A model generated the notes under the pieces. The model searched no databases and had not been told where the DNA came from. It worked only from the letters and a program-made list of their open reading frames with translations. The translations under genes and the position numbers were made by a program. Positions 1 through 61,003 of a stretch of DNA of 61,003 bases are shown one piece after another. Origin of the DNA: Corallococcus sp. AS-1-6 (GTDB lineage Bacteria; Myxococcota; Myxococcia; Myxococcales; Myxococcaceae); contig NZ_JAIQDE010000044.1 of NCBI RefSeq assembly GCF_020037015.1, forward strand, positions 1-61,003, written 5' to 3'. Numbering within the stretch: position 1 is the first letter of the stretch; each line of letters starts with the position of its first letter.

Positions 1-464
1 TCGGCCGTCTCCTCCCACACCGAGTCCAACGCGATGCGGAAGGCCAGCGTCCGCTTGCCCTCCTCATCCAGCGTCAGTCCCCGGTCCAACAGGTGCAGGC
101 AGTCTCCGGACAGCCGCTTGCGCTCGCACCAGCGTCCGTAGGCGGCCTCCAGCTCCGTGCTCCCTTGCGCCACCCGGACGCGCCCCTGCCTCGGGTCGTC
201 CACCGACACGACGCCCAGGGAGGTCCTCGGACGCGCGGTCCCGGGATTCAACAGCCGGAGGGCTTCCCTTCCCGGCGGCGCTCCTCGCGCCAGCGTCCGC
301 ACCGCCTGCTCGAAGGTGTCCGACTCCAGCGTCACGGGCCGCGTGTCCGTGCGCGGCGTGTACTCACGCGCCCGGCCTTCTCCCGTGTCCAACCGCACCG
401 TTCGTGACGTCGCGCAGCCCGTCACGAACAACACCCACAGCACGCACCACCCGCGCGCTGGCAT
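1..464 (-). CDS. SitA5-like polymorphic toxin lipoprotein, N-terminal part (cut by window edge)
   Basis: Only the first 154 codons are present; the gene continues past base 1. The start ATG (462-464) is preceded by GGAAG at a good distance. The protein opens with a short hydrophobic stretch and a lipobox-like VTGC followed by ATSRTVRLDTGEG and YTPRTDTRPV, which I recognise as the conserved N-terminus of myxobacterial SitA-type lipoprotein toxins. In that family the N-terminal region anchors the protein in the outer membrane for TraA/B-dependent exchange between kin, and the variable C-terminus is the toxin. The C-terminal toxin domain and any SitI immunity gene would lie outside the window. 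The STAS-like gene ends 12 bases upstream on the same strand, so the two may be co-transcribed. Family assignment is from memory of the motif. Confidence 0.75.
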   Translation of the reverse strand, partial: MPARGWCVLWVLFVTGCATSRTVRLDTGEGRAREYTPRTDTRPVTLESDTFEQAVRTLARGAPPGREALRLLNPGTARPRTSLGVVSVDDPRQGRVRVAQGSTELEAAYGRWCERKRLSGDCLHLLDRGLTLDEEGKRTLAFRIALDSVWEETA

Positions 465-476
465 GTTCGCTTCCGC

Positions 477-875
477 TCAGCCTTGCAGCGCCACGCCCAG
501 CTCCGCGTCTCCGTGCTTCAGCCAGGTCCTCGCCGCGGACTCCTGCCAGAAACGGCGGAGGATCTTGTCCGTCCCGCTCCCGGACGCCACCCGGTTCAAC
601 TGCAACGCCACGATCTGGTTCTGCACCAGCTCCGCCACCCGCGTCACCCCGGAGCGCAGCCCGTACTCCTGCACCCTCCGGATGAGGTCCGCCGCCTCCG
701 GCGACGCCGGCCGGAACGTGCGCAGGTCCGCTTCGATCTTGATGGGCTGCCCCGCCACCTCATCCGTCGCGGCGCGCAGCTCCTCCACGAAGCGCTGCAT
801 CTCCTCCAGCCGGATGTAGCCCTCCAGCGCGAAGCTCACGATGGATTCCGCCCGGTCCACGTCGATTCGATACAT
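477..875 (-). CDS. STAS-like (SpoIIAA-type) small protein
   Basis: This encodes a 132-residue soluble protein with no signal peptide or membrane segment. The start ATG (873-875) has an AAGGGGG ribosome binding site. The alternating pattern of an N-terminal beta-strand (MYRIDVDRAESIVSFALEGYI), an amphipathic helix rich in E and R, and a second strand (PIKIEADLRTFRP) fits the STAS/SpoIIAA-like fold, which usually acts in protein-protein regulation rather than catalysis. It lies directly upstream of the SitA-like toxin gene on the same strand. Nothing in the sequence shows that it is an immunity or delivery protein; that link would be inference from position only. Confidence 0.6.
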   Translation of the reverse strand: MYRIDVDRAESIVSFALEGYIRLEEMQRFVEELRAATDEVAGQPIKIEADLRTFRPASPEAADLIRRVQEYGLRSGVTRVAELVQNQIVALQLNRVASGSGTDKILRRFWQESAARTWLKHGDAELGVALQG

Positions 876-959
876 CGAGGCCCCCTTCGTGAGACTGCGT
901 CAAACCTTCTCCTCCATCCGCCCCGCGCGTGCCAACGTCCGGCGGGATGAGTCCCCTAT

Positions 960-1451
960 TCAGGACTCCACTCCCACCTGCTCCAAAAGGAGGGCCAGCC
1001 CTCGCGCCGCCGCGGCCTGCCGCACCTGGCGCCGGTCCCCCTGGAACCGGTGACGCTCCACCACCGCGGCCCTCCCGCGCCGCTGCACCGCGATGAACAC
1101 CAGCCCCACCGGCTTCGCCTCCGTCCCGCCCCCGGGCCCCGCGATGCCCGTCTCCGCCACCGCCCAGTCCGCCCACGAACGCTCCAGCGCCCCCGAGGCC
1201 ATCGCCCCCACCGCCTCCGCGCTCACCGAGCCGTGCGCCTGCAACAACGCCAGCGGCACCCCCAACTGCTCACCCTTCGACTCGTTCGAGTACGGCACGA
1301 ACGCGCGATCCACCACCGCCGATGCCCCCGGCACCTCCGTCAGCGCCGCCGTCATCAGCCCTCCCGTGCACGCCTCCGCCAACACCAGCCGCACCCCGGC
1401 CTCACGGCACCTCGCGATGACCTTCGGCGCCAACGCCTCCAGGTCGCTCAC
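960..1451 (-). CDS. CinA C-terminal domain protein (PncC-type NMN amidohydrolase family)
   Basis: This encodes 163 residues matching the stand-alone CinA C-terminal family, which deamidates nicotinamide mononucleotide in the pyridine nucleotide cycle. Visible family motifs are AEACTGGL near residues 25-32, YSNESK, and TGIAGPGGGTEAKPVG. The start is set at GTG 1451-1449, which overlaps the stop of the upstream GRAS-like gene as GTGA and begins at the usual family N-terminus; an in-frame upstream extension is low-complexity and antisense-like. The odd point is that the usual AESCTGG motif has Ala where Ser is normal, and I recall that Ser as catalytic, so activity is uncertain. Translational coupling links it to the GRAS-like gene. 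Confidence 0.85.
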   Translation of the reverse strand: MSDLEALAPKVIARCREAGVRLVLAEACTGGLMTAALTEVPGASAVVDRAFVPYSNESKGEQLGVPLALLQAHGSVSAEAVGAMASGALERSWADWAVAETGIAGPGGGTEAKPVGLVFIAVQRRGRAAVVERHRFQGDRRQVRQAAAARGLALLLEQVGVES

Positions 1452-2557
1452 GCGCCCTCCCCCGGCACCGCCGCCAACACCGACACCAGCACATCCCCCC
1501 GGAACGTGATGCCCACCGTGCCCTCCTCCACGCACAGCCCCACCGCCGGGTGCACGTCGCGGGGGCACACCGCCGACAGCCCGCCTCGCGGCGCGAAGCC
1601 CGCGCGCCGCAACCGCTCCCACCAGGCCAGGGCCGGCTCATGGCGCTCACACCGCTCCGACTCGTTCACCGTGCCCACGATGTCATCCACCTCCCGGCCG
1701 AAGAACCGCTTGATGGCGCGGCGCTCCGTGCTCGGGATCTCCAGCGTATCCAGCAGTTGGAACACCCGGGAGAAGTGATTCCACGCGTTCTTCAACCGCT
1801 CGCGCGCCGGTGCGCGGTGATGATCCACGTGGGGCTCGCACATCACCACGCCCACCGGGCCCAGCGACGCCAGCCGCTCCAACACCGCGTCGCGCGCCTC
1901 CAGGCCCTTCGTCTCCTTCTCCGCCACGTGGTGCAGCGCGAACGCCGCGTTCACCACCAGCGGCCGGCGCACCGCTCGCAGCGCCGCCCACGTCGCCAGG
2001 TCCAGGTCCTCCACCGGCGACTCCAGCTTCACGAACTCGAGCGACAGCCCCACCTCCTCCGCCACCGCCAGCACCGCGTCGCGCGCCTCCACCAGGCTCG
2101 TGCCGCTGGGGTCCACCCCCACCACCGTCAGGTGCCGGGGCAGCGCGCCCGCCTTCGCCAGCGCTCGCAGCAGGTTGCACTCCTGCCGCCCCTGCCCGAT
2201 GCCCACGTCCAGCAGCGTCACCTCCGCGTGTCCTCGCAGGAAGTCCGCGAGCAGCGCGTTCGCCACCGCGTCCGCCGCCGACGCCAGCGGCAGGTGCTTC
2301 ATCAACCGCCGGAACAACTCAATCTGTGGCGCGCCGCCGTCCACCTCCGACGCCCGGTACGGATGCAGCGCCCCCGTCGCCCCCTCCAACCGGCGCGACA
2401 ACGCGGTGGCGAACACCGCGTAGTTCTCGTCCTCGGGGATGCGCTCCGCATCCAACAACCGATAGAGCGAGGCCAGCGTCTCCACCGCGTCCATCGTCCG
2501 CGCTGACAACGCATGGTCCATCGCCCGGAGCAGCAGTTCGTCCTTCGGCGTGCGCAT
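1448..2557 (-). CDS. Bacterial GRAS-domain (Rossmann, methyltransferase-like) protein
   Basis: This encodes 369 residues. The start ATG (2555-2557) follows a clear GGGAGG. After a helical N-terminus, a SAM-binding-like motif VTLLDVGIGQGRQE appears near residue 135, then GVDPSGTS, and the segment VNAAFALHHV, which resembles the VNCAFALHH signature of GRAS proteins. GRAS domains are best known as plant transcription regulators; bacterial members were proposed to be small-molecule methyltransferases or binders. The C-terminal region contains AWWERLRRAGF, also GRAS-like. The gene is coupled to the CinA-type gene by a 4-base overlap. Substrate is unknown. Calling it a generic class I SAM-dependent methyltransferase would be the conservative alternative. 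Confidence 0.7.
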   Translation of the reverse strand: MRTPKDELLLRAMDHALSARTMDAVETLASLYRLLDAERIPEDENYAVFATALSRRLEGATGALHPYRASEVDGGAPQIELFRRLMKHLPLASAADAVANALLADFLRGHAEVTLLDVGIGQGRQECNLLRALAKAGALPRHLTVVGVDPSGTSLVEARDAVLAVAEEVGLSLEFVKLESPVEDLDLATWAALRAVRRPLVVNAAFALHHVAEKETKGLEARDAVLERLASLGPVGVVMCEPHVDHHRAPARERLKNAWNHFSRVFQLLDTLEIPSTERRAIKRFFGREVDDIVGTVNESERCERHEPALAWWERLRRAGFAPRGGLSAVCPRDVHPAVGLCVEEGTVGITFRGDVLVSVLAAVPGEGA

Positions 2558-3088
2558 GCGCCCTCCCCGCGAAACCCTGGCCGTGGCTTCCGCTCGACAT
2601 GAAAAAGTGTAACGACCGCCCAGGTCGCGGCTCCAGTGGGCGGCACCTCGGGACAGAAGGCCGTGCGCGTTCACACAGCGCGCCGCCCCTGGGGACGGAG
2701 TGGCGCGCCGCGAGGGCAATGGCGGTGTCTCGCGAGGCCCCGCGAGTCCTGGCGCCGCATCCCATGGACATCGCGTGAAAAGGCACTCCCGGGATTCGTG
2801 TCGCGGTCCGCCGTCCGGGGGAGACTCCCCCTTACGGCGACGGGCCCGTGCGCTTCGTGCGGCTCTCCGTGGAATCCCCTACCTACGACGGCACCACCCC
2901 ACCCGCTGAGTTCTATTCCCTCTCCGAATTGTCAATTTTTGAATAGTCATTGCGGACGACCCTCCAACCCACGGAAGTTGTTCACGGGGTGGAGCCCGGG
3001 AGTTCATCCCAAACAAATAAATCAAGAAATAAAGGGCGAACCGTTCTTCTCCTGCAGCACCGCTCATTCGTGCCCGAGGAGGGCTCCA
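2558..3088. other. Intergenic region between divergent genes, no gene seen
   Basis: This 531-base gap separates the minus-strand GRAS gene from the plus-strand membrane protein gene. Open frames here have the Arg/Pro-rich composition of non-coding GC-rich DNA and no good ribosome binding sites. Two AT-rich patches (about 2930-2960 and 3010-3035) stand out against the GC-rich background and are the likeliest promoter positions for the plus-strand gene. A short perfect hairpin lies at 2817-2831. Confidence 0.5.
2817..2831. repeat. Short perfect inverted repeat
   Basis: GGGGGAG and CTCCCCC flank a single A, followed by TTAC. It is a compact hairpin inside the gap between divergent genes. With no gene ending here, a terminator role is unlikely; it may be an operator or a chance structure. 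Confidence 0.35.
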
Positions 3089-3607
3089 ATGATTGCGCTG
3101 ACCTGGACGTATGGGCAGCTCCTCAAGGGATTGACGGAGCGGGTGCGCCGGGTGGTGCTGGTGCAGGTGCTCATCCTGGCGCCGAGCTTCGGGGTGCTGG
3201 AGCTGGACCCATGGGGTCCTTCGCACCGGGGCCTTTCCCTGACACGTCTGGCGCTGTGGGGCTGCGCCGTGGGGCTGTTGTGGGCCCTGCACCGTTATGC
3301 CTTCGGGCGCTCGCGGGTGGCGTCGTGGCAGCGCGTGCTGTGGGTGACGGCGCTGTGCTGGCTGGGGCAGTGGCTGGGCGGCTTCGTCGCGCTGGAGGCG
3401 CTGCCGCGCTCGCTCCAGCAGTGGTCCGGGGCGCGGTGGATCCACGTGGGCTTCACCGTGCTGTTCTTCTGGGCGGCGACCGCGCTGCTCTACCGGCTGG
3501 CCGCGCCCCTGCCGGAGCCGGAGGCCGTTCCCGCCGCGCCCTCGGGGCCCGGGGCCACTTCCGGCAAGAAGGGCTTCACGCGCGCGGAGCGTCCAGCGGG
3601 AGCCTGA
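3089..3607 (+). CDS. Small four-helix integral membrane protein, unknown function
   Basis: This encodes 172 residues starting MIALTWTYGQLL. The ATG at 3089 has GAGGAGGGC upstream. Four hydrophobic stretches are visible, at roughly residues 18-38, 52-72, 85-107 and 122-143, with Arg-rich loops and a cytoplasmic-looking tail rich in Pro, Ala and Lys. I recognise no family. Its last 32 bases overlap the 3' end of the convergent histidine kinase gene. The AT-rich upstream region suggests its own promoter. Confidence 0.7.
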   Translation: MIALTWTYGQLLKGLTERVRRVVLVQVLILAPSFGVLELDPWGPSHRGLSLTRLALWGCAVGLLWALHRYAFGRSRVASWQRVLWVTALCWLGQWLGGFVALEALPRSLQQWSGARWIHVGFTVLFFWAATALLYRLAAPLPEPEAVPAAPSGPGATSGKKGFTRAERPAGA

Positions 3608-4958
3608 GCCTCGCGCGGCAGCCCCGGCCGTCCGTGCGGTTCTCCAGGCGCAGACTGCCTCCGTGCGCCTCGGCGATCTGCCGGCTGAGCGCCAGGCCGA
3701 TGCCGCTGCCCTGGGGCTTGGTGGTGAAGAAGGGCACGAAGAGGTTCGCGGTGTCCGCGAGGCCGGGGCCTTCGTCCTCCACCCAGACCTCCACGGCGCC
3801 CGGCGCGTGCACCGCCCAGGAAACCCAGACACCACCCGCGCCCCCGTCCGACAGGACCGCGTCCACGGCGTTGCGCACCAGGTTGATGAGCAGTTGCTCC
3901 AGTTGGTCGCCATCGCCAGACACGGTGAGGACGGGGCCCGGGCGCACGGCGACGGGGCGGCGCGGCTCCAGGGCCACCACGCGGCGCACCCAGGGCTCCA
4001 CCTCGACGGGGCCCGGGGTGGGGGGCGGCAGGCGCGCGAGCCGCGCGTGGGCGGACATGAAGCGGGACAGGGCCTCCGCGCGGCGGGCGATGATGCCCAG
4101 GCCGTGACGGGTGTCCTCCTCCCAGTCCGCCGGGCGCGGCACCTGGGCGACGGTGTCCCGGAGGGCGTCCGCGATGGATTGGATGGGGGTGAGGGAGTTG
4201 TTGATTTCGTGGCTGAGCACGCGGACCAGCCGGCGCCAGGCTTCGCGCTCCTCTTCGCGCAATGCCAGACGCAGGTCGGTGAGCACGACGAGCTGGTGGG
4301 GCTGGCCGCCTTCACGGAAGGTGCCTCGCCACAGCTCGTAGGGACCGCCGTCCTGCTGCGCGAAGGCGCGCGTGAGGCGGCGGGGGGCGGGGCCCTCCAG
4401 CAGGTCGCTCCAGCCGAGGGCTTCCGCGCGCTGGCCCAACAACTGCGCGCGAGGCAGGCCCACGAGCCGGGCGCCCGCGCGGTTCACCAGCTTGAGGGTG
4501 CCGGCGGCGTCGAAGGCGAGCACCGCGACGTCGATGGCCTCCATGACCTGGCCCAGCAGCGCGCCGGCCTCCATCGCGCCCAGGCGCTGCTCGCGCAGGG
4601 TGTCCCCCAGGGCGTTGACCTCCAGGAGCACCTCCCCGAGCGGATCCCCCGCGCGTCCGCCCCGGCCGCGCACGGAGTAGTCGCCCTCACGCAGGGCGGC
4701 CAGCAGGCCCGCGACGGTGTGCAGGGGCCGCACGACGCGCTCGCGGAGCGCCAGGCAGACCCCGGCGTGGACGCCCACCACCAGCACGGACAGCGTCCAG
4801 CGCACCTTGGCGGTGAAGTCCCCCGTCCACAGGAGCGCGAGCGTCACGACGACCGCGGGCAGCCCCGCGAGGACCGCGAGCCACGTCACGCGCAGGTCGT
4901 ACGGCACGAGGGACCGCGGCTCGTGCGCGTCCTTGTCGTGCGCGGCGCCGCGGCTCAC
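3576..4958 (-). CDS. Membrane sensor histidine kinase (NtrB-like, PAS plus HATPase)
   Basis: This encodes 460 residues with start GTG 4958-4956, overlapping the regulator stop as GTGA. Two membrane helices (about 24-45 and 54-72) are followed by a HAMP-like stretch, a PAS-like region (about 130-225), and the kinase core: H250 in SHEINNSLTPIQ, N-box around N363 (LVRNAVDA), G1 box DEGPG at 395-399, FFTTKPQGSGIGL at 411-422. The HExNN and FFTTKPxGxGIGL motifs are typical of partners of NtrC-type regulators, and the gene sits directly after one. There is very little periplasmic sequence, so it probably senses a membrane or cytoplasmic signal. It is the last gene of the five-gene exporter operon. 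Confidence 0.92.
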   Translation of the reverse strand: MSRGAAHDKDAHEPRSLVPYDLRVTWLAVLAGLPAVVVTLALLWTGDFTAKVRWTLSVLVVGVHAGVCLALRERVVRPLHTVAGLLAALREGDYSVRGRGGRAGDPLGEVLLEVNALGDTLREQRLGAMEAGALLGQVMEAIDVAVLAFDAAGTLKLVNRAGARLVGLPRAQLLGQRAEALGWSDLLEGPAPRRLTRAFAQQDGGPYELWRGTFREGGQPHQLVVLTDLRLALREEEREAWRRLVRVLSHEINNSLTPIQSIADALRDTVAQVPRPADWEEDTRHGLGIIARRAEALSRFMSAHARLARLPPPTPGPVEVEPWVRRVVALEPRRPVAVRPGPVLTVSGDGDQLEQLLINLVRNAVDAVLSDGGAGGVWVSWAVHAPGAVEVWVEDEGPGLADTANLFVPFFTTKPQGSGIGLALSRQIAEAHGGSLRLENRTDGRGCRARLRLPLDAPRA

Positions 4959-6373
4959 CTTGCGCCCTTGATGCCGTAGTACTGGAGCCGCCGGTAGAGC
5001 GCGCTGCGCGACAGGCCCAGCGCCTTCGCGGCCTCGCTCACGTTGCCGTCGTGCCGGCCGAGGGAGCGCTCGATGAGGTAGCGCTCCACCTCCTCCAGCG
5101 TCATCTCCTCCAGGCGCGTGCCCGCTCCGCCCGGCGGGCCCATCCGCTTGAGCAGCAGGTCCTCCGCCTCCACGCGGTCCCCCACCGCCATCAGCAGCGC
5201 GCGCTCCACCGCGTGCTCCAGCTCGCGCACGTTGCCCGGCCACGGATACGCGATGAGCGCCTCCATGGCTCCCGGCGCCAGGTGGATGTTGGGACGGCCG
5301 TAGCGCTGCCCCTGCGCCGCCAGGAAGTGCGTCGCGAGCAACGGGATGTCCTCGCGCCGCTCCCGCAGCGGCGGCAACTGCACCTCCACCGTGTTGAGCC
5401 GGTAGAGCAGGTCCTCGCGGAAGCGGCCCTCCGCCGCCGCGCGGCCCAGGTCCACGTTCGTCGCGCTCACCACGCGCACGTCCACGCGCCGCGTCCGCGA
5501 CGAGCCCACCGGGTGCAGCTCCCCCGTCTGGAGTACCCGCAGCAGCTTCGCCTGCTGCGTGAGCGGCATGTTCCCAATCTCATCCAGGAAGAGCGTGCCG
5601 CCGTCCGCCAGCTCGAAGCAGCCGATGCGGTCCGTCTTCGCGTCCGTGAAGGCCCCCTTCACGTGGCCGAAGAGCTCGCTCTCGAAGACGCCCTCGGACA
5701 GGCCGCCGGAGTTCACCGCGACGAAGGGCCGGTCCGCGCGCGTGCTCGCCGCGTGGATGAGCCGCGCCACCACCTCCTTGCCCGTGCCGTGCTCCCCCGT
5801 CACCAGCACCGGCGCGGACGACGGCGCCACCCGCTCGATGAGCCTGCGCACCGGCTGCATCGCCCGCGACTCGCCCACCAGCGGGGAGCGCCCGCCCTGC
5901 TCGCGGCGCAGGTGCTGGTTCTCCTCCTCCAGCCGCCGGCCGCGCTTCAACGCGCGGGACAGCTCCACCTGCGTGCGCAGCGTGGCCAGCAGGCGCGTGT
6001 TGTCCCAGGGCTTCTGCACGTAGTCGCGCGCGCCCAGGCGCATCGCCTCCACCGCGCCCTCCACGCTGCCCCACGCCGTCATCACCACCACGGGCAGGAG
6101 CGCGTCCCGCGCGCGCAGCTCGCCCAGCAGGTCCAGGCCCTCACGCCCGGAGGTCGTATCGCGCGCGTAGTTCAGGTCCATCAACACCAGCTCCACGTCC
6201 TCCGCGTCCAGCGTGGCCTTCACGCCCGCGGGGGACTGCGCGCTCACCACGGTGTAGCCGTCGCGCTTGAGCAACAGGCGCAACGCCTCCAGCACGTCCG
6301 GCTGGTCGTCGGCCACGAGGATGCGGGTGGTGCGCGGGGAGGGAGCGGTGGGTTCGGACACGGAGGACGCCAC
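4955..6373 (-). CDS. NtrC-family sigma-54-dependent response regulator
   Basis: This encodes 472 residues. The receiver domain spans about 15-135 with the acidic pocket at ADDQ, phospho-acceptor D66 (LVLMDLN) and K121. The AAA+ domain has Walker A GEHGTGKE (193-200), GAFTDAK (240-246, in place of canonical GAFTGA), Walker B LFLDEIG (261-267) and FREDLLYRLN. A Fis-type helix-turn-helix is at the C-terminus (SEAAKALGLSRSALYRRL). The start is GTG at 6373; no strong ribosome binding site is visible and a GTG four codons later is possible. It lies between the permease and the kinase genes and probably regulates this export operon. Confidence 0.93.
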   Translation of the reverse strand: MASSVSEPTAPSPRTTRILVADDQPDVLEALRLLLKRDGYTVVSAQSPAGVKATLDAEDVELVLMDLNYARDTTSGREGLDLLGELRARDALLPVVVMTAWGSVEGAVEAMRLGARDYVQKPWDNTRLLATLRTQVELSRALKRGRRLEEENQHLRREQGGRSPLVGESRAMQPVRRLIERVAPSSAPVLVTGEHGTGKEVVARLIHAASTRADRPFVAVNSGGLSEGVFESELFGHVKGAFTDAKTDRIGCFELADGGTLFLDEIGNMPLTQQAKLLRVLQTGELHPVGSSRTRRVDVRVVSATNVDLGRAAAEGRFREDLLYRLNTVEVQLPPLRERREDIPLLATHFLAAQGQRYGRPNIHLAPGAMEALIAYPWPGNVRELEHAVERALLMAVGDRVEAEDLLLKRMGPPGGAGTRLEEMTLEEVERYLIERSLGRHDGNVSEAAKALGLSRSALYRRLQYYGIKGAR

Positions 6374-6403
6374 GGTGAGGGACTGTGCCAGAAAGGAGGG
6401 AAC

Positions 6404-8824
6404 TCAGTCGGCCCGGAGCGCGATGATGGGGTCCACGCGCGTCGCCCGCCGGGCAGGCAGCCACGACGCCCCCAGCGCCACCCCGGTCAAGAGCAACGCG
6501 ACCCCGCCGAACGTCCACGGGTCGGCCGCCGACACGCCATACAGCAACGACCCCAACAGCCGCGCCAGCCCCAGGGACAGGCACAGCCCCACCCCCACGC
6601 CCGTGAGCGACAGGCGCAGGCCCTGCGCCAGCACCAGCCGCAGCACGTCCCCCCGCGCCGCGCCCAGGGCCATGCGGATGCCCAGCTCCCGCGTGCGCTG
6701 CGTCACCGAGAAGGCGATGACGCCCGACAGGCCCAGCGCCGCGAGCAGCAGCGCGACGCCCGCGAACAGCCCCATCACCAGCGCGGACAACCGCCGGGGG
6801 CCCGTGGACTGGTCCATCCGGTGCGTGAGCGAGGACACGTCGAACAGCGGCAGGTCCGCGTCCACCGCGCGAACCTCCGCCTCCACCTGGGCGCGCAGGG
6901 CCTCCGGGTTCCCCGACTTCACGCGCACCGCCAGGCCCATGGACACGGACGGCAACTGCGACAGCGAATAGTACGCCGCCGGGCGCGCCGGCACGTCCAG
7001 GCCCCACTCGCGCAGGTCGTCCACGATGCCCACCACCGTGGTCCACTGCATGTCCTTTCCGTGCAGCTTCAAGCGCTGCCCCAGCGCGTCCCCTTTCGGC
7101 CAGAAGAGGTCCGCGAAGGAGCGGTTGATGACCACCGCCCAGGGCGCCTCCGGCCCGTCCGAGTCCTCCAGGAGCCGGCCCTGCCGCGGGTGGACGCGCA
7201 GCGCGCGCAGGTAGCCCGGCGTGACGGCGCGGAACTCCACCGCCTTCCACAGCTCGTCCGGCTGGCGTGGGCGCCCCTCGATGTCGAAGCTGTTGTCCGT
7301 GGAGCCGCCCAGCGGGAGCACGTTCGTCAGCCCCGCGGACTCCACGCCCGGCAGCGACTGGAGCCGGGGCAGCAGGGCCTGGAGGAAGGCCGCCTGCTTC
7401 GCCCGGTCCGGGTACTGCACCCGGGGCAGCGCGAGCTGCCCGGTGAGCACGCCGTCCGGCTCGAAGCCCGCGTCCACGCGCTGGAGCGCGAGGAAGCTCT
7501 TCACGAACAGGCCCGCGCCCACCAGCAGCACCAGCGCGAGCGACACCTGCGCCACCACCAGCGCCGCGCGCAGCCGGCCCGTGCGGTGGTTCCCCGTGGC
7601 GCGGGCGCCCTCGCGCATCGCCGCGTGCAGGTCCGCGCGGCTCGCCTGGAGCGCGGGCACGAGCCCGAAGAGCACGCCCGTGAGCACCGACACCCCCAGG
7701 GTGAAGAACACGGAGGCCAGGTCCAGCTTCACGTCCTGCGCGCGCGGCAGGCTGTCCCCCACCGTGGCCACCAGCGCGTCCGTGCCCCACAGCGCGAGCA
7801 GCAGCCCCACCGCGCCCGCCACCAGCGACAGCACCAGGCTCTCCGTGAGGAACTGCGCCACCAGCCGCAGCCGCCCCGCGCCCAGCGCCGCGCGGATGGA
7901 CACCTCGCGGCCGCGCGACACCGCCCGCGCGAGCAGCAGGTTCGCCACGCTGGAGCACGCCACCAGCAGCACGAAGCCCACCGCGCCCCAGAGCAGCCAC
8001 AGCGTCTCGCGGACCCCGCCCACCACCTGCTCCTCCAGCGACTTCACGCTCATGGACCAGCCCCACCGCCGGTACTGGTCCACCAGGTCCGCGGGGCGCG
8101 CGTTGCCCATGCGCACCAGGTTCGCGCGCGCCGCGTCCAGCGTCATGCCCGGCTTGAGCCGCGCCATCACGCTCAGGAAGCGGTTGCCGCGCCGGGACTC
8201 CTCCTGCTGCTCCGGCGTGGGCGCGAAGGGCAGCACCGCCTCCATGTCCTCCGGATAGATGCCGCCCGGCGGCAGCACGCCCACCACCGTGCGCGGCACG
8301 CCGTCCAGCCGCAGCACGCGCCCCAGCACCTCCGGGTCCTTCGCGAAGAGGGTGCGCCACGCGGTGTCCGTGAGGATGACGACCGCGTCCAGGCCCGGCG
8401 TCTCCTCCTCCCGCGTGAAGCCCCGGCCGAGCACCGGCGCGACGCCCAGCGTGGGCAGGAACGACGCCGTGGCGGCGACGACGCGCAGGCGCCGGGGCGA
8501 GTCCCCCCCGGTGAGCGTCATGTCGTCCGGCCGGAAGGCCGCGAGCGACGCGAAGGCCTTCGTGTGCGTGGTCAGGTCCCGGTACTCGGGGACGGAGTTC
8601 GAGACCTCCTTCAGGCCGAAGGCGTCGAAGTTCGGGGCCAGAAGCACCAACTCCTCCGGCCGCGTGAACGGCGGCGGGGTGAGCAGCACGCCCTTCACCA
8701 CGCTGAACACGGCGCTGTTCGCGCCGATGCCCAGCGCCAGCGTCAGCACCGCCACCGCCACGAAGCCGGGGGCGTTCTTCAGGGAGCGCCACGCGTAGCG
8801 CAAGTCACCGAGCAGGTGTTCCAT
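6404..8824 (-). CDS. ADOP/MacB-like ABC transporter permease
   Basis: This encodes 806 residues starting MEHLLGDLRYAWRSLKNAPGF, the typical opening of the acidobacterial-duplicated-orphan-permease (ADOP) family. It has an N-terminal helix ending LALGIGANSAVFS, a large periplasmic MacB-like domain, a first FtsX-like group of helices around 270-390, a second periplasmic domain, and a final FtsX group with the motif RTRELGIRMALGA near residue 710. Such permeases work with MacB-type ATPases to move substrates or transmit force across the envelope. It starts 18 bases after the ATPase gene. Most ADOP genes lack a neighbouring ATPase; here the adaptor and ATPase are adjacent. Confidence 0.92.
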   Translation of the reverse strand: MEHLLGDLRYAWRSLKNAPGFVAVAVLTLALGIGANSAVFSVVKGVLLTPPPFTRPEELVLLAPNFDAFGLKEVSNSVPEYRDLTTHTKAFASLAAFRPDDMTLTGGDSPRRLRVVAATASFLPTLGVAPVLGRGFTREEETPGLDAVVILTDTAWRTLFAKDPEVLGRVLRLDGVPRTVVGVLPPGGIYPEDMEAVLPFAPTPEQQEESRRGNRFLSVMARLKPGMTLDAARANLVRMGNARPADLVDQYRRWGWSMSVKSLEEQVVGGVRETLWLLWGAVGFVLLVACSSVANLLLARAVSRGREVSIRAALGAGRLRLVAQFLTESLVLSLVAGAVGLLLALWGTDALVATVGDSLPRAQDVKLDLASVFFTLGVSVLTGVLFGLVPALQASRADLHAAMREGARATGNHRTGRLRAALVVAQVSLALVLLVGAGLFVKSFLALQRVDAGFEPDGVLTGQLALPRVQYPDRAKQAAFLQALLPRLQSLPGVESAGLTNVLPLGGSTDNSFDIEGRPRQPDELWKAVEFRAVTPGYLRALRVHPRQGRLLEDSDGPEAPWAVVINRSFADLFWPKGDALGQRLKLHGKDMQWTTVVGIVDDLREWGLDVPARPAAYYSLSQLPSVSMGLAVRVKSGNPEALRAQVEAEVRAVDADLPLFDVSSLTHRMDQSTGPRRLSALVMGLFAGVALLLAALGLSGVIAFSVTQRTRELGIRMALGAARGDVLRLVLAQGLRLSLTGVGVGLCLSLGLARLLGSLLYGVSAADPWTFGGVALLLTGVALGASWLPARRATRVDPIIALRAD

Positions 8825-8842
8825 GGCCGTGTCCCCCGTCCT

Positions 8843-9589
8843 TCAGCGAAGCTGTTCGTCCTGCACGACGCGGCCGTCGAACAGGCTCACAGTGCGCGTG
8901 GCGATGCGCGCGTGCGCCGGGTCGTGCGTCACCATGCAAATGGTGGAGCCCGCCTTGTGCAGGTCGGACAGGAGCTGCATCACCGCCTCGCCGTTCTTCG
9001 AGTCCAGGTTGCCCGTGGGCTCGTCCGCCAGGAGGATGAGGGGGTCGCCCGCCACGGCGCGCGCCACCGCCACGCGCTGCTGCTGGCCGCCGGACAACTG
9101 CCCCGGCAGGTGCCGCGCCCGGTGCGCCATGCCCACGCGCTCCAGGGCCCGCTCCACGCGCTGCTTGCGCTCCTGCGCGGGCAGGCCCCGGTAGGTGAGC
9201 GGCAGCTCCACGTTCTCGAAGACGGTCAGGTCTCCGATGAGGTTGAAGCTCTGGAAGATGAAGCCGATGTGCTGGTTGCGCACCTTCGCCCGGTCCGTGG
9301 GCGACAGCTCCAGCACGCTGCGGCCATCCAGCAGGTAGCTGCCGCGCGTGGCGGTGTCCAACAGCCCCAGCACCGCGAGCAGCGTGGACTTGCCGGAGCC
9401 GGACGGGCCGACGATGGCCACCCATTCGTTCTGGCGGATGGTGAGCTGGATGTTGGAGAGGGCGTGCGTCTCCACCTCCTCCGTCTCGAACACCTTGGTG
9501 AGCCCGTCGAGCTGGAGCAGCGCCCTGCCCGGCACCGCGACCGGGGCCACGGCCTTCGCCTCGCCGTCGTTCGTCATCGTCGTCATCAT
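8843..9589 (-). CDS. ABC transporter ATP-binding protein (MacB/LolD type)
   Basis: This encodes 248 residues with a complete ATPase: Walker A GPSGSGKST (61-69), Q-loop Q113, signature LSGGQ (165-169), Walker B LILLADEP (184-191) and switch H222. TGNLD after Walker B is typical of the MacB/LolD/FtsE branch. The start ATG at 9589 overlaps the adaptor stop as ATGA; a second ATG follows at once. It energises the FtsX-like permease encoded 18 bases downstream. Confidence 0.95.
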   Translation of the reverse strand: MMTTMTNDGEAKAVAPVAVPGRALLQLDGLTKVFETEEVETHALSNIQLTIRQNEWVAIVGPSGSGKSTLLAVLGLLDTATRGSYLLDGRSVLELSPTDRAKVRNQHIGFIFQSFNLIGDLTVFENVELPLTYRGLPAQERKQRVERALERVGMAHRARHLPGQLSGGQQQRVAVARAVAGDPLILLADEPTGNLDSKNGEAVMQLLSDLHKAGSTICMVTHDPAHARIATRTVSLFDGRVVQDEQLR

Positions 9590-10842
9590 CGCAGCCTCAC
9601 GCGCTCCACCGCATCCCACGCGGTCATGTCCGACAGCACCACCTGATCGCCTTCCGAAAGTCCCTGCACGACCTCCACCGCGTTCACCGAGCCGCGGCCC
9701 AGCTTCACGGGGATGCGCACCGCCTCGTCGCCGCCGGGCAGCAGGCGGAAGAGCGCCAGCGTGCTCTCCGCCTGGGCGCCCGCGGGGCGGCCCACGGACA
9801 GCACGTCGTCCAGCCGCTCCAGCTCCACGGTGCCCTCCACGGTGAGGTCCGGCCGGGCGCCCTTGGGCAGCGCGTCCGGCAGCGACACCTCCACGCGCAC
9901 CGTGCCCTGGCTGGCCGCGGGGGCCACGCGCGCGACGGTGCCCTCCACCACGCCGTTGCGCGTGTCCACCCGCGCCTTCAGGCCCGGGAGGATGTCGCGC
10001 GCCTGCGTCTCCGCGATGCGCAGCTCCGCCTTGAGCCGCTCCGGCTTCACCACCTTGGCCAGGAGCACGCCGGGCGTCACCCACTGGCCCAGCTCCAGCG
10101 GCAGCTCCTGGAGCACGCCGTCCTCGCCCGCGAGCACCTTCATGGACTCCACCTGCTGGCGGCGGAAGCGCGCCACGGCCTTGAGCCGCTCCACCTGCTC
10201 CTGCTGGGACGCGAGGCGCTGGCGCAGGCTCTGGGACATGACGTCCAGGCGCTGGCGCTCCAACTCCAGACGCTGGCCCGCCTCCCGGGCCTTCTCCTGG
10301 GCCTGGCGCGTCTCCAAGTCGCCGACGTAGGACTTCTCGAACAGGGCCGCGCTGGCCTGGGCGCGGCGGGTGGCGTCGGCGGACTCGGCGGTGAGGGTGG
10401 CCACGGTGGCCTGCTGGGACAGCCGCTGGGTCTGGAGCACCTCGCGCAGCTCCAGGAAGTCGCCTTCGGCGCTCGCGAGCTGGCGTTCGGCCTCCAGGGC
10501 CTGGAGCTGCACGTCCGGGTTGGACAGCTCCAGCAGCAGCGTGCCCGCGGTGACGGTGGCGCCGGGGCGGACGTGGATGCGCTCCACGCGGCCGGCGGTG
10601 TCGGCGGTGAGCCAGCGGATGGATTCAGGCACGAGCGAGCCGGTGCCCTTCACCTGGCGCACCAGCGGGCCGCGCTTCACCGTGTCCAGCCACACCGAGG
10701 CCCGGTCCACGGTGGGCGCGGCGGGGCGCAGCCGGGACAGGCCCACCGTCACCGCCACGAGCGCGGCGAGGCCCAGGGCGGCCAGGAGGTAGGGTTTGCG
10801 GCGGGGTGCGCGGGGCTTCGGGATGTCCACGCCCCGGGCCAT
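9586..10842 (-). CDS. Periplasmic adaptor (HlyD/MacA-like membrane fusion protein)
   Basis: This encodes 418 residues. The first helix (about 18-37, YLLAALGLAALVAVTVGL) is an uncleaved membrane anchor. Then come a lipoyl-like half motif (GRVERIHVRPGATVTAGTLLLELSNP), a long coiled coil of about 110 residues rich in Q, E and R, the second lipoyl half, and a beta-barrel. The order is standard for adaptors that link an inner-membrane ABC exporter to an outer-membrane channel. It is the first gene of the operon; no outer-membrane TolC-like gene is adjacent. The start ATG at 10842 lacks a strong ribosome binding site, and a GTG four codons later is possible. Confidence 0.92.
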   Translation of the reverse strand: MARGVDIPKPRAPRRKPYLLAALGLAALVAVTVGLSRLRPAAPTVDRASVWLDTVKRGPLVRQVKGTGSLVPESIRWLTADTAGRVERIHVRPGATVTAGTLLLELSNPDVQLQALEAERQLASAEGDFLELREVLQTQRLSQQATVATLTAESADATRRAQASAALFEKSYVGDLETRQAQEKAREAGQRLELERQRLDVMSQSLRQRLASQQEQVERLKAVARFRRQQVESMKVLAGEDGVLQELPLELGQWVTPGVLLAKVVKPERLKAELRIAETQARDILPGLKARVDTRNGVVEGTVARVAPAASQGTVRVEVSLPDALPKGARPDLTVEGTVELERLDDVLSVGRPAGAQAESTLALFRLLPGGDEAVRIPVKLGRGSVNAVEVVQGLSEGDQVVLSDMTAWDAVERVRLR

Positions 10843-11048
10843 AGCGAGCCGTGTGCCAGGGCTTCGAGCCGGGCCAAGCCCCTGGAAACACGAAGGTGGC
10901 GGAGGGCTGTCCGGCCGCGTTGACCGCTTGCGCGAAGCGCGCGTCCCAGGAACGGACACCGCGAAGGCGTGTGCTGGGGCTGAATAGAAACAGCGTCAGG
11001 CCGTCTGGCTGCCCGGTTCAATTCCCACACAATTTCGAGGAACACCCC

Positions 11049-12137
11049 ATGCGCTCCACCGCCCTGCGGACGCGCGCCGGCATGCTGCTGGCCGCGACGC
11101 TGCTGCCCTTCTCCGCCTTCGCCGATGCCCTGTACCTCCAGCTCACGGAGGTGGGCAGCGAGGTGGAAGCCAGCGGACTGACGGCGAGCACCGTGGCGGA
11201 GCGCACGCGCTATGGCATCGGGGAGGCACTGAAGAGCGCCACCACGGAGGCCATCCTGGTGGACGCCCAGCACGAGGGTTCACCCGACGTGACGGTGAGC
11301 GCGAAGGTGACGCGGGCCGGGGAGAAGTACCGGCTGACGTATCAACTGGCCACGACGCACACGCCGGTGCGTACCAAGACGCTGGCGTATGAGTTCGTCA
11401 ATCCCAGCCTGAGCGACAAGGGCTCGGTGGTGATGGCGCAGGCGGTGCTGGCCGAGGCCCAGAAGCTGGAGGCCGCGAGCCAGGAGACGCCGGTGGCGGC
11501 GGCGGAGGTGCCCGCCGCGGCGGGCTCGGACTCGCTGGTATCGGAGCGTTTGAGCAACGACGCGTCCCGTTATGAGGGCATGGACGGGGACTCGATGGGG
11601 CGCGAGACGGAGAGCCCGCGGCTGCCTCCCCGGCGCGGTGGCCGGACGAACCTGGACCTGGGCCTCGCGTTGGGATTCAACAGCCCGTCCGGCATCTTTG
11701 GCGGTGAGCTGGAGTACCGGGTGGCGCCCATCCTGGGGCTCAACCTGAGCGCGGGCACGGGGGCCTGGGGCTTCCGCGTGGGTCCGGTGGCGCGCCTGTA
11801 TCCGCTGGGCGAGGTGCGCACGAGCCCGTTCCTGGAGGCGGGCATGAGCTTCAACATGGGCACGACGTCGACGACCACGCTCACGATTGGCGACGAGTCG
11901 GAGGTGTACACGACGGAGAAGCTGTTCACGCCGGTGGCGACGCTGGCGGTGGGCATGCGCCAGTCGATGGGCCCCATGTACCTGGGTCTGCGCGCGGGCT
12001 GGGGCTTCCGCCTGCGTGAGGACAACTGGAACACGTCGGACGGCCGCGACCCGAACCTCCTCGACGCGCTCGATATCGGAACCAGCCAGCACGGCGGCTT
12101 CCTGTGCAGCGTCACGCTGGGCATGTCGCTGTTCTAG
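11049..12137 (+). CDS. Secreted outer-membrane beta-barrel-like protein
   Basis: This encodes 362 residues with a Sec signal peptide (MRSTALRTRAGMLLAATLLPFSAFA, cleavage near residue 25). The N-terminal half (about 26-140) is a mixed alpha/beta domain; a low-complexity linker follows. The C-terminal half (about 195-362) has alternating glycine- and aromatic-rich strands (LDLGLALGFNSPSG, FGGELEYRVAPILGLNLS) and ends in the typical outer-membrane Phe (SVTLGMSLF). The start ATG has GAGGAAC upstream. It is divergent from the exporter operon, sharing a 206-base gap; a functional link is possible but not shown. Confidence 0.75.
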   Translation: MRSTALRTRAGMLLAATLLPFSAFADALYLQLTEVGSEVEASGLTASTVAERTRYGIGEALKSATTEAILVDAQHEGSPDVTVSAKVTRAGEKYRLTYQLATTHTPVRTKTLAYEFVNPSLSDKGSVVMAQAVLAEAQKLEAASQETPVAAAEVPAAAGSDSLVSERLSNDASRYEGMDGDSMGRETESPRLPPRRGGRTNLDLGLALGFNSPSGIFGGELEYRVAPILGLNLSAGTGAWGFRVGPVARLYPLGEVRTSPFLEAGMSFNMGTTSTTTLTIGDESEVYTTEKLFTPVATLAVGMRQSMGPMYLGLRAGWGFRLREDNWNTSDGRDPNLLDALDIGTSQHGGFLCSVTLGMSLF

Positions 12138-12143
12138 ACGGTG

Positions 12144-12719
12144 CTACGGACGGGGCGCGGGAGCCGGTGAGCCCGCGTCCTGCCATGAGGGTGGCAGGAC
12201 CGGAGAGGGCCCGTCGCCTAGCGCATCAGGAGCTGCGCTGCCGGGTTCTCCGGGCGTGGCGGGCACGCCGGCATCCTCGGGCTTCGAGACATCCGGCTGA
12301 CCGTCGATGAGCCGCCGGAGGATCCGGCCATCCCGGTGGATGGCGTAGCTCGCCCCCGAGTCCAGCGCTGGCTGCGTGCGGCCACACGCCTTCGGGTCTT
12401 CATCGATGCGGATGAAGATGACGTCGCCCTGTCGGACGACGCGGTACTGCTGGGACTCCCAGCGGCTTCCACAAGACACAGGGGCGTCCCGCGGTGGAAG
12501 CAGGTCCCGGGCAGCGACGGTGAGCGCTCGCAGGGTGTCTCCATCCAGTTCGTACACCGTGCCTTCGGTCCCCAGCGAGACAGCGGGTTGCGCGAAGAAC
12601 GGCGGGAAGGCGATGGAGAAATCGTCTTCGTAGTTCGAGGAGGACGGCACGGCGGCTCTCATGCAGCCAGCCAGCACGAGCGAAGAGATCAGGATGAGAT
12701 AGGTCCTCCGCACGGACAT
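12144..12719 (-). CDS. Small lipoprotein, unknown function
   Basis: This encodes 191 residues with a lipoprotein signal (YLILISSLVLAGC, lipid Cys at 19). The body contains two Cys residues (CGSRW and KACGR) that could form a disulfide and a Pro/Ala/Asp-rich C-terminal tail of about 50 residues that looks disordered. I recognise no domain. It is convergent with the preceding beta-barrel-like gene (6-base gap) and divergent from the acyl-CoA ligase gene. Confidence 0.75.
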   Translation of the reverse strand: MSVRRTYLILISSLVLAGCMRAAVPSSSNYEDDFSIAFPPFFAQPAVSLGTEGTVYELDGDTLRALTVAARDLLPPRDAPVSCGSRWESQQYRVVRQGDVIFIRIDEDPKACGRTQPALDSGASYAIHRDGRILRRLIDGQPDVSKPEDAGVPATPGEPGSAAPDALGDGPSPVLPPSWQDAGSPAPAPRP

Positions 12720-12757
12720 GCGCTCAGCGTATCCCGTCCCAGGTAGGCTCGCGCGCC

Positions 12758-14320
12758 ATGCCGGCCTCCCTGCTTGAAGTGTTTCTGGACCATGCCCGTC
12801 ACGAACCCTCGCGCCCGCTGCTCTCCTTCGAGGGCACCACGTACTCGCGCGGACAACTGGCGGAGCGGGTCACCGCGTTCGCTCGCGGGCTCAAGGCCCG
12901 GGGATTGGCTCCTGGCGACCGCGTCGCGCTCTTTTTGGAGAACAGCGACGCGTTCGTCGTCACCTGGCTGGGCGTCCAGGCCGCGGGCTGCGTCGCCGTG
13001 CTCGTCAACACCGCCTACCGCCAGGTCGAGCTGGCCCACATCCTCTCCGACGCGGAGGTGAAGGTCTGCGTCACCGGGACCTCCGGTGCCTCGGAGCTGG
13101 TGCCGCTGCGCGACCAACTCCCCTCGCTGCAATGGCTCATCACAGTGGAGCCGCCGCCTCCCGGACTGCCCTCCGTGGCCTTCGCGGACGTGCTCGCACA
13201 GGGCGCCGCGTCCACCGCGTCCCTGCCCCTGCCCCTGCCCCGCGCGGAGGACCTGGCCGTGCTGGGCTACACGTCCGGCACCACCGGCCGCTCCAAGGGC
13301 GCCATGCTCCAGCACCGGCAACTGCTCGCCAACGTGCGCGCCGTCACCGAGGCGTGGCGCTGGACCGACGCGGATCGGCTCCTGCTCACCCTCCCGCTCT
13401 TCCACACCCACGGCCTCATGGTGGGCCTGCACGGCACCCTCTTCACCGGCGCCAGCGTGGACCTGCGCCGCCGCTTCGTCGCCTCCGAGGCGCTCACCGC
13501 CCTGCATGACGACGCGTCCCTCACCCTCTTCTTCGGCGTGCCCACCATGTACGGCCGCCTCCTGGAGGAGTCCCGCCGCACCGGCGTGACGCCGCACCCG
13601 CTGCGTCTGTGGGTCTCCGGCTCCGCCCCCTTGAGCCCCCAGCTCTGCCTGGACATCGAGGCGCGCTTCGGCGCCCGCATCCTGGAGCGCTACGGGATGA
13701 CCGAGACCCTCATGAACACCACCCAGCCCTACGACGGCGAGCGCCGCCCCGGCACCGTGGGCATGCCCTTCCCCGGCCAGGAGGCCCGCGTCGTGGACGT
13801 GCGCTCCCGCCAGCCCCTGCCCCGCGGCGAGACAGGCGAAATCGAGGTCCGCGGCCCCCACGTCTTCACCGGCTACTGGCGCCGCCCGGACGCCACCGCC
13901 GAGGCCTTCGACGCCGACGGCTGGTTCCGCACCGGCGACCTGGGCGAATGGGACCCGGACGGCTTCCTGCGCATCACCGGCCGGGCCCGGGAGCTCATCA
14001 TCAGCGGTGGCTTCAACATCTATCCCCGCGAAGTCGAAGAGGTCCTCACCGCGCACCCCGCCGTCGCCGAGGCCGCCGTCCTGGGCCTCCCCGACCCGGA
14101 CTTCGGGGAGCAGGTCGTCGCCGTCGTCGTCCCCCACCCCGGCGCCCCCTCCGACGCCCAGGCCCTGGTGGACTGGTGCCGCGAACGGCTCGCCGCCTTC
14201 AAGAAGCCCCGCCGCGTCGTCTTCACCGACGCCCTTCCCCGCAACGCCCTGGGAAAGGTCCAGAAGCACATCCTCAAGGAGCGCCTGGCTGGCGCCCAGG
14301 ACACATCCACCGCCACCTGA
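12758..14320 (+). CDS. Malonyl-CoA synthetase-like (MatB-type) acyl-CoA ligase
   Basis: This encodes 520 residues of the ANL adenylation family, which activates a carboxylate with ATP and transfers it to CoA. The P-loop YTSGTTGRSKGA is at 171-182, the A5 motif ERYGMTET near 310, GWFRTGDLG near 390, GRARELIISGGFNIYP near 410 and the catalytic Lys in NALGKVQK near the end. The stretch RYGMTETLMNTTQPYDGERR closely resembles MatB enzymes, so malonate or methylmalonate is the likeliest substrate; a medium-chain acyl substrate is the alternative. No malonate carrier or polyketide synthase gene is nearby. There is no signal peptide, so it is cytoplasmic. Confidence 0.85.
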   Translation: MPASLLEVFLDHARHEPSRPLLSFEGTTYSRGQLAERVTAFARGLKARGLAPGDRVALFLENSDAFVVTWLGVQAAGCVAVLVNTAYRQVELAHILSDAEVKVCVTGTSGASELVPLRDQLPSLQWLITVEPPPPGLPSVAFADVLAQGAASTASLPLPLPRAEDLAVLGYTSGTTGRSKGAMLQHRQLLANVRAVTEAWRWTDADRLLLTLPLFHTHGLMVGLHGTLFTGASVDLRRRFVASEALTALHDDASLTLFFGVPTMYGRLLEESRRTGVTPHPLRLWVSGSAPLSPQLCLDIEARFGARILERYGMTETLMNTTQPYDGERRPGTVGMPFPGQEARVVDVRSRQPLPRGETGEIEVRGPHVFTGYWRRPDATAEAFDADGWFRTGDLGEWDPDGFLRITGRARELIISGGFNIYPREVEEVLTAHPAVAEAAVLGLPDPDFGEQVVAVVVPHPGAPSDAQALVDWCRERLAAFKKPRRVVFTDALPRNALGKVQKHILKERLAGAQDTSTAT

Positions 14321-14497
14321 CCAACAGAACCCACACCGGCCCCTGGCCGAACTGGCGCGCGGACCTACCTTCTGCGGCGAGAGAAAATGGAGCCACCGCG
14401 TGAAGTCCCACCCCGCCCGCATCCCGTCCCTCCCACCCCGGGCCTCCGGGCCGACGGGGGTCCCGGGGCCCGTGCGAGCGGTGGAGGGGGGCCGCGC

Positions 14498-14866
14498 ATG
14501 AAGCGGTTGCTCATCGTGGACGACGAGCTCGCCATCGTGGAGGCGCTCGAGGACATCCTGTCCCTGGAGGGCTACGACATCGTCACCGCGTACAACGGCG
14601 ACGAGGGCCTCCAGCGGCTCCTGGCCTCCAAGCCGGACCTGGTGCTGCTGGACTTGATGATGCCGGTGATGGACGGAGGAGAGCTGCTGCGCCGCATCCG
14701 CGCCCACCCGGACCTGTGCGACCTGCCCGTGGTGGTGATGAGCGCGGGCCGCCTCACGGACGAGGAGCGCCGCGCCAGCTCCCACTTCCTCGCCAAGCCC
14801 TTCGAGCTGGACGACCTGCTGGGCACCCTCCAGAAGCAACTGCCCGCGGACGAGGCCCGCGCCTGA
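14498..14866 (+). CDS. Single-domain response regulator
   Basis: This encodes 122 residues consisting of one receiver domain: acidic pair DDE near residues 8-10, phospho-acceptor Asp in LVLLDLMMPVMDG near 52, Thr/Ser site in VVMSAG, and Lys in LAKPFE near 102. There is no output domain, so it would act by protein contact, as CheY- or Spo0F-like proteins do. The start ATG at 14498 follows GGAGGGGGG; longer in-frame starts have no such site. No kinase is adjacent. Confidence 0.9.
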   Translation: MKRLLIVDDELAIVEALEDILSLEGYDIVTAYNGDEGLQRLLASKPDLVLLDLMMPVMDGGELLRRIRAHPDLCDLPVVVMSAGRLTDEERRASSHFLAKPFELDDLLGTLQKQLPADEARA

Positions 14867-14873
14867 ACGGCGC

Positions 14874-15425
14874 TCAGCCTGGCGTCGCGCGGAAGAGGAC
14901 GTCCCGGTAGTACTGCAGCTCGCTGATGCTGGAGCGCAGGTCCGCGAGCGCGGTGTGCCCGCTGGGCGGCTTGCGCGGCTCCACCAGCGCCGGGTACCAG
15001 GCGCGCGTAATCACCTTGAGGCTGGTCACGTCCACCATGCGGTAGTGCAGGTAGCGGTCCACCATGGGCATGTGGTCGATGAGGAAGCGCCGGTCCGTGT
15101 GGATGGAGTTGCCCGCGAGGATGCCCTCGCCCAGGTCGCAGTAGTCCGCGATGAAGGACGTCACCTCGCGCTCCACCACGCGCAGGGACGACGTGGACGC
15201 GCGCACCTTCTCCAGCAGGCCGTTCTTCGTGTGCATCTCCCGCACGACGGGCTCCATGCGCTGGAGCATCTCCTCCGGCTGCCAGACGACGCGCTCGAAC
15301 TCGCCCAGCGGCCGCAGGTCCGGGCCGGTGACGATGATGCCCACCTCGATGATGCCGCAGGTATTGGGGTCCAGCCCGGTCATCTCCAGGTCGAGCCACA
15401 CGAAGCGGATGTCACGGGAAGCCAT
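14874..15425 (-). CDS. orn: Oligoribonuclease
   Basis: This encodes 183 residues, the normal length for Orn, which degrades di- and short oligoribonucleotides (including pGpG) in the cytoplasm. The DEDDh catalytic set is visible: D12 and E14 in WLDLEMTGLD, D111 in NSIHTD, H157 and D162 in GHTALADLRSS. The C-terminal YYRD is also typical. The gene is convergent with the response regulator (7-base gap). Confidence 0.95.
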   Translation of the reverse strand: MASRDIRFVWLDLEMTGLDPNTCGIIEVGIIVTGPDLRPLGEFERVVWQPEEMLQRMEPVVREMHTKNGLLEKVRASTSSLRVVEREVTSFIADYCDLGEGILAGNSIHTDRRFLIDHMPMVDRYLHYRMVDVTSLKVITRAWYPALVEPRKPPSGHTALADLRSSISELQYYRDVLFRATPG

Positions 15426-15531
15426 GTCCGGAAGGGTCCTGGTCGCGAAGAGGGAAACGTCCCTATAGCAGCCCGGAGCCCCGGTGCATCCCTCGCGTGG
15501 ACGAATCCGCCCGCCGCGCCCGCCTGCCTCC

Positions 15532-15990
15532 CTAGAAGTCCACCAGCGCCTCGGCGGTCCACACGCCCTCCGGCCCCTGGCGCACGGACACCTGGGTGAA
15601 CGACGCGCCCGTCAGCGCCACGTGGGTGCCGTGGCGCGCCTGTCCCGCGCGCTCGCCGAAGCCGTGGCCGAAGAGGTTCAGCCCGTCCAGGCGCACCACG
15701 AAGCACTGGAAGCGCAGGCGCCGTCCGCCGGCCATCGCGCCCACCACCGCCCGCAGCCAGTCCGCGAGCAACTGGTCGTGGTCCGCGGACTGGCAGTCCA
15801 CCTCCAGCTCCTCGTGCGCCTCCACGCTGCGCGGGTCCGTCACCAGCGCGCAGAGTCCCAGCGCCGCCATCTCGAAGGCCTGCTCCATGGAGCGGCCCAC
15901 GCCCCGCACCCCGAGCAGCTCATCGCGCGTGAAGTGCTCCCAGTGCGTCCGGGGCCTGCGGTCTTCCGCGTGCACGGTCTCCACGTCCAT
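15532..15990 (-). CDS. Archease-like protein
   Basis: This encodes 152 residues. The pattern THWEHFTRDELLGVRGVGRSMEQAFEMAALGL, then VDCQSADHDQLLADWLRAVV and the ending GVWTAEALVDF match archease, the cofactor that promotes guanylylation and turnover of the RNA ligase RtcB. The usual Asp near the N-terminus (HTADVG-type motif) appears as RDELLGVRG, slightly diverged. An rtcB gene, the usual neighbour, is not present in this window. It lies on the same strand as the phosphoribosyltransferase gene, 52 bases apart. Confidence 0.8.
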   Translation of the reverse strand: MDVETVHAEDRRPRTHWEHFTRDELLGVRGVGRSMEQAFEMAALGLCALVTDPRSVEAHEELEVDCQSADHDQLLADWLRAVVGAMAGGRRLRFQCFVVRLDGLNLFGHGFGERAGQARHGTHVALTGASFTQVSVRQGPEGVWTAEALVDF

Positions 15991-16042
15991 ACGTCCTCCT
16001 CCTGTCCTCGTCGTCGCCTGCTTCCCAATCCCCGCCCCCGCG

Positions 16043-16729
16043 TCAGAACCACCACCCGCCCGCCACGTCCGGCGCCGGGCCCTGCGCCCGGGCGGGGCTG
16101 GCCTCCCGGGCGCGGGTGAGCCAGCGCCGCAGCTCGTCCTGGCTGAGCGCGGGGAAATTGTCGTAGGCCTCGGAGACCTCGCGCAGCGCGGGGTCCAGCG
16201 TCAGCGCGTGCACCGCGTCCGCGCGGCTCCGGATGAGCTCCAGCGAGCGCGGCGTCGCCACGCCCACCGCCACGACGCGCTGGCGCGCGCCCTGCTGCTT
16301 GAGCGCCAGGAGCGCCGCGGCCATGGTCGCGCCCGTCACCATCCCGTCGTCCACCAGCAGCGCCAGGCACCCGCGGATCCTCGGCGTGAGGCCGCCGCGC
16401 AACTGCCGCGCCTGCCGCTCCACGTCGTCCACCTCGTCGCGCACGAAGCGCTGGAGCATCTCCCCGGACAGCTTCGCCTGGAGCACGGCCTGGGGGTCCA
16501 GGTACAGCCCGCCGCCCTCCGTCACCGCGCCCAGCGTGAGGCGGCCCCCCGGCACGCGCAGCCGGCGCGCCACCCACAGGTCCAGGGGGGCCCTCAACCC
16601 CCGGGCCACCTCGTACGCCACGCGCAGCCCGCCGCGTGTCAGCCCCAGGACGCACACGTCCCCGGAGCGGTAGGGCGTCAACACCCCCGCGAGCTTCTGT
16701 CCCGCCTCCGCCCTGTCCCGGAAACGCAT
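16043..16729 (-). CDS. Phosphoribosyltransferase-domain protein
   Basis: This encodes 228 residues. The PRPP-binding signature LALLVDDGMVTGAT lies at about 122-135 and an N-terminal GLTRGG loop at 29-34. The family resembles stand-alone predicted phosphoribosyltransferases of the hypoxanthine/orotate fold (PRTase type I) often found next to dienelactone hydrolase or erythromycin-esterase genes; true substrate is unknown. It is divergent from the PRPP synthetase gene (132-base gap), whose product would be its co-substrate. Confidence 0.85.
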   Translation of the reverse strand: MRFRDRAEAGQKLAGVLTPYRSGDVCVLGLTRGGLRVAYEVARGLRAPLDLWVARRLRVPGGRLTLGAVTEGGGLYLDPQAVLQAKLSGEMLQRFVRDEVDDVERQARQLRGGLTPRIRGCLALLVDDGMVTGATMAAALLALKQQGARQRVVAVGVATPRSLELIRSRADAVHALTLDPALREVSEAYDNFPALSQDELRRWLTRAREASPARAQGPAPDVAGGWWF

Positions 16730-16861
16730 TGGCCAGCCTCCACCCCCGGAAGGTGGTCTTCCCTCCGGAGTGTGTCGGCGGAGGCACGTTCAGTGGCTCT
16801 CCTGTCGGCATGCCCGGGGGGCCAGGGCACCGCGAGCACCTCCCGCGCTAGGGTGTCCCCC

Positions 16862-17773
16862 ATGACGCCCATCGCCCTCGTCGTCGGCAGTGCCAGTCCC
16901 CACCTCGGCCGTGCGCTCGCCCAGGCGTTCGGCGCGGAGCCGGTGGGAGTGAAGCGGGAGCGCTTTCCGGATGGAGAGCTGCACATCGAGGTGCCCCCGG
17001 AGGAGGTGCGCGGCCGCCGCGTCGTCATCCTCCAGTCCTCCGCCCCGCCCGTGGGGGAGAACCTGATGGAGCTGCTGCTGCTCGCGGACGCGTGCTGGCG
17101 GGCGGGCGCGGCCTCGCTGGAGGCGGTGATTCCCTACGTGGGCTACGCGCGCCAGGACCGGCGGGCGCGGCCGGGCGAGCCCCTGGGCGGACGTCTGGTG
17201 GCCGACATGGTGTCCCACGGCCGCTTCACGCGCGTGTTCACCGTGGACCTGCACAACCCGGCGCTGGAGGGCTGCTTCGGCGCCCCGCTGGAGCACCTGT
17301 CCGCGCTGCCGCTGCTGGCGGACGCGCTGCGCCCCCACGTCACCGACACGACCGTGGTGGTGGCGCCGGACCTGGGCGCGGTGAAGCGGGCGGAGGCGCT
17401 GGCGAAGCTGCTCGGCCGCCCGTGGGCGGTGGTGCACAAGGCGCGGCTGAGCGGCAAGGACGTGGAGACGCTGGGCCTGCTGGGCCAGGTGCGCGGCATG
17501 CGCCCCATCCTGGTGGACGACATGGTGTCCACCGGCGGCACGCTGGCCGCGGCGGCGAAGGAGCTGAAGGGCGAGGGCTGCGTGGACGACTTCATCCTCG
17601 CCACCACGCACGCCCTGCTGGTGGGCCCCGCGCTGGAGCGCCTGCGCGGCGTGCCCGTGAAGCGGCTGTTCAGCACGGACAGTGTGGAGCACCGGGAGGA
17701 CCTGCCCTTCCCCCACCAGGTGGTGACGCTGGCCCCGCTGCTCTTGCGCGCACTGAGGCCCGACGCGCGTTAG
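16862..17773 (+). CDS. prs: Ribose-phosphate diphosphokinase (PRPP synthetase), divergent copy
   Basis: This encodes 303 residues, close to the usual length of about 310. It makes PRPP from ribose 5-phosphate and ATP. Family motifs are FPDGE (35-39), YARQDRRARPGEP (95-107), DLHNPALEGCF (129-139, usual form DLHxxQIQGFF), VVAPDLGAVKRA (166-177) and the PRPP loop ILVDDMVSTGGT (216-227). Several positions differ from housekeeping Prs, so it may be a specialised paralog. Start ATG at 16862. The enoyl-CoA isomerase gene follows after 11 bases. Confidence 0.88.
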   Translation: MTPIALVVGSASPHLGRALAQAFGAEPVGVKRERFPDGELHIEVPPEEVRGRRVVILQSSAPPVGENLMELLLLADACWRAGAASLEAVIPYVGYARQDRRARPGEPLGGRLVADMVSHGRFTRVFTVDLHNPALEGCFGAPLEHLSALPLLADALRPHVTDTTVVVAPDLGAVKRAEALAKLLGRPWAVVHKARLSGKDVETLGLLGQVRGMRPILVDDMVSTGGTLAAAAKELKGEGCVDDFILATTHALLVGPALERLRGVPVKRLFSTDSVEHREDLPFPHQVVTLAPLLLRALRPDAR

Positions 17774-17784
17774 TCTGCCCGGCC

Positions 17785-18537
17785 ATGTCCGACACGCTTC
17801 TGACGCAGCTCGACGCAGGGGTCTTCTCCGTCACCTTCAACCGGCCGGAGAAGAAGAACGCCTTCACCCACGCCATGTACGAGGCCGCCACCGCCGCCCT
17901 CCAGGAGGCGGAGCGCCGCGACGACGTGCGGGTGGTGCTCCTGTCCGGCGCGGGCGGCGCGTTCACGGCGGGCAACGACATTGGCGACTTCCTGGAGCAC
18001 CCGCCCACGGGCGAGGACAGCGCGGTGTTCCGCTACCTGCGCGCCCTGGCCGGGCTGAGCAAGCCCGTGCTCGCGGCGGTGGAGGGCGCGGCGGTGGGAA
18101 TCGGCACCACCATGCTCCTGCACTGCGACTACGTGGTGGCCGGGGAGAAGGCGCGCTTCAGCATGCCCTTCGTCAACCTGGGCCTGTGCGCGGAAGGCGC
18201 CAGCAGCCTGCTCCTGCCGCGCGCGGCGGGCTTCGCGCTGGCGTCGGAGCTGCTGCTCTTCGGGGACCCGTTCGACGCGGCCACCGCGCTGCGCGCCGGC
18301 ATCATCAACAAGGCCGTCCCGGAGGCGCAGTTGAAGGACGTGGCCACCGAGCGCGCCCGCGCCCTGGCCCAGCGCCCCGCCCAGGCGCTGAAGGTGACCA
18401 AGGCGCTCATCCGCGGCCCGCTGCGCGAGCAGGTGGACGCCGCCCTCAAGCGCGAGGGCGCCGAGTTCGTCCAGCGCCTCGGCTCCGACGAGGCCAGGGA
18501 GGCCTTCATGTCCTTCATGTCGCGCGGCCGGAAGTAG
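17785..18537 (+). CDS. Enoyl-CoA hydratase/isomerase family protein
   Basis: This encodes 250 residues of the crotonase fold. Visible are FNRPEKKNAFTHAMY, the oxyanion-hole segment GGAFTAGNDIGDF near 56-68, VEGAAVGIGTTMLLHCD near 96-112, and LGLCAEGASSLLLPR near 131-146. The AEGASS segment resembles the PEGCSS motif of delta3,delta2-enoyl-CoA isomerases, with a single catalytic Glu. An isomerase in fatty-acid oxidation is therefore a better guess than a hydratase. It probably shares a transcript with the upstream PRPP synthetase gene. Confidence 0.88.
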   Translation: MSDTLLTQLDAGVFSVTFNRPEKKNAFTHAMYEAATAALQEAERRDDVRVVLLSGAGGAFTAGNDIGDFLEHPPTGEDSAVFRYLRALAGLSKPVLAAVEGAAVGIGTTMLLHCDYVVAGEKARFSMPFVNLGLCAEGASSLLLPRAAGFALASELLLFGDPFDAATALRAGIINKAVPEAQLKDVATERARALAQRPAQALKVTKALIRGPLREQVDAALKREGAEFVQRLGSDEAREAFMSFMSRGRK

Positions 18538-18566
18538 CCCTCCCCGCCGCGACGAAGGCCTCCCTC

Positions 18567-18597
18567 CCGGGTCCGCGTGCCTGCCACGCGGACCCGG
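18567..18597. terminator. Strong inverted repeat between convergent genes
   Basis: A perfect 13-base stem (CCGGGTCCGCGTG paired with CACGCGGACCCGG) with a five-base CCTGC loop lies between the convergent enoyl-CoA gene and the aminopeptidase gene. There is no T-run, as is common in very GC-rich genomes, but position and stem strength suit a bidirectional terminator. Confidence 0.7.
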
Positions 18598-18615
18598 TGT
18601 CGTTCCAGGGACGGA

Positions 18616-21378
<2,763 letters not shown>

Positions 21379-21476
21379 GGCCGCGCAGTGTGGACCAGAG
21401 CAGCCTGGCAAGGTAGCGACGCGCGCGCGGTGCGTGGCCTTGCTGTCAGGTCGTGTTCGCGGTGGAGTGCGCGGCC

Positions 21477-22511
21477 GTGTCCGCTCCCCTCTCCTCGCAT
21501 CCGCTGCCACCGCAAACGAACACCCCTCCCGAGGGGAAAAGGCCGCCGGAGCACCTGCGCCGCATCATCGGCTCGCCGCCGGGCCCCGTCGTGGCGTTCC
21601 TGACGCGCGGCGTCTGGGCGCTGCTCACCGCGCTGTCACCGAAGGCGCGGGACGCGCTCGCTCGCTTCGTGGCGAACCTGGCCTACACGCTGGGCATCCG
21701 CCGCGAGGTGGCGCTGGACAACCTGGCGCACGCGATGCCGGAGAAGAGCGAAGCCGAGCGCCACGCCATCGCGCGGGGCGCGTACCTCACCATGGCGCGC
21801 GTGGTGGTGGAGTCCCTGCCGTCCGGGGACCGGATGACGCCGGACTGGGACCAGCAGGGCATCGAGGGCGAGGAGGCGTTCGCGGCGCTGAAGGCGCACG
21901 TGGCCACGGGCAAGGGCGCGCTGCTGGTGACGGCGCACTTCGGCAACTGGGAGCTGGTGGGCCAGATGCTGATCCGCTGGGGCATCCCGCTCAACGCGCT
22001 GGTGCGTCCGCTCAAGGGCGCGCTGAACACGCGCATCGCGGAGAACCGGCTGGGCGCGGGCGCGGGGCTCATCTACCCGAAGGGCGCGATCCAGGAGATT
22101 ACGGACGCGGTGAACCGAGGCGAGTCCGCGTACATGCTGCTGGACCAGGCGCTGCCCGCGAAGTCCGCGGTGTTCGTGCCCTTCTTCGGCCGGCTCGCGT
22201 CCACGACGCCCGCCATGGCGGTGGCCGCCGAGCGCACGGGCGTGCCAGTGTTCGTGGTGATGGGCGTGCGGCCTCCGGGCCCCGGCGCGCGCTACAAGCT
22301 GGAGGTGGAGGGCCCCATCCTCCCGCCCACGCCCGGCGAGTGCGCGGACCCCATCACCGAGCACACCGCGCGGGTCACCGCCGCGCTGGAGCGCGCCATC
22401 CGCCGTCACCCGGAGCAGTGGCTGTGGCTGCACCGCCGCTGGAAGGTGCAGCCCCCGGCGCTCGCGACGGCGCCGTCGCCCGGCCTCACGGAAGGCACTG
22501 CGCCGAAGTAG
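21477..22511 (+). CDS. Lipid A biosynthesis-type acyltransferase (LpxL/HtrB family)
   Basis: This encodes about 344 residues. The catalytic HX4E motif appears in LVTAHFGNWELVG, followed by RPLKGALNT, the conserved DQALPAKSAVFVPFFGR and WLWLHRRWK near the C-terminus, all typical of late lauroyl/myristoyl acyltransferases that add secondary acyl chains to lipid A at the inner membrane. The start is set at GTG 21477, with GGAG nine bases upstream; an in-frame GTG at 21453 is an alternative. A Pro-rich N-terminal extension precedes the usual family start. It is convergent with the alanine racemase gene (6-base gap). Confidence 0.9.
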   Translation: MSAPLSSHPLPPQTNTPPEGKRPPEHLRRIIGSPPGPVVAFLTRGVWALLTALSPKARDALARFVANLAYTLGIRREVALDNLAHAMPEKSEAERHAIARGAYLTMARVVVESLPSGDRMTPDWDQQGIEGEEAFAALKAHVATGKGALLVTAHFGNWELVGQMLIRWGIPLNALVRPLKGALNTRIAENRLGAGAGLIYPKGAIQEITDAVNRGESAYMLLDQALPAKSAVFVPFFGRLASTTPAMAVAAERTGVPVFVVMGVRPPGPGARYKLEVEGPILPPTPGECADPITEHTARVTAALERAIRRHPEQWLWLHRRWKVQPPALATAPSPGLTEGTAPK

Positions 22512-22517
22512 CCCGCG

Positions 22518-23735
22518 CTACTCCACGACGACGCGGCGCAGGTGCGCGCCCAGGCGCGTCACCAGCTCGTAGTGGATGGTCTGCGCCCAGCCGGCCAGGG
22601 ACTCGGCGGACACGGACTCCTCACCGTCGCGCCCCAGGAGCGTGGCCGTCACCGGGCGCTCGTCGGCGGTGGCGCGCGTCACGTCCACCATCAGGTGGTT
22701 CATCATCACGCGGCCCAGCACCGCGCACCGCCGCCCGTTCACCAGCACGTGCGCCTTGCCGGACGCGAGGCGCGGATAGCCGTCGTAGTAGCCCACCGGC
22801 AGTACGGCGATGCGCGTGGGCTCCGAGGTCCGGTACGTGCAGCCGTAGCCCACGTACGCGCCCGCCGGCAGCCACTTCACCACCTGGCTCTTGCACCGCC
22901 ACGACAGCACCGGCTTGAGCACCGGCAGCTCGCCCAGCACCAGCCGCGCGGACAGCCGCGTCTCCGGCGAGGGCCACAGGCCGTACAGCGAGATGCCCAC
23001 GCGCGCCGCCTCGTAGCGCGCCCGGGGCAGCACCAGCGCCGCGGCGCTCGCGGCGATGTGCCGCTGCAACGGCTTCGCGGGCCTCAACTGCGCGGCCAGG
23101 TGCCCCAGCGCCGTCTCGAACGCGTCCAACTGCGCCAGCGCGTACGCCTGCTCCGTCACGTCCTCCGTGTTGGCGAAGTGGCTGAGCACGCCCACCGGCT
23201 CGAACACGTCCGGCGCCTCCGCGAGGAACGCCGTCTCGCGCGGCAGTTGATCCAACGTGAAGCCCTCGCGGCCCAGGCCCGTGTCGATGTGCACGTGCAC
23301 GCGCAGGGGGCGCGGCAGGTTCGCCGCGCGCAGGGCCGGCACCGTGTCCGCCCAGGAGCGGTCCGCCACCACCACGTCGATGCCCTGGCGCGCCAGCACG
23401 ACGGCCTCCTCCGGGGCCACCGCGCCCAGCACCACCACCTGCCGCGCGGGCAGGCCGTGCGCGGACTCGTGCGCGCGCACCGTGAGCGCGTCCTGCGGCG
23501 CGATGAAGTAGAGGACGTCCACGCCCGCGTGCACCACGGGCAGCACCTGGGCCAGGCCGTGGCCGTAGGCGTTGCCCTTGAGCACCGCGCCCAGCGCACG
23601 GGGAGTGGGGCCGGTGGACTCCAGCGCGCGGAACGCCGCCACGTTGTGCCGGAGGTGGGACGCGCTCACCTCCAGCCACGAGGAGTACACCGCGTCACCA
23701 GGCCCGGCCCCGAGCCCCACACCGACTTCTCCCAC
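22518..23735 (-). CDS. alr: Alanine racemase
   Basis: This encodes 405 residues. The PLP lysine is in LGAVLKGNAYGHG (K53), and the second catalytic Tyr in AYVGYGCTYRT near 280. The enzyme interconverts L- and D-alanine for peptidoglycan in the cytoplasm. The start is set at the GTG at 23735, seven bases after GGAGG; the overlapping GTG at 23741 is too close to that site, and longer starts lack one. PVGYYDGYPR and the C-terminal TIHYELVTRLG are also typical. Confidence 0.93.
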   Translation of the reverse strand: MGEVGVGLGAGPGDAVYSSWLEVSASHLRHNVAAFRALESTGPTPRALGAVLKGNAYGHGLAQVLPVVHAGVDVLYFIAPQDALTVRAHESAHGLPARQVVVLGAVAPEEAVVLARQGIDVVVADRSWADTVPALRAANLPRPLRVHVHIDTGLGREGFTLDQLPRETAFLAEAPDVFEPVGVLSHFANTEDVTEQAYALAQLDAFETALGHLAAQLRPAKPLQRHIAASAAALVLPRARYEAARVGISLYGLWPSPETRLSARLVLGELPVLKPVLSWRCKSQVVKWLPAGAYVGYGCTYRTSEPTRIAVLPVGYYDGYPRLASGKAHVLVNGRRCAVLGRVMMNHLMVDVTRATADERPVTATLLGRDGEESVSAESLAGWAQTIHYELVTRLGAHLRRVVVE

Positions 23736-23960
23736 GTTCACACCTCCGCGCCTGCCAACGTTGTCTGACGCCTCTACCAGCAAAGCGCGGGCCATGGGCG
23801 GCCGTGGCCGGCGGGCCACGGGGGCCGCATGCCACTCGGGCGGACGAGGGCGGGAAAAGGAGGGCCACCCCGCACGGCCAGGGGGGCGTGCACGGGTGGA
23901 CACGCGCGGCGAGGGAGCGTGTCCCGGGGGACACCTGACGGGTGGGAGCCTCCGCGCGAC

Positions 23961-24908
23961 ATGTCGGGTGACCCGGCGGCGCGACAGGGGCCGGTGGTAG
24001 TGTTCCCTCCCGTGGCCGCACCTGAATTGCCCCTAGCCCAGGCTTTCATGACCGCCCGAGGAAAGACGGAGCCGGCAGGCGCCCTCTCCGTCCTCCAGGA
24101 GCGGCTGGCCCAGGCCCTGGACGCGGCCCGTCAATCGTGGCCGGACATCCCCCTGGAGGGGCCGCGCTTCGCGGCGCACCTGGCGCGGCTGGTGCCCGCG
24201 GACGGCCACGAGGACGCCTGGGGCCGGCTGCACATGGCGGACGTGTACCTGGCCCGGGCGGCGGCGGACGGGGTGCCGGCGGCGCTGGCCACGTTCGAGG
24301 AGCGCCTGATGCCGGAGGTGGACGCGGCGGTGGCGCGGCTGAAGCTCCCCCCGGCCGGGCTGGACGAGGTCCGGCAGGCGCTGCGGCAGCGGATGCTGGT
24401 GGGCAGCGCGGAGGCCCCGGCGCGGCTGGCGGCGTACCCGGGCACGGGGCCGCTGGCGGGCTGGGTGCGCGCGGCGGCGCTGTGGCTGGCGCTGGACTGG
24501 CAGCGGCAGCGCTCCGGGCAGGCGCAGTCGGAGGACGGCGACCTGTCCATGCTGGTGGCGCCGGGGGACGACCCGGAGCTGGCGTACCTCAAGCAGACGT
24601 ACCGCGCGGAGTTCAGCGCGTCGTTCCAGGCGGCGCTGGCGGCCCTGTCCGCGCGGCAGCGCAACTTCCTGCGGCTGAAGTACCTGGACGGGCTGGGCAT
24701 CGACCAGTTGGGCGCGCTGTACGGCGTGCACCGCTCCACGGCGGCGCGGTGGGTGGTGGGCGCGCAGGAGGAGCTGCTGGACGGGACGCGGCAGCGGCTG
24801 ACGGAGCGGCTGCGGCTGACGCGCTCCCAGTTGGACAGCGTGCTGCGGCTCATCTCCAGCCAGTTGGATGTGAGCCTGAGCCGGCTGTTGCGCACGCCCT
24901 CCGAGTAA
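23961..24908 (+). CDS. RNA polymerase sigma factor of the Myxococcales-specific family 1
   Basis: This encodes 315 residues. The C-terminal half carries a sigma-70 region 2-like block (LAYLKQTYRAEFSASFQAAL) and a region 4 helix-turn-helix (LKYLDGLGIDQLGALYGVHRSTAARWV). The sequence pattern, including the long N-terminal half and the ending LISSQLDVSLSRLL, matches the family known as Myxococcales sigma-70 family 1 (TIGR03001-like). Members are ECF-like, probably controlling small regulons; targets are unknown. The start is uncertain: ATG 23961 is used, with ATG 24048 possible. No anti-sigma factor gene is adjacent. Confidence 0.85.
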   Translation: MSGDPAARQGPVVVFPPVAAPELPLAQAFMTARGKTEPAGALSVLQERLAQALDAARQSWPDIPLEGPRFAAHLARLVPADGHEDAWGRLHMADVYLARAAADGVPAALATFEERLMPEVDAAVARLKLPPAGLDEVRQALRQRMLVGSAEAPARLAAYPGTGPLAGWVRAAALWLALDWQRQRSGQAQSEDGDLSMLVAPGDDPELAYLKQTYRAEFSASFQAALAALSARQRNFLRLKYLDGLGIDQLGALYGVHRSTAARWVVGAQEELLDGTRQRLTERLRLTRSQLDSVLRLISSQLDVSLSRLLRTPSE

Positions 24909-24993
24909 CGCGGCGCGCGACGCCCCGTCCCCCGGCGAGGCGTCCGAGAATCCCGGCGGGGCATCCGGGGCCAGTGCGTTAAAGAGGGGAGAG

Positions 24994-25650
24994 ATGCGAA
25001 CGCTCTTCATCGGAGATGTGCACGGCTGTTCCAGCGAGCTGGACGCGCTCCTGAAGGCGTGTGACTGGACGCCCGGCGACCGGGTGGTGCTGGTGGGCGA
25101 CCTGGTGGCGAAGGGGCCGGACTCCGCGGGCGTGGTGCGGCGGGCGCGCGAGCACGGCTTCCAGGCGGTGAAGGGCAACCACGACGCGCACGTGCTGCGC
25201 TGGCACGGGGGCCACGCGTCCAAGGGCAAGAAGCTCAAGCCGGAGCACCGGCAGGTGCTGGACACGCTGACGGCGGCGGACTGGGCCTGGATGGGGACGC
25301 TGCCCTCCTACCTGCGCTTCCCGGACCTGAACGCGCTGGCGGTGCACGCGGGGCTGGTGCCGGGGGTGCCGCTGGAGGAGCAGCGGGAGGAGTTCCTCTT
25401 CAACCTGCGCAGCATCGCGGCGGACGGGACACCGTCGAAGCGGCTGGAGGCGGGCGAGCCGTGGGGCAGCCTGTGGCAGGGCCCGGAGCTGGTCATCTTC
25501 GGCCACGACGCCATGCGCGGCCTGCAGCGGCACCCCTTCGCGGTGGGCCTGGACTCCGGCTGCGTCTACGGCGGCAAGCTCACCGCGTACGTCCTGCCGG
25601 AGGGGCGGTTCTACTCCGTGCCCGCGGCCCGCGCGTACATGGCGCTGTGA
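24994..25650 (+). CDS. Calcineurin-like metallophosphoesterase (ApaH/PrpA type)
   Basis: This encodes 218 residues. The binuclear metal motifs are GDVHG (7-11), VGDLVAKGPDS (34-44), GNHD (61-64), and later HAGLVPG and FGHDAMRG. It resembles bis(5'-nucleosyl)-tetraphosphatase ApaH and PrpA-type protein phosphatases, and the short length favours the smaller stand-alone group. The start has GGGGAGAG immediately upstream. The substrate is not clear from sequence. It is convergent with the TPR gene. Confidence 0.88.
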   Translation: MRTLFIGDVHGCSSELDALLKACDWTPGDRVVLVGDLVAKGPDSAGVVRRAREHGFQAVKGNHDAHVLRWHGGHASKGKKLKPEHRQVLDTLTAADWAWMGTLPSYLRFPDLNALAVHAGLVPGVPLEEQREEFLFNLRSIAADGTPSKRLEAGEPWGSLWQGPELVIFGHDAMRGLQRHPFAVGLDSGCVYGGKLTAYVLPEGRFYSVPAARAYMAL

Positions 25651-25681
25651 GGCGCCGCGGGCCCCGGGCCTCGCGCCCCCG

Positions 25682-27637
25682 CTACGCCGTCAGGGCCGCC
25701 AGCCGCTCCTGCACGCTGGCCCGGTCCTCCGCCTCCGGCGCCATGTCCAGGTAGGCGCGCAGGTCGGACGCCGCCTCGTCGCGCCGCTTCAGCTCCGCGA
25801 GCACGATGGCCCGGTTCGTATAGAAGTCCGCGACGGTCGGGGCCAGGGCGATGGCCGCGTTGAGGTCCGCCAGCGCCTCCGGCAGCCGCTGCTGGGAGTA
25901 GTGGAGCAGGGAGCGGTTGGCGAGCACCGTCGGCTGGGACGGCTGGAGCGCGAGCGCCCCTGAGTAGTCGGCGATGGCCGCCTCGACGCGCCCCAGCTCC
26001 TCGTGGGCCTGGGCACGGCCCAGCAGGGCGAGCAGCCGGGAGGGCTCCAGGTCGAGCGCGGTGGAGTACGCCTCCGCGGCCTCCTCCATGCGCCCCATGG
26101 CCCGCAGGCACTGGCCCCGGTTGATGTGGACCTCCGCGTACGGCGGGCTCAACTGGAGCGCCCGCTGGAAGTCCTCCAGCGCCTCCGCGTAGCGGCGCCC
26201 GCGCATCAGCAGGCTCCCGCGCTCGTTGAAGTACTCGGAGTAGTCCGGGTCCATCTGGATGGCCGCGGTGTAGTACTCAATGGCCTGCGCGTCCGAGCCG
26301 AGCCCCGCCAGCACCTGCGCGATGTTGTAGAGCAGCACGGAGCGGTGGAGCCGGTGGCGCTCCGGGTGCAGGTGCGACTCCAGTTGCTGGAAGCCGGCCC
26401 TGCACAGCTCGATGGCCTCCTCGGAGCGGCCCTGCCGGTGGCGGACGAACGCCAGCGCGTTGCGGTTGAAGACGCGCAGGAAGATGCGCTCCTCCTCCGG
26501 GATGTCCGCGGCGTCGATGTCCTCCAGGCCCAGGTCCAGGTAGTGCTCGGCGCGCTCCAGGTCCGGCCGGGCCAGGAACCGCCCATGCAGCATGCCCAGC
26601 GTGTAGTGGAGCTTGGTGCGGATGAGCGGGGAGGTCCGCTGGGCGCCCACGCGCGTCGCCAGGGCCAGGATGGCATCCGTGTTCCGGTGGGCCGAGTAGC
26701 TGTTGAACAAGAGGCCAGTCACCGTCCAGTACGACCCCGGCGCGTCCTCCGCCATCCGCTCCGCCTGCTCGCGCAGGGGCTCGCCGTAGTGCAGCGCGTC
26801 CGAGTACAGCCCGTAGTGGCTGGCCAGCCGGAACGCCGTCACGCGGGCCTCGAACAACGGCGCCTCACGGCCGCTCGCCTCCCACAGCCGCAGCAGCTCC
26901 GGCAGGCGCATCTCCAGCGCGATGGGGTCCTCCCGCAGCTCGGCCTCCAGCGCCTCCGCGCGCCGGGAGGCCTCGTCCGGCGCCAGCGCGGCCGGCGCCG
27001 CTTCCCGAGGGAAGTCCTCGCGCACGTGGTGGATGGGGACCGTGCGCGGCAGCCGCGCCATCAGCGGCTCCGCCTGCCCCGGCGCCACCGCGAGCACCAG
27101 CCGCAGGCCCAGCGGTTGGGCGCGGCGGCGCAGCAGCTCCAGGTAGAAGTGCTGGACCAGCTTCCCCGCCTGGTCGAACGCATCACACAGGATGACCCAG
27201 GGCGCCGGCGGCGCGTGCCGCTTCCAGGCGGCCATCAGGTCGATGAGCCCGTGGGAGATGCGGAAGACGCGGTCCGCCGGGAAGTTGCGGACCTTCTCGT
27301 GGCTGAGCGCGCCGTCCGTCAGCGTGGTGTGGCGCGCCTTCATCTCCCGGCGCAGGGAGGGCAGCACCGCGAGCAGCTCGTAGTCGTGCTGGACGAGCAG
27401 CCCGGGCGCCTCCTCGCGGAGCGCGGGGATGCTCGCGGCCAGCAGGTCCCGCAGGCCCGCCCACGGGCCGCCCCAGGCCATGTCGCCGTTGGTGGACCAG
27501 ACGCGGGCGCCGCCGCGCCCGGCCTCGTCGGCCCACCGGGCCAGCAGCGCCTGTCGCCGGGCACCGGGCTCGCACTCCAGCAGCAGCACGGACGGGGACT
27601 CCATCACCACCGGGAAGACGTCGTTCGCTCGTGTCAT
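25682..27637 (-). CDS. TPR protein with degenerate N-terminal ATPase-like domain
   Basis: This encodes 651 residues. The first 230 residues look like a STAND/AAA-type NTPase: a P-loop-like site reads LLLECEPGARRQALL without the GK[ST] and a Walker B-like strand reads WVILCDAFDQA. From about 290 onward the protein is helical, and at least five tetratricopeptide repeats are visible from about 430 to 640 (for example AIEYYTAAIQMDPDYSEYFNERG). It probably scaffolds a peptide or protein rather than hydrolysing ATP. The gene starts 2 bases after the M50 gene, with GGAG five bases before ATG 27637; a GTG at 27643 overlapping the previous stop is an alternative. It is the last gene of the peptide operon. 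Confidence 0.8.
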   Translation of the reverse strand: MTRANDVFPVVMESPSVLLLECEPGARRQALLARWADEAGRGGARVWSTNGDMAWGGPWAGLRDLLAASIPALREEAPGLLVQHDYELLAVLPSLRREMKARHTTLTDGALSHEKVRNFPADRVFRISHGLIDLMAAWKRHAPPAPWVILCDAFDQAGKLVQHFYLELLRRRAQPLGLRLVLAVAPGQAEPLMARLPRTVPIHHVREDFPREAAPAALAPDEASRRAEALEAELREDPIALEMRLPELLRLWEASGREAPLFEARVTAFRLASHYGLYSDALHYGEPLREQAERMAEDAPGSYWTVTGLLFNSYSAHRNTDAILALATRVGAQRTSPLIRTKLHYTLGMLHGRFLARPDLERAEHYLDLGLEDIDAADIPEEERIFLRVFNRNALAFVRHRQGRSEEAIELCRAGFQQLESHLHPERHRLHRSVLLYNIAQVLAGLGSDAQAIEYYTAAIQMDPDYSEYFNERGSLLMRGRRYAEALEDFQRALQLSPPYAEVHINRGQCLRAMGRMEEAAEAYSTALDLEPSRLLALLGRAQAHEELGRVEAAIADYSGALALQPSQPTVLANRSLLHYSQQRLPEALADLNAAIALAPTVADFYTNRAIVLAELKRRDEAASDLRAYLDMAPEAEDRASVQERLAALTA

Positions 27638-27639
27638 GG

Positions 27640-28923
27640 TCACTCCAGCGCCACTGTCTGGGAAAGCGCCGCCGCGGCGCGCTTGCGGCCGGAGCGGTCC
27701 CGCGCGATGCCGCGCAGCCACAGGAAGAGGCCCACGCCCAGCGTGCCCAGGCCCACCGTGCCCAGCACCAGGGCGTCCACCACCGCGTAGACGTGGTCCC
27801 CCGGTGAAGCCAGCGCGTGGTGGATGGAGCGGACGTAGGCCAGGGCGACGGGGAGCTGGACGCCGAACAGCAGGGCGAAGGCCAGCAGCCGCCCCAGCAC
27901 CCAGAAGCCCGCGTAGACATGGATGACCCGGCGCTCAGCCGGGGGCACCGCCTCCAGGGGGTCCCCCTCTGGAGGGCGGGAGCGCAGCAGCCCGCGCACC
28001 CGGTGCTTGAGCAGCGCCTCCGTGTCCCCCATCAGGTTCTTGCACCCGAACAGGTTGACGAAGACGCAATACATGTCCGTGCGGAGGAAGAACTGGAACT
28101 GCCACAGCACGCGGAACGCCAGCATCAGGAGCGACGCGCGCAGCAGCCACTGCGTCTGCAAGGCCAGGGACACCCAGCCCTGCGCCTGCGCGAAGAGCGT
28201 CAGCAACGACAGGGCCATGAGGACCAGGTCCAGCAGCGGGCCCGCCAGGAAGGGCAGGTAGCGCTGGCGCCGGGGGATGCCCCAGACCCCGGTCATGTCC
28301 GTCTCCGCCACCAGGATCCACAGCCGGTGGCTGATGCCCAGCCGGCACGGCACGCCCACGGCACGCGCGGCCACCAGGTGCGCCATCTCATGCAGGAAGA
28401 GCATCCCGTAGTTCAGGGCCAGCAGCACCAGCAGGGTGACCGTCATGTGCTGGGACACGGCCAGGGACGACCAGCCGGGGAGGATGGAAGGCCGCAGCAC
28501 CACCGCGGCCACCGCCGCCATGATGAGCGCGCCATAGGCCCCGAGCGCCCACGGTCCGAAGAGCGCCTGCGCGAGCCCCCGGGGAAAGCCCGCGAAGTGG
28601 TAGCGCACCGGATCCGTCCGCGGCGCGGACTCCGGAGGCGGCTGCGCCGTCACGGCGCGCGTCGCGTCGCGCAGGAAGCCCCGCGGCTCCAGCGCTTCAA
28701 TCAACCCCTGCGCATCAGGCACTTCGCCGTACTTCGAGACGTAGAAGGCCTCCGCCTCCGCCAGCGTCCTTCCTTCGCGCAACTGGTCGAGGAGCTCCAC
28801 GGCATCCGGAGGAAGCGCCAGGAAGACGCCCTGCGCCGGCAGGCCGATGATGACCTCTCCGCCCTCCTGCTGCCGGGTAAAGGCAGCCACGATGAACGTC
28901 GACGTCGCGGCGTAGTGGCTCAC
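27640..28923 (-). CDS. PqqD-like domain fused to M50 membrane metalloprotease
   Basis: This encodes 427 residues. Residues 1-90 look like a PqqD/RiPP-recognition winged helix (GVFLALPPDAVELLDQL, GRTLAEAEAFYVSKYGEVPD, LIEALEPRGFLRD). Residues 115-420 are multi-pass membrane, with about eight helices. The zinc motif HEMAH is at 178-182 and the third-ligand motif GPLLD at 228-232, as in site-2-type proteases. Similar PqqD-M50 fusions occur as putative peptide metalloproteases in RiPP loci such as yyd. It follows a 40-codon peptide gene and precedes the TPR gene, so it may recognise and cleave or export that peptide. The start is GTG 28923 with a weak ribosome binding site. Confidence 0.85.
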   Translation of the reverse strand: MSHYAATSTFIVAAFTRQQEGGEVIIGLPAQGVFLALPPDAVELLDQLREGRTLAEAEAFYVSKYGEVPDAQGLIEALEPRGFLRDATRAVTAQPPPESAPRTDPVRYHFAGFPRGLAQALFGPWALGAYGALIMAAVAAVVLRPSILPGWSSLAVSQHMTVTLLVLLALNYGMLFLHEMAHLVAARAVGVPCRLGISHRLWILVAETDMTGVWGIPRRQRYLPFLAGPLLDLVLMALSLLTLFAQAQGWVSLALQTQWLLRASLLMLAFRVLWQFQFFLRTDMYCVFVNLFGCKNLMGDTEALLKHRVRGLLRSRPPEGDPLEAVPPAERRVIHVYAGFWVLGRLLAFALLFGVQLPVALAYVRSIHHALASPGDHVYAVVDALVLGTVGLGTLGVGLFLWLRGIARDRSGRKRAAAALSQTVALE

Positions 28924-28967
28924 ACCCGGCCCCCGTGGAGCAGCGCGAAAGGGAACTCCAACCCGGC

Positions 28968-28996
28968 ATGGAAGGAATGGGGGTCCACCCTTCCAT
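28968..28996 (-). repeat. Hairpin between the peptide gene and the protease gene
   Basis: Perfect 8-base arms ATGGAAGG and CCTTCCAT flank a 13-base loop that itself contains a GGG/CCC pairing. It lies in the 90-base gap after the peptide stop. There is no T-run, so it may be a partial terminator or an mRNA 3'-end stabiliser, giving more peptide than protease. That expression role is inferred. Confidence 0.5.
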
Positions 28997-29013
28997 CCCG
29001 GTCACAGAAGAGA

Positions 29014-29136
29014 CTAGTTGGCGCCGGCGCCCGTCAGGATGCACCAGATGTCGTAGTAGGCGGCGGTCGTCTTCACGGTCTCCATCTCGCGGATGGTGAA
29101 CTTCTTCATCGCCGGCTGCGTCGAAGTGCTGTTCAT
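29014..29136 (-). CDS. 40-residue peptide, candidate RiPP-like precursor
   Basis: This small gene runs ATG 29136 to TAG 29014. It has an excellent ribosome binding site (AGGAGAG, five bases before ATG) and a sigma-70-like promoter upstream. The N-terminal part is polar and charged (MKKFTIREMETVK from residue 10), like a leader; the C-terminal part is aromatic and hydrophobic with one Cys, ending YYDIWCILTGAGAN. There is no signal peptide. The next gene carries a PqqD-like domain and a membrane metalloprotease, the expected machinery for recognising and cleaving such a leader. No radical SAM, YcaO or lanthionine enzyme is adjacent, so the peptide may be unmodified or processed only by cleavage. 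I do not recognise a family. Confidence 0.75.
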   Translation of the reverse strand: MNSTSTQPAMKKFTIREMETVKTTAAYYDIWCILTGAGAN

Positions 29137-29502
29137 GAGACTCTCCTGGATTGGCTTTCGGGCCACGATGGCGCCGTGCCGATATCGAGAATAGTCTCAT
29201 CAAATCACAAGTCAATAACAGCCATGAGATATACTCAAACAGGGGAAATGCTGGATTGACGCAAGGAATTGTCGGCCCGCGTCAGTCACATCCGCCCGGA
29301 CCCGCCAACGTCAATCCAGACCCGGTGTCACACGGCCCCATTCCACGCCGTCTGGTGAGGGATTGCGGGGAGGAGCCCCGGGCTGGAGAGGGATTGATGG
29401 GTTCACGCCGGACCTCACGGTGAGGGCCGTGGGTGCCTTCCGCATGCACCCGGGGTTCTGGCATATTCCATGGAGGTCATCTTTTTCCGGGAGGAGTTCA
29501 AC
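29137..29502. other. AT-rich divergent regulatory region
   Basis: This 366-base gap lies between the peptide gene (-) and a lipoprotein gene (+). Its left 150 bases are strikingly AT-rich for this genome and hold the peptide promoter. Just upstream of the -35 box is a small imperfect palindrome, GAGATATACTC (29226-29236), a possible operator. I see no gene in it. Confidence 0.6.
29188..29215 (-). promoter_or_regulatory. Sigma-70-like promoter of the peptide operon
   Basis: On the minus strand, TTGACT (29215-29210) and TATTCT (29193-29188) are separated by 16 bases. A start site near 29181 would give a 5' leader of about 45 bases. Such near-consensus boxes are rare in this window, which suggests strong expression. 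Confidence 0.6.
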
Positions 29503-30561
29503 ATGGTCCGCACCTCGAGCCTCTTCAGCGCCCTGCTCCTCCTGAGCGCCTGCCAGAAGCCCGCGGAGTCCTCCCTGACCGTGCCCGCTGCCGCGCCGGT
29601 GAAGGTGGCGCCGTTCTCGCTGTCGGTGCTGCGGGACGAGGCGTCGTCGGGCTGTACCTGGCTGCGGCTGGAGTCAGACGGCAGCCGCAGGGCGCTCGTC
29701 ACGGTGGACGCGGCGTGTGACGGGTTGCAGCTCGCGTGGAGCCCGGACGGCAGGCACGCGGCGGTGCGCGACCCGGCCGGCAGCGCTCGGGGGCCCGGGC
29801 GGGTGTGGACGGTGGACCTGTCGTCCGGACAGGGCTCGGCGCAGCTCCTGCCGGAGGAGGGGCTGACGGGCGCGGTGGGGTTTGATTCGGTGGGGCGGCT
29901 GGTGGCGTTGACGGCGCACACGGGCGAGCTGGTGCGGCGCGACGACGTCTTCCTCTTCGAGGGCCGGCGCATCCCCATCCCGGAGCTGGACGAGGGCGCG
30001 GGGCTCGCGCACGCGTACCGGCTGGAGGCGGGGGCGTGGAAGCGCATCGAGACGGTGGCCACGCGCGGTGACGCGGACGCGGTGTTCGCGCTCGCGACCA
30101 CGGAGATGCTGGTGTCGTCCACGGTGGCCGGGGACGTGGACGCGCTGGCGGCGCAGGGCCTGGATGAGGGCAGTCAGGACGCGGCCCGGCTGGACGCGGT
30201 GGTGCCCGAGCGGGGGCACGACGTGTTCGGCGGCTGGGCGCGCGTGGAGTCGCGCGGCGGTCCGCTGTTCGCGTGGCAGACCGCGGGTGAGCAGACCGCG
30301 CTGATGATGCCGGTGCGCTGGGAGGTGGAGGACGGCCACCTGGGCGAGCCCGAGGGACTCGCCCTGCCCGCCCACAGCCCCGTGCGGGCGCTGGCGCGCG
30401 GGGACCTGCTGCTGCTCGCGGGCGAGACGCAGGCGCGCGTCTACGACCTGGGCTCGCGGCGCCTGGCGGCGTCCTTCGACGGCTTCCGGAGCGTGCGCTT
30501 CTGGCCGGAGCCGGGCTCGAGGGTGCCGCGCGGAGCCACGGCGGCGTCCGGTCAACCGTAG
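29503..30561 (+). CDS. Lipoprotein with beta-propeller-like C-terminal region, unknown function
   Basis: This encodes 352 residues. The start ATG 29503 follows GGGAGGAG, giving a lipoprotein signal (MVRTSSLFSALLLLSAC, lipid Cys at 17). The body has repeated short strands with LAWSPDGRHAAVRD and GFDSVGRLVALT, which resemble WD40/TolB-type blades, so a beta-propeller is possible. It is divergent from the peptide operon across the AT-rich region and convergent with the zinc-ribbon gene. I do not recognise a specific family. Confidence 0.75.
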   Translation: MVRTSSLFSALLLLSACQKPAESSLTVPAAAPVKVAPFSLSVLRDEASSGCTWLRLESDGSRRALVTVDAACDGLQLAWSPDGRHAAVRDPAGSARGPGRVWTVDLSSGQGSAQLLPEEGLTGAVGFDSVGRLVALTAHTGELVRRDDVFLFEGRRIPIPELDEGAGLAHAYRLEAGAWKRIETVATRGDADAVFALATTEMLVSSTVAGDVDALAAQGLDEGSQDAARLDAVVPERGHDVFGGWARVESRGGPLFAWQTAGEQTALMMPVRWEVEDGHLGEPEGLALPAHSPVRALARGDLLLLAGETQARVYDLGSRRLAASFDGFRSVRFWPEPGSRVPRGATAASGQP

Positions 30562-30577
30562 GCGCGCGAGCCGCTCC

Positions 30578-31468
30578 TCACATCTGCCCCGTGCTCTTGA
30601 GGGCCGCGAGCACGATGGCGCCGTAGACGCCACCGCAGAGGCAGCAGGAGAGCACGGGCACCAGGAGCGCGCCCGCGAGCGCCGTGCCCCAACTGGTGCG
30701 GTGCAGCGTGCGGTAGGTGAAGGCGCGCAGGCCCATGGCCCAGAAGGGCGCGGCGTACACGGCGACAAAGGGAATGATGCCGACGATGTACGGAGCCTGG
30801 GACATGGCGTGAGCGCGCAGGGTCACGGAGAAGCCGCGCTCCACGCCGCCCATGCGGAGGATGAGGTGGTCCAGGCCCGCGTTCACCAGGGTCATGCCGG
30901 TGCTGAACACGGGCATGAGCACGGTCCAGGCCGCCATGCCGACGGTCATCCAGAGCTTGACGGTCTTTGGATCCGCGCCGCTCCCGCCCGTCTCCGTCTC
31001 CGGGATGAAGCCCATGATGACGCCGATGAGCGCGGTGTAGACGAGGCCTGTCGACAGGAAGCCGGCGATCGCCGACAGCATCACGAAGCCCATGGAGCTG
31101 CTCACGGGCGCGTCGGGGTTGACGCCCCGGAGGGTCTCCGTGGGCCGCATCAGCATGCCGAAGCACGTCCGCCAGAAGGCCTTGAGCGTCCCCAGCTCCG
31201 CGCGCTGGTCCCAGGGCAGTTGGCCCAAGGGTTCACGGTCAAGGCAGGTGGCGCAGACGGTGCCCTCGGGCCCCTGTCGAATGCAGCGGGCGCAGGCGAA
31301 CACGCCACAGCGAGGGCAGGTGGCCACGCTGAGCCACTCAGGGTGCACGGCGCAGACGGGCTCGGCGCCGCCGGGAGCCGGGGCCACCAGCAGCGAGGCC
31401 CCGCACCGCGCGCACGTCTCCGCGCCGGGGGTGAAGGGGGCCTGACAGGAAGGACAGGAAGGCGTCAT
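30578..31468 (-). CDS. Zinc-ribbon/B-box plus Yip1-like membrane protein
   Basis: This encodes 296 residues. The N-terminus has two zinc-binding modules: CPSC-X10-CARC (residues 5-20) and a B-box-like CAVHP-CPRC-CARC-CATC cluster (about 38-75). The rest holds five or six hydrophobic helices, with LKAFWRTCFGMLMRPTETLRG as a typical lead-in to a YIP1 domain. Such proteins are common in myxobacteria; their function is unknown. The start ATG 31468 avoids a poor extension upstream. Confidence 0.8.
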   Translation of the reverse strand: MTPSCPSCQAPFTPGAETCARCGASLLVAPAPGGAEPVCAVHPEWLSVATCPRCGVFACARCIRQGPEGTVCATCLDREPLGQLPWDQRAELGTLKAFWRTCFGMLMRPTETLRGVNPDAPVSSSMGFVMLSAIAGFLSTGLVYTALIGVIMGFIPETETGGSGADPKTVKLWMTVGMAAWTVLMPVFSTGMTLVNAGLDHLILRMGGVERGFSVTLRAHAMSQAPYIVGIIPFVAVYAAPFWAMGLRAFTYRTLHRTSWGTALAGALLVPVLSCCLCGGVYGAIVLAALKSTGQM

Positions 31469-31544
31469 CGCCGCGCATCCTCGCACGGCTCGGACCCCGT
31501 CATGAGCACAGCCGATGGAGCGGAGCTCCCGGCCGCGCGGTCTC

Positions 31545-31572
31545 AAAACCTGTCCGACTGTCGGACAGGTTT
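31545..31572 (-). terminator. Rho-independent-type terminator after the LACTB-like gene
   Basis: A perfect 12-base stem (AAACCTGTCCGA and TCGGACAGGTTT, loop CTG) ends in TTTT when read on the minus strand. It lies 119 bases after the stop of the serine hydrolase gene and before the zinc-ribbon gene, so it probably ends the SGNH-LACTB operon. Confidence 0.75.
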
Positions 31573-31690
31573 CCACGGCCCGCCTCCGCCGGGTGGACGC
31601 GGCAGGGCTCTCACCTTCTCAGCGCCAGGGACAACCTCCGTGTCCGGAGGCTTGGGAGCCGTGCCTTCCCGGGATGCCCGGTCGCGGGCG

Positions 31691-33943
31691 CTACGGCTCT
31701 GGCGCGGACTCCGGATCCACCGGCACCGTGGGGGACGTGCTCCCGGCCTTGTCCTGTGCCGGCGCGCTGCCCGCGGGTGCCACGACGCCCGGCTGCGCTT
31801 TCGGGGCCCGGGCCTCCTGCGCGGCCCGGACCTGACGGGCCCGCTTCGCCTGGGCCAGGGCCGCCTTCGCCGCGCCCGCGTCACCCAGGGCACGCTCGCG
31901 CTTCGCCAGCGCGTCCCACAGCTCCGGCGCGTCCGGATGCAGCGTCACCGCCGCGCGCAACAGGCCCCGCGCCACCTTCGGCGAACGCGTGTCCAACAGC
32001 CGCTTCAGGAACCCCGTGGGCGACAGCACCAGCGACCCCTCCGGCGTCTCGAACGCCTCACGCACGTGGGGAATCGCCTCCGGCTCCCGGTCCGCCTCCA
32101 TCAACCCCACCGCCCGCGCCAGATGCGCGTCCATCGACTCCGGATGCAGCTCCGTCGCTCGCTCCAACCAGCGCATCCGGTCCACCGGCTTGCGCTTCGC
32201 GCGGTCCGCCAGCGTCAGCAGCTCGTCCGTGTAGTCGGGCCGCACGGCGGGGGCGCGCACCGCCGCCTCCTTCAGCGCCGGCCACAGCCGCTCCGGATCC
32301 TTCATCGCCTCCAGGCGCGTGCGCTTCAGCGCCGGCACCTCCGCGCGCCTCCACCCCGCGACGAAGCGCGCCACGTCGCTCCGCACGGACGGACTGAAAC
32401 GCTCCGCCTCCGGACACTTCAGCGTCTCACACGCCGACAGGTAGTCCGCGAAGAAGCCCGCCGCGCCCTGCGTCCGGTACGCGCGCAGCCGCTCCGCGCC
32501 CATCGCCTTCTCCACCGTGGCCGCCATGTGCGCGCCCACGCGGATGAAGAGCGACTCCGCGCGCGGCTCGTGCGCGCCGCGGATCCGCTCCATCGCGCCC
32601 CGGCCGTCCCGGGCGATCGCCGCCCGGTCGAAGAGCGACGACACCTTCGCGAACGCTCCCGCCAGGTCCGTCTCCGGCGGCAGCGTGCCCGGCCCGCGCG
32701 TGGCCCAGTCGTGGTACGCGAGCCCGTAGCTCGCCAGCCGCCCCATGCCCTCGTAGACGACCGCGTCCACCGGGTCCGTGAAGTGTCCGCCCCGGGCCGG
32801 CGCGCCCTCGTCCAGCACCGTCTCCATCAACCGGATGGACAGCCGGCGCAGCCGCTTCGCCTCGTCCTCCACGTTGGTGGCGAGCGCGATGGCCGTGTCC
32901 TCCGCCGGCAGCAGCACCAGCAGCGTCGTCGTCTCCGGCTGCCCGCCCGCGTGCGCGACGATGTAGTGGCCGCGCAGCGGATAGGTCGCGAAGCCCATGC
33001 CGTAGTCGGTGATGTGCCCGTCGCGCGTCACCATCGTCGCCTGCATGCGGCCCATCGTCTCGCGCGACACCAGCGTGTGGTCCAGCACCGCGCGCGCGAA
33101 GCCCAGCAGGTCCTCCACCGTCGCGCGCGTGCCGCCGCCCGCGAAGCGGCTGGTGACGTCCAGGAAGCGCGAGGGCTTCAGCGTGGCGCCCGACACCCGG
33201 TAGCCCACCGCCTGCTGCGCGTCGCGCGTGCTGATCTCGTCCACGTCCGCGTGGCTCATGTTCGCGGGGCCGAAGACGTGGTCGCGCAGGTACTCGCGGT
33301 AGGACTGGCCGGAGGCCGTCTCCACCGCCGCGCCCAGCAGGTTGAAGCCCCACGTCGTGTACAGGTAGCGCGTGCCCGGCTCCGACACGAGCGGCCGGTC
33401 CGCGAACAGCCCGATGGCCTCCTTCGTCGTCACCGGCTTCGTGTTGTTGCCGGCGCTCGGGCTGTCGTAGGTGGGCACCCCGCCCAGGTGGCCCAGCAAC
33501 TGCCGCACCGTCACCGGCCACTGCTTCACCGGGTACTCGGGCACCAGCGTGTGGATGTCCGCGTCCAGGTCCAGCTTGCCCGCCTGCGCCAACTGCATCA
33601 CGGCCACCGCCGTGAAGGACTTGGTGATGGACGCCATGCGGTACGTGGTGCGCACCGTGGCCGGCAGCTTCTTCGCCAGGTCGCGGTAGCCGTAGCCGTT
33701 CATCCACCGCTGGCCGCCCCGCATCACGCCCACGGACAGGCCCGCGGTGGGGCCCTGCTTCAGGTCCGCGCGCACCAGCGCGTCCAGCGCGCGCTGCACC
33801 TCCGGAGGGAACTCGGAGGCCTTCGCATCCGGCTCCGGCGCGGCCTTCGCGCTGGCCTCCAGCGGGGGCTTCACGGCGGTCGCCTGCGCGAACGCGGGCC
33901 CCGCCTCCAGCAACACCCACAGCGCGACGAAGAGCCGCTTCAT
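31691..33943 (-). CDS. LACTB-like serine hydrolase (beta-lactamase/PBP fold) with helical C-terminal domain
   Basis: This encodes 750 residues. A Sec signal (MKRLFVALWVLLEAGPAFAQ) precedes a serine beta-lactamase-like domain at about 48-385. The catalytic SxxK is S105-ITK (MASITKSF), the second motif is Y195-TTWGF, and HAGG near 327 replaces KTG. The YTTWGF form is close to LACTB, a protease-like member, rather than to true class C beta-lactamases. Residues 400-700 are helical with TPR-like segments, and the tail is Ala/Pro-rich. It is periplasmic. The start overlaps the SGNH gene stop as ATGA, so the two products probably work together on the envelope. Confidence 0.87.
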   Translation of the reverse strand: MKRLFVALWVLLEAGPAFAQATAVKPPLEASAKAAPEPDAKASEFPPEVQRALDALVRADLKQGPTAGLSVGVMRGGQRWMNGYGYRDLAKKLPATVRTTYRMASITKSFTAVAVMQLAQAGKLDLDADIHTLVPEYPVKQWPVTVRQLLGHLGGVPTYDSPSAGNNTKPVTTKEAIGLFADRPLVSEPGTRYLYTTWGFNLLGAAVETASGQSYREYLRDHVFGPANMSHADVDEISTRDAQQAVGYRVSGATLKPSRFLDVTSRFAGGGTRATVEDLLGFARAVLDHTLVSRETMGRMQATMVTRDGHITDYGMGFATYPLRGHYIVAHAGGQPETTTLLVLLPAEDTAIALATNVEDEAKRLRRLSIRLMETVLDEGAPARGGHFTDPVDAVVYEGMGRLASYGLAYHDWATRGPGTLPPETDLAGAFAKVSSLFDRAAIARDGRGAMERIRGAHEPRAESLFIRVGAHMAATVEKAMGAERLRAYRTQGAAGFFADYLSACETLKCPEAERFSPSVRSDVARFVAGWRRAEVPALKRTRLEAMKDPERLWPALKEAAVRAPAVRPDYTDELLTLADRAKRKPVDRMRWLERATELHPESMDAHLARAVGLMEADREPEAIPHVREAFETPEGSLVLSPTGFLKRLLDTRSPKVARGLLRAAVTLHPDAPELWDALAKRERALGDAGAAKAALAQAKRARQVRAAQEARAPKAQPGVVAPAGSAPAQDKAGSTSPTVPVDPESAPEP

Positions 33944-35538
33944 GGCACCACCTCCGCGGTCTCGCTGCTCGCCCCGGTGTCCGCGGCCTCTTCACGCGAG
34001 CTCGTGAGCGCCGGCACCGCGCCCTCGTTCACCCAGCCCGCGAGCAGCGCGTCCGAGACCACCTGCCCCAGCAGGTCCAATCCCTGCCCCCGCGGATGCA
34101 CCAAATCATCGTGCATGAACCCCGCCTGGTTGAAGCGCTCGAGCGACCCCGCGCCGCCCATCGCCGCGTAGAGGTCGAAGAAGCCGCAGCCCTCGGCGAG
34201 CGCCACCTCGCGCTCGGCCTGGATGGCGGCCACCAGGAACGGCCGCTGCGTCAGGGGCTTGCCCTTCGCGTGCCCGTCCCGCACCGCGTCCATGGGGCCC
34301 ACCACCAGGCACGCGCTGCCGGGCGCGGCGGCGCGGGCGCGGCGCAGCAGCGCGGCCAGGTCCTGGCGCACGGTGGGCAGGTCCGTGCGCTTCCACTCCA
34401 GGCGCTTGGACTCGTTGCCGCCCAGGAAGAAGAGCAGCAGCTTCGGGTCGCGCTGGGCAATCTGCGCCTTCAGCGCGTCCTCCTCCAGCCGGGCATACAG
34501 CGTGGCATCCGCGGACGGCACGCCGAGCATGTCCAGCACGATGCCGGGCCCGTCCTTCTGGAGCACCACGCCCTGCACGATGGCGCCCCTGCCCTCCGCG
34601 GTGATGTCCAGCCACTTCGCGCCCGCGGGCAAATCGAAGGACGTGGTGCGGCTCTTCCCGTCCTCCTGGGGCTCCGTGCGCGTCAGCACCGCGCCATCCA
34701 CGGACACGACGAGGCGGCCCGCGCCCTTCACGTCCTTCCACCACAGCGTCCCGCGCGGCTCGCCCTCCAGCTTGAAGCGGCCCCGGGCGCGGTCCTCCGT
34801 GGCCAGGTGATACACGCCGGTGATGCCGAACGGGTGCGGCGGCGCCTTCAGCTCGCCCAGCGTGCGCGGCTGCCAGCCGTGGCTCACGGCGGCCGTGCGC
34901 CCCCGTCCGCCGTACGGGGCCATGCGGTCCACCAGCAGCACACCCCGGCCCGCGCCGCCGAAGCCCGCCGCCAGCTCCTCGCGGACCACGTCCACGATGC
35001 GGTCCCCCGCGATGAGCGAGTTGCCGAACGCGGCGATGACCGTGGGCGCCGCCCCCGGAGCCTGGACGAGCCCGTCCAGCGCGGTGAAGAACGGCGTCAG
35101 CGCGGACCGCGCGCAGCCGGCGTCACCCTGCTCCAGACAGGGGTCCTCCACCGCGCCCCCCGGGGCCTTCAGCCGCGTGGCCAGCGCGTGCAGGTGTCCG
35201 GCGCGCTCGGTGGTGGGCGGCAGCGCGCGGAACGCGGAGCGCGCCACCGGCCGCGCCTTGCTGGGCGCCTGCGCGGGCAGGCTCGCGGAAGCGGGCACCA
35301 CCTGGGGCGAAGCCACACCCGTCACCGGGGACCCGGGAGCTTCGGAAGGTCGCGCCTCCTCGGAGGCGGGCCGCGAGACACCCGCTCCTGGCGGCGGCAC
35401 GGAGTCCGTCGCGGGCGGCGTCGTCAGGGGGAAGCGGTGAGGGGGTGTGCGGGACTCGCACCCGGGGAGCAGGGCCCCCGCCAGGACAGCGAGCAACCCC
35501 GCCCGCCAGCGCCCGCGCGAGACATCGAGAACCGTCAT
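33940..35538 (-). CDS. SGNH/GDSL-type hydrolase lipoprotein
   Basis: This encodes 532 residues. The start ATG 35538 gives a lipoprotein signal (WRAGLLAVLAGALLPGC, lipid Cys about residue 27). After a Pro/Ser-rich linker, the catalytic domain shows block I AAFGNSLIAGD (nucleophile Ser), block III FFLGGNESK (Asn), and block V DDLVHPRGQGLDLLG (Asp-His). A beta-sandwich-like insertion (RFKLEGEPRGTLWWKD) may bind carbohydrate. Enzymes of this fold remove or add acetyl groups on cell-wall sugars. It is translationally coupled to the LACTB-like gene downstream. Confidence 0.85.
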   Translation of the reverse strand: MTVLDVSRGRWRAGLLAVLAGALLPGCESRTPPHRFPLTTPPATDSVPPPGAGVSRPASEEARPSEAPGSPVTGVASPQVVPASASLPAQAPSKARPVARSAFRALPPTTERAGHLHALATRLKAPGGAVEDPCLEQGDAGCARSALTPFFTALDGLVQAPGAAPTVIAAFGNSLIAGDRIVDVVREELAAGFGGAGRGVLLVDRMAPYGGRGRTAAVSHGWQPRTLGELKAPPHPFGITGVYHLATEDRARGRFKLEGEPRGTLWWKDVKGAGRLVVSVDGAVLTRTEPQEDGKSRTTSFDLPAGAKWLDITAEGRGAIVQGVVLQKDGPGIVLDMLGVPSADATLYARLEEDALKAQIAQRDPKLLLFFLGGNESKRLEWKRTDLPTVRQDLAALLRRARAAAPGSACLVVGPMDAVRDGHAKGKPLTQRPFLVAAIQAEREVALAEGCGFFDLYAAMGGAGSLERFNQAGFMHDDLVHPRGQGLDLLGQVVSDALLAGWVNEGAVPALTSSREEAADTGASSETAEVVP

Positions 35539-35742
35539 GTGGCCCGGGAGCGTAGACGAAAGCCCGGGGACACGCATGTTCTGGACCCCACGCCTGGCCG
35601 CCTCGCGAGCCGCCCCGGCGTGACCTCCCGGACATTGAATCCGTCCGGGAGCGCACGTCCTGGCCAGCCCCCCCGGTGGAAGAACCGGTTTCCCGTACCC
35701 CAGTGCAAATGCAGGGTCAGGCCGCGAACATGCTCCCTTCAC

Positions 35743-36126
35743 ATGGCGCGGCGCGCCCCCAAATTATCCGCCGCGAATATGGCGAAGAACAGGCTCACAA
35801 CGTGGACGAAGCTCCACCGGCGATTTGGCGACCACGTGCGCCGCATGCGCAACAGCCGTGCGCTCACCCAGGAAGCCCTCGCCGAGCGCAGTGACCTGTC
35901 GGTGGACGCCATCCGCCGCATCGAGCGGGGCGCCTTCTCTCCATCGCTCGACACGCTGGGCAAGCTGTCCGTGGGGCTGGACGTGTCGCTCAAGACGCTC
36001 TTCCACTCGTTCGACCTGGAGCGCACGGACGGCGTGGCGGAGATCTGCGACTTCCTCGCGTGCCGCTCCGGCTCCGAGTTGAAGCTCGCCTGGCGCGTGC
36101 TCCAGGCCATGTTCGACGAGCGCTGA
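35743..36126 (+). CDS. XRE-family helix-turn-helix regulator
   Basis: This encodes 127 residues. An HTH_3-type domain spans about 26-85: LHRRFGDHVRRMRNSRALTQ, EALAERSDLSVDAIRRIERG, LGKLSVGLDVSLKTLF. The C-terminal 40 residues are helical and may dimerise. The start is uncertain, with ATGs at 35743 and 35779 and no clear ribosome binding site for either. It is divergent from the SGNH gene and could regulate it, but no operator is obvious. Confidence 0.85.
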   Translation: MARRAPKLSAANMAKNRLTTWTKLHRRFGDHVRRMRNSRALTQEALAERSDLSVDAIRRIERGAFSPSLDTLGKLSVGLDVSLKTLFHSFDLERTDGVAEICDFLACRSGSELKLAWRVLQAMFDER

Positions 36127-36206
36127 AGCACGCGCCGTGCGCTGCCGGTCACACCCGGCAGATGTTCCCTGTCACTCCCCGCGCGATTGCCCTATGCGTC
36201 GGGCCC

Positions 36207-36572
36207 ATGAGCCGCGCGCCCCCCACCCTCCTCCTCGTCGAGGAAGACAGCGACCTGCGCGACGCGCTCGTGGAGATCCTCCTCGCCGAAGGGCACACCG
36301 TCGCGGCCACGGAGAACGGCGACCAGGCGCTCGCGTGGCTGGGAGCGCACCCGAGCCCCGCGCTGGTGCTGGTGGACATGTGGACGCCGCGCAAGGACAG
36401 TTGGCGGCTGCTGGACACGCTGCGCCGCGAGCCCCGCTTCGCGGACCTCCCCGTGATGGCCATCAGCTCCAGCGAGGAGCGCCACCCCGCCATCCGCGAG
36501 GTGCTCTCCAAGCCCTTCGACCGCGAGGCCCTGCTCGCCGGGGTGCGCCGCTTCGTGCACCCGCTGCACTGA
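36207..36572 (+). CDS. Single-domain response regulator
   Basis: This encodes 121 residues, a stand-alone receiver: acidic residues in LVEEDSD (about 9-15), phospho-acceptor Asp in LVLVDMWTP near 54, Ser in MAISSS, and Lys in LSKPFD near 100. The usual GA motif is less clear. It lies 34 bases from a convergent lipoprotein gene, and a histidine kinase gene lies just beyond on the other strand, a possible partner. Confidence 0.88.
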   Translation: MSRAPPTLLLVEEDSDLRDALVEILLAEGHTVAATENGDQALAWLGAHPSPALVLVDMWTPRKDSWRLLDTLRREPRFADLPVMAISSSEERHPAIREVLSKPFDREALLAGVRRFVHPLH

Positions 36573-36587
36573 AGAAACGCGAGCCCC

Positions 36588-37199
36588 TCAGCCGCCGGTG
36601 GTGCGCTGACTCAACTGGCCCACCACGGCCGGGTCCAGGCGGAACGAGTCGAAGAAGCGGTCCGCGTCCTCGGGCGCGCGTCCCTCCGGGTGCAGCAGGA
36701 GCTGCTGGTACAGGCGCGGGCCCACCATGAAGAAGCGGCCCCGGAGGCGGCGCGAACCGGACACGCCGCCCACCTCCTGGCCCGGGAAGCCGCCCTCCAT
36801 CTCCAGCGGCTTCGCGCTGATGGCCGTCGCCCCCAGGGCCTCCAGCGCGCCCTGGCTGGCGCGGTCCACCACGTCGCGCGGGCGCACCTGCGCCACCGCC
36901 GCGAGCGGGAAGTCCGTATAGGAGACGTAGTAGGCGGTGTCCTCCTGCGTGCGCGCGGCGATGAACGTGTGCAACGTCACCTCGCCCACGTCCGTGGGCT
37001 GCACGCGCCGCTCCTCGGTGACGGGGCCGGGGAACGTCACGCTGAAGCCACCCTCCTGGGACTGGACGACGGAGGACGGCGCCTCCCGCACGGGCGCGGC
37101 GGGGGACACGGGGGGCTCGGTCCGCGTGCGCCCCGCGCACCCTCCCAGCACCAGCAGGGCGGCGGCCAGCGGCACGGCCCGGTAGGAACGCTTCATCAT
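36588..37199 (-). CDS. Lipoprotein, unknown function
   Basis: This encodes 203 residues. AGGAG lies eight bases before ATG 37199. The lipoprotein signal is RAVPLAAALLVLGGC, with the lipid Cys near 20. The mature part (GGFSVTFPGPVTEERR, then AYYVSYTDFP and a helix) resembles a small alpha/beta domain seen in uncharacterised exported proteins with the FSVxFPG start. It lies 102 bases downstream of the histidine kinase gene on the same strand. Confidence 0.78.
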   Translation of the reverse strand: MMKRSYRAVPLAAALLVLGGCAGRTRTEPPVSPAAPVREAPSSVVQSQEGGFSVTFPGPVTEERRVQPTDVGEVTLHTFIAARTQEDTAYYVSYTDFPLAAVAQVRPRDVVDRASQGALEALGATAISAKPLEMEGGFPGQEVGGVSGSRRLRGRFFMVGPRLYQQLLLHPEGRAPEDADRFFDSFRLDPAVVGQLSQRTTGG

Positions 37200-37301
37200 C
37201 CAGACGGCTCCTGACATGGGGCCGCAAGGTACGCCCTGCCCCGCCCGGGCGCATCCCTCCACTTCACCCGGGCCCGCTTCAGGCAACGGTTGCCCTGGCC
37301 T

Positions 37302-38792
37302 TCAGTGCATCGCGCCAGGGCCCTCGCTGGCGGGCTCCTCCTCGTCGGAGGGCGCGGGCGACATCGGCGGGCCGGCGGACACCCGGGCCATGTGGACGCG
37401 GAACACGGAGCCCTGGCCGGGCTGGCTCTGCACCTCGATGCGGCCGCCGTGCGCCTCGATGATCCGCCGCGACACCGACAGCCCCAGCCCCACGCCCGGG
37501 GCGCGCTGCTTCGCGTTGCCCGCGCGCTGGAACGGGATGAAGAGCCCCTGGAGTTCGTCCGGCGACATGCCGATGCCCTGGTCCTCCACGGCCAGCACCA
37601 CGTGCTCCGCTTCTCCGCGCACGGACACCTCCACGCGGCTGCCGGACGGGGAGTACTTGAGCGCGTTGCTCACCAGGTTGTTCAGCACCTGCTCCAGCCG
37701 GGCGGGGTCCGCGCGCACCAGCACCGGGCTGTCCGGCACCACCAGCTCCAGCGTGTGCCCGGAGTCGTTGGACTGGTACAGCTCCACCACGGAGCGCGCC
37801 AGCTCGCGCGTGTCGCGCACCTCCGGCTGGAGCTCCAGCTTGCCGGCCTCGATGCGGGTCGCGTCCAGCAGGTCCCCCACCATCCGGTCCAGGCGCGCCA
37901 CCTGACGGCGCACCAGCGCCAGCGTGCGCTGCATCCGCTCCGGGGTGACCTCTCCGCGGCCCGTCAGCGCGGTGGACAGCTTCAGCGCGGACAGGGGGTT
38001 GCGCAGGTCGTGCGCCACGCCCGCCAGGAACGCCAACTGCTGCTCCTGCTGGTGGGTCAGGCTGTCCGCCATCTCGTTGAAGGTGTGGGCCATGTCGCGG
38101 ATCTCCAGCGGGCCCTCCTCGGGCGCGCGCAGGTGCCTCCCGCCCCGGCCGAAGCCGGCCATCGCGCTGCGCAGCGCCGTCACCGGGCGCAGCGCGAAGC
38201 GCCTCAGCCAGAAGACCACCAGGCCCAGCGTCGACAGGACCAGCAGGCCCAGCACCAGGCCCAGCACGTCGGCCATCTCGCTCCAGCGCGCCGCGCTCTG
38301 CCGGGCCTCCTGCGCCTGGTCCACGTTGATCTCGATGAGGCGCTCCAGCGAGCGCAGCGCCGCGTCCAGCGAGGCCATGGCGGACGCGTCGTGCTGGGCC
38401 GCGGTCACCCCCGGACCGAGCGGCGCATGCTGCGCGGCCAGGTAGGCGTAGACCTGCCGCTGCACCTCCGTCACGGTCTGGCGCTCCTCGTCCGTGGACG
38501 CGATGGCGTGCATCTCCACCATCTGGCGGCGCAGGTCGGACTCGATTTGGGGAGGCGAGCGCCCGCGCGACGGGTCCGCCACCATGGGGGTCCCCGGCGA
38601 CGCCAGCAGCCGCGAGTGGACGAGCAGGTCCACCTCCAGCTCCTCGGCCTGCCGGACGCCTTCCACGGATTCACTCAGCGTGGAAGCCATGTGCTCCAGG
38701 GCGGTCGTCAGCACCACGAGCAGGGTGGCGGACACCGTCGTGAGCAGGACCAACCCACCCACCACGGTGGAAAAGAAGGCGCGAAGGCTCAT
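37302..38792 (-). CDS. HAMP-containing sensor histidine kinase
   Basis: This encodes 496 residues. The start ATG 38792 follows GGAGG by five bases. Two membrane helices (8-30 and 175-197) enclose a helical periplasmic sensor of about 145 residues. A HAMP domain (198-250) leads to the kinase: H261 in FLAGVAHDLRNPLSAL, an N-box around LVSNALKYSP, G1 DQGIGM and G2 GVGLGLSVSRR. A Pro/Glu-rich tail ends the protein. No response regulator is coupled to it; the receiver at 36207-36572 is the nearest candidate. Confidence 0.93.
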   Translation of the reverse strand: MSLRAFFSTVVGGLVLLTTVSATLLVVLTTALEHMASTLSESVEGVRQAEELEVDLLVHSRLLASPGTPMVADPSRGRSPPQIESDLRRQMVEMHAIASTDEERQTVTEVQRQVYAYLAAQHAPLGPGVTAAQHDASAMASLDAALRSLERLIEINVDQAQEARQSAARWSEMADVLGLVLGLLVLSTLGLVVFWLRRFALRPVTALRSAMAGFGRGGRHLRAPEEGPLEIRDMAHTFNEMADSLTHQQEQQLAFLAGVAHDLRNPLSALKLSTALTGRGEVTPERMQRTLALVRRQVARLDRMVGDLLDATRIEAGKLELQPEVRDTRELARSVVELYQSNDSGHTLELVVPDSPVLVRADPARLEQVLNNLVSNALKYSPSGSRVEVSVRGEAEHVVLAVEDQGIGMSPDELQGLFIPFQRAGNAKQRAPGVGLGLSVSRRIIEAHGGRIEVQSQPGQGSVFRVHMARVSAGPPMSPAPSDEEEPASEGPGAMH

Positions 38793-39074
38793 CGCGGCCT
38801 CCGCGCGAACCTCCGGCTGGCGTCCCGCTTCGTCATGGTCGCGCATCCTCCCTCCGGGCCGCGCCAACCCAGTTGGTCGCCGCCCTCTTCCCAGGAAAGC
38901 AACAAGCGTCCGATTTCGTGGATTCGCGCCCCGGCTGCTGGCGGGCCGCCGCCCCCGGACGGGGCCCCCAAAAGGAGCCGGCCTCCCGAGGCCCGGCCAT
39001 GTTAGTCAGCACGGACACGCGGCCCGATGCGCACCCGGCGCTCGGGCGCCTGCTCTTCTCGATGAGGTCACCCG

Positions 39075-39461
39075 ATGGATCTGCTCGCACCACCGGCCCG
39101 CACCCTGAACTTCGATGCCTTCTGGCGCTGGCTCCAGGAGCACACCAACTGCATCCTGCGGTGTGGCTCCCCCGACATGACCCTGTTCGACCATGACGAC
39201 TTCCACTGGATGCTGATGGAAGAGGAGCGCCAGCACGTCCTCCAGCTCATCAAGGGCAAGTCCCTGGTGGGCGAGATGGTGATGGTGGGCCGCGAGGTCT
39301 CCGAGGTCACCATCTCCCCGGATCCGGACGCGGATCCGCAGGCGGGCCACTTCCTGGTGGAGCTGATGGGCGGCCCCAAGGAGGACCCGCAGGTGATGTA
39401 CCACTTCATCATGGCCCACGGCATCGAGCCGGCCACCGGCCACCAGGGCTTCAAGCACTAG
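39075..39461 (+). CDS. Conserved-type hypothetical protein
   Basis: This encodes 128 residues with start ATG 39075 and GAGG upstream. It is acidic and His/Met-rich, soluble, with LFDHDDFHWMLMEEERQHVLQLIKG and GHFLVELMGGPKEDPQVMYHFIMAHG. The even hydrophobic pattern indicates a real folded protein, but I recognise no family. It overlaps the end of the convergent glycosyltransferase gene by four bases. Confidence 0.75.
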   Translation: MDLLAPPARTLNFDAFWRWLQEHTNCILRCGSPDMTLFDHDDFHWMLMEEERQHVLQLIKGKSLVGEMVMVGREVSEVTISPDPDADPQAGHFLVELMGGPKEDPQVMYHFIMAHGIEPATGHQGFKH

Positions 39462-40453
39462 CGCGCGACGCGCTCGATGGCCTCCACCGCCGCGTGGACG
39501 CCGTTGACCCAGGTCGAGGGGCGCGGGGGCCCGGCCTGGTGCAGGAGCAGGGACGAGACCTTCGCCTCCAGCTCCGCCGCGTCCTCCACCCGCTCCGCCG
39601 CCTTCAACCGCAGGGCCTGCCGGTCATAGAGCCGGGGCCGCGCCCAGGCCACCAGCGGCGTCCCGGTGGCCCGGGCCTCCTGCACGGTGTTGTAGCCCCC
39701 CGCGCCCACCAGCACGTCCACGCCTCGCAGCACCTCGAGCGCGGGCCAGACCGTCAGCCCGCCTTCGTGGGGAGTGGGGACGAGCCACAGCACCTCCGCA
39801 TGGGGGGTGAGCGACGCGCGCAGCCGGGCCACCGTCTCCCCGGCCTCCGCCACCTCCTCCGGGCGCCCACAGCCCATCACCGCCACCAGGGGCCGCGAGT
39901 CCCCGTCATCCAGCCCCAGCCGCCGCCGGGCCTCCACCTGGGACAGGCACGCGTCCGCGTCCAGGAGCAGCCACGGCGCCGTGCGCACCGCGCGCGGGTG
40001 GTGCATGAAGGGCGCGTCCTCACCGGGCACGACGAGCAGGTCGAACGCGTCCACGGCGCGGGCCACGTCGAAGCGCTCCACGTAGACGGGGTTCAGGTCG
40101 CGGTGCACCAACACGCGCGGCGCGCGCACCGTGGGCAGCAGCGCCACCAGCTCCCCGGCGAGCCCTCGGGGAAAGGTGTCCACCACCAGCACGTCCGGCG
40201 TGGACTCCGCGAGCCACGCGCCCACCGCCGCCACGGTGGCGGCCTTGTCCAGCCGCGCGTCCACGCGGTGCACGGTGGCGCCGGGGCCCAGCCACGACTC
40301 CAGGGGCAGGCCGGGGGCGAACGGGCTGTTGGTGAGCAGGTCCACCGCGTGGCCCCGGGCCACGGCCGCGCGGGCCAGGGCCGCGGCGCGCGTCAGGTGC
40401 CCCAGGCCTCCGCCGAGCGCGTAGAGGCGCCAGTGCCGGCGTCGCGCGGCCAC
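39458..40453 (-). CDS. MurG-like (GT-B) glycosyltransferase family protein
   Basis: This encodes 331 residues. The N-terminal GGGLGHLTRAAALARA is the donor/acceptor loop of GT-B enzymes of the MurG/GT28 type, and the C-terminal half has VLVGAGGYNTVQEARATGTPLVAWARP, the nucleotide-sugar binding region. The donor and acceptor are unknown. The start GTG 40453 has GGGAG upstream and lies just after the stop of the zinc-binding protein gene, so the two are probably co-transcribed. Confidence 0.82.
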   Translation of the reverse strand: MAARRRHWRLYALGGGLGHLTRAAALARAAVARGHAVDLLTNSPFAPGLPLESWLGPGATVHRVDARLDKAATVAAVGAWLAESTPDVLVVDTFPRGLAGELVALLPTVRAPRVLVHRDLNPVYVERFDVARAVDAFDLLVVPGEDAPFMHHPRAVRTAPWLLLDADACLSQVEARRRLGLDDGDSRPLVAVMGCGRPEEVAEAGETVARLRASLTPHAEVLWLVPTPHEGGLTVWPALEVLRGVDVLVGAGGYNTVQEARATGTPLVAWARPRLYDRQALRLKAAERVEDAAELEAKVSSLLLHQAGPPRPSTWVNGVHAAVEAIERVAR

Positions 40454-40455
40454 GC

Positions 40456-40857
40456 TCAGCTCCCGCCCAGGTCCTCCTCGAAGGAGGCGTCGTCCTCGCG
40501 CCGCACGCTCTCGCCGTCGGCCTCGGTGAAGTCGTTGGGGTCGCTGCCGGAGGACGAGGACCCGGAGCCGCGCCACGCGTCGCGGCCGTAGTAGCCGTAG
40601 TCCTCGTAGTAGTAGCTGGGGTCGTCCTCGTCGTAGTCGGAGGTGTCGGACGGGTCGCGGTTCTCGTCGCCGTTGTCGGCGGCGCGCGCGCACGTCACGC
40701 AGACCGTCTCCTCGCCGTCGAGCGTGCGCATGTGCAGCAGGCAGATGGCCTTCTGGCAGCGCATGCACTGCGTGGTCGCCCCCCGCTCACACGGGTGGGA
40801 GAAGAGGAAGCCGGAGGTCTCCTGGCACTGCTCTGCGGATGCGAAGGAAGGGGACAT
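40456..40857 (-). CDS. Small zinc-binding protein with acidic Tyr-rich tail
   Basis: This encodes 133 residues. Residues 9-57 hold a B-box-like set of Cys and His (HPCERGATTQCMRC, CLLHM, CVTC). The rest is strongly acidic and low-complexity, with DEDDPSYYYEDYGYYGRD, and looks disordered. It may be an adaptor; no enzymatic motif is visible. It is sandwiched between the lipoprotein gene (12 bases upstream) and the glycosyltransferase gene. Confidence 0.75.
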   Translation of the reverse strand: MSPSFASAEQCQETSGFLFSHPCERGATTQCMRCQKAICLLHMRTLDGEETVCVTCARAADNGDENRDPSDTSDYDEDDPSYYYEDYGYYGRDAWRGSGSSSSGSDPNDFTEADGESVRREDDASFEEDLGGS

Positions 40858-40869
40858 GGCTTGGGAGGC

Positions 40870-41538
40870 TCAGGGCGACGCGGCGCCCGCGGGGGTCTGG
40901 AGGCGGAACAGCAGGGCCATGCGCAGGGGCAGGTCCAGCGAATCGAAGCCGAGGCACGCGGCGGCCTCCGGCGACACCGGCTGCTTGGTGGCGAGCACCG
41001 TCTTGCCGGAGGGGTCGCGCAGGGACAGCTTGCCGTCGCGCACCTTCACGTGGACCGCCTCCGCGCCGGAAGCGCCCTTCACGGACGCGCCGCCGCCGTC
41101 CGGGGCCACGGTGTAGAGCACCGCGCCCTGCGCATCCGTGAGCTTCCACCCGGCGCCCTCGCGCGCGAGCGTGTAGCGCACCGCCGAGCGCGCGGCGTCC
41201 TTCACCTGGTACGCGTCCGGGCCGCCCGTCACATAGGCCAGCACCGTGTCGTCCGGACCGGACACCTTGAGCTCGCCGCCCTTCCACTTGTAGCGGGCGA
41301 CCTCCTGGTCCGAGCCGTCGACGAGCTTCGCGCCGTCGTCCTTGGGCTTGAGCGAGAAGCGCTCGCGGTCGTCGCCATCCTTGAACTTGAGCTTGGCGCC
41401 CGCCTCCTTCGGCTCGGCGGCGGCGGCGTTGGCGGGGATCGCCTGGGTGTGCGGCGCGGGCGCGGGGGCACTTCCCTGCTGGCACGCCGAGACCCCGAGC
41501 ACACCCAGGCCCACGAGGAACAGGACACGAAGCTTCAC
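40870..41538 (-). CDS. Lipoprotein, unknown function
   Basis: This encodes 222 residues. GTG 41538 overlaps the previous stop as GTGA and opens a lipoprotein signal (VLFLVGLGVLGVSAC, lipid Cys 19). The mature protein has repeating KLKFKDGDD, YKWKGGELKVSG and VKVRDGKLSLRD strands, suggesting a beta-solenoid or repeated beta-hairpins. No family is recognised. It is coupled to the upstream membrane protein gene, so the two may form an envelope complex. Confidence 0.75.
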   Translation of the reverse strand: MKLRVLFLVGLGVLGVSACQQGSAPAPAPHTQAIPANAAAAEPKEAGAKLKFKDGDDRERFSLKPKDDGAKLVDGSDQEVARYKWKGGELKVSGPDDTVLAYVTGGPDAYQVKDAARSAVRYTLAREGAGWKLTDAQGAVLYTVAPDGGGASVKGASGAEAVHVKVRDGKLSLRDPSGKTVLATKQPVSPEAAACLGFDSLDLPLRMALLFRLQTPAGAASP

Positions 41539-42503
41539 GGCGTGGACCTCGATTTCCCGGGCTGGCCCCGGGAGCGGGAGTGGTTGAGCACCTGGTAGAG
41601 GCTCAAGAGCATCATCGTAGCGGCGCGCGCCGCGTCCTGGCGCGCCGGAAGCCTCCCCGCCTGGGGCGTCGTGCCGGCGGGAGGGGCGGGCTTCGTCGTC
41701 AGGACGGTCCACTCCTGATCCAGCACCGCGCGCATCGCCACCCGGTCTTGCGCCACGTCCAGCCGCGACAGCGCGACGCCCGGGGGCAGCTTCGCGGCCT
41801 TCTTCGCGTTCGCGCGCTGCTCCGCCAGCCCGGGGAAGCGCTCCGGCTTCACGCGCAGCCCCACCTGGAGCAGCGTCTTGCCCTTGCGCTTGGTCTTGAG
41901 CTTCGTCTTGCCGCTGCTGCCGCGGCCGGTGCGCCTGCGCTTCTGCAGGTGCTCCACGGCGGACAGGTGCAGGTGCGTGCCGTCCGCGAAGCGCCCGTGC
42001 AAAGACAGCCACGTGTCCGTGAAGTCCTCGCTGTCCCACCGGCCCCGCTTGCGCTTGCCCACGCACTTGCGCGCGTCGTCCACGGGCGCCAGGTCCAGCT
42101 TCACGTCCACGGGCGCGCTCGCGTCCAGGTCCACCTGGAAGCGCTTCAGCAGCGTGGCCAGCAATCCATAGCGCCGGTTGTCCAGGTCCGTGCGGCTCGT
42201 GCTGCCCCGGACGATGAAGAGGACGATGCCCGCGACGAAGCTCGCCACGCCCACGAGCCACGGCATCCCCGCCAGCGCGTCCTGCCGGGCGAACGAGAGC
42301 TGTCCCACCACGGCGGACAGCAGCGCGCAGCCGGCGACGCTGAAGGCCAGCAGGCCCCAGGCGGCGATCCACAGCGTGCGCCGCTTCCCTTCCGCTCGCG
42401 CGTCCAGCTCCCCCAGGGCCTTCAGGTCGGCCAGCACCTCCGGCACCGTGGCGCGGGCTTCGTACACATACGTCTTCTGGAACGCGGAGGGGTCGAACGC
42501 CAC
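41535..42503 (-). CDS. Membrane protein, paralog of its upstream neighbour
   Basis: This encodes 322 residues. Two membrane helices are at about 46-66 and 80-98, followed by a conserved RTDLDNRRYGLLATLLKRFQVDLD and a soluble domain with a Lys/Thr-rich loop GKTKLKTKRKGK near 200. The C-terminus has ATMMLLSLYQVL. The adjacent upstream gene shares all these features in the same order, so the two are a tandem duplication. Function is unknown; the basic loop could bind a phosphate-rich partner. Confidence 0.78.
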   Translation of the reverse strand: MAFDPSAFQKTYVYEARATVPEVLADLKALGELDARAEGKRRTLWIAAWGLLAFSVAGCALLSAVVGQLSFARQDALAGMPWLVGVASFVAGIVLFIVRGSTSRTDLDNRRYGLLATLLKRFQVDLDASAPVDVKLDLAPVDDARKCVGKRKRGRWDSEDFTDTWLSLHGRFADGTHLHLSAVEHLQKRRRTGRGSSGKTKLKTKRKGKTLLQVGLRVKPERFPGLAEQRANAKKAAKLPPGVALSRLDVAQDRVAMRAVLDQEWTVLTTKPAPPAGTTPQAGRLPARQDAARAATMMLLSLYQVLNHSRSRGQPGKSRSTP

Positions 42504-42563
42504 GGGAGAGGAGCCTTGTTCAGGGAAAGCCGCGCGCGAGCGTAGGAGGCGCTCCCGGGCGGG

Positions 42564-43556
42564 TCAAACCGTCTCGCGGCGGCGGAGCACGGCCCGCTGC
42601 TTCGCGCGTCCGCGGGTGGAGCCCAGCACCTGGTAGATGCTCAGGAGCATCATCGTCGCGGTGCGGGACGCGTCGTCCTGCTCCAGCGCCTGCTTCCAGA
42701 CGGCGGGCGTCTCCGGCGAGCCCGGCTCGCGGCCGGCCCGCGCCACCCACTGGTCGGACAGCCGGGCGCGCAGGGACAGCCGGCCCGCGGCGACGCGCAC
42801 CCGCTCCAATTCGACCTTCCGGGGCAGGCGCGTGGCGGCGGTGGCGCGCACCTTGAGCCGCTCCAGACCGGGGTAGCGCTCCGGCTTCACGCGCACGGAC
42901 ACCTCCAGCCGGGCGAAGCCCTTGCGCTTCGTCTTCGTCTTCGTCTTGCCGCTGGCGCTCGTCTTGGAGCGCTCGCGCTTCTGGAGCCACTCCACCATGC
43001 GGACCTGCACGAAGGCGCCGTCCGCCAACCGGGTCTCCAGCATGAACCACGGGTCCACGAAGAAGTCCGTGCTCCACCAGCCCACCAGGTCCTGCTTCAC
43101 GCGCTTGTCGAGCGCGTCCGGCGGGCGCAGGTCCAGCTTGAGCCGCACCGGCGCGTCCGGGGCCAGGTCCAGCTCCAGGCGCCGGAGCAGCACCTGGGCC
43201 AGGCCGTAGCGCCGGTTGTCCAGGTCGCGCGGCCTGAGGGTGTAGCGCCACAGGAAGAGGAGGAGCCCCACGACGAGCAGCGCCACGCCCACCCCGCCCG
43301 TGAGCTGGAGGAGCCGGGCGCCCGCCTCGGTGATTTCGTCCCGCTCCACGGTGCCCGACCACACGCCGTAGGTCAGGACGGCCATCACCGCGCCCGGAAT
43401 CACGGTGAACCTCCCGGCCCACGCCAGCGCGCGCCGCTGCCCTTCCGCGCGGGCGTCCAGGTGGGCAAGGACCTCCAGGTCCTCGAGCAGCGCCGGCACC
43501 GGCGCGCGGGACTGGTAGCGGAAGACCTCGTGGAAGCGGCTGACGTTGACCGCCAA
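42564..43556 (-). CDS. Membrane protein, paralog of its downstream neighbour
   Basis: This encodes 330 residues. It aligns with the neighbour from the first residue (FHEVFRYQSRAPVPALLEDLEVL), through two helices (about 48-66 and 83-105), LRPRDLDNRRYGLAQVLLRRLELDL, the basic loop GKTKTKTKRKG, and TATMMLLSIYQVLG. The start is a rare TTG (43556) with GGAG nine bases upstream, chosen because it matches the length of the paralog. The family is unknown to me. Confidence 0.76.
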   Translation of the reverse strand: MAVNVSRFHEVFRYQSRAPVPALLEDLEVLAHLDARAEGQRRALAWAGRFTVIPGAVMAVLTYGVWSGTVERDEITEAGARLLQLTGGVGVALLVVGLLLFLWRYTLRPRDLDNRRYGLAQVLLRRLELDLAPDAPVRLKLDLRPPDALDKRVKQDLVGWWSTDFFVDPWFMLETRLADGAFVQVRMVEWLQKRERSKTSASGKTKTKTKRKGFARLEVSVRVKPERYPGLERLKVRATAATRLPRKVELERVRVAAGRLSLRARLSDQWVARAGREPGSPETPAVWKQALEQDDASRTATMMLLSIYQVLGSTRGRAKQRAVLRRRETV

Positions 43557-43727
43557 GGCGGTGGACTCCGTGCGATGCCCGTCGGGCGGACCCGCGCGGG
43601 AGCGTAGGGGCCTCCGGGTCGTCCCACCAGGGGTGAACCGCCGGCCATGCAGGCAGGCCGGGCGCCGGGAAGGCGGCGACGTTAGGTAGAATGGGCGGCC
43701 CCAACGGCATGGAGCGCGAGGTGGACC

Positions 43728-44879
43728 GTGGATGAAGTGAGCCGGAGGGCAGCGCTGAAGCTCATCGCGGCGGCGGGTGTCACCACCGTCGCGGGGTGTT
43801 CACGCGGCTCGGGAAAGGCGGAGGAGTCGAAGATGGGTCAGCAGCAGGCACAGCAACCGGAGGCCGTGGTCCGCGTGGACGCGCTGGGGCCGTCCCCCAC
43901 CCCGTGGCGCACGCCGGATCCGTTCCTCTTCTGCGTGCACCATGACGACCGCTACCCCCAGGGCAACGAGCAACTGGGGCCCAGGGCGTCGCTCGCGGGC
44001 CGGGACATCGGCCAGGACTTCGCGGGGCGGGACGGCTGGAACATGTACCACGGCACCGTGGTGCCGGGCTTCCCGCAGCACCCGCACCGGGGCTTCGAGA
44101 CGGTGACCATCGTGCGCAACGGGCTGTTGGACCACTCGGACTCGCTGGGCGCGGCGGCGCGCTTCGGCGAGGGCGACGTGCAGTGGCTCACCGCGGGCGG
44201 CGGCATCAACCACTCGGAGATGTTCCCGCTGCTCAAGCAGGACCAGGGCAACCACATCGAGCTGTTTCAAATCTGGCTCAACCTGCCGCGCGCCAACAAG
44301 ATGGTGCCCGCGCACTTCTCCATGCTGTGGAACCACGTCATCCCGCGCCACGTGGCGAAGGACGACGCGGGCCGCGTCACGAACGTCACCGTGGTGGCGG
44401 GCAACCTGGGGGACCTCCAGGCGCCGCCGTCGCCGCCCCGGTCGTGGGCCGCGAACCCGGACGCGGACGTGGCCATCTGGACGCTGAAGATGGAGCCGGG
44501 CGCGCGCTGGACGCTGCCGGCCGCGAAGCGCGGCACGAACCGGATGCTCTACTTCTTCCTGGGCGCGGGGATGAAGGTGGGCGGCCGGGCGGTGCCGGCG
44601 AGGAGCGCCGTCGAGCTGCGCGCGGACGTGGACGTGGTGCTGGAGAACGGGCCGGAGACGGCGGAGCTGCTCCTGCTCCAGGGCAAGCCCATTGGCGAGC
44701 CGGTCGTGCAGTACGGCCCGTTCGTGATGAACTCGCGGCAGGAGATCCAACAGGCCTTCGCGGACTACCAGCGCACGGGCTTCGGCGGCTGGCCGTGGCC
44801 CAGCCACGACCCGGTGCACGCGCGGGAGGAAGGCCGCTTCGCGCGGCACGCGGACGGCAAGGTGGAGCGGCCGGCCTGA
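43728..44879 (+). CDS. Pirin-family protein with Tat lipoprotein signal
   Basis: This encodes 383 residues. The bicupin pirin motifs are HPHRGFETVTIV (about 122-133) and GGGINHSEM (about 163-171), which carry the metal-binding His and Glu residues. The N-terminus SRRAALKLIAAAGVTTVAGC has a twin-arginine motif and a lipobox, so the protein should be exported folded and lipidated, which is unusual for pirins, normally cytoplasmic. Some pirins have quercetinase activity. Start is GTG 43728 with GAGG seven bases upstream. Confidence 0.85.
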   Translation: MDEVSRRAALKLIAAAGVTTVAGCSRGSGKAEESKMGQQQAQQPEAVVRVDALGPSPTPWRTPDPFLFCVHHDDRYPQGNEQLGPRASLAGRDIGQDFAGRDGWNMYHGTVVPGFPQHPHRGFETVTIVRNGLLDHSDSLGAAARFGEGDVQWLTAGGGINHSEMFPLLKQDQGNHIELFQIWLNLPRANKMVPAHFSMLWNHVIPRHVAKDDAGRVTNVTVVAGNLGDLQAPPSPPRSWAANPDADVAIWTLKMEPGARWTLPAAKRGTNRMLYFFLGAGMKVGGRAVPARSAVELRADVDVVLENGPETAELLLLQGKPIGEPVVQYGPFVMNSRQEIQQAFADYQRTGFGGWPWPSHDPVHAREEGRFARHADGKVERPA

Positions 44880-44880
44880 G

Positions 44881-45699
44881 TCAGGGCTTGTCGGGCGCGT
44901 GGCCCTCCCAGTCGAACTGGATGGAGGGCGCCTTGACGGATTTGGCGTCCTTCATGAGGAAGCCCTCCTGGCGCGTGCGGGCGCGCTCCAGGGCGGGCTT
45001 CAGGGAGGCGGGGATGGGCAGCAGCACGCCCACCACGAACATGTTCCCGCGGCACATCTCCGCCGCGTAGCCGAAGGAGATGCGCACGGCGACCTTGTCC
45101 CCTTCGACGTGGTGGAACGCGACGGAGCGCTTCACGTTGTCCAGGCCGTACTCGAAGCCCACGCAGTCCTCGCCGGCCTCCAGCCCCTGGAGCAGCGCCT
45201 CCACGGTCTTCGCGGCCTCGAAGGCCTTGGGGTCGCCCATGAACTTGCGCACGTAGCCGTCCGCCTTGAGGGCCTTGAGGACGTCCTTCTCCGGGAACAG
45301 GTCCAGCAGGTTGAAGGCGTCCTTGCCCCTGGTCACGTCCCGGGTGACGTAGATGCGGCTCGCGTACGGGTGCGCGCCGCCGGTGTAACCGCCGTTGGAC
45401 TCCTCGTAGCTCACGTACGGCCCCACCACGGACAGCACGGTGAAGGACTGGGACGCCTCCCAGTCGGACGTGTCCCGCGTGGCGTCCACGCCCTCCGTGA
45501 CGCTGGCGAGGAACTCCTTCTTGCGCGACTGGAGGCCGAAGACCTCCTTGCCGCCGCGCAGGGCACGCAGGTCCTTGGACGACATCTCGAACGTGACGTC
45601 CGTGCCGGTCACCTTCCACGTGAGCGGCTGGGACTTCGGAGCAGGCGCCGCCGTGAACAGCGCCGCCATCACCACGGAGCTCATGAGCATGCGCGCCAT
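44881..45699 (-). CDS. Exported DUF3298-like protein
   Basis: This encodes 272 residues with a Sec-type signal (about 1-20, MLMSSVVMAALFTAAPA). The key segment YVSYEESNGGYTGGAHPYAS, then TRGKDAFNLLDLFP, matches the DUF3298 domain of RsiV and PdaC, which often binds cell-wall fragments or lysozyme. The start ATG 45699 is a best choice among several nearby ATGs. It is convergent with the pirin gene, with a one-base gap. Confidence 0.75.
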   Translation of the reverse strand: MARMLMSSVVMAALFTAAPAPKSQPLTWKVTGTDVTFEMSSKDLRALRGGKEVFGLQSRKKEFLASVTEGVDATRDTSDWEASQSFTVLSVVGPYVSYEESNGGYTGGAHPYASRIYVTRDVTRGKDAFNLLDLFPEKDVLKALKADGYVRKFMGDPKAFEAAKTVEALLQGLEAGEDCVGFEYGLDNVKRSVAFHHVEGDKVAVRISFGYAAEMCRGNMFVVGVLLPIPASLKPALERARTRQEGFLMKDAKSVKAPSIQFDWEGHAPDKP

Positions 45700-45716
45700 G
45701 CTATGGCAGACAGGCC

Positions 45717-46628
45717 ATGTGTTTCCGCACCTGCGTCGCACTGCTGCTCCTCGTCGCCACGGCCTGCGCGACGACGCAGCCGCCCGAGTCCCGGAGCCCA
45801 AGGCTCGCCAACCTCCAGCGCGCGGCGGCGCTGCCCTGGAGGGACGAAGGGCGGTGCGTGGTGCGGGAGGCATCCCGGCCCTGGTCCGAAGTGGTGGAGC
45901 AGTGCTTTCCCGCGCTGGACACGCGGCGGGTCCGGTTCCGGGACGTCGAGCAGCGATGTCCCGTGGCCACGGCGGACGCAGCGAGTCTCCAGATGGTGGT
46001 GGGCGTCTGCCTGCTGACGCAGCCGGAGATCGTCGTGGGCGCCGTGGTCGTCATTGGCGCGGTGGCCGTGGCGGTCGCCATCGCGGATGCGCTGGAGGCG
46101 TATGAACTGCGGCACGCGTATCCGGATGAAGATGCACCCCGGACACGGCCTCTCGCGCGGCAGCCCGTGGCGGAGCACAGCCCGGAACCCCAGGGGAGCG
46201 CCTCCGGACGAGACTGGTTTCCTCCGCCAGGGCCTCCCAGTTCGGGAGACCCGCATGAGCGACGCCCGGAGTGCCGGCCTCAGCCCTTGGCGCACCTGGG
46301 CGGTGATGCCCTGCACAACCAGTGCGCGGACCGGGTGCCCTCGAACGACTTCGCCGGCTCGGATGTGCTCATCAACGGCAAGCGCTTCGACGCGATGCAG
46401 CTCCGCGCGCGCGTGCTGTGGGAGATCAAGACTGACAACTTCGACACGTTCACGTCCGCGCTGCGGAAGATCGTCGTAGGGAAGCAACTGCTCGAACTGC
46501 GCCGGGAACGCGATATCGCGAAGGCTTGCGGATTTGACTTTCGGGTCGGTGTTCGGAGCGCCGCGCATGCGGCCGCGCTTCTCGAACAAGATGCTTCTCT
46601 CGATATCGTGGTCATGGACTGGTGCTGA
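45717..46628 (+). CDS. DUF6310 lipoprotein, candidate nuclease-fold polymorphic toxin
   Basis: This encodes 303 residues. A lipoprotein signal (VALLLLVATAC, lipid Cys 17) is followed by a Cys-rich region, one or two hydrophobic helices (about 103-122), a Pro-rich linker, and a C-terminal domain of about 110 residues that I recognise as DUF6310. This domain has LHNQCADRVPSNDFAGSD, then DVLINGKRFDAMQL and LWEIKTDNFD. The D-X(n)-ExK pattern is that of PD-(D/E)XK nuclease folds, so I infer a toxin domain on a lipoprotein carrier. The next gene, 1 base after the stop, encodes a DUF5953 protein, a likely immunity partner. Confidence 0.75.
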   Translation: MCFRTCVALLLLVATACATTQPPESRSPRLANLQRAAALPWRDEGRCVVREASRPWSEVVEQCFPALDTRRVRFRDVEQRCPVATADAASLQMVVGVCLLTQPEIVVGAVVVIGAVAVAVAIADALEAYELRHAYPDEDAPRTRPLARQPVAEHSPEPQGSASGRDWFPPPGPPSSGDPHERRPECRPQPLAHLGGDALHNQCADRVPSNDFAGSDVLINGKRFDAMQLRARVLWEIKTDNFDTFTSALRKIVVGKQLLELRRERDIAKACGFDFRVGVRSAAHAAALLEQDASLDIVVMDWC

Positions 46629-46629
46629 G

Positions 46630-47409
46630 ATGGCGGATCCGCGGAAGACCTTCGTCTTGATTGCCTATGCGCCCGCGCTCGTGAGGGATGACCGTCGGAC
46701 GCTCGCCGCGACCCATGCCATGGAGCGAGCGGTTCCTGGACTGCGCCTGGACCGGACGATTTCCGATGACGGGACGGTCCTCGCCCTTCCCCAGCGCGAT
46801 GCGTGGCTCACGGATGCCGCCGCGCGCATGGAGCTCCCCATGCTCTGCAATGGGGACGAGGACGCCCTCGTTACATTCTACGGTTTGGATACATCCGCGG
46901 GCAGCTCACCGGGAGGCCTCCCCGTCTTTGAGATCCACGCCGAGGTCCCGCCGGCCATCGCAACCACCTCATCGCTACGGGACGCGCTGGTTTCGGTATC
47001 GGAGGCGGCCCACGCATTCTGGGCACGGGTGCTCCCCGAAGGTCTCGCCCTCATCGTGGCGCGGCAGTTCCACCACCTCGGGGATGAGCCACATTCCCCC
47101 CCTCGGGGCCTGCCATCGCTCAAGCTCCCCTGGGAGCTCCGCTCCCCGGACGTTCCGCATTATCTCGGCTGGCTCAACTACTGGTCCGCCGCCACCGCGC
47201 GGCTGCTCGGGTTCCCGGATGCGACGCGTGACGCGGAGCTGCTGACCCGTTCACGGCGCACCGCGAGCGGAGGGTGGCTCGTCCAGCTCACGGAGGCACC
47301 GCTCGACCTGGACGACCCCGCCCACCTCGACGCCCTGCTGCGCGCCTACGCTCGCTTCCCTGAAATCGGCGGACGTGCCCCGTTTGCCGCCGGCCCTGTG
47401 TCGCGGTAG
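46630..47409 (+). CDS. DUF5953 family protein, candidate immunity protein
   Basis: This encodes 259 residues, soluble, no signal. It begins MADPRKTFVLIAYAPALVRDD and contains LPWELRSPDVPHYLGWLNYWS and the ending segment WLVQLTEAPLDLDDPAHLDAL, which I recognise as DUF5953, a family found in many copies in myxobacteria. It follows the DUF6310 gene after one base, and such pairing recurs in myxobacteria as I recall. An immunity role is inferred; no experimental role is known to me. Confidence 0.75.
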   Translation: MADPRKTFVLIAYAPALVRDDRRTLAATHAMERAVPGLRLDRTISDDGTVLALPQRDAWLTDAAARMELPMLCNGDEDALVTFYGLDTSAGSSPGGLPVFEIHAEVPPAIATTSSLRDALVSVSEAAHAFWARVLPEGLALIVARQFHHLGDEPHSPPRGLPSLKLPWELRSPDVPHYLGWLNYWSAATARLLGFPDATRDAELLTRSRRTASGGWLVQLTEAPLDLDDPAHLDALLRAYARFPEIGGRAPFAAGPVSR

Positions 47410-47418
47410 CACCGGGCC

Positions 47419-48642
47419 GTGGGCACCTCCGGCATCGTCTACGCGTCCTTCGACCGCTTCCCCGCGCCCAAGGGCGCCGCCGTGCACATCCGCGCCTTCG
47501 TGGAGGCCCTGGGCGCCGCGTTCGGCCCGGTGGACCTGGTGGCCATCGGCGATGCGCCGGGGGCTCCCCCGCCTGCCCTGGGCCCCCTCGTCACCTACCA
47601 CCCGCTGGGTGCCCGCGGGAAAGACCTGGTCGCCCAGGCGCTGACGTTCCGCTCGCACCTGGGTGCGTGGTGGCGGGGTCGGCCGCGCGCGAAGGTCGTC
47701 CACGTCCGCTCCATCTTCGAGGGCTACCCCATCGCCCGGCGCAAGGCCGCCCTCACCGACGCGCTCGTCTACGAGGTCAACGGCCTGCCCTCCATCGAGC
47801 TCAAGTACCACCACCCCGACGTCGCGGATGACGCGGAGCTGATGCGCAAGCTGCTCGCCCAGGAAGAGGCCTGCCTCCAGGCCGCGGACCTCCTCGTCAC
47901 GCCCAGCGCCGTCACCGCCGAGTACCTGCGCTCCCGCGGCGCGGACCCGAAGCGCCTGCGCGTCATCCCCAACGGCGTGGACCTGGACGTGTTCCGCCAC
48001 GCGCCTCCACGCCCCCCCGAAGCGGGCCGCCCCTTTCGCATGCTCTACAGCGGCACCATGACCGCGTGGCAGGGCGTGCACCACGCCATCGAGGCCTGCC
48101 GCCTCCTGCGCCGCGACCTGCCGGTGACCCTCACCCTCGTGGGCCCCCTGCGCAAGCACGCGCGCCGCGCCCTCCTGGACCGCTGCGGCGACCTCGTGCT
48201 CCAGGGCGCCGTCGAAATCCTCGAACCCCTGCCCCAGGAAGAACTCGCCCGGCTGCACCACGCCTGCGACGTCGTGCTCGTGCCGCTGCCCGTGAACGAC
48301 CGCAACTGCGTGCAGGGCTGCTGCCCGCTGAAGCTCCTCGAAGCCATGGCCACCGGCACGCCCGTCGTCGTCAGCGACCTGCCCGTGACCCGCGCGCTCG
48401 CGGAGGCCACCGAGGCCTACCGCATCCGCCCCGGCTCCCCCAAGGCCATCGCCGAGGCCATGAGGGACCTCATCGCCCATCCCGCGCTCGGCGCCTCACT
48501 GAGCGCCAACGCCCGCGCCCGCGTGGAGCGGGACTTCCCCTGGGGCCGCGCGCAGGAGGCGCTGGTGAACGCCTACGCGGACGACCTGGGCATCGCGCGC
48601 GTCAGCACGCGCGACAACACCGCGGCCTCCGCGTCCGCCTGA
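47419..48642 (+). CDS. GT4-family glycosyltransferase
   Basis: This encodes 407 residues. GT-B fold features are the N-terminal APKGAAVHIRAFVEAL, IPNGVDLDVF near residue 190, YSGTMTAWQGVHHAIEAC and LKLLEAMATGTPVVVSD with the EX7E-type end. It probably builds a polysaccharide or glycolipid. The start is GTG 47419, nine bases after the DUF5953 gene. Its last 70 bases overlap the convergent glycosyltransferase gene. Confidence 0.88.
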   Translation: MGTSGIVYASFDRFPAPKGAAVHIRAFVEALGAAFGPVDLVAIGDAPGAPPPALGPLVTYHPLGARGKDLVAQALTFRSHLGAWWRGRPRAKVVHVRSIFEGYPIARRKAALTDALVYEVNGLPSIELKYHHPDVADDAELMRKLLAQEEACLQAADLLVTPSAVTAEYLRSRGADPKRLRVIPNGVDLDVFRHAPPRPPEAGRPFRMLYSGTMTAWQGVHHAIEACRLLRRDLPVTLTLVGPLRKHARRALLDRCGDLVLQGAVEILEPLPQEELARLHHACDVVLVPLPVNDRNCVQGCCPLKLLEAMATGTPVVVSDLPVTRALAEATEAYRIRPGSPKAIAEAMRDLIAHPALGASLSANARARVERDFPWGRAQEALVNAYADDLGIARVSTRDNTAASASA

Positions 48643-49766
48643 AAGCCCGCCTCGACCCGCGCGCGCGCCGCCGCCCCCAGCGCCGCGCGCTTCGCCTCGG
48701 GCAGGCCCAGCACGTCCAGGCACGCCTGCCCCAGGTGGTTGAGCAGCGCCTTCTCCACGATGAAGCCATTCACCCCGGACTCCACCGCCTCCGGGATGCC
48801 ACCCGCGTCGCTGGCGATGACCGGCCGCGCGCACGCCATCGCCTCCAGCAGCGCGTTGGGCATGCCCTCCCACAGCGACGGCTGCAAATACACATCACAC
48901 AGCCGCAGGTGCTCCGCGATGAGCTCCGGGGACTCCAGCGCGCCGGAGATGAGGACGCGCGCCGCGTCCTCCGGGTGCTCCGCCCGGTAGGCGACCAGGT
49001 GCTCCGCGTCCCGGGCGCGCACCTCGCCAATCACCAGCAGGCACGCGGGCCGCACGCGCCGCACCTCCGTGAGCGCGGACAGCAGGAACGGCAGCCCCTT
49101 CTTGTGGCGCAGCTCCCCGGAGAAGCCGAGCACCGCCTCGCCCGGCTGGATGCCCAACCGCTCCCGCAGGGCCGCGTCCGCCGGGCCCGGTGAGAACAGC
49201 GCCGTGTCCACCGCGTTGGGGATGACCTCCACGCCCGGGTCGCGGCCCAGCAGCATCGCCATCTTCCGGCCCAGGTCCGCGGAGGCCGCGGTGAGCACGT
49301 CCGCCCGCTGGAGCGTCCAGAGCAGGCGGGCGAAGTCCCCCGGCGGGAACATCAGTTGGTCCACGTCATTGCCCCGCGCGCTGAGGATGGAGCGCAGCCC
49401 CGCGCTCTGCGCGAACACCACCGCGAGGAAGCCCGGCGGGTACAGGTAGTGCCCCCACACCAGGTCGTACTTGCGCCGCGAGTGCAGGTGGCCGAGCACG
49501 TCGAGCGTGTGCTGCATGGACAGGTCCGCGCTGCCGAACAACCCCAGCCGGTGCAGCGTGACGCCCTTCGCGAACGGCGACACGTCCCCCGCGTCCGGCG
49601 CCGTCTCCAGCGCCCCCGGCCGCGCCGTGCGCGTCCAGGCCACCACGTCCACGCGTGCGCCCAGCCGCACGAGCGAGCCCGCGGTGCGCGCCCCGCTGCG
49701 CGCGAGCCCTCCGATGTCAGGGGGAAAGCGCTCGGCGAGGAGGAGGACGCGGGGACCGGAAGCCAT
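48573..49766 (-). CDS. GT4-family glycosyltransferase
   Basis: This encodes 397 residues. RFPPDIGGLARSGARTAGSLVRLG is the typical GT4 opening; VIPNAVDTALF, FSGELRHKKGLPFLLSAL and PSLWEGMPNALLEAMACARPVIAS carry the donor-binding EX7E motif. The donor and acceptor are unknown. It overlaps the convergent GT4 gene by 70 bases at the 3' ends, and is divergent from the MATE gene. Confidence 0.9.
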   Translation of the reverse strand: MASGPRVLLLAERFPPDIGGLARSGARTAGSLVRLGARVDVVAWTRTARPGALETAPDAGDVSPFAKGVTLHRLGLFGSADLSMQHTLDVLGHLHSRRKYDLVWGHYLYPPGFLAVVFAQSAGLRSILSARGNDVDQLMFPPGDFARLLWTLQRADVLTAASADLGRKMAMLLGRDPGVEVIPNAVDTALFSPGPADAALRERLGIQPGEAVLGFSGELRHKKGLPFLLSALTEVRRVRPACLLVIGEVRARDAEHLVAYRAEHPEDAARVLISGALESPELIAEHLRLCDVYLQPSLWEGMPNALLEAMACARPVIASDAGGIPEAVESGVNGFIVEKALLNHLGQACLDVLGLPEAKRAALGAAARARVEAGFQADAEAAVLSRVLTRAMPRSSA

Positions 49767-49830
49767 GCCCTGAATCTACCCGCCCGCGCGCGCCGGCAGG
49801 CGGGGAACCGCGAGGGATGAAAGCCGGAAG

Positions 49831-51297
49831 GTGTCCCGTTGCAACGCGCAATCCATGACGCAACCCCCGCCTGAAACCTTCGCCCGGGACGCCGCCCCTC
49901 CTGCCGCTGGAGCCAGGGGCCTCCTCGCCTCCCTGTGGCTTGCGCTGAAGGGCTCCACCGAGGACCTGGCCACCGGGCCCGTGGACCGCGCCTTCCTGCT
50001 CTTGTCCGTGCCCATGGTGCTGGAGATGGTGATGGAGTCCGTCTTCGCCCTGGTGGACGTGCTCTTCGTGTCGCGCCTGGGCGCGGACGCCATCGCCACC
50101 GTGGGCCTCACCGAGTCCATGCTCACGCTGCTGCAGACCCTGCCGCTGGGCCTGTCCATCGGCGCCACCGCGCTCATCGCGCGGCGCATCGGGCAGAAGG
50201 ACCCGGAGCGCGCCGCGAGCGCCGCGGTGCAGGCCCTGGGCCTGGGGCTCGCGCTGGCCGTGCCGCTGGCGTTCGCGGGCAGCTACTTCGCGCGTCCGCT
50301 GCTCCTGGCGCTGGGCGCCGCGCCCGGCGTGGTCGAGCACGGCGCGGGCTACACGCGGCTGATGCTGGCCAGCTTCCCCATCATCATGCTGCTGTTCCTC
50401 ATCAGCGCCATCCTGCGCGGCGCGGGGGACGCGGCCACGTCCATGCGCGCGCTGTGGCTGGCCAACTCCGTGAACATCGTGCTCGCGCCGCTGTTCATCT
50501 TCGGCCTGGGCCCCGTGCCCGCCATGGGCGTCACCGGCGCCGCGCTGGCCACCACCCTGGGCCGCTCCACCGGCGTGCTGTATCAGGTGTACCGCCTGCT
50601 CAAGGGCAGCGGACGTCTGGAGTTGCGCCGCCGCCACCTGCGCGTGGAGCCGTCCGCGCTGCGCTCGCTGCTGAGGCTGTCGGGAGGCGCCACGCTCCAG
50701 TCGCTGCTGGGCATGTCCAGTTGGCTGGTGCTGATGCGCATCGTCGCCACCTTCGGCAGCACCGCGCTCGCGGGCTACACGCTGGCCATGCGCGTGCTGC
50801 TCTTCGCGCAGCAGCCGTCCTGGGGCCTGTCCCACGCGGCGGGCACGCTGGTGGGCCAGAGCCTGGGCGCGGGCGACACCGACCGCGCGGAGCGGGCCGC
50901 GTGGCGCGCCAGCTTCTACACGCTCGCGTTCCTGGGCGTGGTGGCGGTGGGCTTCCTCCTCTTCGCGGAGCCCCTCATCCACCGCTTCACCACCGAGCCG
51001 GAGGTGGGCCTGCACGCCGTGCGCTGCCTGCGCATCGTCAGTTGCAGCCTGGCCCTCTACGCCTTCGTCACCGTGCTGCCCCACGCCTTCAACGGCGCGG
51101 GCGACACCACCACCCCCACCGTGGTGAACGCCCTCTTCTCCTGGGGCCTCCAGTTGCCGCTCGCGTGGGTCCTCTCCCATCCCCTGGGCCTGGGGCCCTC
51201 GGGCGCGTTCATCGCCATCGCCGTCACCTACGGCGCGCTCGGGCTGGCGAGCGCCGCCCTCTTCCGGCGCGGCGGCTGGAAGCTGCGCCACGTCTGA
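49831..51297 (+). CDS. MATE-family efflux transporter
   Basis: This encodes 488 residues with twelve predicted membrane helices in two six-helix halves. PVDRAFLLLSVPMVLEMVMESVFALVDVLFVSRLG and LPLGLSIGATALIARRIGQKD are typical MatE signatures, with the second-half copy around SLLGMSSWLVLMRIV. It exports small molecules in exchange for H+ or Na+. The start GTG 49831 sits right after GGAAG; ATG 49855 is an alternative. It lies just upstream of the inositol-YcaO operon, so it could export that product, though a hairpin separates them. Confidence 0.9.
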   Translation: MSRCNAQSMTQPPPETFARDAAPPAAGARGLLASLWLALKGSTEDLATGPVDRAFLLLSVPMVLEMVMESVFALVDVLFVSRLGADAIATVGLTESMLTLLQTLPLGLSIGATALIARRIGQKDPERAASAAVQALGLGLALAVPLAFAGSYFARPLLLALGAAPGVVEHGAGYTRLMLASFPIIMLLFLISAILRGAGDAATSMRALWLANSVNIVLAPLFIFGLGPVPAMGVTGAALATTLGRSTGVLYQVYRLLKGSGRLELRRRHLRVEPSALRSLLRLSGGATLQSLLGMSSWLVLMRIVATFGSTALAGYTLAMRVLLFAQQPSWGLSHAAGTLVGQSLGAGDTDRAERAAWRASFYTLAFLGVVAVGFLLFAEPLIHRFTTEPEVGLHAVRCLRIVSCSLALYAFVTVLPHAFNGAGDTTTPTVVNALFSWGLQLPLAWVLSHPLGLGPSGAFIAIAVTYGALGLASAALFRRGGWKLRHV

Positions 51298-51330
51298 GAC
51301 GACCCTCCTCCAGCCGACAGTTCGCACCGT

Positions 51331-51357
51331 CCGGGGGCTGAGTTGAAAGCCCTCCGG
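51331..51357 (+). terminator. Terminator-like hairpin after the MATE gene
   Basis: CCGGGGGCT and AGCCCTCCGG pair with one bulged base around a seven- to eight-base loop; a TTT follows soon after. It would separate the MATE transcript from the operon starting at 51497. Confidence 0.4.
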
Positions 51358-51496
51358 GAGTGCGGACTTTCCCGAAACTCTCGCAGCGGGTGGGCGCAGG
51401 AAGCGCTTCCAGCCACGGGGCTCCCGTCACCCCGGGGCGCCGCCAAGGTGTCATCGCGAGAGCACGGGGCACAACGGTGGGGGAGGGGCTTCACAC

Positions 51497-52723
51497 ATGG
51501 CGGGCAATGAGCGGTTGGGCGTGGCGGTGGTGGGACTGGGTGGCGCGGTGGCGACCACGGCGGTGGCGGGCATGGAGCTCTTGCGCCGGGGACGGGTGGA
51601 CACCCGGGGCCTGCCGCTGGCGGACGCCCAGGGCATGGGGCTGGTGGAGTACGGCGCGCTGACGTTCGGCGGCTGGGACCTGTTCGAGGACGACCTGGCG
51701 CACGCGGCGCGCAACCACGCCGTGCTGACGGAAGGACAGTTGGAGGCGGTGGCGCCCACGCTGGGCCGCATGCGGCCGTGGCCCGCGGCCTCCAACGCGA
51801 AGTTCTGCAAGAACGTCGTGGGCACCGCGGAGAAGAAGGCGCGCACCCTGCGCGACCAGGTGCGGGCCATCCGTGACGACCTGGCCCGCTTCAAGGAGCG
51901 GGAGCGGCTGGAGCGCGTGGTGGTGGTGAACCTGGCCTCCACGGAGAAGGCCGTGGACCTCACCCGCCCGGAGTTCGCCACGCCGGAGGCCTTCGAGAAG
52001 GCCCTGGACGCGAACGACCCGGACATCGGCCCCGCGATGCTCTACGCGTACGCGGCCATCGTGGACGGCATCCCGTTCGCCAACTTCACGCCCAGCGTCG
52101 CCGCGGACGTGCCCGCGCTGCTCCTGCTGGCCAAGCGCACGGGCGCGCCCGTCGCCGGCAAGGACGGCAAGACGGGGCAGACGCTGCTCAAGACGGTGCT
52201 CGCCCCCGCGCTGCGCGACCGCGCGCTGCACGTGGACGGCTGGTACTCCACCAACATCCTGGGCAACCGCGACGGAGAGGCCCTCAACGACCCGGCCTCG
52301 CGGCAGAACAAGCTCGACACCAAGGGCGCCGCGCTGGACAGCATCCTCGGCTACAAGGTCCAGGACCACGTCGTTCAAATCCAGTACTACCGCCCGCGCG
52401 GGGACAACAAGGAGGCCTGGGACAACATCGACGTGACGGGCTTCCTGGGGCAGCCCATGCAGTTGAAGCTCAACTTCCTCTGCAAGGACTCCATCCTCGC
52501 CGCGCCGCTCGTCGTGGAGCTGGCGCGCACGCTGGACCTGGCGAAGCGCCGGGGCGAGTGCGGCGTCATCGACGCGCTGGGCTGCTTCTTCAAGGCCCCC
52601 ATGTCGCAGGACGGCCAGCCCGTGGAGCACGCCATGCCGGAGCAGCAGCGCCGCCTGATGACGTGGCTTGGCGCGGGCCGCGCTCGGCAGGTGGAGCGCC
52701 AGCCGGAACGCATCAGGGGCTGA
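51497..52723 (+). CDS. Inositol-3-phosphate synthase
   Basis: This encodes 408 residues. The NAD-binding VVGLGGAVATT (11-21) and the conserved FANFTPSVAADVPALLLLAKR, AGKDGKTGQT, GWYSTNILGNRDGEAL and KLNFLCKDSILAAPLV segments match Ino1/MIPS, which turns glucose 6-phosphate into myo-inositol phosphate in the cytoplasm. The start ATG follows GGGGGAGGGG. This is the first gene of an almost gapless operon with Gfo/Idh, YcaO, epimerase, GT4 and PIG-L genes, so its product is probably the core of the molecule made here. Confidence 0.92.
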   Translation: MAGNERLGVAVVGLGGAVATTAVAGMELLRRGRVDTRGLPLADAQGMGLVEYGALTFGGWDLFEDDLAHAARNHAVLTEGQLEAVAPTLGRMRPWPAASNAKFCKNVVGTAEKKARTLRDQVRAIRDDLARFKERERLERVVVVNLASTEKAVDLTRPEFATPEAFEKALDANDPDIGPAMLYAYAAIVDGIPFANFTPSVAADVPALLLLAKRTGAPVAGKDGKTGQTLLKTVLAPALRDRALHVDGWYSTNILGNRDGEALNDPASRQNKLDTKGAALDSILGYKVQDHVVQIQYYRPRGDNKEAWDNIDVTGFLGQPMQLKLNFLCKDSILAAPLVVELARTLDLAKRRGECGVIDALGCFFKAPMSQDGQPVEHAMPEQQRRLMTWLGAGRARQVERQPERIRG

Positions 52724-52727
52724 AGCC

Positions 52728-53660
52728 ATGAACGCACCCGCGCGTGACACGGCCGCCCCGAGCCGTCTGGCGGAGCTCCGCCCGCTCCTGTCGGAGTTGA
52801 TGGACCTCAAGCGCCTGCGCACCCCGGACCATCCGGACGGACTGGCGGCGCACGGCTTCCGCCGGGCGTGGGCCGCGCTGGCCTCCGGCATGGACCCTCG
52901 CGGCGTGGCGCTGCAGGAGACGGCGCGCGCGCTGGCGGCGGTGCGGCTGGGCGGCCTGGACATGGACGTCCTCCAGCGGGCGGGGCTGTCCCCGCTGGAC
53001 GCGACGCGGGTGCTGCACCGGGGGCTGGAGGCGGTCGCCGGGCCGCTGGACCCCGGCCTGCGGGAGCGGCTGGCCGTGGCGCTCTCCCAGACGCGGGAGG
53101 AGGCCTGTCACGTGCCTCCGCCCGCGTTCGTGGACCGGCTGGTGCGCCAGCCCCGCGCCGGGGCCACGTTCCCCGGCCGGCCGCGCATCCTCGTGTCCCC
53201 GCAGGAGGGCCACGCGGACCACTGCTACGCGGTGGCGGTGGGCGCGGTGCTCGTCGCGCCCTGCTTCGGCGCGTCCCCGGCCCTGCCCTTCGTGGCGGGG
53301 CTCTCCCACCACCTCTTCAACGCGGCGCTGCCGGACGCGGGCTACGGCGGCGAGGCGCTGCTGGGGGACCTGCTGGAGCCCGTCATGAAGCGCCTCACGG
53401 AGAAGGCCCTGGCGTCGCTGCCGGAGCGGCTGGCCGGGGTCGTGCGGCAGGCGCTGGCGCTCACCGGCAACGTGGACTCGGCGGAGGCGCGCGCCTTCAA
53501 CGCCGCGGACGCGCTGGACCGGGTGCTGGAGCTGGACGCCCACGCCCGCGCGGCGGGCTTCACCCTGCGCCAGGCGATGGAGGACCTGGAGCTCATCCAC
53601 CCCGGCCCGCTCCAGACGTTCGGCAACGCAGTCCTGCGCGACGCGGCGGTGTGGCCATGA
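52728..53660 (+). CDS. HD-domain-like protein, unknown hydrolase
   Basis: This encodes 310 residues. After an all-helical N-terminus, the pattern SPQEGHADHCYAVAVGAVLVAP, then GLSHHLFNAALPDAGYGG and finally FNAADALDRVLELD resembles the H..HD..D arrangement of HD phosphohydrolases, though the central HD reads HH. In this operon it could remove the phosphate from inositol phosphate, but this is inference. The start ATG 52728 is four bases after the synthase stop, with AGGGG upstream. Its stop overlaps the ATG of a 13-codon micro-ORF. Confidence 0.7.
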   Translation: MNAPARDTAAPSRLAELRPLLSELMDLKRLRTPDHPDGLAAHGFRRAWAALASGMDPRGVALQETARALAAVRLGGLDMDVLQRAGLSPLDATRVLHRGLEAVAGPLDPGLRERLAVALSQTREEACHVPPPAFVDRLVRQPRAGATFPGRPRILVSPQEGHADHCYAVAVGAVLVAPCFGASPALPFVAGLSHHLFNAALPDAGYGGEALLGDLLEPVMKRLTEKALASLPERLAGVVRQALALTGNVDSAEARAFNAADALDRVLELDAHARAAGFTLRQAMEDLELIHPGPLQTFGNAVLRDAAVWP

Positions 53661-53698
53661 GCGGGCGGCCATTCCTGAACCTTCCCAACAGGCGGTGA
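53657..53698 (+). CDS. 13-codon micro-ORF in the YcaO operon
   Basis: The peptide would read MSGRPFLNLPNRR. Its ATG overlaps the preceding stop as ATGA, and its TGA overlaps a GTG in frame with the oxidoreductase as GTGA. It uses CCA and CTT codons, uncommon around it. It may be a tiny YcaO substrate, a translational coupler, or chance: its 3' end AGGCGG is also the ribosome binding site of the next gene. Confidence 0.35.
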   Translation: MSGRPFLNLPNRR

Positions 53699-53700
53699 CC

Positions 53701-54735
53701 ATGTTCGAGGCGAAGCCGAAGGCCCGGAGGCTGGGCTGGGCGGTGGTGGGGTGTGGCTGGGTGGCGCGGGACTACGTCATCCCGGCGCTCCAGGGCGCGA
53801 GCAACGCGCGGCTGGTGGCGCTGTGTGACGCGAACGCGGAGGCGCTGATGCGCATCCCGGCGGACGACGTGAAGCGCTACACCGCGCTGGGGTCGGTGCT
53901 GGCGGACAAGGACGTGCAGGCCGTCTACATCGCCACGCCCAACCACCTGCACGCGGCGATGACGGAGGCGTGCGCCGCCGCGGGCAAGCACGTGCTGTGC
54001 GAGAAGCCCATGGCCGTCACGCCCCGGGACGGCCTGCGCATGGTGTCCGCGTGCCAGCGCGCGGGCGTGCACTACGCCACCGCGTTCGACCAGCGCCACC
54101 ACGCGGCGCACCGCAAGCTGCGCACGCTGGTGAAGGAGGGCGTGCTGGGCACCGTCACCCAGGCGCGCATCCACTACGCCTGCTGGCTGCCCGAGGACTG
54201 GGCCCCGGACAACTGGCGCATCGACCCGGAGCAGGCCGGCGGCGGCGCGATGATCGACCTGGCGCCGCACGGCCTGGACCTGCTGGAGGTGGTGCTCGGC
54301 GACGAGTGGGAGTCGCTCATCGCCCTGACCCAGCGGCGCGTGCACCGCTACGCCGTGGACGACGGCGCGGTGCTGATGGGCCAGTTCAAGAGCGGCACGC
54401 TGGGCCTCTTGCAGGTGGCCTACAACTGCCCGGACGCGTACCCCCGGCGCACGCTGGAGCTCATCGGCACCCGGGCGCGAGCGCTGGCGTACAAGACGAT
54501 GGGCCAGACGCCCGGCGGCTCCCTGTCGCTCACCGACGCGAAGACGGGCGAGGAGACGTGGGTCCCCCTGTCGCCAGAGGAGGACCGGAGCCCCTTCCTC
54601 CACCAGGTGGAGAACTTCTCCGCGTGCGTGCTGGAGGGCCGCCCGCAGCCGTTCGCGCCGGAGCGCGACGTGCGGCTGGTGGGGCTGCTCACGCAGGCGA
54701 CGCAGGCAGGGAGGGCGTTTCCGTCATGCCACTGA
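53701..54735 (+). CDS. Gfo/Idh/MocA family oxidoreductase
   Basis: This encodes 344 residues. The Rossmann motif WAVVGCGWVARDYV (13-26), the EKP motif at 101-103 (VLCEKPMAV) and GGGAMIDLAPHGLD (180-193, with D186 and H190) are those of NAD(P)-dependent sugar or inositol dehydrogenases. With an inositol phosphate synthase in the operon, oxidation of inositol or a derivative to a ketone (inosose) is a reasonable guess. ATG 53701 has AGGCGG five bases upstream; GTG 53695 is possible. Its end overlaps the next gene by ten bases. Confidence 0.92.
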   Translation: MFEAKPKARRLGWAVVGCGWVARDYVIPALQGASNARLVALCDANAEALMRIPADDVKRYTALGSVLADKDVQAVYIATPNHLHAAMTEACAAAGKHVLCEKPMAVTPRDGLRMVSACQRAGVHYATAFDQRHHAAHRKLRTLVKEGVLGTVTQARIHYACWLPEDWAPDNWRIDPEQAGGGAMIDLAPHGLDLLEVVLGDEWESLIALTQRRVHRYAVDDGAVLMGQFKSGTLGLLQVAYNCPDAYPRRTLELIGTRARALAYKTMGQTPGGSLSLTDAKTGEETWVPLSPEEDRSPFLHQVENFSACVLEGRPQPFAPERDVRLVGLLTQATQAGRAFPSCH

Positions 54736-55559
54736 CCCGCTACGCCTGCACCCACTGCGGCACGTGGCAGCCGGGCTTCCCGCGCGAGCGGCCCACGGGC
54801 TGTCCCACCTGCCTGGACGTGCGCAACGCGCTGCCGCGCGACGGCTGGGACTTCCAGACCGCGGGCCAGGTGTCGGAGCGGCTCACCACGCGCTGGGAGG
54901 AGACGCTGCCCGGCGTCTGGGGCTTCACCTGCACGCCGACCTTCGGCCTGGGCCCCACGGGCTGGCTGCTGCGCAGGCCGGAGGGCAACGTCTGCTTCGA
55001 GGGCGCGCCCTGGTACTCGCGGCCCGCGCTGGAGTTCATCGACGTGATGGGCGGCATCCACAGGCTGTCCGCGTCACACCCGCACGGCTTCGGGGCGCTG
55101 TGGCAGTTGCAGGAGCACTTCGACCCGCTGCTCGTGCTGCACCGGGACGCGGTGCCCTACAGCAAGGCCTTCCAGGTGCGCTGGCCGGTGGATGACGAGC
55201 ACGAGCTGGCGACGGGCCTGACGCTGCACTGCGTGGGGGGCCACTACGAGGGCCAGATGGTGCTGTACGACGCGCGCACCCGCTCGCTGTTCTGCGGCGA
55301 CGCGCTGAAGGTGGACCTGGACGCGCGGGGCAGGCCCACGGGCCTGTCGTGCCACAAGGGCTTCCACGCCGCGATCCCGCTGAGCCACGGCGAGCTGCGC
55401 CGCTACCGCGCGGTGCTCAAGGAGCTCCCGTTCGAGAACGTCTTCACCTCGTTCGAGTTCGCGCGCGGCGTCACCCGCCGGCACGCGCTGGCGCTGTTCG
55501 ACCGGCTGCTCTCGGGCATGCCGCACACCCGTCCCCTTCCCCTGGAGGAACTGTCATGA
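54726..55559 (+). CDS. Metallo-beta-lactamase-fold protein with zinc ribbon
   Basis: This encodes 277 residues. C8XXC11 (CTHC) and C26XXC29 (CPTC) form an N-terminal zinc ribbon. The rest looks like the MBL fold: WYSRPALEFIDVMGGIHRLSASHPHGFG (about 97-123), GGHYEGQMVLYD (171-182), FCGDALKVD (189-197) and HKGFHAA. The usual HxHxDH motif reads HPHGFG, losing the Asp and last His, so metal binding or chemistry is altered. The gene overlaps its upstream neighbour by ten bases and its downstream neighbour by ATGA, so it surely belongs to this pathway. Confidence 0.78.
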   Translation: MPLTRYACTHCGTWQPGFPRERPTGCPTCLDVRNALPRDGWDFQTAGQVSERLTTRWEETLPGVWGFTCTPTFGLGPTGWLLRRPEGNVCFEGAPWYSRPALEFIDVMGGIHRLSASHPHGFGALWQLQEHFDPLLVLHRDAVPYSKAFQVRWPVDDEHELATGLTLHCVGGHYEGQMVLYDARTRSLFCGDALKVDLDARGRPTGLSCHKGFHAAIPLSHGELRRYRAVLKELPFENVFTSFEFARGVTRRHALALFDRLLSGMPHTRPLPLEELS

Positions 55560-57031
55560 GCATTGCCCGAGCCATCGACGCGTATCACCACGCCGTGTCC
55601 ACCGGCGCCCTGCAGATGTTCCGCATCGACCCCATCGACCGGCTGGGGATTCCGGTGGCCTCCGCCAGCCTGGCGCTGGGGGGCGGGCCGGGCTCCGTGC
55701 TGCACGGCAACGGATATGGCCGCACGGACGAAGAGGCGCGGGTGGGCGCGCTGGGCGAGCTGGTGGAGGAGACCTTCTGTGAGCTCGCCATGCAGCGCAT
55801 GCCGCGCGTGCACGGCAGCTACGCGGCGCTGGTGCGCGCGCGAGGCCCCACGGCGGTGGCGGATCCGCTCACGCTGGGGCTGCCCGCGGGCAGTCCGTAC
55901 CAACCGGACCTGCCGCTCGTCTGGGTGGAGATGCAGCGGCTGTCCACCGGGGAGCGGGTGCTGGTGCCGGAGGAGTACGTCGCCATCCACCCCGGGCAGT
56001 TGCAGGGGCGGACCCCGCTCATCACCCCCATCACCAACGGCCAGGGCGCGGGGCTGACGCGGCCCCAGGCGCTGGCGCACGGCCTGCTGGAGCTCATCCA
56101 GCGCGACGGCAACGGGCTGATGTACCGGGCCATGGACCAGGGCGTGGTGCTGGACCTGGAGGGCACGGACCTGGCGCCGGACGTGCGCGAGCTGCTGGAG
56201 CGCTACCGCCGCGCGGGCGTGGAGGTGATGGCGAAGCTGGCCGGCACGGACTTCGGCATGGTGAACCTGTACGTGGTGGGCCGCGACCTGTCCGTGGGGG
56301 ACCAGCCGCTGATGGTGACGGCGTGCGGAGAGGCGGCGGATCCGGACCGGGACCGGGCGCTGCGCAAGGCGCTGCTGGAGTACGCCTGTTCGCGCGCGCG
56401 CAAGGCGTTCATGCACGGGCCGCTGAGCGAGGTGGCCCGGGTGGCGCCGCCGGAATACATGGACCGCTTCGTGCCCCAGGTGGACCTGGACGCGGAGGAG
56501 CCGCGCGCGCTGAACGCGATGGTGGAGTGGGCGCGGATGCCGGCCCAGGCGCTGCGCGAGCTGACGGCGTGCACGCTGACGGTCCGCCAGAAGGTGCGCT
56601 TCGAGGACCTGCCCCGGACGCCCTCCGTGGAGGACCCGTCGCTCCGCTGCGACCACGTGGTGAGGCAGTTGCACGCGGCGGGCTTCGACGTCCTGGTCTC
56701 GGACCTGTCCCCGCCGGGCCACCACGTGCACGTGGTGAAGGCGCTGGTGCCGGGCCTGGAGGTGGAGACGATGACGTACAACCGCCTGGGCGAGCGCAAC
56801 GCGGCGCGGCTGCTGGAGCGCAAGGACCCGCTGGTGGGCCTGGGAGCGCCGCCGCCGGGCGCGCAGCCGGTGCGGCTGACGCCGGAGGCCGAGGCGCGGC
56901 TGGGCGGGCCGGTCTGGTTCAACGTGCGGCTGGCGGAGGCGCGCGTGGGGCGGCTGTACGCGCTCTACCGGGAGCCGGACCGCCACGCGGTGCCGAAGGT
57001 GCTCGCGAGCCGCCGCTTCGGGGGGCAGTGA
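55556..57031 (+). CDS. YcaO-domain protein
   Basis: This encodes 491 residues. YcaO enzymes use ATP to activate amide backbones for cyclodehydration, thioamide or amidine formation. The ATP-site pattern is present: ARVGALGELVEETFCE (E68, E71, E72), ITNGQGAGLTRPQALAHGLLELIQRD (159-184) and RALRKALLEYACSRARKAF (267-285, E275, R280). The PxPxP C-terminus of azoline-forming YcaOs is absent. No E1-like or TfuA partner and no ordinary precursor peptide is nearby; a 13-codon micro-ORF is the only peptide candidate. The start ATG overlaps the MBL gene stop, with GGAGG upstream. It may act on a non-ribosomal small molecule. Confidence 0.9.
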   Translation: MSIARAIDAYHHAVSTGALQMFRIDPIDRLGIPVASASLALGGGPGSVLHGNGYGRTDEEARVGALGELVEETFCELAMQRMPRVHGSYAALVRARGPTAVADPLTLGLPAGSPYQPDLPLVWVEMQRLSTGERVLVPEEYVAIHPGQLQGRTPLITPITNGQGAGLTRPQALAHGLLELIQRDGNGLMYRAMDQGVVLDLEGTDLAPDVRELLERYRRAGVEVMAKLAGTDFGMVNLYVVGRDLSVGDQPLMVTACGEAADPDRDRALRKALLEYACSRARKAFMHGPLSEVARVAPPEYMDRFVPQVDLDAEEPRALNAMVEWARMPAQALRELTACTLTVRQKVRFEDLPRTPSVEDPSLRCDHVVRQLHAAGFDVLVSDLSPPGHHVHVVKALVPGLEVETMTYNRLGERNAARLLERKDPLVGLGAPPPGAQPVRLTPEAEARLGGPVWFNVRLAEARVGRLYALYREPDRHAVPKVLASRRFGGQ

Positions 57032-57034
57032 GCC

Positions 57035-57886
57035 ATGGCCCTGCGCTTCGCGTACAACACCAACGGCGTGTCGAACCACCGCTTCGAGGACGCGCTGGGC
57101 CTCATCGCGGACAGCGGCTACGACGGCGTGGCGCTGACGCTGGACCACCACCACTTCGACCCGTTCGCGCCGGACTTCGAGCGGCGCACGGTGAAGCTCG
57201 CCACGCGGCTGGAGCGGCTGGGCCTGGGGCTGGTGGTGGAGACGGGGGCGCGCTTCCTGTTGGACCCCCGGAGGAAGCACGAGCCCACGCTTATCACCCC
57301 GGAGGCGGAGGGCCGCGCGCGGCGGCTGGAGTTCCTGAAGCGCGCGGTGGACGTGTGCGGCACGTGCCGGGGAGAGGCGGTGTCCTTCTGGGCGGGCGTG
57401 CCCCGCACGGGCGTGACGGAGGAGGCCGCGTGGCCGTGGCTGGTGGACGGCCTGAAGCGGCTCTTCGAGTACGCGGCGGCGCGCGGCGTGGTGCTGGCGG
57501 TGGAGCCGGAGCCGGGGATGCTGGTGGAGACGGTGGACGGCTGGCGCCGGCTGCAGGCCCAGGTGCCCGGCGTGCGTCTGGCATTGGACGTGGGGCACCT
57601 GCTGGTGACGCAGGAGCGCACGCCCGCGGAGGCCGTGCGCGAGTTCGCGCCGGTGCTGGGCACGGTGGCGCTGGAGGACATGAAGCGCGGCGTGCACGAG
57701 CACCTGCCGTTCGGCGAAGGGGACGTGGACGTGCCGTCGGTCCTCCGAGAGCTGACGCGCGCCCGCTACGACCGGCTGGTGTGCGTGGAGCTGTCGCGGG
57801 ACGCGCACCGGGCCCACGAGCTGGTGCCCCGGGCGCTGGAATGGTTGCGGGAGCGCCTGCCGACGGGCGCGGAGGTGGCGGCGTGA
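57035..57886 (+). CDS. Sugar-phosphate isomerase/epimerase-like TIM-barrel protein
   Basis: This encodes 283 residues of the xylose isomerase-like (AP endonuclease 2) superfamily. The metal ligands are expected in LAVEPEPGMLVET (Glu), LALDVGHLLVTQ (Asp, His), VHEHLPFGEGDVDVP (His) and LVCVELSRDAHR (Glu). Relatives include IolE/IolI/IolH-type enzymes of inositol metabolism, which dehydrate or isomerise inososes; together with the Gfo/Idh enzyme this supports inositol remodelling. It starts 3 bases after the YcaO stop and overlaps the GT gene as GTGA. Confidence 0.88.
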   Translation: MALRFAYNTNGVSNHRFEDALGLIADSGYDGVALTLDHHHFDPFAPDFERRTVKLATRLERLGLGLVVETGARFLLDPRRKHEPTLITPEAEGRARRLEFLKRAVDVCGTCRGEAVSFWAGVPRTGVTEEAAWPWLVDGLKRLFEYAAARGVVLAVEPEPGMLVETVDGWRRLQAQVPGVRLALDVGHLLVTQERTPAEAVREFAPVLGTVALEDMKRGVHEHLPFGEGDVDVPSVLRELTRARYDRLVCVELSRDAHRAHELVPRALEWLRERLPTGAEVAA

Positions 57887-59169
57887 ACAGCGTGAACGGA
57901 CTGCGGATCTGCTTCATCTCCCGGAGGTTCTTCCCGGCCATCTCCGGGATGAGCGTCTATGCGTTGAACCTGGTGCGGGAATTGGTGACGTGCGGGCACG
58001 ACGTGACGATGGTGAGCCAGTACCGCAGCGACCCCGCGGGCATGGCGGTGTACGGGGGCGGTCCGCCGCCGGGCATCCCGGGCGCGCACGTGCTGGGCTG
58101 TGAGTCGGTGGGTGAGCAGCGCATCAACCAGGGGCAGCCGGCCAGCTTCGAGCACGACCTGGAGGTGATGGTGGACACGGTGGTGCGCGAGCACCGGCGC
58201 CGCCCCTTCGACCTCATCCATGCGCAGTACGGCTATCCGTGCGGACTGGCGGCGCTGCAGGCTGCGAGGCTGCTGGGATTGCCCAACGTCGTCTCCATCC
58301 AGGGCGGGGACGGGCACTGGGTGGGGACCTGCTGCGGGACGCACAAGCAGGCCATGCTCGCGGTGCTGGGCCACGCGGGGGCGCTGCTGATTGGGAGCCT
58401 GTCCTTCGCGCGGGAGGTGAGCGGGCACCACGGGACCCCGCTGGAGCGCTTCACCATCGTCCCCGGCGCCACGGACACGCAGCGCTTCCATCCGCGCAGC
58501 GAGCCGGCGCTGGGGGAGACGCGGGACGTGCCGGTGTGGCTGTACCACGGCCGGGTGGACGCCCGGAAAGGGGTGATGGAGCTGCTGGACGCCGTGCGGC
58601 GGCTGGTGGCGGACGGGCGCAAGTTCAAGCTGCGGGTGTCTGGGATTGGACCGGACCTGGAGGCGGTGCGCGCGAGGGTGAAGGCGGACGGGCTCCAGGG
58701 CGTGGTGGAGCTGCCGGGGGTGTCCAGCTACGCGGAGGCGCCGGACCTGTACCGGAGCGGGGACCTGTTCGTGTCGCCCACGTATTCCGAGGGCTTCTCC
58801 AACACGCTGCTGGAGGCGATGGCGTCCGGGCTGCCCATCGTGTCGACGCGAGCGGTGGGGGTGGTGGACTGCCTGGAGGACGGGCGGGACGGCCTGCTGG
58901 TGCCGCCGAAGGACAGCGACGCGCTGGCGGATGCGATGGGCCGGCTGATGGACGACGCGCCGCTGCGCAAGCGGCTGGCGGCGACGGCGCTGCGCGAGGT
59001 GCGGGAGCTGTACTCATGGCGCGCGGTGGGGCGGCGGATTCAGGGCGTCTACCGGAACCTGACCGGCACGCGGCCGGACACGCGGTGGACGCACCTCTAT
59101 GACCCGACGATGACGGAGGAGCGCGCGGACCCCACGTGCCGGTTCCGGGCGGCGCCGCACCTGTTATGA
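57883..59169 (+). CDS. GT4-family glycosyltransferase (MshA-like candidate)
   Basis: This encodes 428 residues. Features are RFFPAISGMSVYALNLVREL, FDLIHAQYGYPCGLAALQAA, a distinctive GGDGHWVGTCCG loop, VPGATDTQRFHP, YHGRVDARKGVMELLDAV and the EX7E end in SEGFSNTLLEAMASGLPIVS. The family includes MshA, which glycosylates inositol phosphate in mycothiol synthesis. The neighbouring Ino1 and PIG-L genes support a similar reaction here, but the acceptor is not shown by sequence. The start GTG overlaps the isomerase stop. Confidence 0.9.
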   Translation: MNSVNGLRICFISRRFFPAISGMSVYALNLVRELVTCGHDVTMVSQYRSDPAGMAVYGGGPPPGIPGAHVLGCESVGEQRINQGQPASFEHDLEVMVDTVVREHRRRPFDLIHAQYGYPCGLAALQAARLLGLPNVVSIQGGDGHWVGTCCGTHKQAMLAVLGHAGALLIGSLSFAREVSGHHGTPLERFTIVPGATDTQRFHPRSEPALGETRDVPVWLYHGRVDARKGVMELLDAVRRLVADGRKFKLRVSGIGPDLEAVRARVKADGLQGVVELPGVSSYAEAPDLYRSGDLFVSPTYSEGFSNTLLEAMASGLPIVSTRAVGVVDCLEDGRDGLLVPPKDSDALADAMGRLMDDAPLRKRLAATALREVRELYSWRAVGRRIQGVYRNLTGTRPDTRWTHLYDPTMTEERADPTCRFRAAPHLL

Positions 59170-59924
59170 GCACGGCCCTGTTCGTGTCGCCGCACCTGGA
59201 CGACGTCGCCTTCTCCTGTGGCGGCACGTTGGCGGCGTTGAAGGCGAAGGGGTGGACGGTGGCGCTCGTCACCGTCTTCACGCGGTCGGTGCCGGGGCCG
59301 AAGGGCTTCGCGCTGCACTGTCAGACCTCCAAGGGGCTGGCGCCGGAGGTGGACTACATGGCCCTGCGGCGGGACGAGGACCGCGCCTTCGCCGCCTGCA
59401 TGGGCGTGGACCATCTGTGGTGGGGAGACCTGGAGGAGGCACCGCACCGGGGCTACGCGAGCCCGGAGGCGCTGTTCCAGCCACCGCGAGCGGAAGACGT
59501 CATCGAAGCGAAGGTGGCGGGGTGTTTGAAGCCGGTGTTGTGGGACCTGAAGCCGGACCGGGTCTTCGTGCCGCAGGCGTTGGGGAGCCACGTGGACCAC
59601 GTGCAGGTGGTGCGGGCCGTGAAGGGGCTGGGCATCCCGACGACCCGGCTCCTCTACTACCGGGACACGCCCTACGCCGTGCGCCAGCCGCAGGCCCACC
59701 CGGACGCCGCGGTGCCGCAGGGCCTGCGCCCGCTGGCGGTGGACATCACGGAGCACCTGCCGAAGAAGGTGGAGGGCTGCATCCGTTACGGCACGCAGCT
59801 CGGCTTCCAGTTCGGCGGAGTGGACGACCTGGCGCGGACGCTCACGGCGTTCCACCGGCAGGAAGCGCAGGCACGCGGTCAGCCAGGAGCCGCGGAGGTG
59901 TTCCTGTCACAAGGGGCGCAGTAG
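59166..59924 (+). CDS. PIG-L/LmbE-family deacetylase (MshB-like candidate)
   Basis: This encodes 252 residues. The zinc site SPHLDDVAFSCGG gives H10, D12 and D13, and GSHVDH gives H142 and H145, matching the metal-binding set of MshB and related N-acetylglucosaminyl deacetylases. In mycothiol synthesis such an enzyme removes the acetyl group from GlcNAc-inositol. It is coupled by ATGA to the GT4 gene, so it probably acts on that product. It ends the operon and overlaps the convergent immunity gene by 18 bases. Confidence 0.92.
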   Translation: MSTALFVSPHLDDVAFSCGGTLAALKAKGWTVALVTVFTRSVPGPKGFALHCQTSKGLAPEVDYMALRRDEDRAFAACMGVDHLWWGDLEEAPHRGYASPEALFQPPRAEDVIEAKVAGCLKPVLWDLKPDRVFVPQALGSHVDHVQVVRAVKGLGIPTTRLLYYRDTPYAVRQPQAHPDAAVPQGLRPLAVDITEHLPKKVEGCIRYGTQLGFQFGGVDDLARTLTAFHRQEAQARGQPGAAEVFLSQGAQ

Positions 59925-60614
59925 ACCGGCGGCATCGAGAACCTGGTGCACCTCCGTGGCCAGCCGGACGTGCTCCGGGTTCGTCACCGTGAAGCGTTCC
60001 TCCGTGAGGATCACCAGGGTGCCCAGGTCCTCCACGGGCTCGACGCGCACAGGGGCAGGGAGCGGCGGAACCTCGCCCCACTGCCGGGAGAAGTAGGTCA
60101 TCCAGCCCACGAAGGTGCCCACGTCCCCTGACGAGGAAGGCGACACCTCATCCCGATACTTCTCGGATGCAACAACGCCCCACGCCGGCTCCCAACAGCG
60201 CACCACTGAACGGAGCACCTCGCGCAAGACGGGTGCTGTCAGCACGCGTCCGGCCACCGTGCCCTTGCGAGGCGGGCTGACCAGGCAGATCGAAGTCGGC
60301 ACATCATCTGCGGAGCCGCAGTAGCCATCGACCAGGCTTGTCTGCTCCGGATGTGTTCCCGTCCACAGCCAATAACGAAAGGCATCCCCCAGCCGGTTCT
60401 TCTTCCGCGCGAACAACTTCAGGAAGTTCGCACGGTCGGTCGAGAACGTACGTGCACTGGCCTCTTTGAACGTGCGTCCTGCCTCGTGCCACACCCGCCA
60501 CTCAGGCTCAAGGCGGCCCAGTTCGTTGAACAGGTTTGACGCTCGAGTGGCGCAGGCCCCCGCATCCTCGGATCGCCCCAGCCAGTAGCCCCCTACGTAG
60601 TAGTAGTCAGTCAT
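59907..60614 (-). CDS. Imm52-family immunity protein
   Basis: This encodes 235 residues, soluble, with no signal peptide. The opening DYYYVGGYWLGRSEDAGACATRASNLFNEL and the ending PEHVRLATEVHQVLDAAGLL match Imm52 immunity proteins, which are found next to Tox-REase-5 toxins. It starts 14 bases after the stop of such a toxin on the same strand, the usual order. It should bind and block that nuclease in the cytoplasm. Confidence 0.85.
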   Translation of the reverse strand: MTDYYYVGGYWLGRSEDAGACATRASNLFNELGRLEPEWRVWHEAGRTFKEASARTFSTDRANFLKLFARKKNRLGDAFRYWLWTGTHPEQTSLVDGYCGSADDVPTSICLVSPPRKGTVAGRVLTAPVLREVLRSVVRCWEPAWGVVASEKYRDEVSPSSSGDVGTFVGWMTYFSRQWGEVPPLPAPVRVEPVEDLGTLVILTEERFTVTNPEHVRLATEVHQVLDAAGLLRPL

Positions 60615-60628
60615 TCAGTCGATGCAGC

Positions 60629-61003
60629 TCATTGGTTTGGCGCAAGGGAGCGTACTTCCACTCTGACGTTTCGACGCCTGAATAGAGCGCGCAATGCATC
60701 CGCGAATTTCTCCTCAGCGACCACCCATCGAACGCGCATTCCTCCAGATACCCTCAACTGCCGCTGCGCCTGATCAACCAGGGCATTCTCTTTCTTGAAG
60801 AACTCTTTTGCCTTCAGGTCGGTACCAAAGAACTTCTCGTAGCCCGGTCCCTTGGCCTCCAGCAGGAGGTTCTCCTCCGGGTCGTAGCCGTCGAAGTCGA
60901 CCTCCTCGTCCCCTCGCTTGACCCGGTACGCGGAGCCCTTCGGGGCTCCCGTCACCTGAGCCTGATAGTCGCGGGCGCGGTCGGACATCGATTCATTCAC
61001 CTG
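60629..61003 (-). CDS. Tox-REase-5 nuclease toxin, C-terminal part (cut by window edge)
   Basis: The last 124 codons are present; the frame stays open past 61003, and the internal ATG and GTG codons are not true starts. The domain reads AYRVKRGDEEVDFDGYDPEENLLLEAKGPGYEKF, with the D-X(n)-ExK-type pattern of restriction-endonuclease-fold toxin 5, then LVDQAQRQLRVSGG and WVVAEEKFADALRALF. It probably degrades DNA or RNA in competing cells. The N-terminal delivery domain lies outside; in myxobacteria a SitA-like lipoprotein carrier is common. The Imm52 gene follows. Confidence 0.88.
   Translation of the reverse strand, partial: QVNESMSDRARDYQAQVTGAPKGSAYRVKRGDEEVDFDGYDPEENLLLEAKGPGYEKFFGTDLKAKEFFKKENALVDQAQRQLRVSGGMRVRWVVAEEKFADALRALFRRRNVRVEVRSLAPNQ

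Follow-up and report, generated by a model that had tools for sequence, protein, structure and literature searches.

Rap-Phr signalling pairs a short peptide with a TPR-type partner. The same pairing, with a protease added, is found in SHP-Eep-Rgg, in which the M50 protease Eep matures the SHP pheromones (PMC13361665). Other peptide systems rely on related intramembrane enzymes. For daptides, the proposed leader peptidase is MpaP, which combines an RRE and an intramembrane site-2 protease in a single protein (PMC10036551). Epipeptides (EpeXEPAB) combine a short precursor with the M50 intramembrane protease EpeP and an ABC transporter (PMC10885120), and TMcins have the S2P-clan leader peptidase TmcP and precursors whose leader is 45 residues long and which contain a transmembrane helix (PMC13252029). 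Here we describe a peptide/TPR cassette from Myxococcota, for which we found no description among the papers listed in searches of an open-licence library.

As in the daptides of PMC10036551, an RRE lies N-terminal to a site-2 protease beside short ORFs for precursors whose N-terminal motif is conserved. Unlike the daptides as set out there, the cassette has a TPR partner and no oxidative decarboxylase, aminotransferase, or methyltransferase, and the leader motif ELExMEAP is absent. Because the invariant C-terminal Thr is missing (0/12 tails) and the MpaB/C/D/M genes are not common to the loci, we reject daptide membership. The short precursor, the M50 intramembrane protease, and, in some cassettes, an ABC transporter recall the epipeptides, but relative to the account in PMC10885120 no radical SAM enzyme is common to the cassettes, a TPR protein is present instead, and protease and exporter occur as alternatives. 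Epipeptide membership is likewise rejected, as the three-gene unit has no radical SAM epimerase gene. A radical-SAM-like ORF lies ~5 kb from the cassette in a single locus (L021). The resemblance to SHP-Eep-Rgg, as presented in PMC13361665, extends to a short peptide, an M50 protease, and a TPR-type partner; in contrast to that system and to Rap-Phr, the leader is charged, without a hydrophobic signal peptide, and constant, the tail is variable, and no HTH or other output domain is seen in the TPR protein. The absence of an N-terminal HTH by Pfam excludes the protein from the RRNPP regulators (Rgg, PlcR, NprR). Conserved product cysteines and a leader that would be removed in the membrane by an S2P-clan enzyme are shared with the TMcins of PMC13252029, whose 45-residue leader and transmembrane helix contrast with cassette precursors of 22–45 residues in total. 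Finally, RRE-S2P proteins of actinomycete plasmids are related to that of the cassette (31–35% identity, best E 2e-25, among the 20 matches listed). A ThiF/E1-like gene is directly upstream of them in 3/3 annotated loci examined, with a fourth read by eye, and the plasmid collection that holds these ThiF and RRE-S2P pairs contains no relative of the cassette TPR protein.

The cassette and its proteins

The window, the 61,003-nucleotide stretch of Corallococcus sp. AS-1-6 that was analysed, carries three genes on its minus strand, at the positions given in the preliminary description: a 40-aa precursor peptide gene (29014..29136), a 427-aa RRE-site-2 protease fusion gene identified by domain, structure, and alignment evidence (27640..28923), and a gene for a pseudo-P-loop/TPR protein of 651 aa counted from its ATG (25682..27637). 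The genes had been described as a few bases apart, which is true of the protease-TPR junction (stop, CC, ATG) and not of the 90 nt between the peptide stop and the protease start. The near-consensus promoter and the ribosome binding site that had been claimed were confirmed: the promoter-like site TTGACT-16-TATTCT (29188..29215, minus strand) has 9/12 matches versus 0.1 expected in shuffles, and AGGAG (29143..29147, minus strand) ends 6 nt before the peptide ATG. A TTGAC lies within 140 nt upstream of the peptide start in 8/12 cassettes. An intergenic hairpin is significant in 8/12 loci; the window copy, between the peptide and protease genes (28963..29001, minus strand), is not significant, and Rfam gives no match. 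Two congeners have an empty site where the window carries the cassette: they lack the DNA at 25651..29430 (edges approximate, the right one at ~29400–29435).

The 40-codon ORF is a real gene, with homologues in 11 other loci. An alignment of these homologues and substitution counts delimit a conserved leader, residues 10–26 (MKKFTIREMETVKTTAA; 29059..29109, minus strand), and a variable tail, residues 27–40 (29017..29058, minus strand), which holds the Tyr and Cys of a [YW]-x(3,4)-C pattern. Comparison of the window with Myxococcus vastator (L019) counts 0 nonsynonymous differences over 36 sites for the leader and 12.3 over 34 for the tail; across three close pairs, pN is 0.00–0.08 for the leader and 0.36–0.56 for the tail, so that close relatives differ in their tails. 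When all 66 pairs are pooled, nonsynonymous differences per site in the leader exceed synonymous ones (0.39 versus 0.20), and only two Lys are invariant in the 12-peptide alignment, in which rows L046, L047, and L049 are offset by a few codons. The leader motif matches 12 of 4408 open segments (264 kb, 17 loci), and these 12 are the cassette peptides themselves, a count that gauges specificity only, the motif having been written after the peptides were seen. The tails are hypervariable, with a Tyr or Trp 6–7 residues past the leader's Lys in 12/12 and a Cys 4–5 residues beyond it in 10/12, an aromatic/Cys pattern that none of 20,000 shuffles equalled. A short precursor with a conserved leader, a variable core, and adjoining processing genes is of the RiPP type; as the preliminary description had it, no modifying enzyme is common to the cassettes among the neighbour genes listed.

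The fusion protein is predicted to join a leader-binding-type, PqqD-like winged helix to an S2P-like core. Structure comparison of the model places the RRE at residues 8–86 (28666..28902, minus strand), with the three-stranded sheet and winged-helix bundle that define RREs, nearest to lasso B1 (6jx3_B, Z 10.6, rmsd 2.3, 79 aligned) and then PqqD (5sxy, Z 8.8). The earlier identification of a PqqD-like domain is thus upheld by the predicted fold, though Pfam PqqD matches weakly in 1/6 members (E 0.017). The modelled protease core, residues 111–297 (28033..28593, minus strand), compares with SpoIVFB (8vjl_A, Z 8.8, rmsd 3.9, 132 aligned), a value modest for a helical protein, and with 3b4r (Z 6.9); Foldseek gave no match to the protease model at E <= 0.001, and a comparison with solved-structure sequences gave a best E of 0.92. 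Its assignment to M50 agrees with Pfam, which matches 6/6 members (best E 6e-8; 25.4 bits for the window protease, below the cut-off of 27.2), and with the invariance in all six of H178, E179, H182, and D232, that is, of an HExxH in a membrane helix (HEMAH, residues 178–182; 28378..28392, minus strand) and a distal Asp. A second protease match in the same genome (E 0.097) was left out.

The TPR proteins of the 13 loci share 37–91% identity and 75 invariant positions. The preliminary description called this protein a degenerate NTPase with TPRs. E-x3-G-x2-R occupies the Walker A place in 13/13, none of which has the GxxGxGK[ST] of active P-loop NTPases, and the predicted order of strands and helices in the N-terminal part, read by eye, fits a P-loop fold; profile comparisons, on the other hand, give no support for kinship to P-loop families. 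Pfam matches this domain only to ORC-CDC6-like (E 0.057), and kinship to AAA_16 ATPases was rejected after a stretch carried by a kinase scored a probability of 1% in a single hhalign comparison. Generic TPR matches of the superhelix are numerous and include the peptide receptors Rap, PlcR, and NprR; Rap entries reach Z 17–19 in a comparison filled by the TPR part, with the N-terminal fold barely covered. Pfam searches of the whole protein and of its N-terminal part detect no HTH, DNA-binding, or other output domain, and positions lining the TPR groove have no extra conservation (p 0.60). PADLOC gives only a weak PrimPol match for the TPR part (E 0.03) and none for protease or peptide. No relative of the N-terminal domain was found in viral contigs by pattern scan or in the plasmid collection, and among 348 genomes sampled from the phylum of the metagenome-assembled genome (MAG) described below, the only one is the MAG itself.

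Distribution and module exchange

With peptide and TPR protein as queries, we found 13 loci, in 12/195 Myxococcota genomes and on one MAG contig. The TPR protein is present in single copy in each of these 12 Myxococcota genomes; the peptide profile search covered 189/195 genomes. Four peptide matches at E 0.05–0.08 and nine places at E 0.12–0.94 were left out as presumed noise. Peptide and TPR protein with degenerate P-loop are the usual pair (12/13 loci), the peptide gene standing immediately before the TPR gene or, where there is a protease, before the protease and TPR genes. Six loci have the protease, two have instead a TAP/MsbA-like ABC exporter gene after the TPR gene (PADLOC matches mad3/mad8), four have neither, and one, G022, has an intact TPR gene with no peptide beside it. 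The peptide gene first noted in the window precedes the protease and TPR genes in 6/6 protease loci, and a search of short ORFs upstream of the homologous PqqD-M50 genes recovers the same leader in the 5/5 others, so homologous loci do carry the peptide.

The protease, absent from 7/13 loci, is not the defining part of the cassette, and the TPR protein, supposedly an accessory scaffold, is its most constant partner. The three-gene set had been proposed to suffice for recognition, cleavage, and release of a peptide. With the protease missing from 7/13 loci, the TPR gene in 13/13, and the peptide in 12/13, this fits one subtype only. Processing and release are nonetheless plausible, since the leader peptidase proposed for daptides in PMC10036551 is likewise an RRE-site-2 protease fusion. 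The leader is best preserved in the six protease loci. It has drifted in four protease-free peptides (G004, G032, G006, and G045), but in the other two, G137 and G121, it is still MKKLTIR-x-TET-x-KTS, near canonical, in genomes where the protease is found nowhere at E <= 1e-8. Something besides the RRE would therefore read the leader, most likely the TPR protein.

Reading of the leader and fate of the tail

The sequences themselves show which genes are present and in what order, that the congener site is empty, that close pairs constrain the leader while tails are diverse, and that modules are exchanged; predicted models show the RRE and S2P folds. We propose that the small gene yields a precursor that couples a conserved N-terminal leader to a C-terminal tail, the fast-changing part that would become the product. 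The pseudo-P-loop/TPR protein would read the leader as a cytosolic receptor or escort; in the protease subtype, the RRE may bind it too, and the site-2 protease would cut in the membrane, probably near the KTTAA/aromatic boundary, to free the tail. Elsewhere an ABC exporter or unlinked machinery may take the place of the protease. The product would most likely be an exported signal or bacteriocin bearing the Tyr/Trp-Cys unit. We give an even chance to this reading of the cassette as a horizontally moving, RiPP-like unit with interchangeable processing and export modules, in which the TPR protein reads the leader and the tail is exported as signal or bacteriocin.

Among the alternatives, it is scarcely conceivable that the short ORF, though it matches no family library, is no gene: it recurs in 12/13 loci, is constrained at the protein level in close pairs, and gave a profile that by itself led to the protease-free loci, grounds on which we reject a chance ORF. 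The tail could instead be a pheromone that is matured by the protease, exported, re-imported, and sensed by the TPR protein as an intracellular receptor, as in Rap-Phr or SHP-Eep-Rgg. The likeness of the superhelix to the peptide receptors Rap, PlcR, and NprR, the precedent of Eep (PMC13361665), and the four loci with peptide and TPR gene alone speak for this, yet those TPR matches are generic, the protein has no detected DNA-binding or output domain, and it is the leader, not the tail, that is constant, with 75 invariant positions kept in the TPR proteins despite unalignable tails; we regard a pheromone as possible but rather unlikely.

We think it improbable that the product is a bacteriocin against which the TPR protein protects the producer, or which it neutralises, in a toxin-antidote logic. 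Hypervariable tails, a mobile cassette, and different tails in close relatives would suit such a role, but immunity usually follows the toxin part, whereas the TPR protein looks cytosolic and is constant, and G022 retains its gene without an adjoining peptide. A similarly small probability attaches to the preliminary description's own reading, in which the RRE-S2P protein is the sole leader reader and processor and the TPR protein an accessory. The RRE fold is predicted, and the leader is best kept where the protease is present and drifted in 4/6 peptides where it is not; against it stand the near-canonical leaders of G137 and G121 and the TPR gene in 13/13 loci.

The favoured reading has its own counterweights: the four drifted protease-free leaders are also compatible with the RRE as main reader, the 12 peptides have only two invariant Lys, the pooled pairs have a nonsynonymous excess in the leader, TPR groove positions are unremarkable in their conservation, the TPR gene of G022 has no adjoining peptide, and in four loci neither a protease nor an exporter is linked. 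Only tentatively, as a less than even prospect, do we suggest an undescribed leader-guided peptide class in which a dead P-loop/TPR protein reads the leader, protease and exporter are add-ons, and the Tyr/Trp-Cys tails are fast-diversifying, horizontally moving kin- or prey-directed signals of predatory bacteria.

With similar leaders accompanied by a protease, by an exporter, or by neither, the cassettes form a minimal natural system of one to four genes, whose variation allows direct tests of which protein recognises the leader and of whether, with no tailoring enzymes, an intramembrane protease by itself is enough for peptide release. Mining led by tailoring enzymes would miss the entire family, and mining led by the protease would miss 7/13 loci. 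A peptide with a constant front and a fast-changing back, nearly always together with the same repeat-rich partner, suggests that predatory soil bacteria have a system of peptide secretion or signalling that has not been described before.

Organization of the genes and the RRE-site-2 protease

The peptide, protease and TPR genes all lie on the minus strand at 25682–29136, where sequence and open reading frames place them just as the preliminary description had. The 40-codon peptide gene is preceded by a sigma-70-like promoter (9 of 12 matches) and by AGGAG six bases upstream of its ATG. Its stop is followed after 90 bases by the start of a 427-residue HEMAH protein, the protease, and two bases part the protease stop from the start codon (ATG) of the TPR gene, which encodes 651 residues. 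The peptide and TPR genes occur once each in this genome (9.5 Mb, 82 contigs), as does the protease, besides an insignificant match at E 0.097. Upstream of the peptide gene, GC content over 130 nt is 49%, vs 72% for the window, and is equally low in 7 of 6088 same-size stretches. A hairpin between the peptide and the next gene reaches z < −2 in 8 of 12 loci and is unremarkable in the window and in loci L046, L049 and L064; whole-gap folds of six loci agree (z < −2 in five, the exception being the window). Such a hairpin would fit a higher output of precursor than of partner protein; in the window it is not significant.

The protease model (pLDDT 72, built from six sequences) places an N-terminal RRE at residues 8–86, which matches B1 proteins of lasso-peptide systems whose solved structures include the leader peptide; scores are Z 10.6 against 6jx3_B (rmsd 2.3, 79 aligned), 10.3 against the lasso-peptide B1 protein 5v1v_A and 8.8 against PqqD (5sxy). 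For residues 111–297 the matches are SpoIVFB (8vjl_A; Z 8.8, rmsd 3.9, 132 aligned) and, at Z 6.9, mjS2P (3b4r). Both values are modest given that the protein is helical, and by itself Foldseek returned nothing with E < 0.001 for the model. The site-2 protease (S2P) assignment draws on these structural matches together with Pfam M50, which matches all six members, and His178, Glu179, His182 and Asp232, which are invariant in all six.

A single-sequence search found the protease in 4 of 118 relatives, the window's own genome counted. A scan of contigs brought two more, in M. vastator AM301 and on a possibly misbinned 5.4-kb contig from a metagenome-assembled genome (MAG) labelled Bacillota; by profile search, the protease is found in 5 of the 195 Myxococcota genomes. 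Relatives of the RRE-S2P protein in actinomycetes were seen in 25 plasmid-collection records. They accompany a ThiF/E1-like gene in loci L066 (4865–7155), L067 (4808–7158), L068 (4787–7185) and L069 (about 4850–7100), lying directly downstream of it with a 4-nt overlap in the three of three annotated loci examined; in the fourth, unannotated locus, the ThiF/E1-like gene was read by eye. A 38-codon ORF upstream of the pair in L068 (4456–4572) possibly makes this another peptide system.

Module composition across Myxococcota

The profile searches extended over Myxococcota plus 348 sampled genomes from one other phylum. A six-peptide profile, searched against 189 of the 195 Myxococcota genomes, recovers five known copies and, more weakly, new ones in genomes G137 (1e-5), G004 (6e-5), G032 (7e-5) and G121 (0.007); four matches at 0.05–0.08 were left out. 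Each new peptide lies just upstream of a TPR-gene homologue, and neighbourhood reading found no protease beside it in any of the four. In G004 and G032 the TPR gene is followed by an ABC exporter gene, whose scores resemble MsbA-related and TAP-type transporters, yet fall under the family cut-offs; downstream of the TPR gene in G137 and G121, no common gene was seen.

Searching with a profile built on the N-terminal domain of the TPR protein picks out 12 of the 195 genomes, with one copy each, G006, G045 and G022 being new. Peptides of 32 and 33 residues precede the TPR gene in G006 and G045, and none precedes it in G022, where the gene adjoins a histidine kinase that reads as the same one flanking the complete cassette of G043; peptide and protease were therefore probably deleted in G022. 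With the MAG included, the 13 loci comprise 13 TPR genes, 12 peptides, six proteases and two exporters; four have a peptide with neither protease nor exporter, and one has the TPR gene alone. The order peptide, protease, TPR gene holds in all six protease loci.

Two further genes stood out in the portions of the neighbourhoods read. A 199-codon lipoprotein-like gene in G006 (L063, 7725–8324), whose start is overlapped by the TPR gene, has no Pfam or NCBIfam match and is a possible further accessory gene. In G059 a CxxxCxxC ORF (L021, 16551–17000), cut by the locus end, reads as a radical SAM protein; it lies downstream, some 5 kb from the cassette, with a protein kinase gene intervening.

Conserved leader, variable tail

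The peptides span 22–45 residues (n = 12); each begins with a basic stretch and contains a K[TS][TSA] block. Two lysines are the only invariant residues, with Met10, Thr20 and Thr23 nearly so. The leader is best preserved in the protease loci and also in the protease-less G137 and G121 (MKKLTIR-x-TET-x-KTS), and has drifted in G004, G032, G006 and G045. A Tyr or Trp follows the Lys by six residues (seven in one peptide) in all 12, and a Cys lies 4–5 residues beyond it in ten, G137 and G121 having none. No shuffle of 20,000 equals this pattern, and it is again unmatched in nine non-redundant peptides (Tyr/Trp in nine, Cys in eight); apart from it, the tails are hard to align. Of 4408 open segments, the peptide motif matches 12, each a cassette peptide; having been composed after the peptides were known, it shows specificity only.

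Three close pairs give a leader pN of 0.00, 0.06 and 0.08, vs 0.36, 0.36 and 0.56 for the tail, whose short alignments, anchored without gaps, give no basis for claiming dN/dS > 1; dN/dS is 0.22–0.40 for the TPR gene and 0.29 for the protease (one pair). Pooled over all 66 pairs, nonsynonymous-codon differences per site in the leader (0.39) exceed synonymous ones (0.20), so the case for leader constraint is based on the close pairs together with motif conservation.

Mobility and reading of the cassette

On its left, the window's cassette is flanked by a phosphoesterase gene that was found in 15 of 16 genomes from the genus. The copies in G006 and G013 lie ~90 bp from the right-flank lipoprotein gene, where the window has ~3.8 kb, and identity to the window is 97.7% and 94.4% for the phosphoesterase and 92.6% and 89.5% for the lipoprotein, respectively. 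In G009 and G012 the two genes are separated by ~0.7–0.8 kb of other DNA (L084, ~525–1240; L081, ~2156–2922), the L084 insert including what reads as a different short lipoprotein gene; perhaps the site often takes up inserts. In the other ten genomes the flank compared did not extend to the lipoprotein gene. No cassette is seen at the 14 other loci within the flank compared (≤1.5 kb), apart from one 48-base match in L083, and a cassette of its own, unlike the window's, sits elsewhere in G006. The TPR tree places the exporter types sister to a protease type (100/100), G006 and G045 inside a six-row clade that also holds protease types (100/99), and spreads the four members of the window's genus over three clades; a six-row protease tree has the same split. 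Taken together, the flanks and trees indicate that the cassette is mobile and that loss or exchange of the protease probably happened more than once. Since the TPR tree is rooted at midpoint only, the deep position of G137/G121 might instead reflect a primitive state.

Six loci that have no linked RRE still keep the leader, almost unchanged in two of them, so the RRE is unlikely to be its sole reader; drift in the other four suggests that the RRE may still add constraint. Only the TPR protein is found at every locus. Its model is confident (pLDDT 90), with a TPR superhelix in the C-terminal two thirds that gives a generic match to the OGT TPR (1w3b_B; Z 21.4, rmsd 3.3, 307 aligned). Among 13 TPR proteins (37–91% identity) 75 positions are invariant, including Glu22, Gly26 and Arg29, which occupy the place expected for a Walker A motif; groove-lining positions are not specially conserved (p 0.60).

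Given leader persistence and this constant partner, we propose that the unit is a peptide cassette guided by its leader, with the TPR protein as the most constant partner and the RRE-S2P protein or ABC exporter as interchangeable modules for processing or export. By analogy with established families, the leader would be bound, and the peptide cleaved near KTTAA and exported; the analogy draws on the daptide RRE-S2P (PMC10036551), epipeptide and pearlin M50 proteases (PMC10885120), the TMcin S2P-clan peptidase (PMC13252029) and Eep of the SHP pheromones (PMC13361665). Judged by sequence, the product could equally be a signal or a bacteriocin. The G022 locus, in which the TPR gene (L062, 5741–7720) stands without adjoining peptide and protease and has a dN/dS of 0.31 against G043, is a probable natural deletion that could reveal what the TPR protein does alone.
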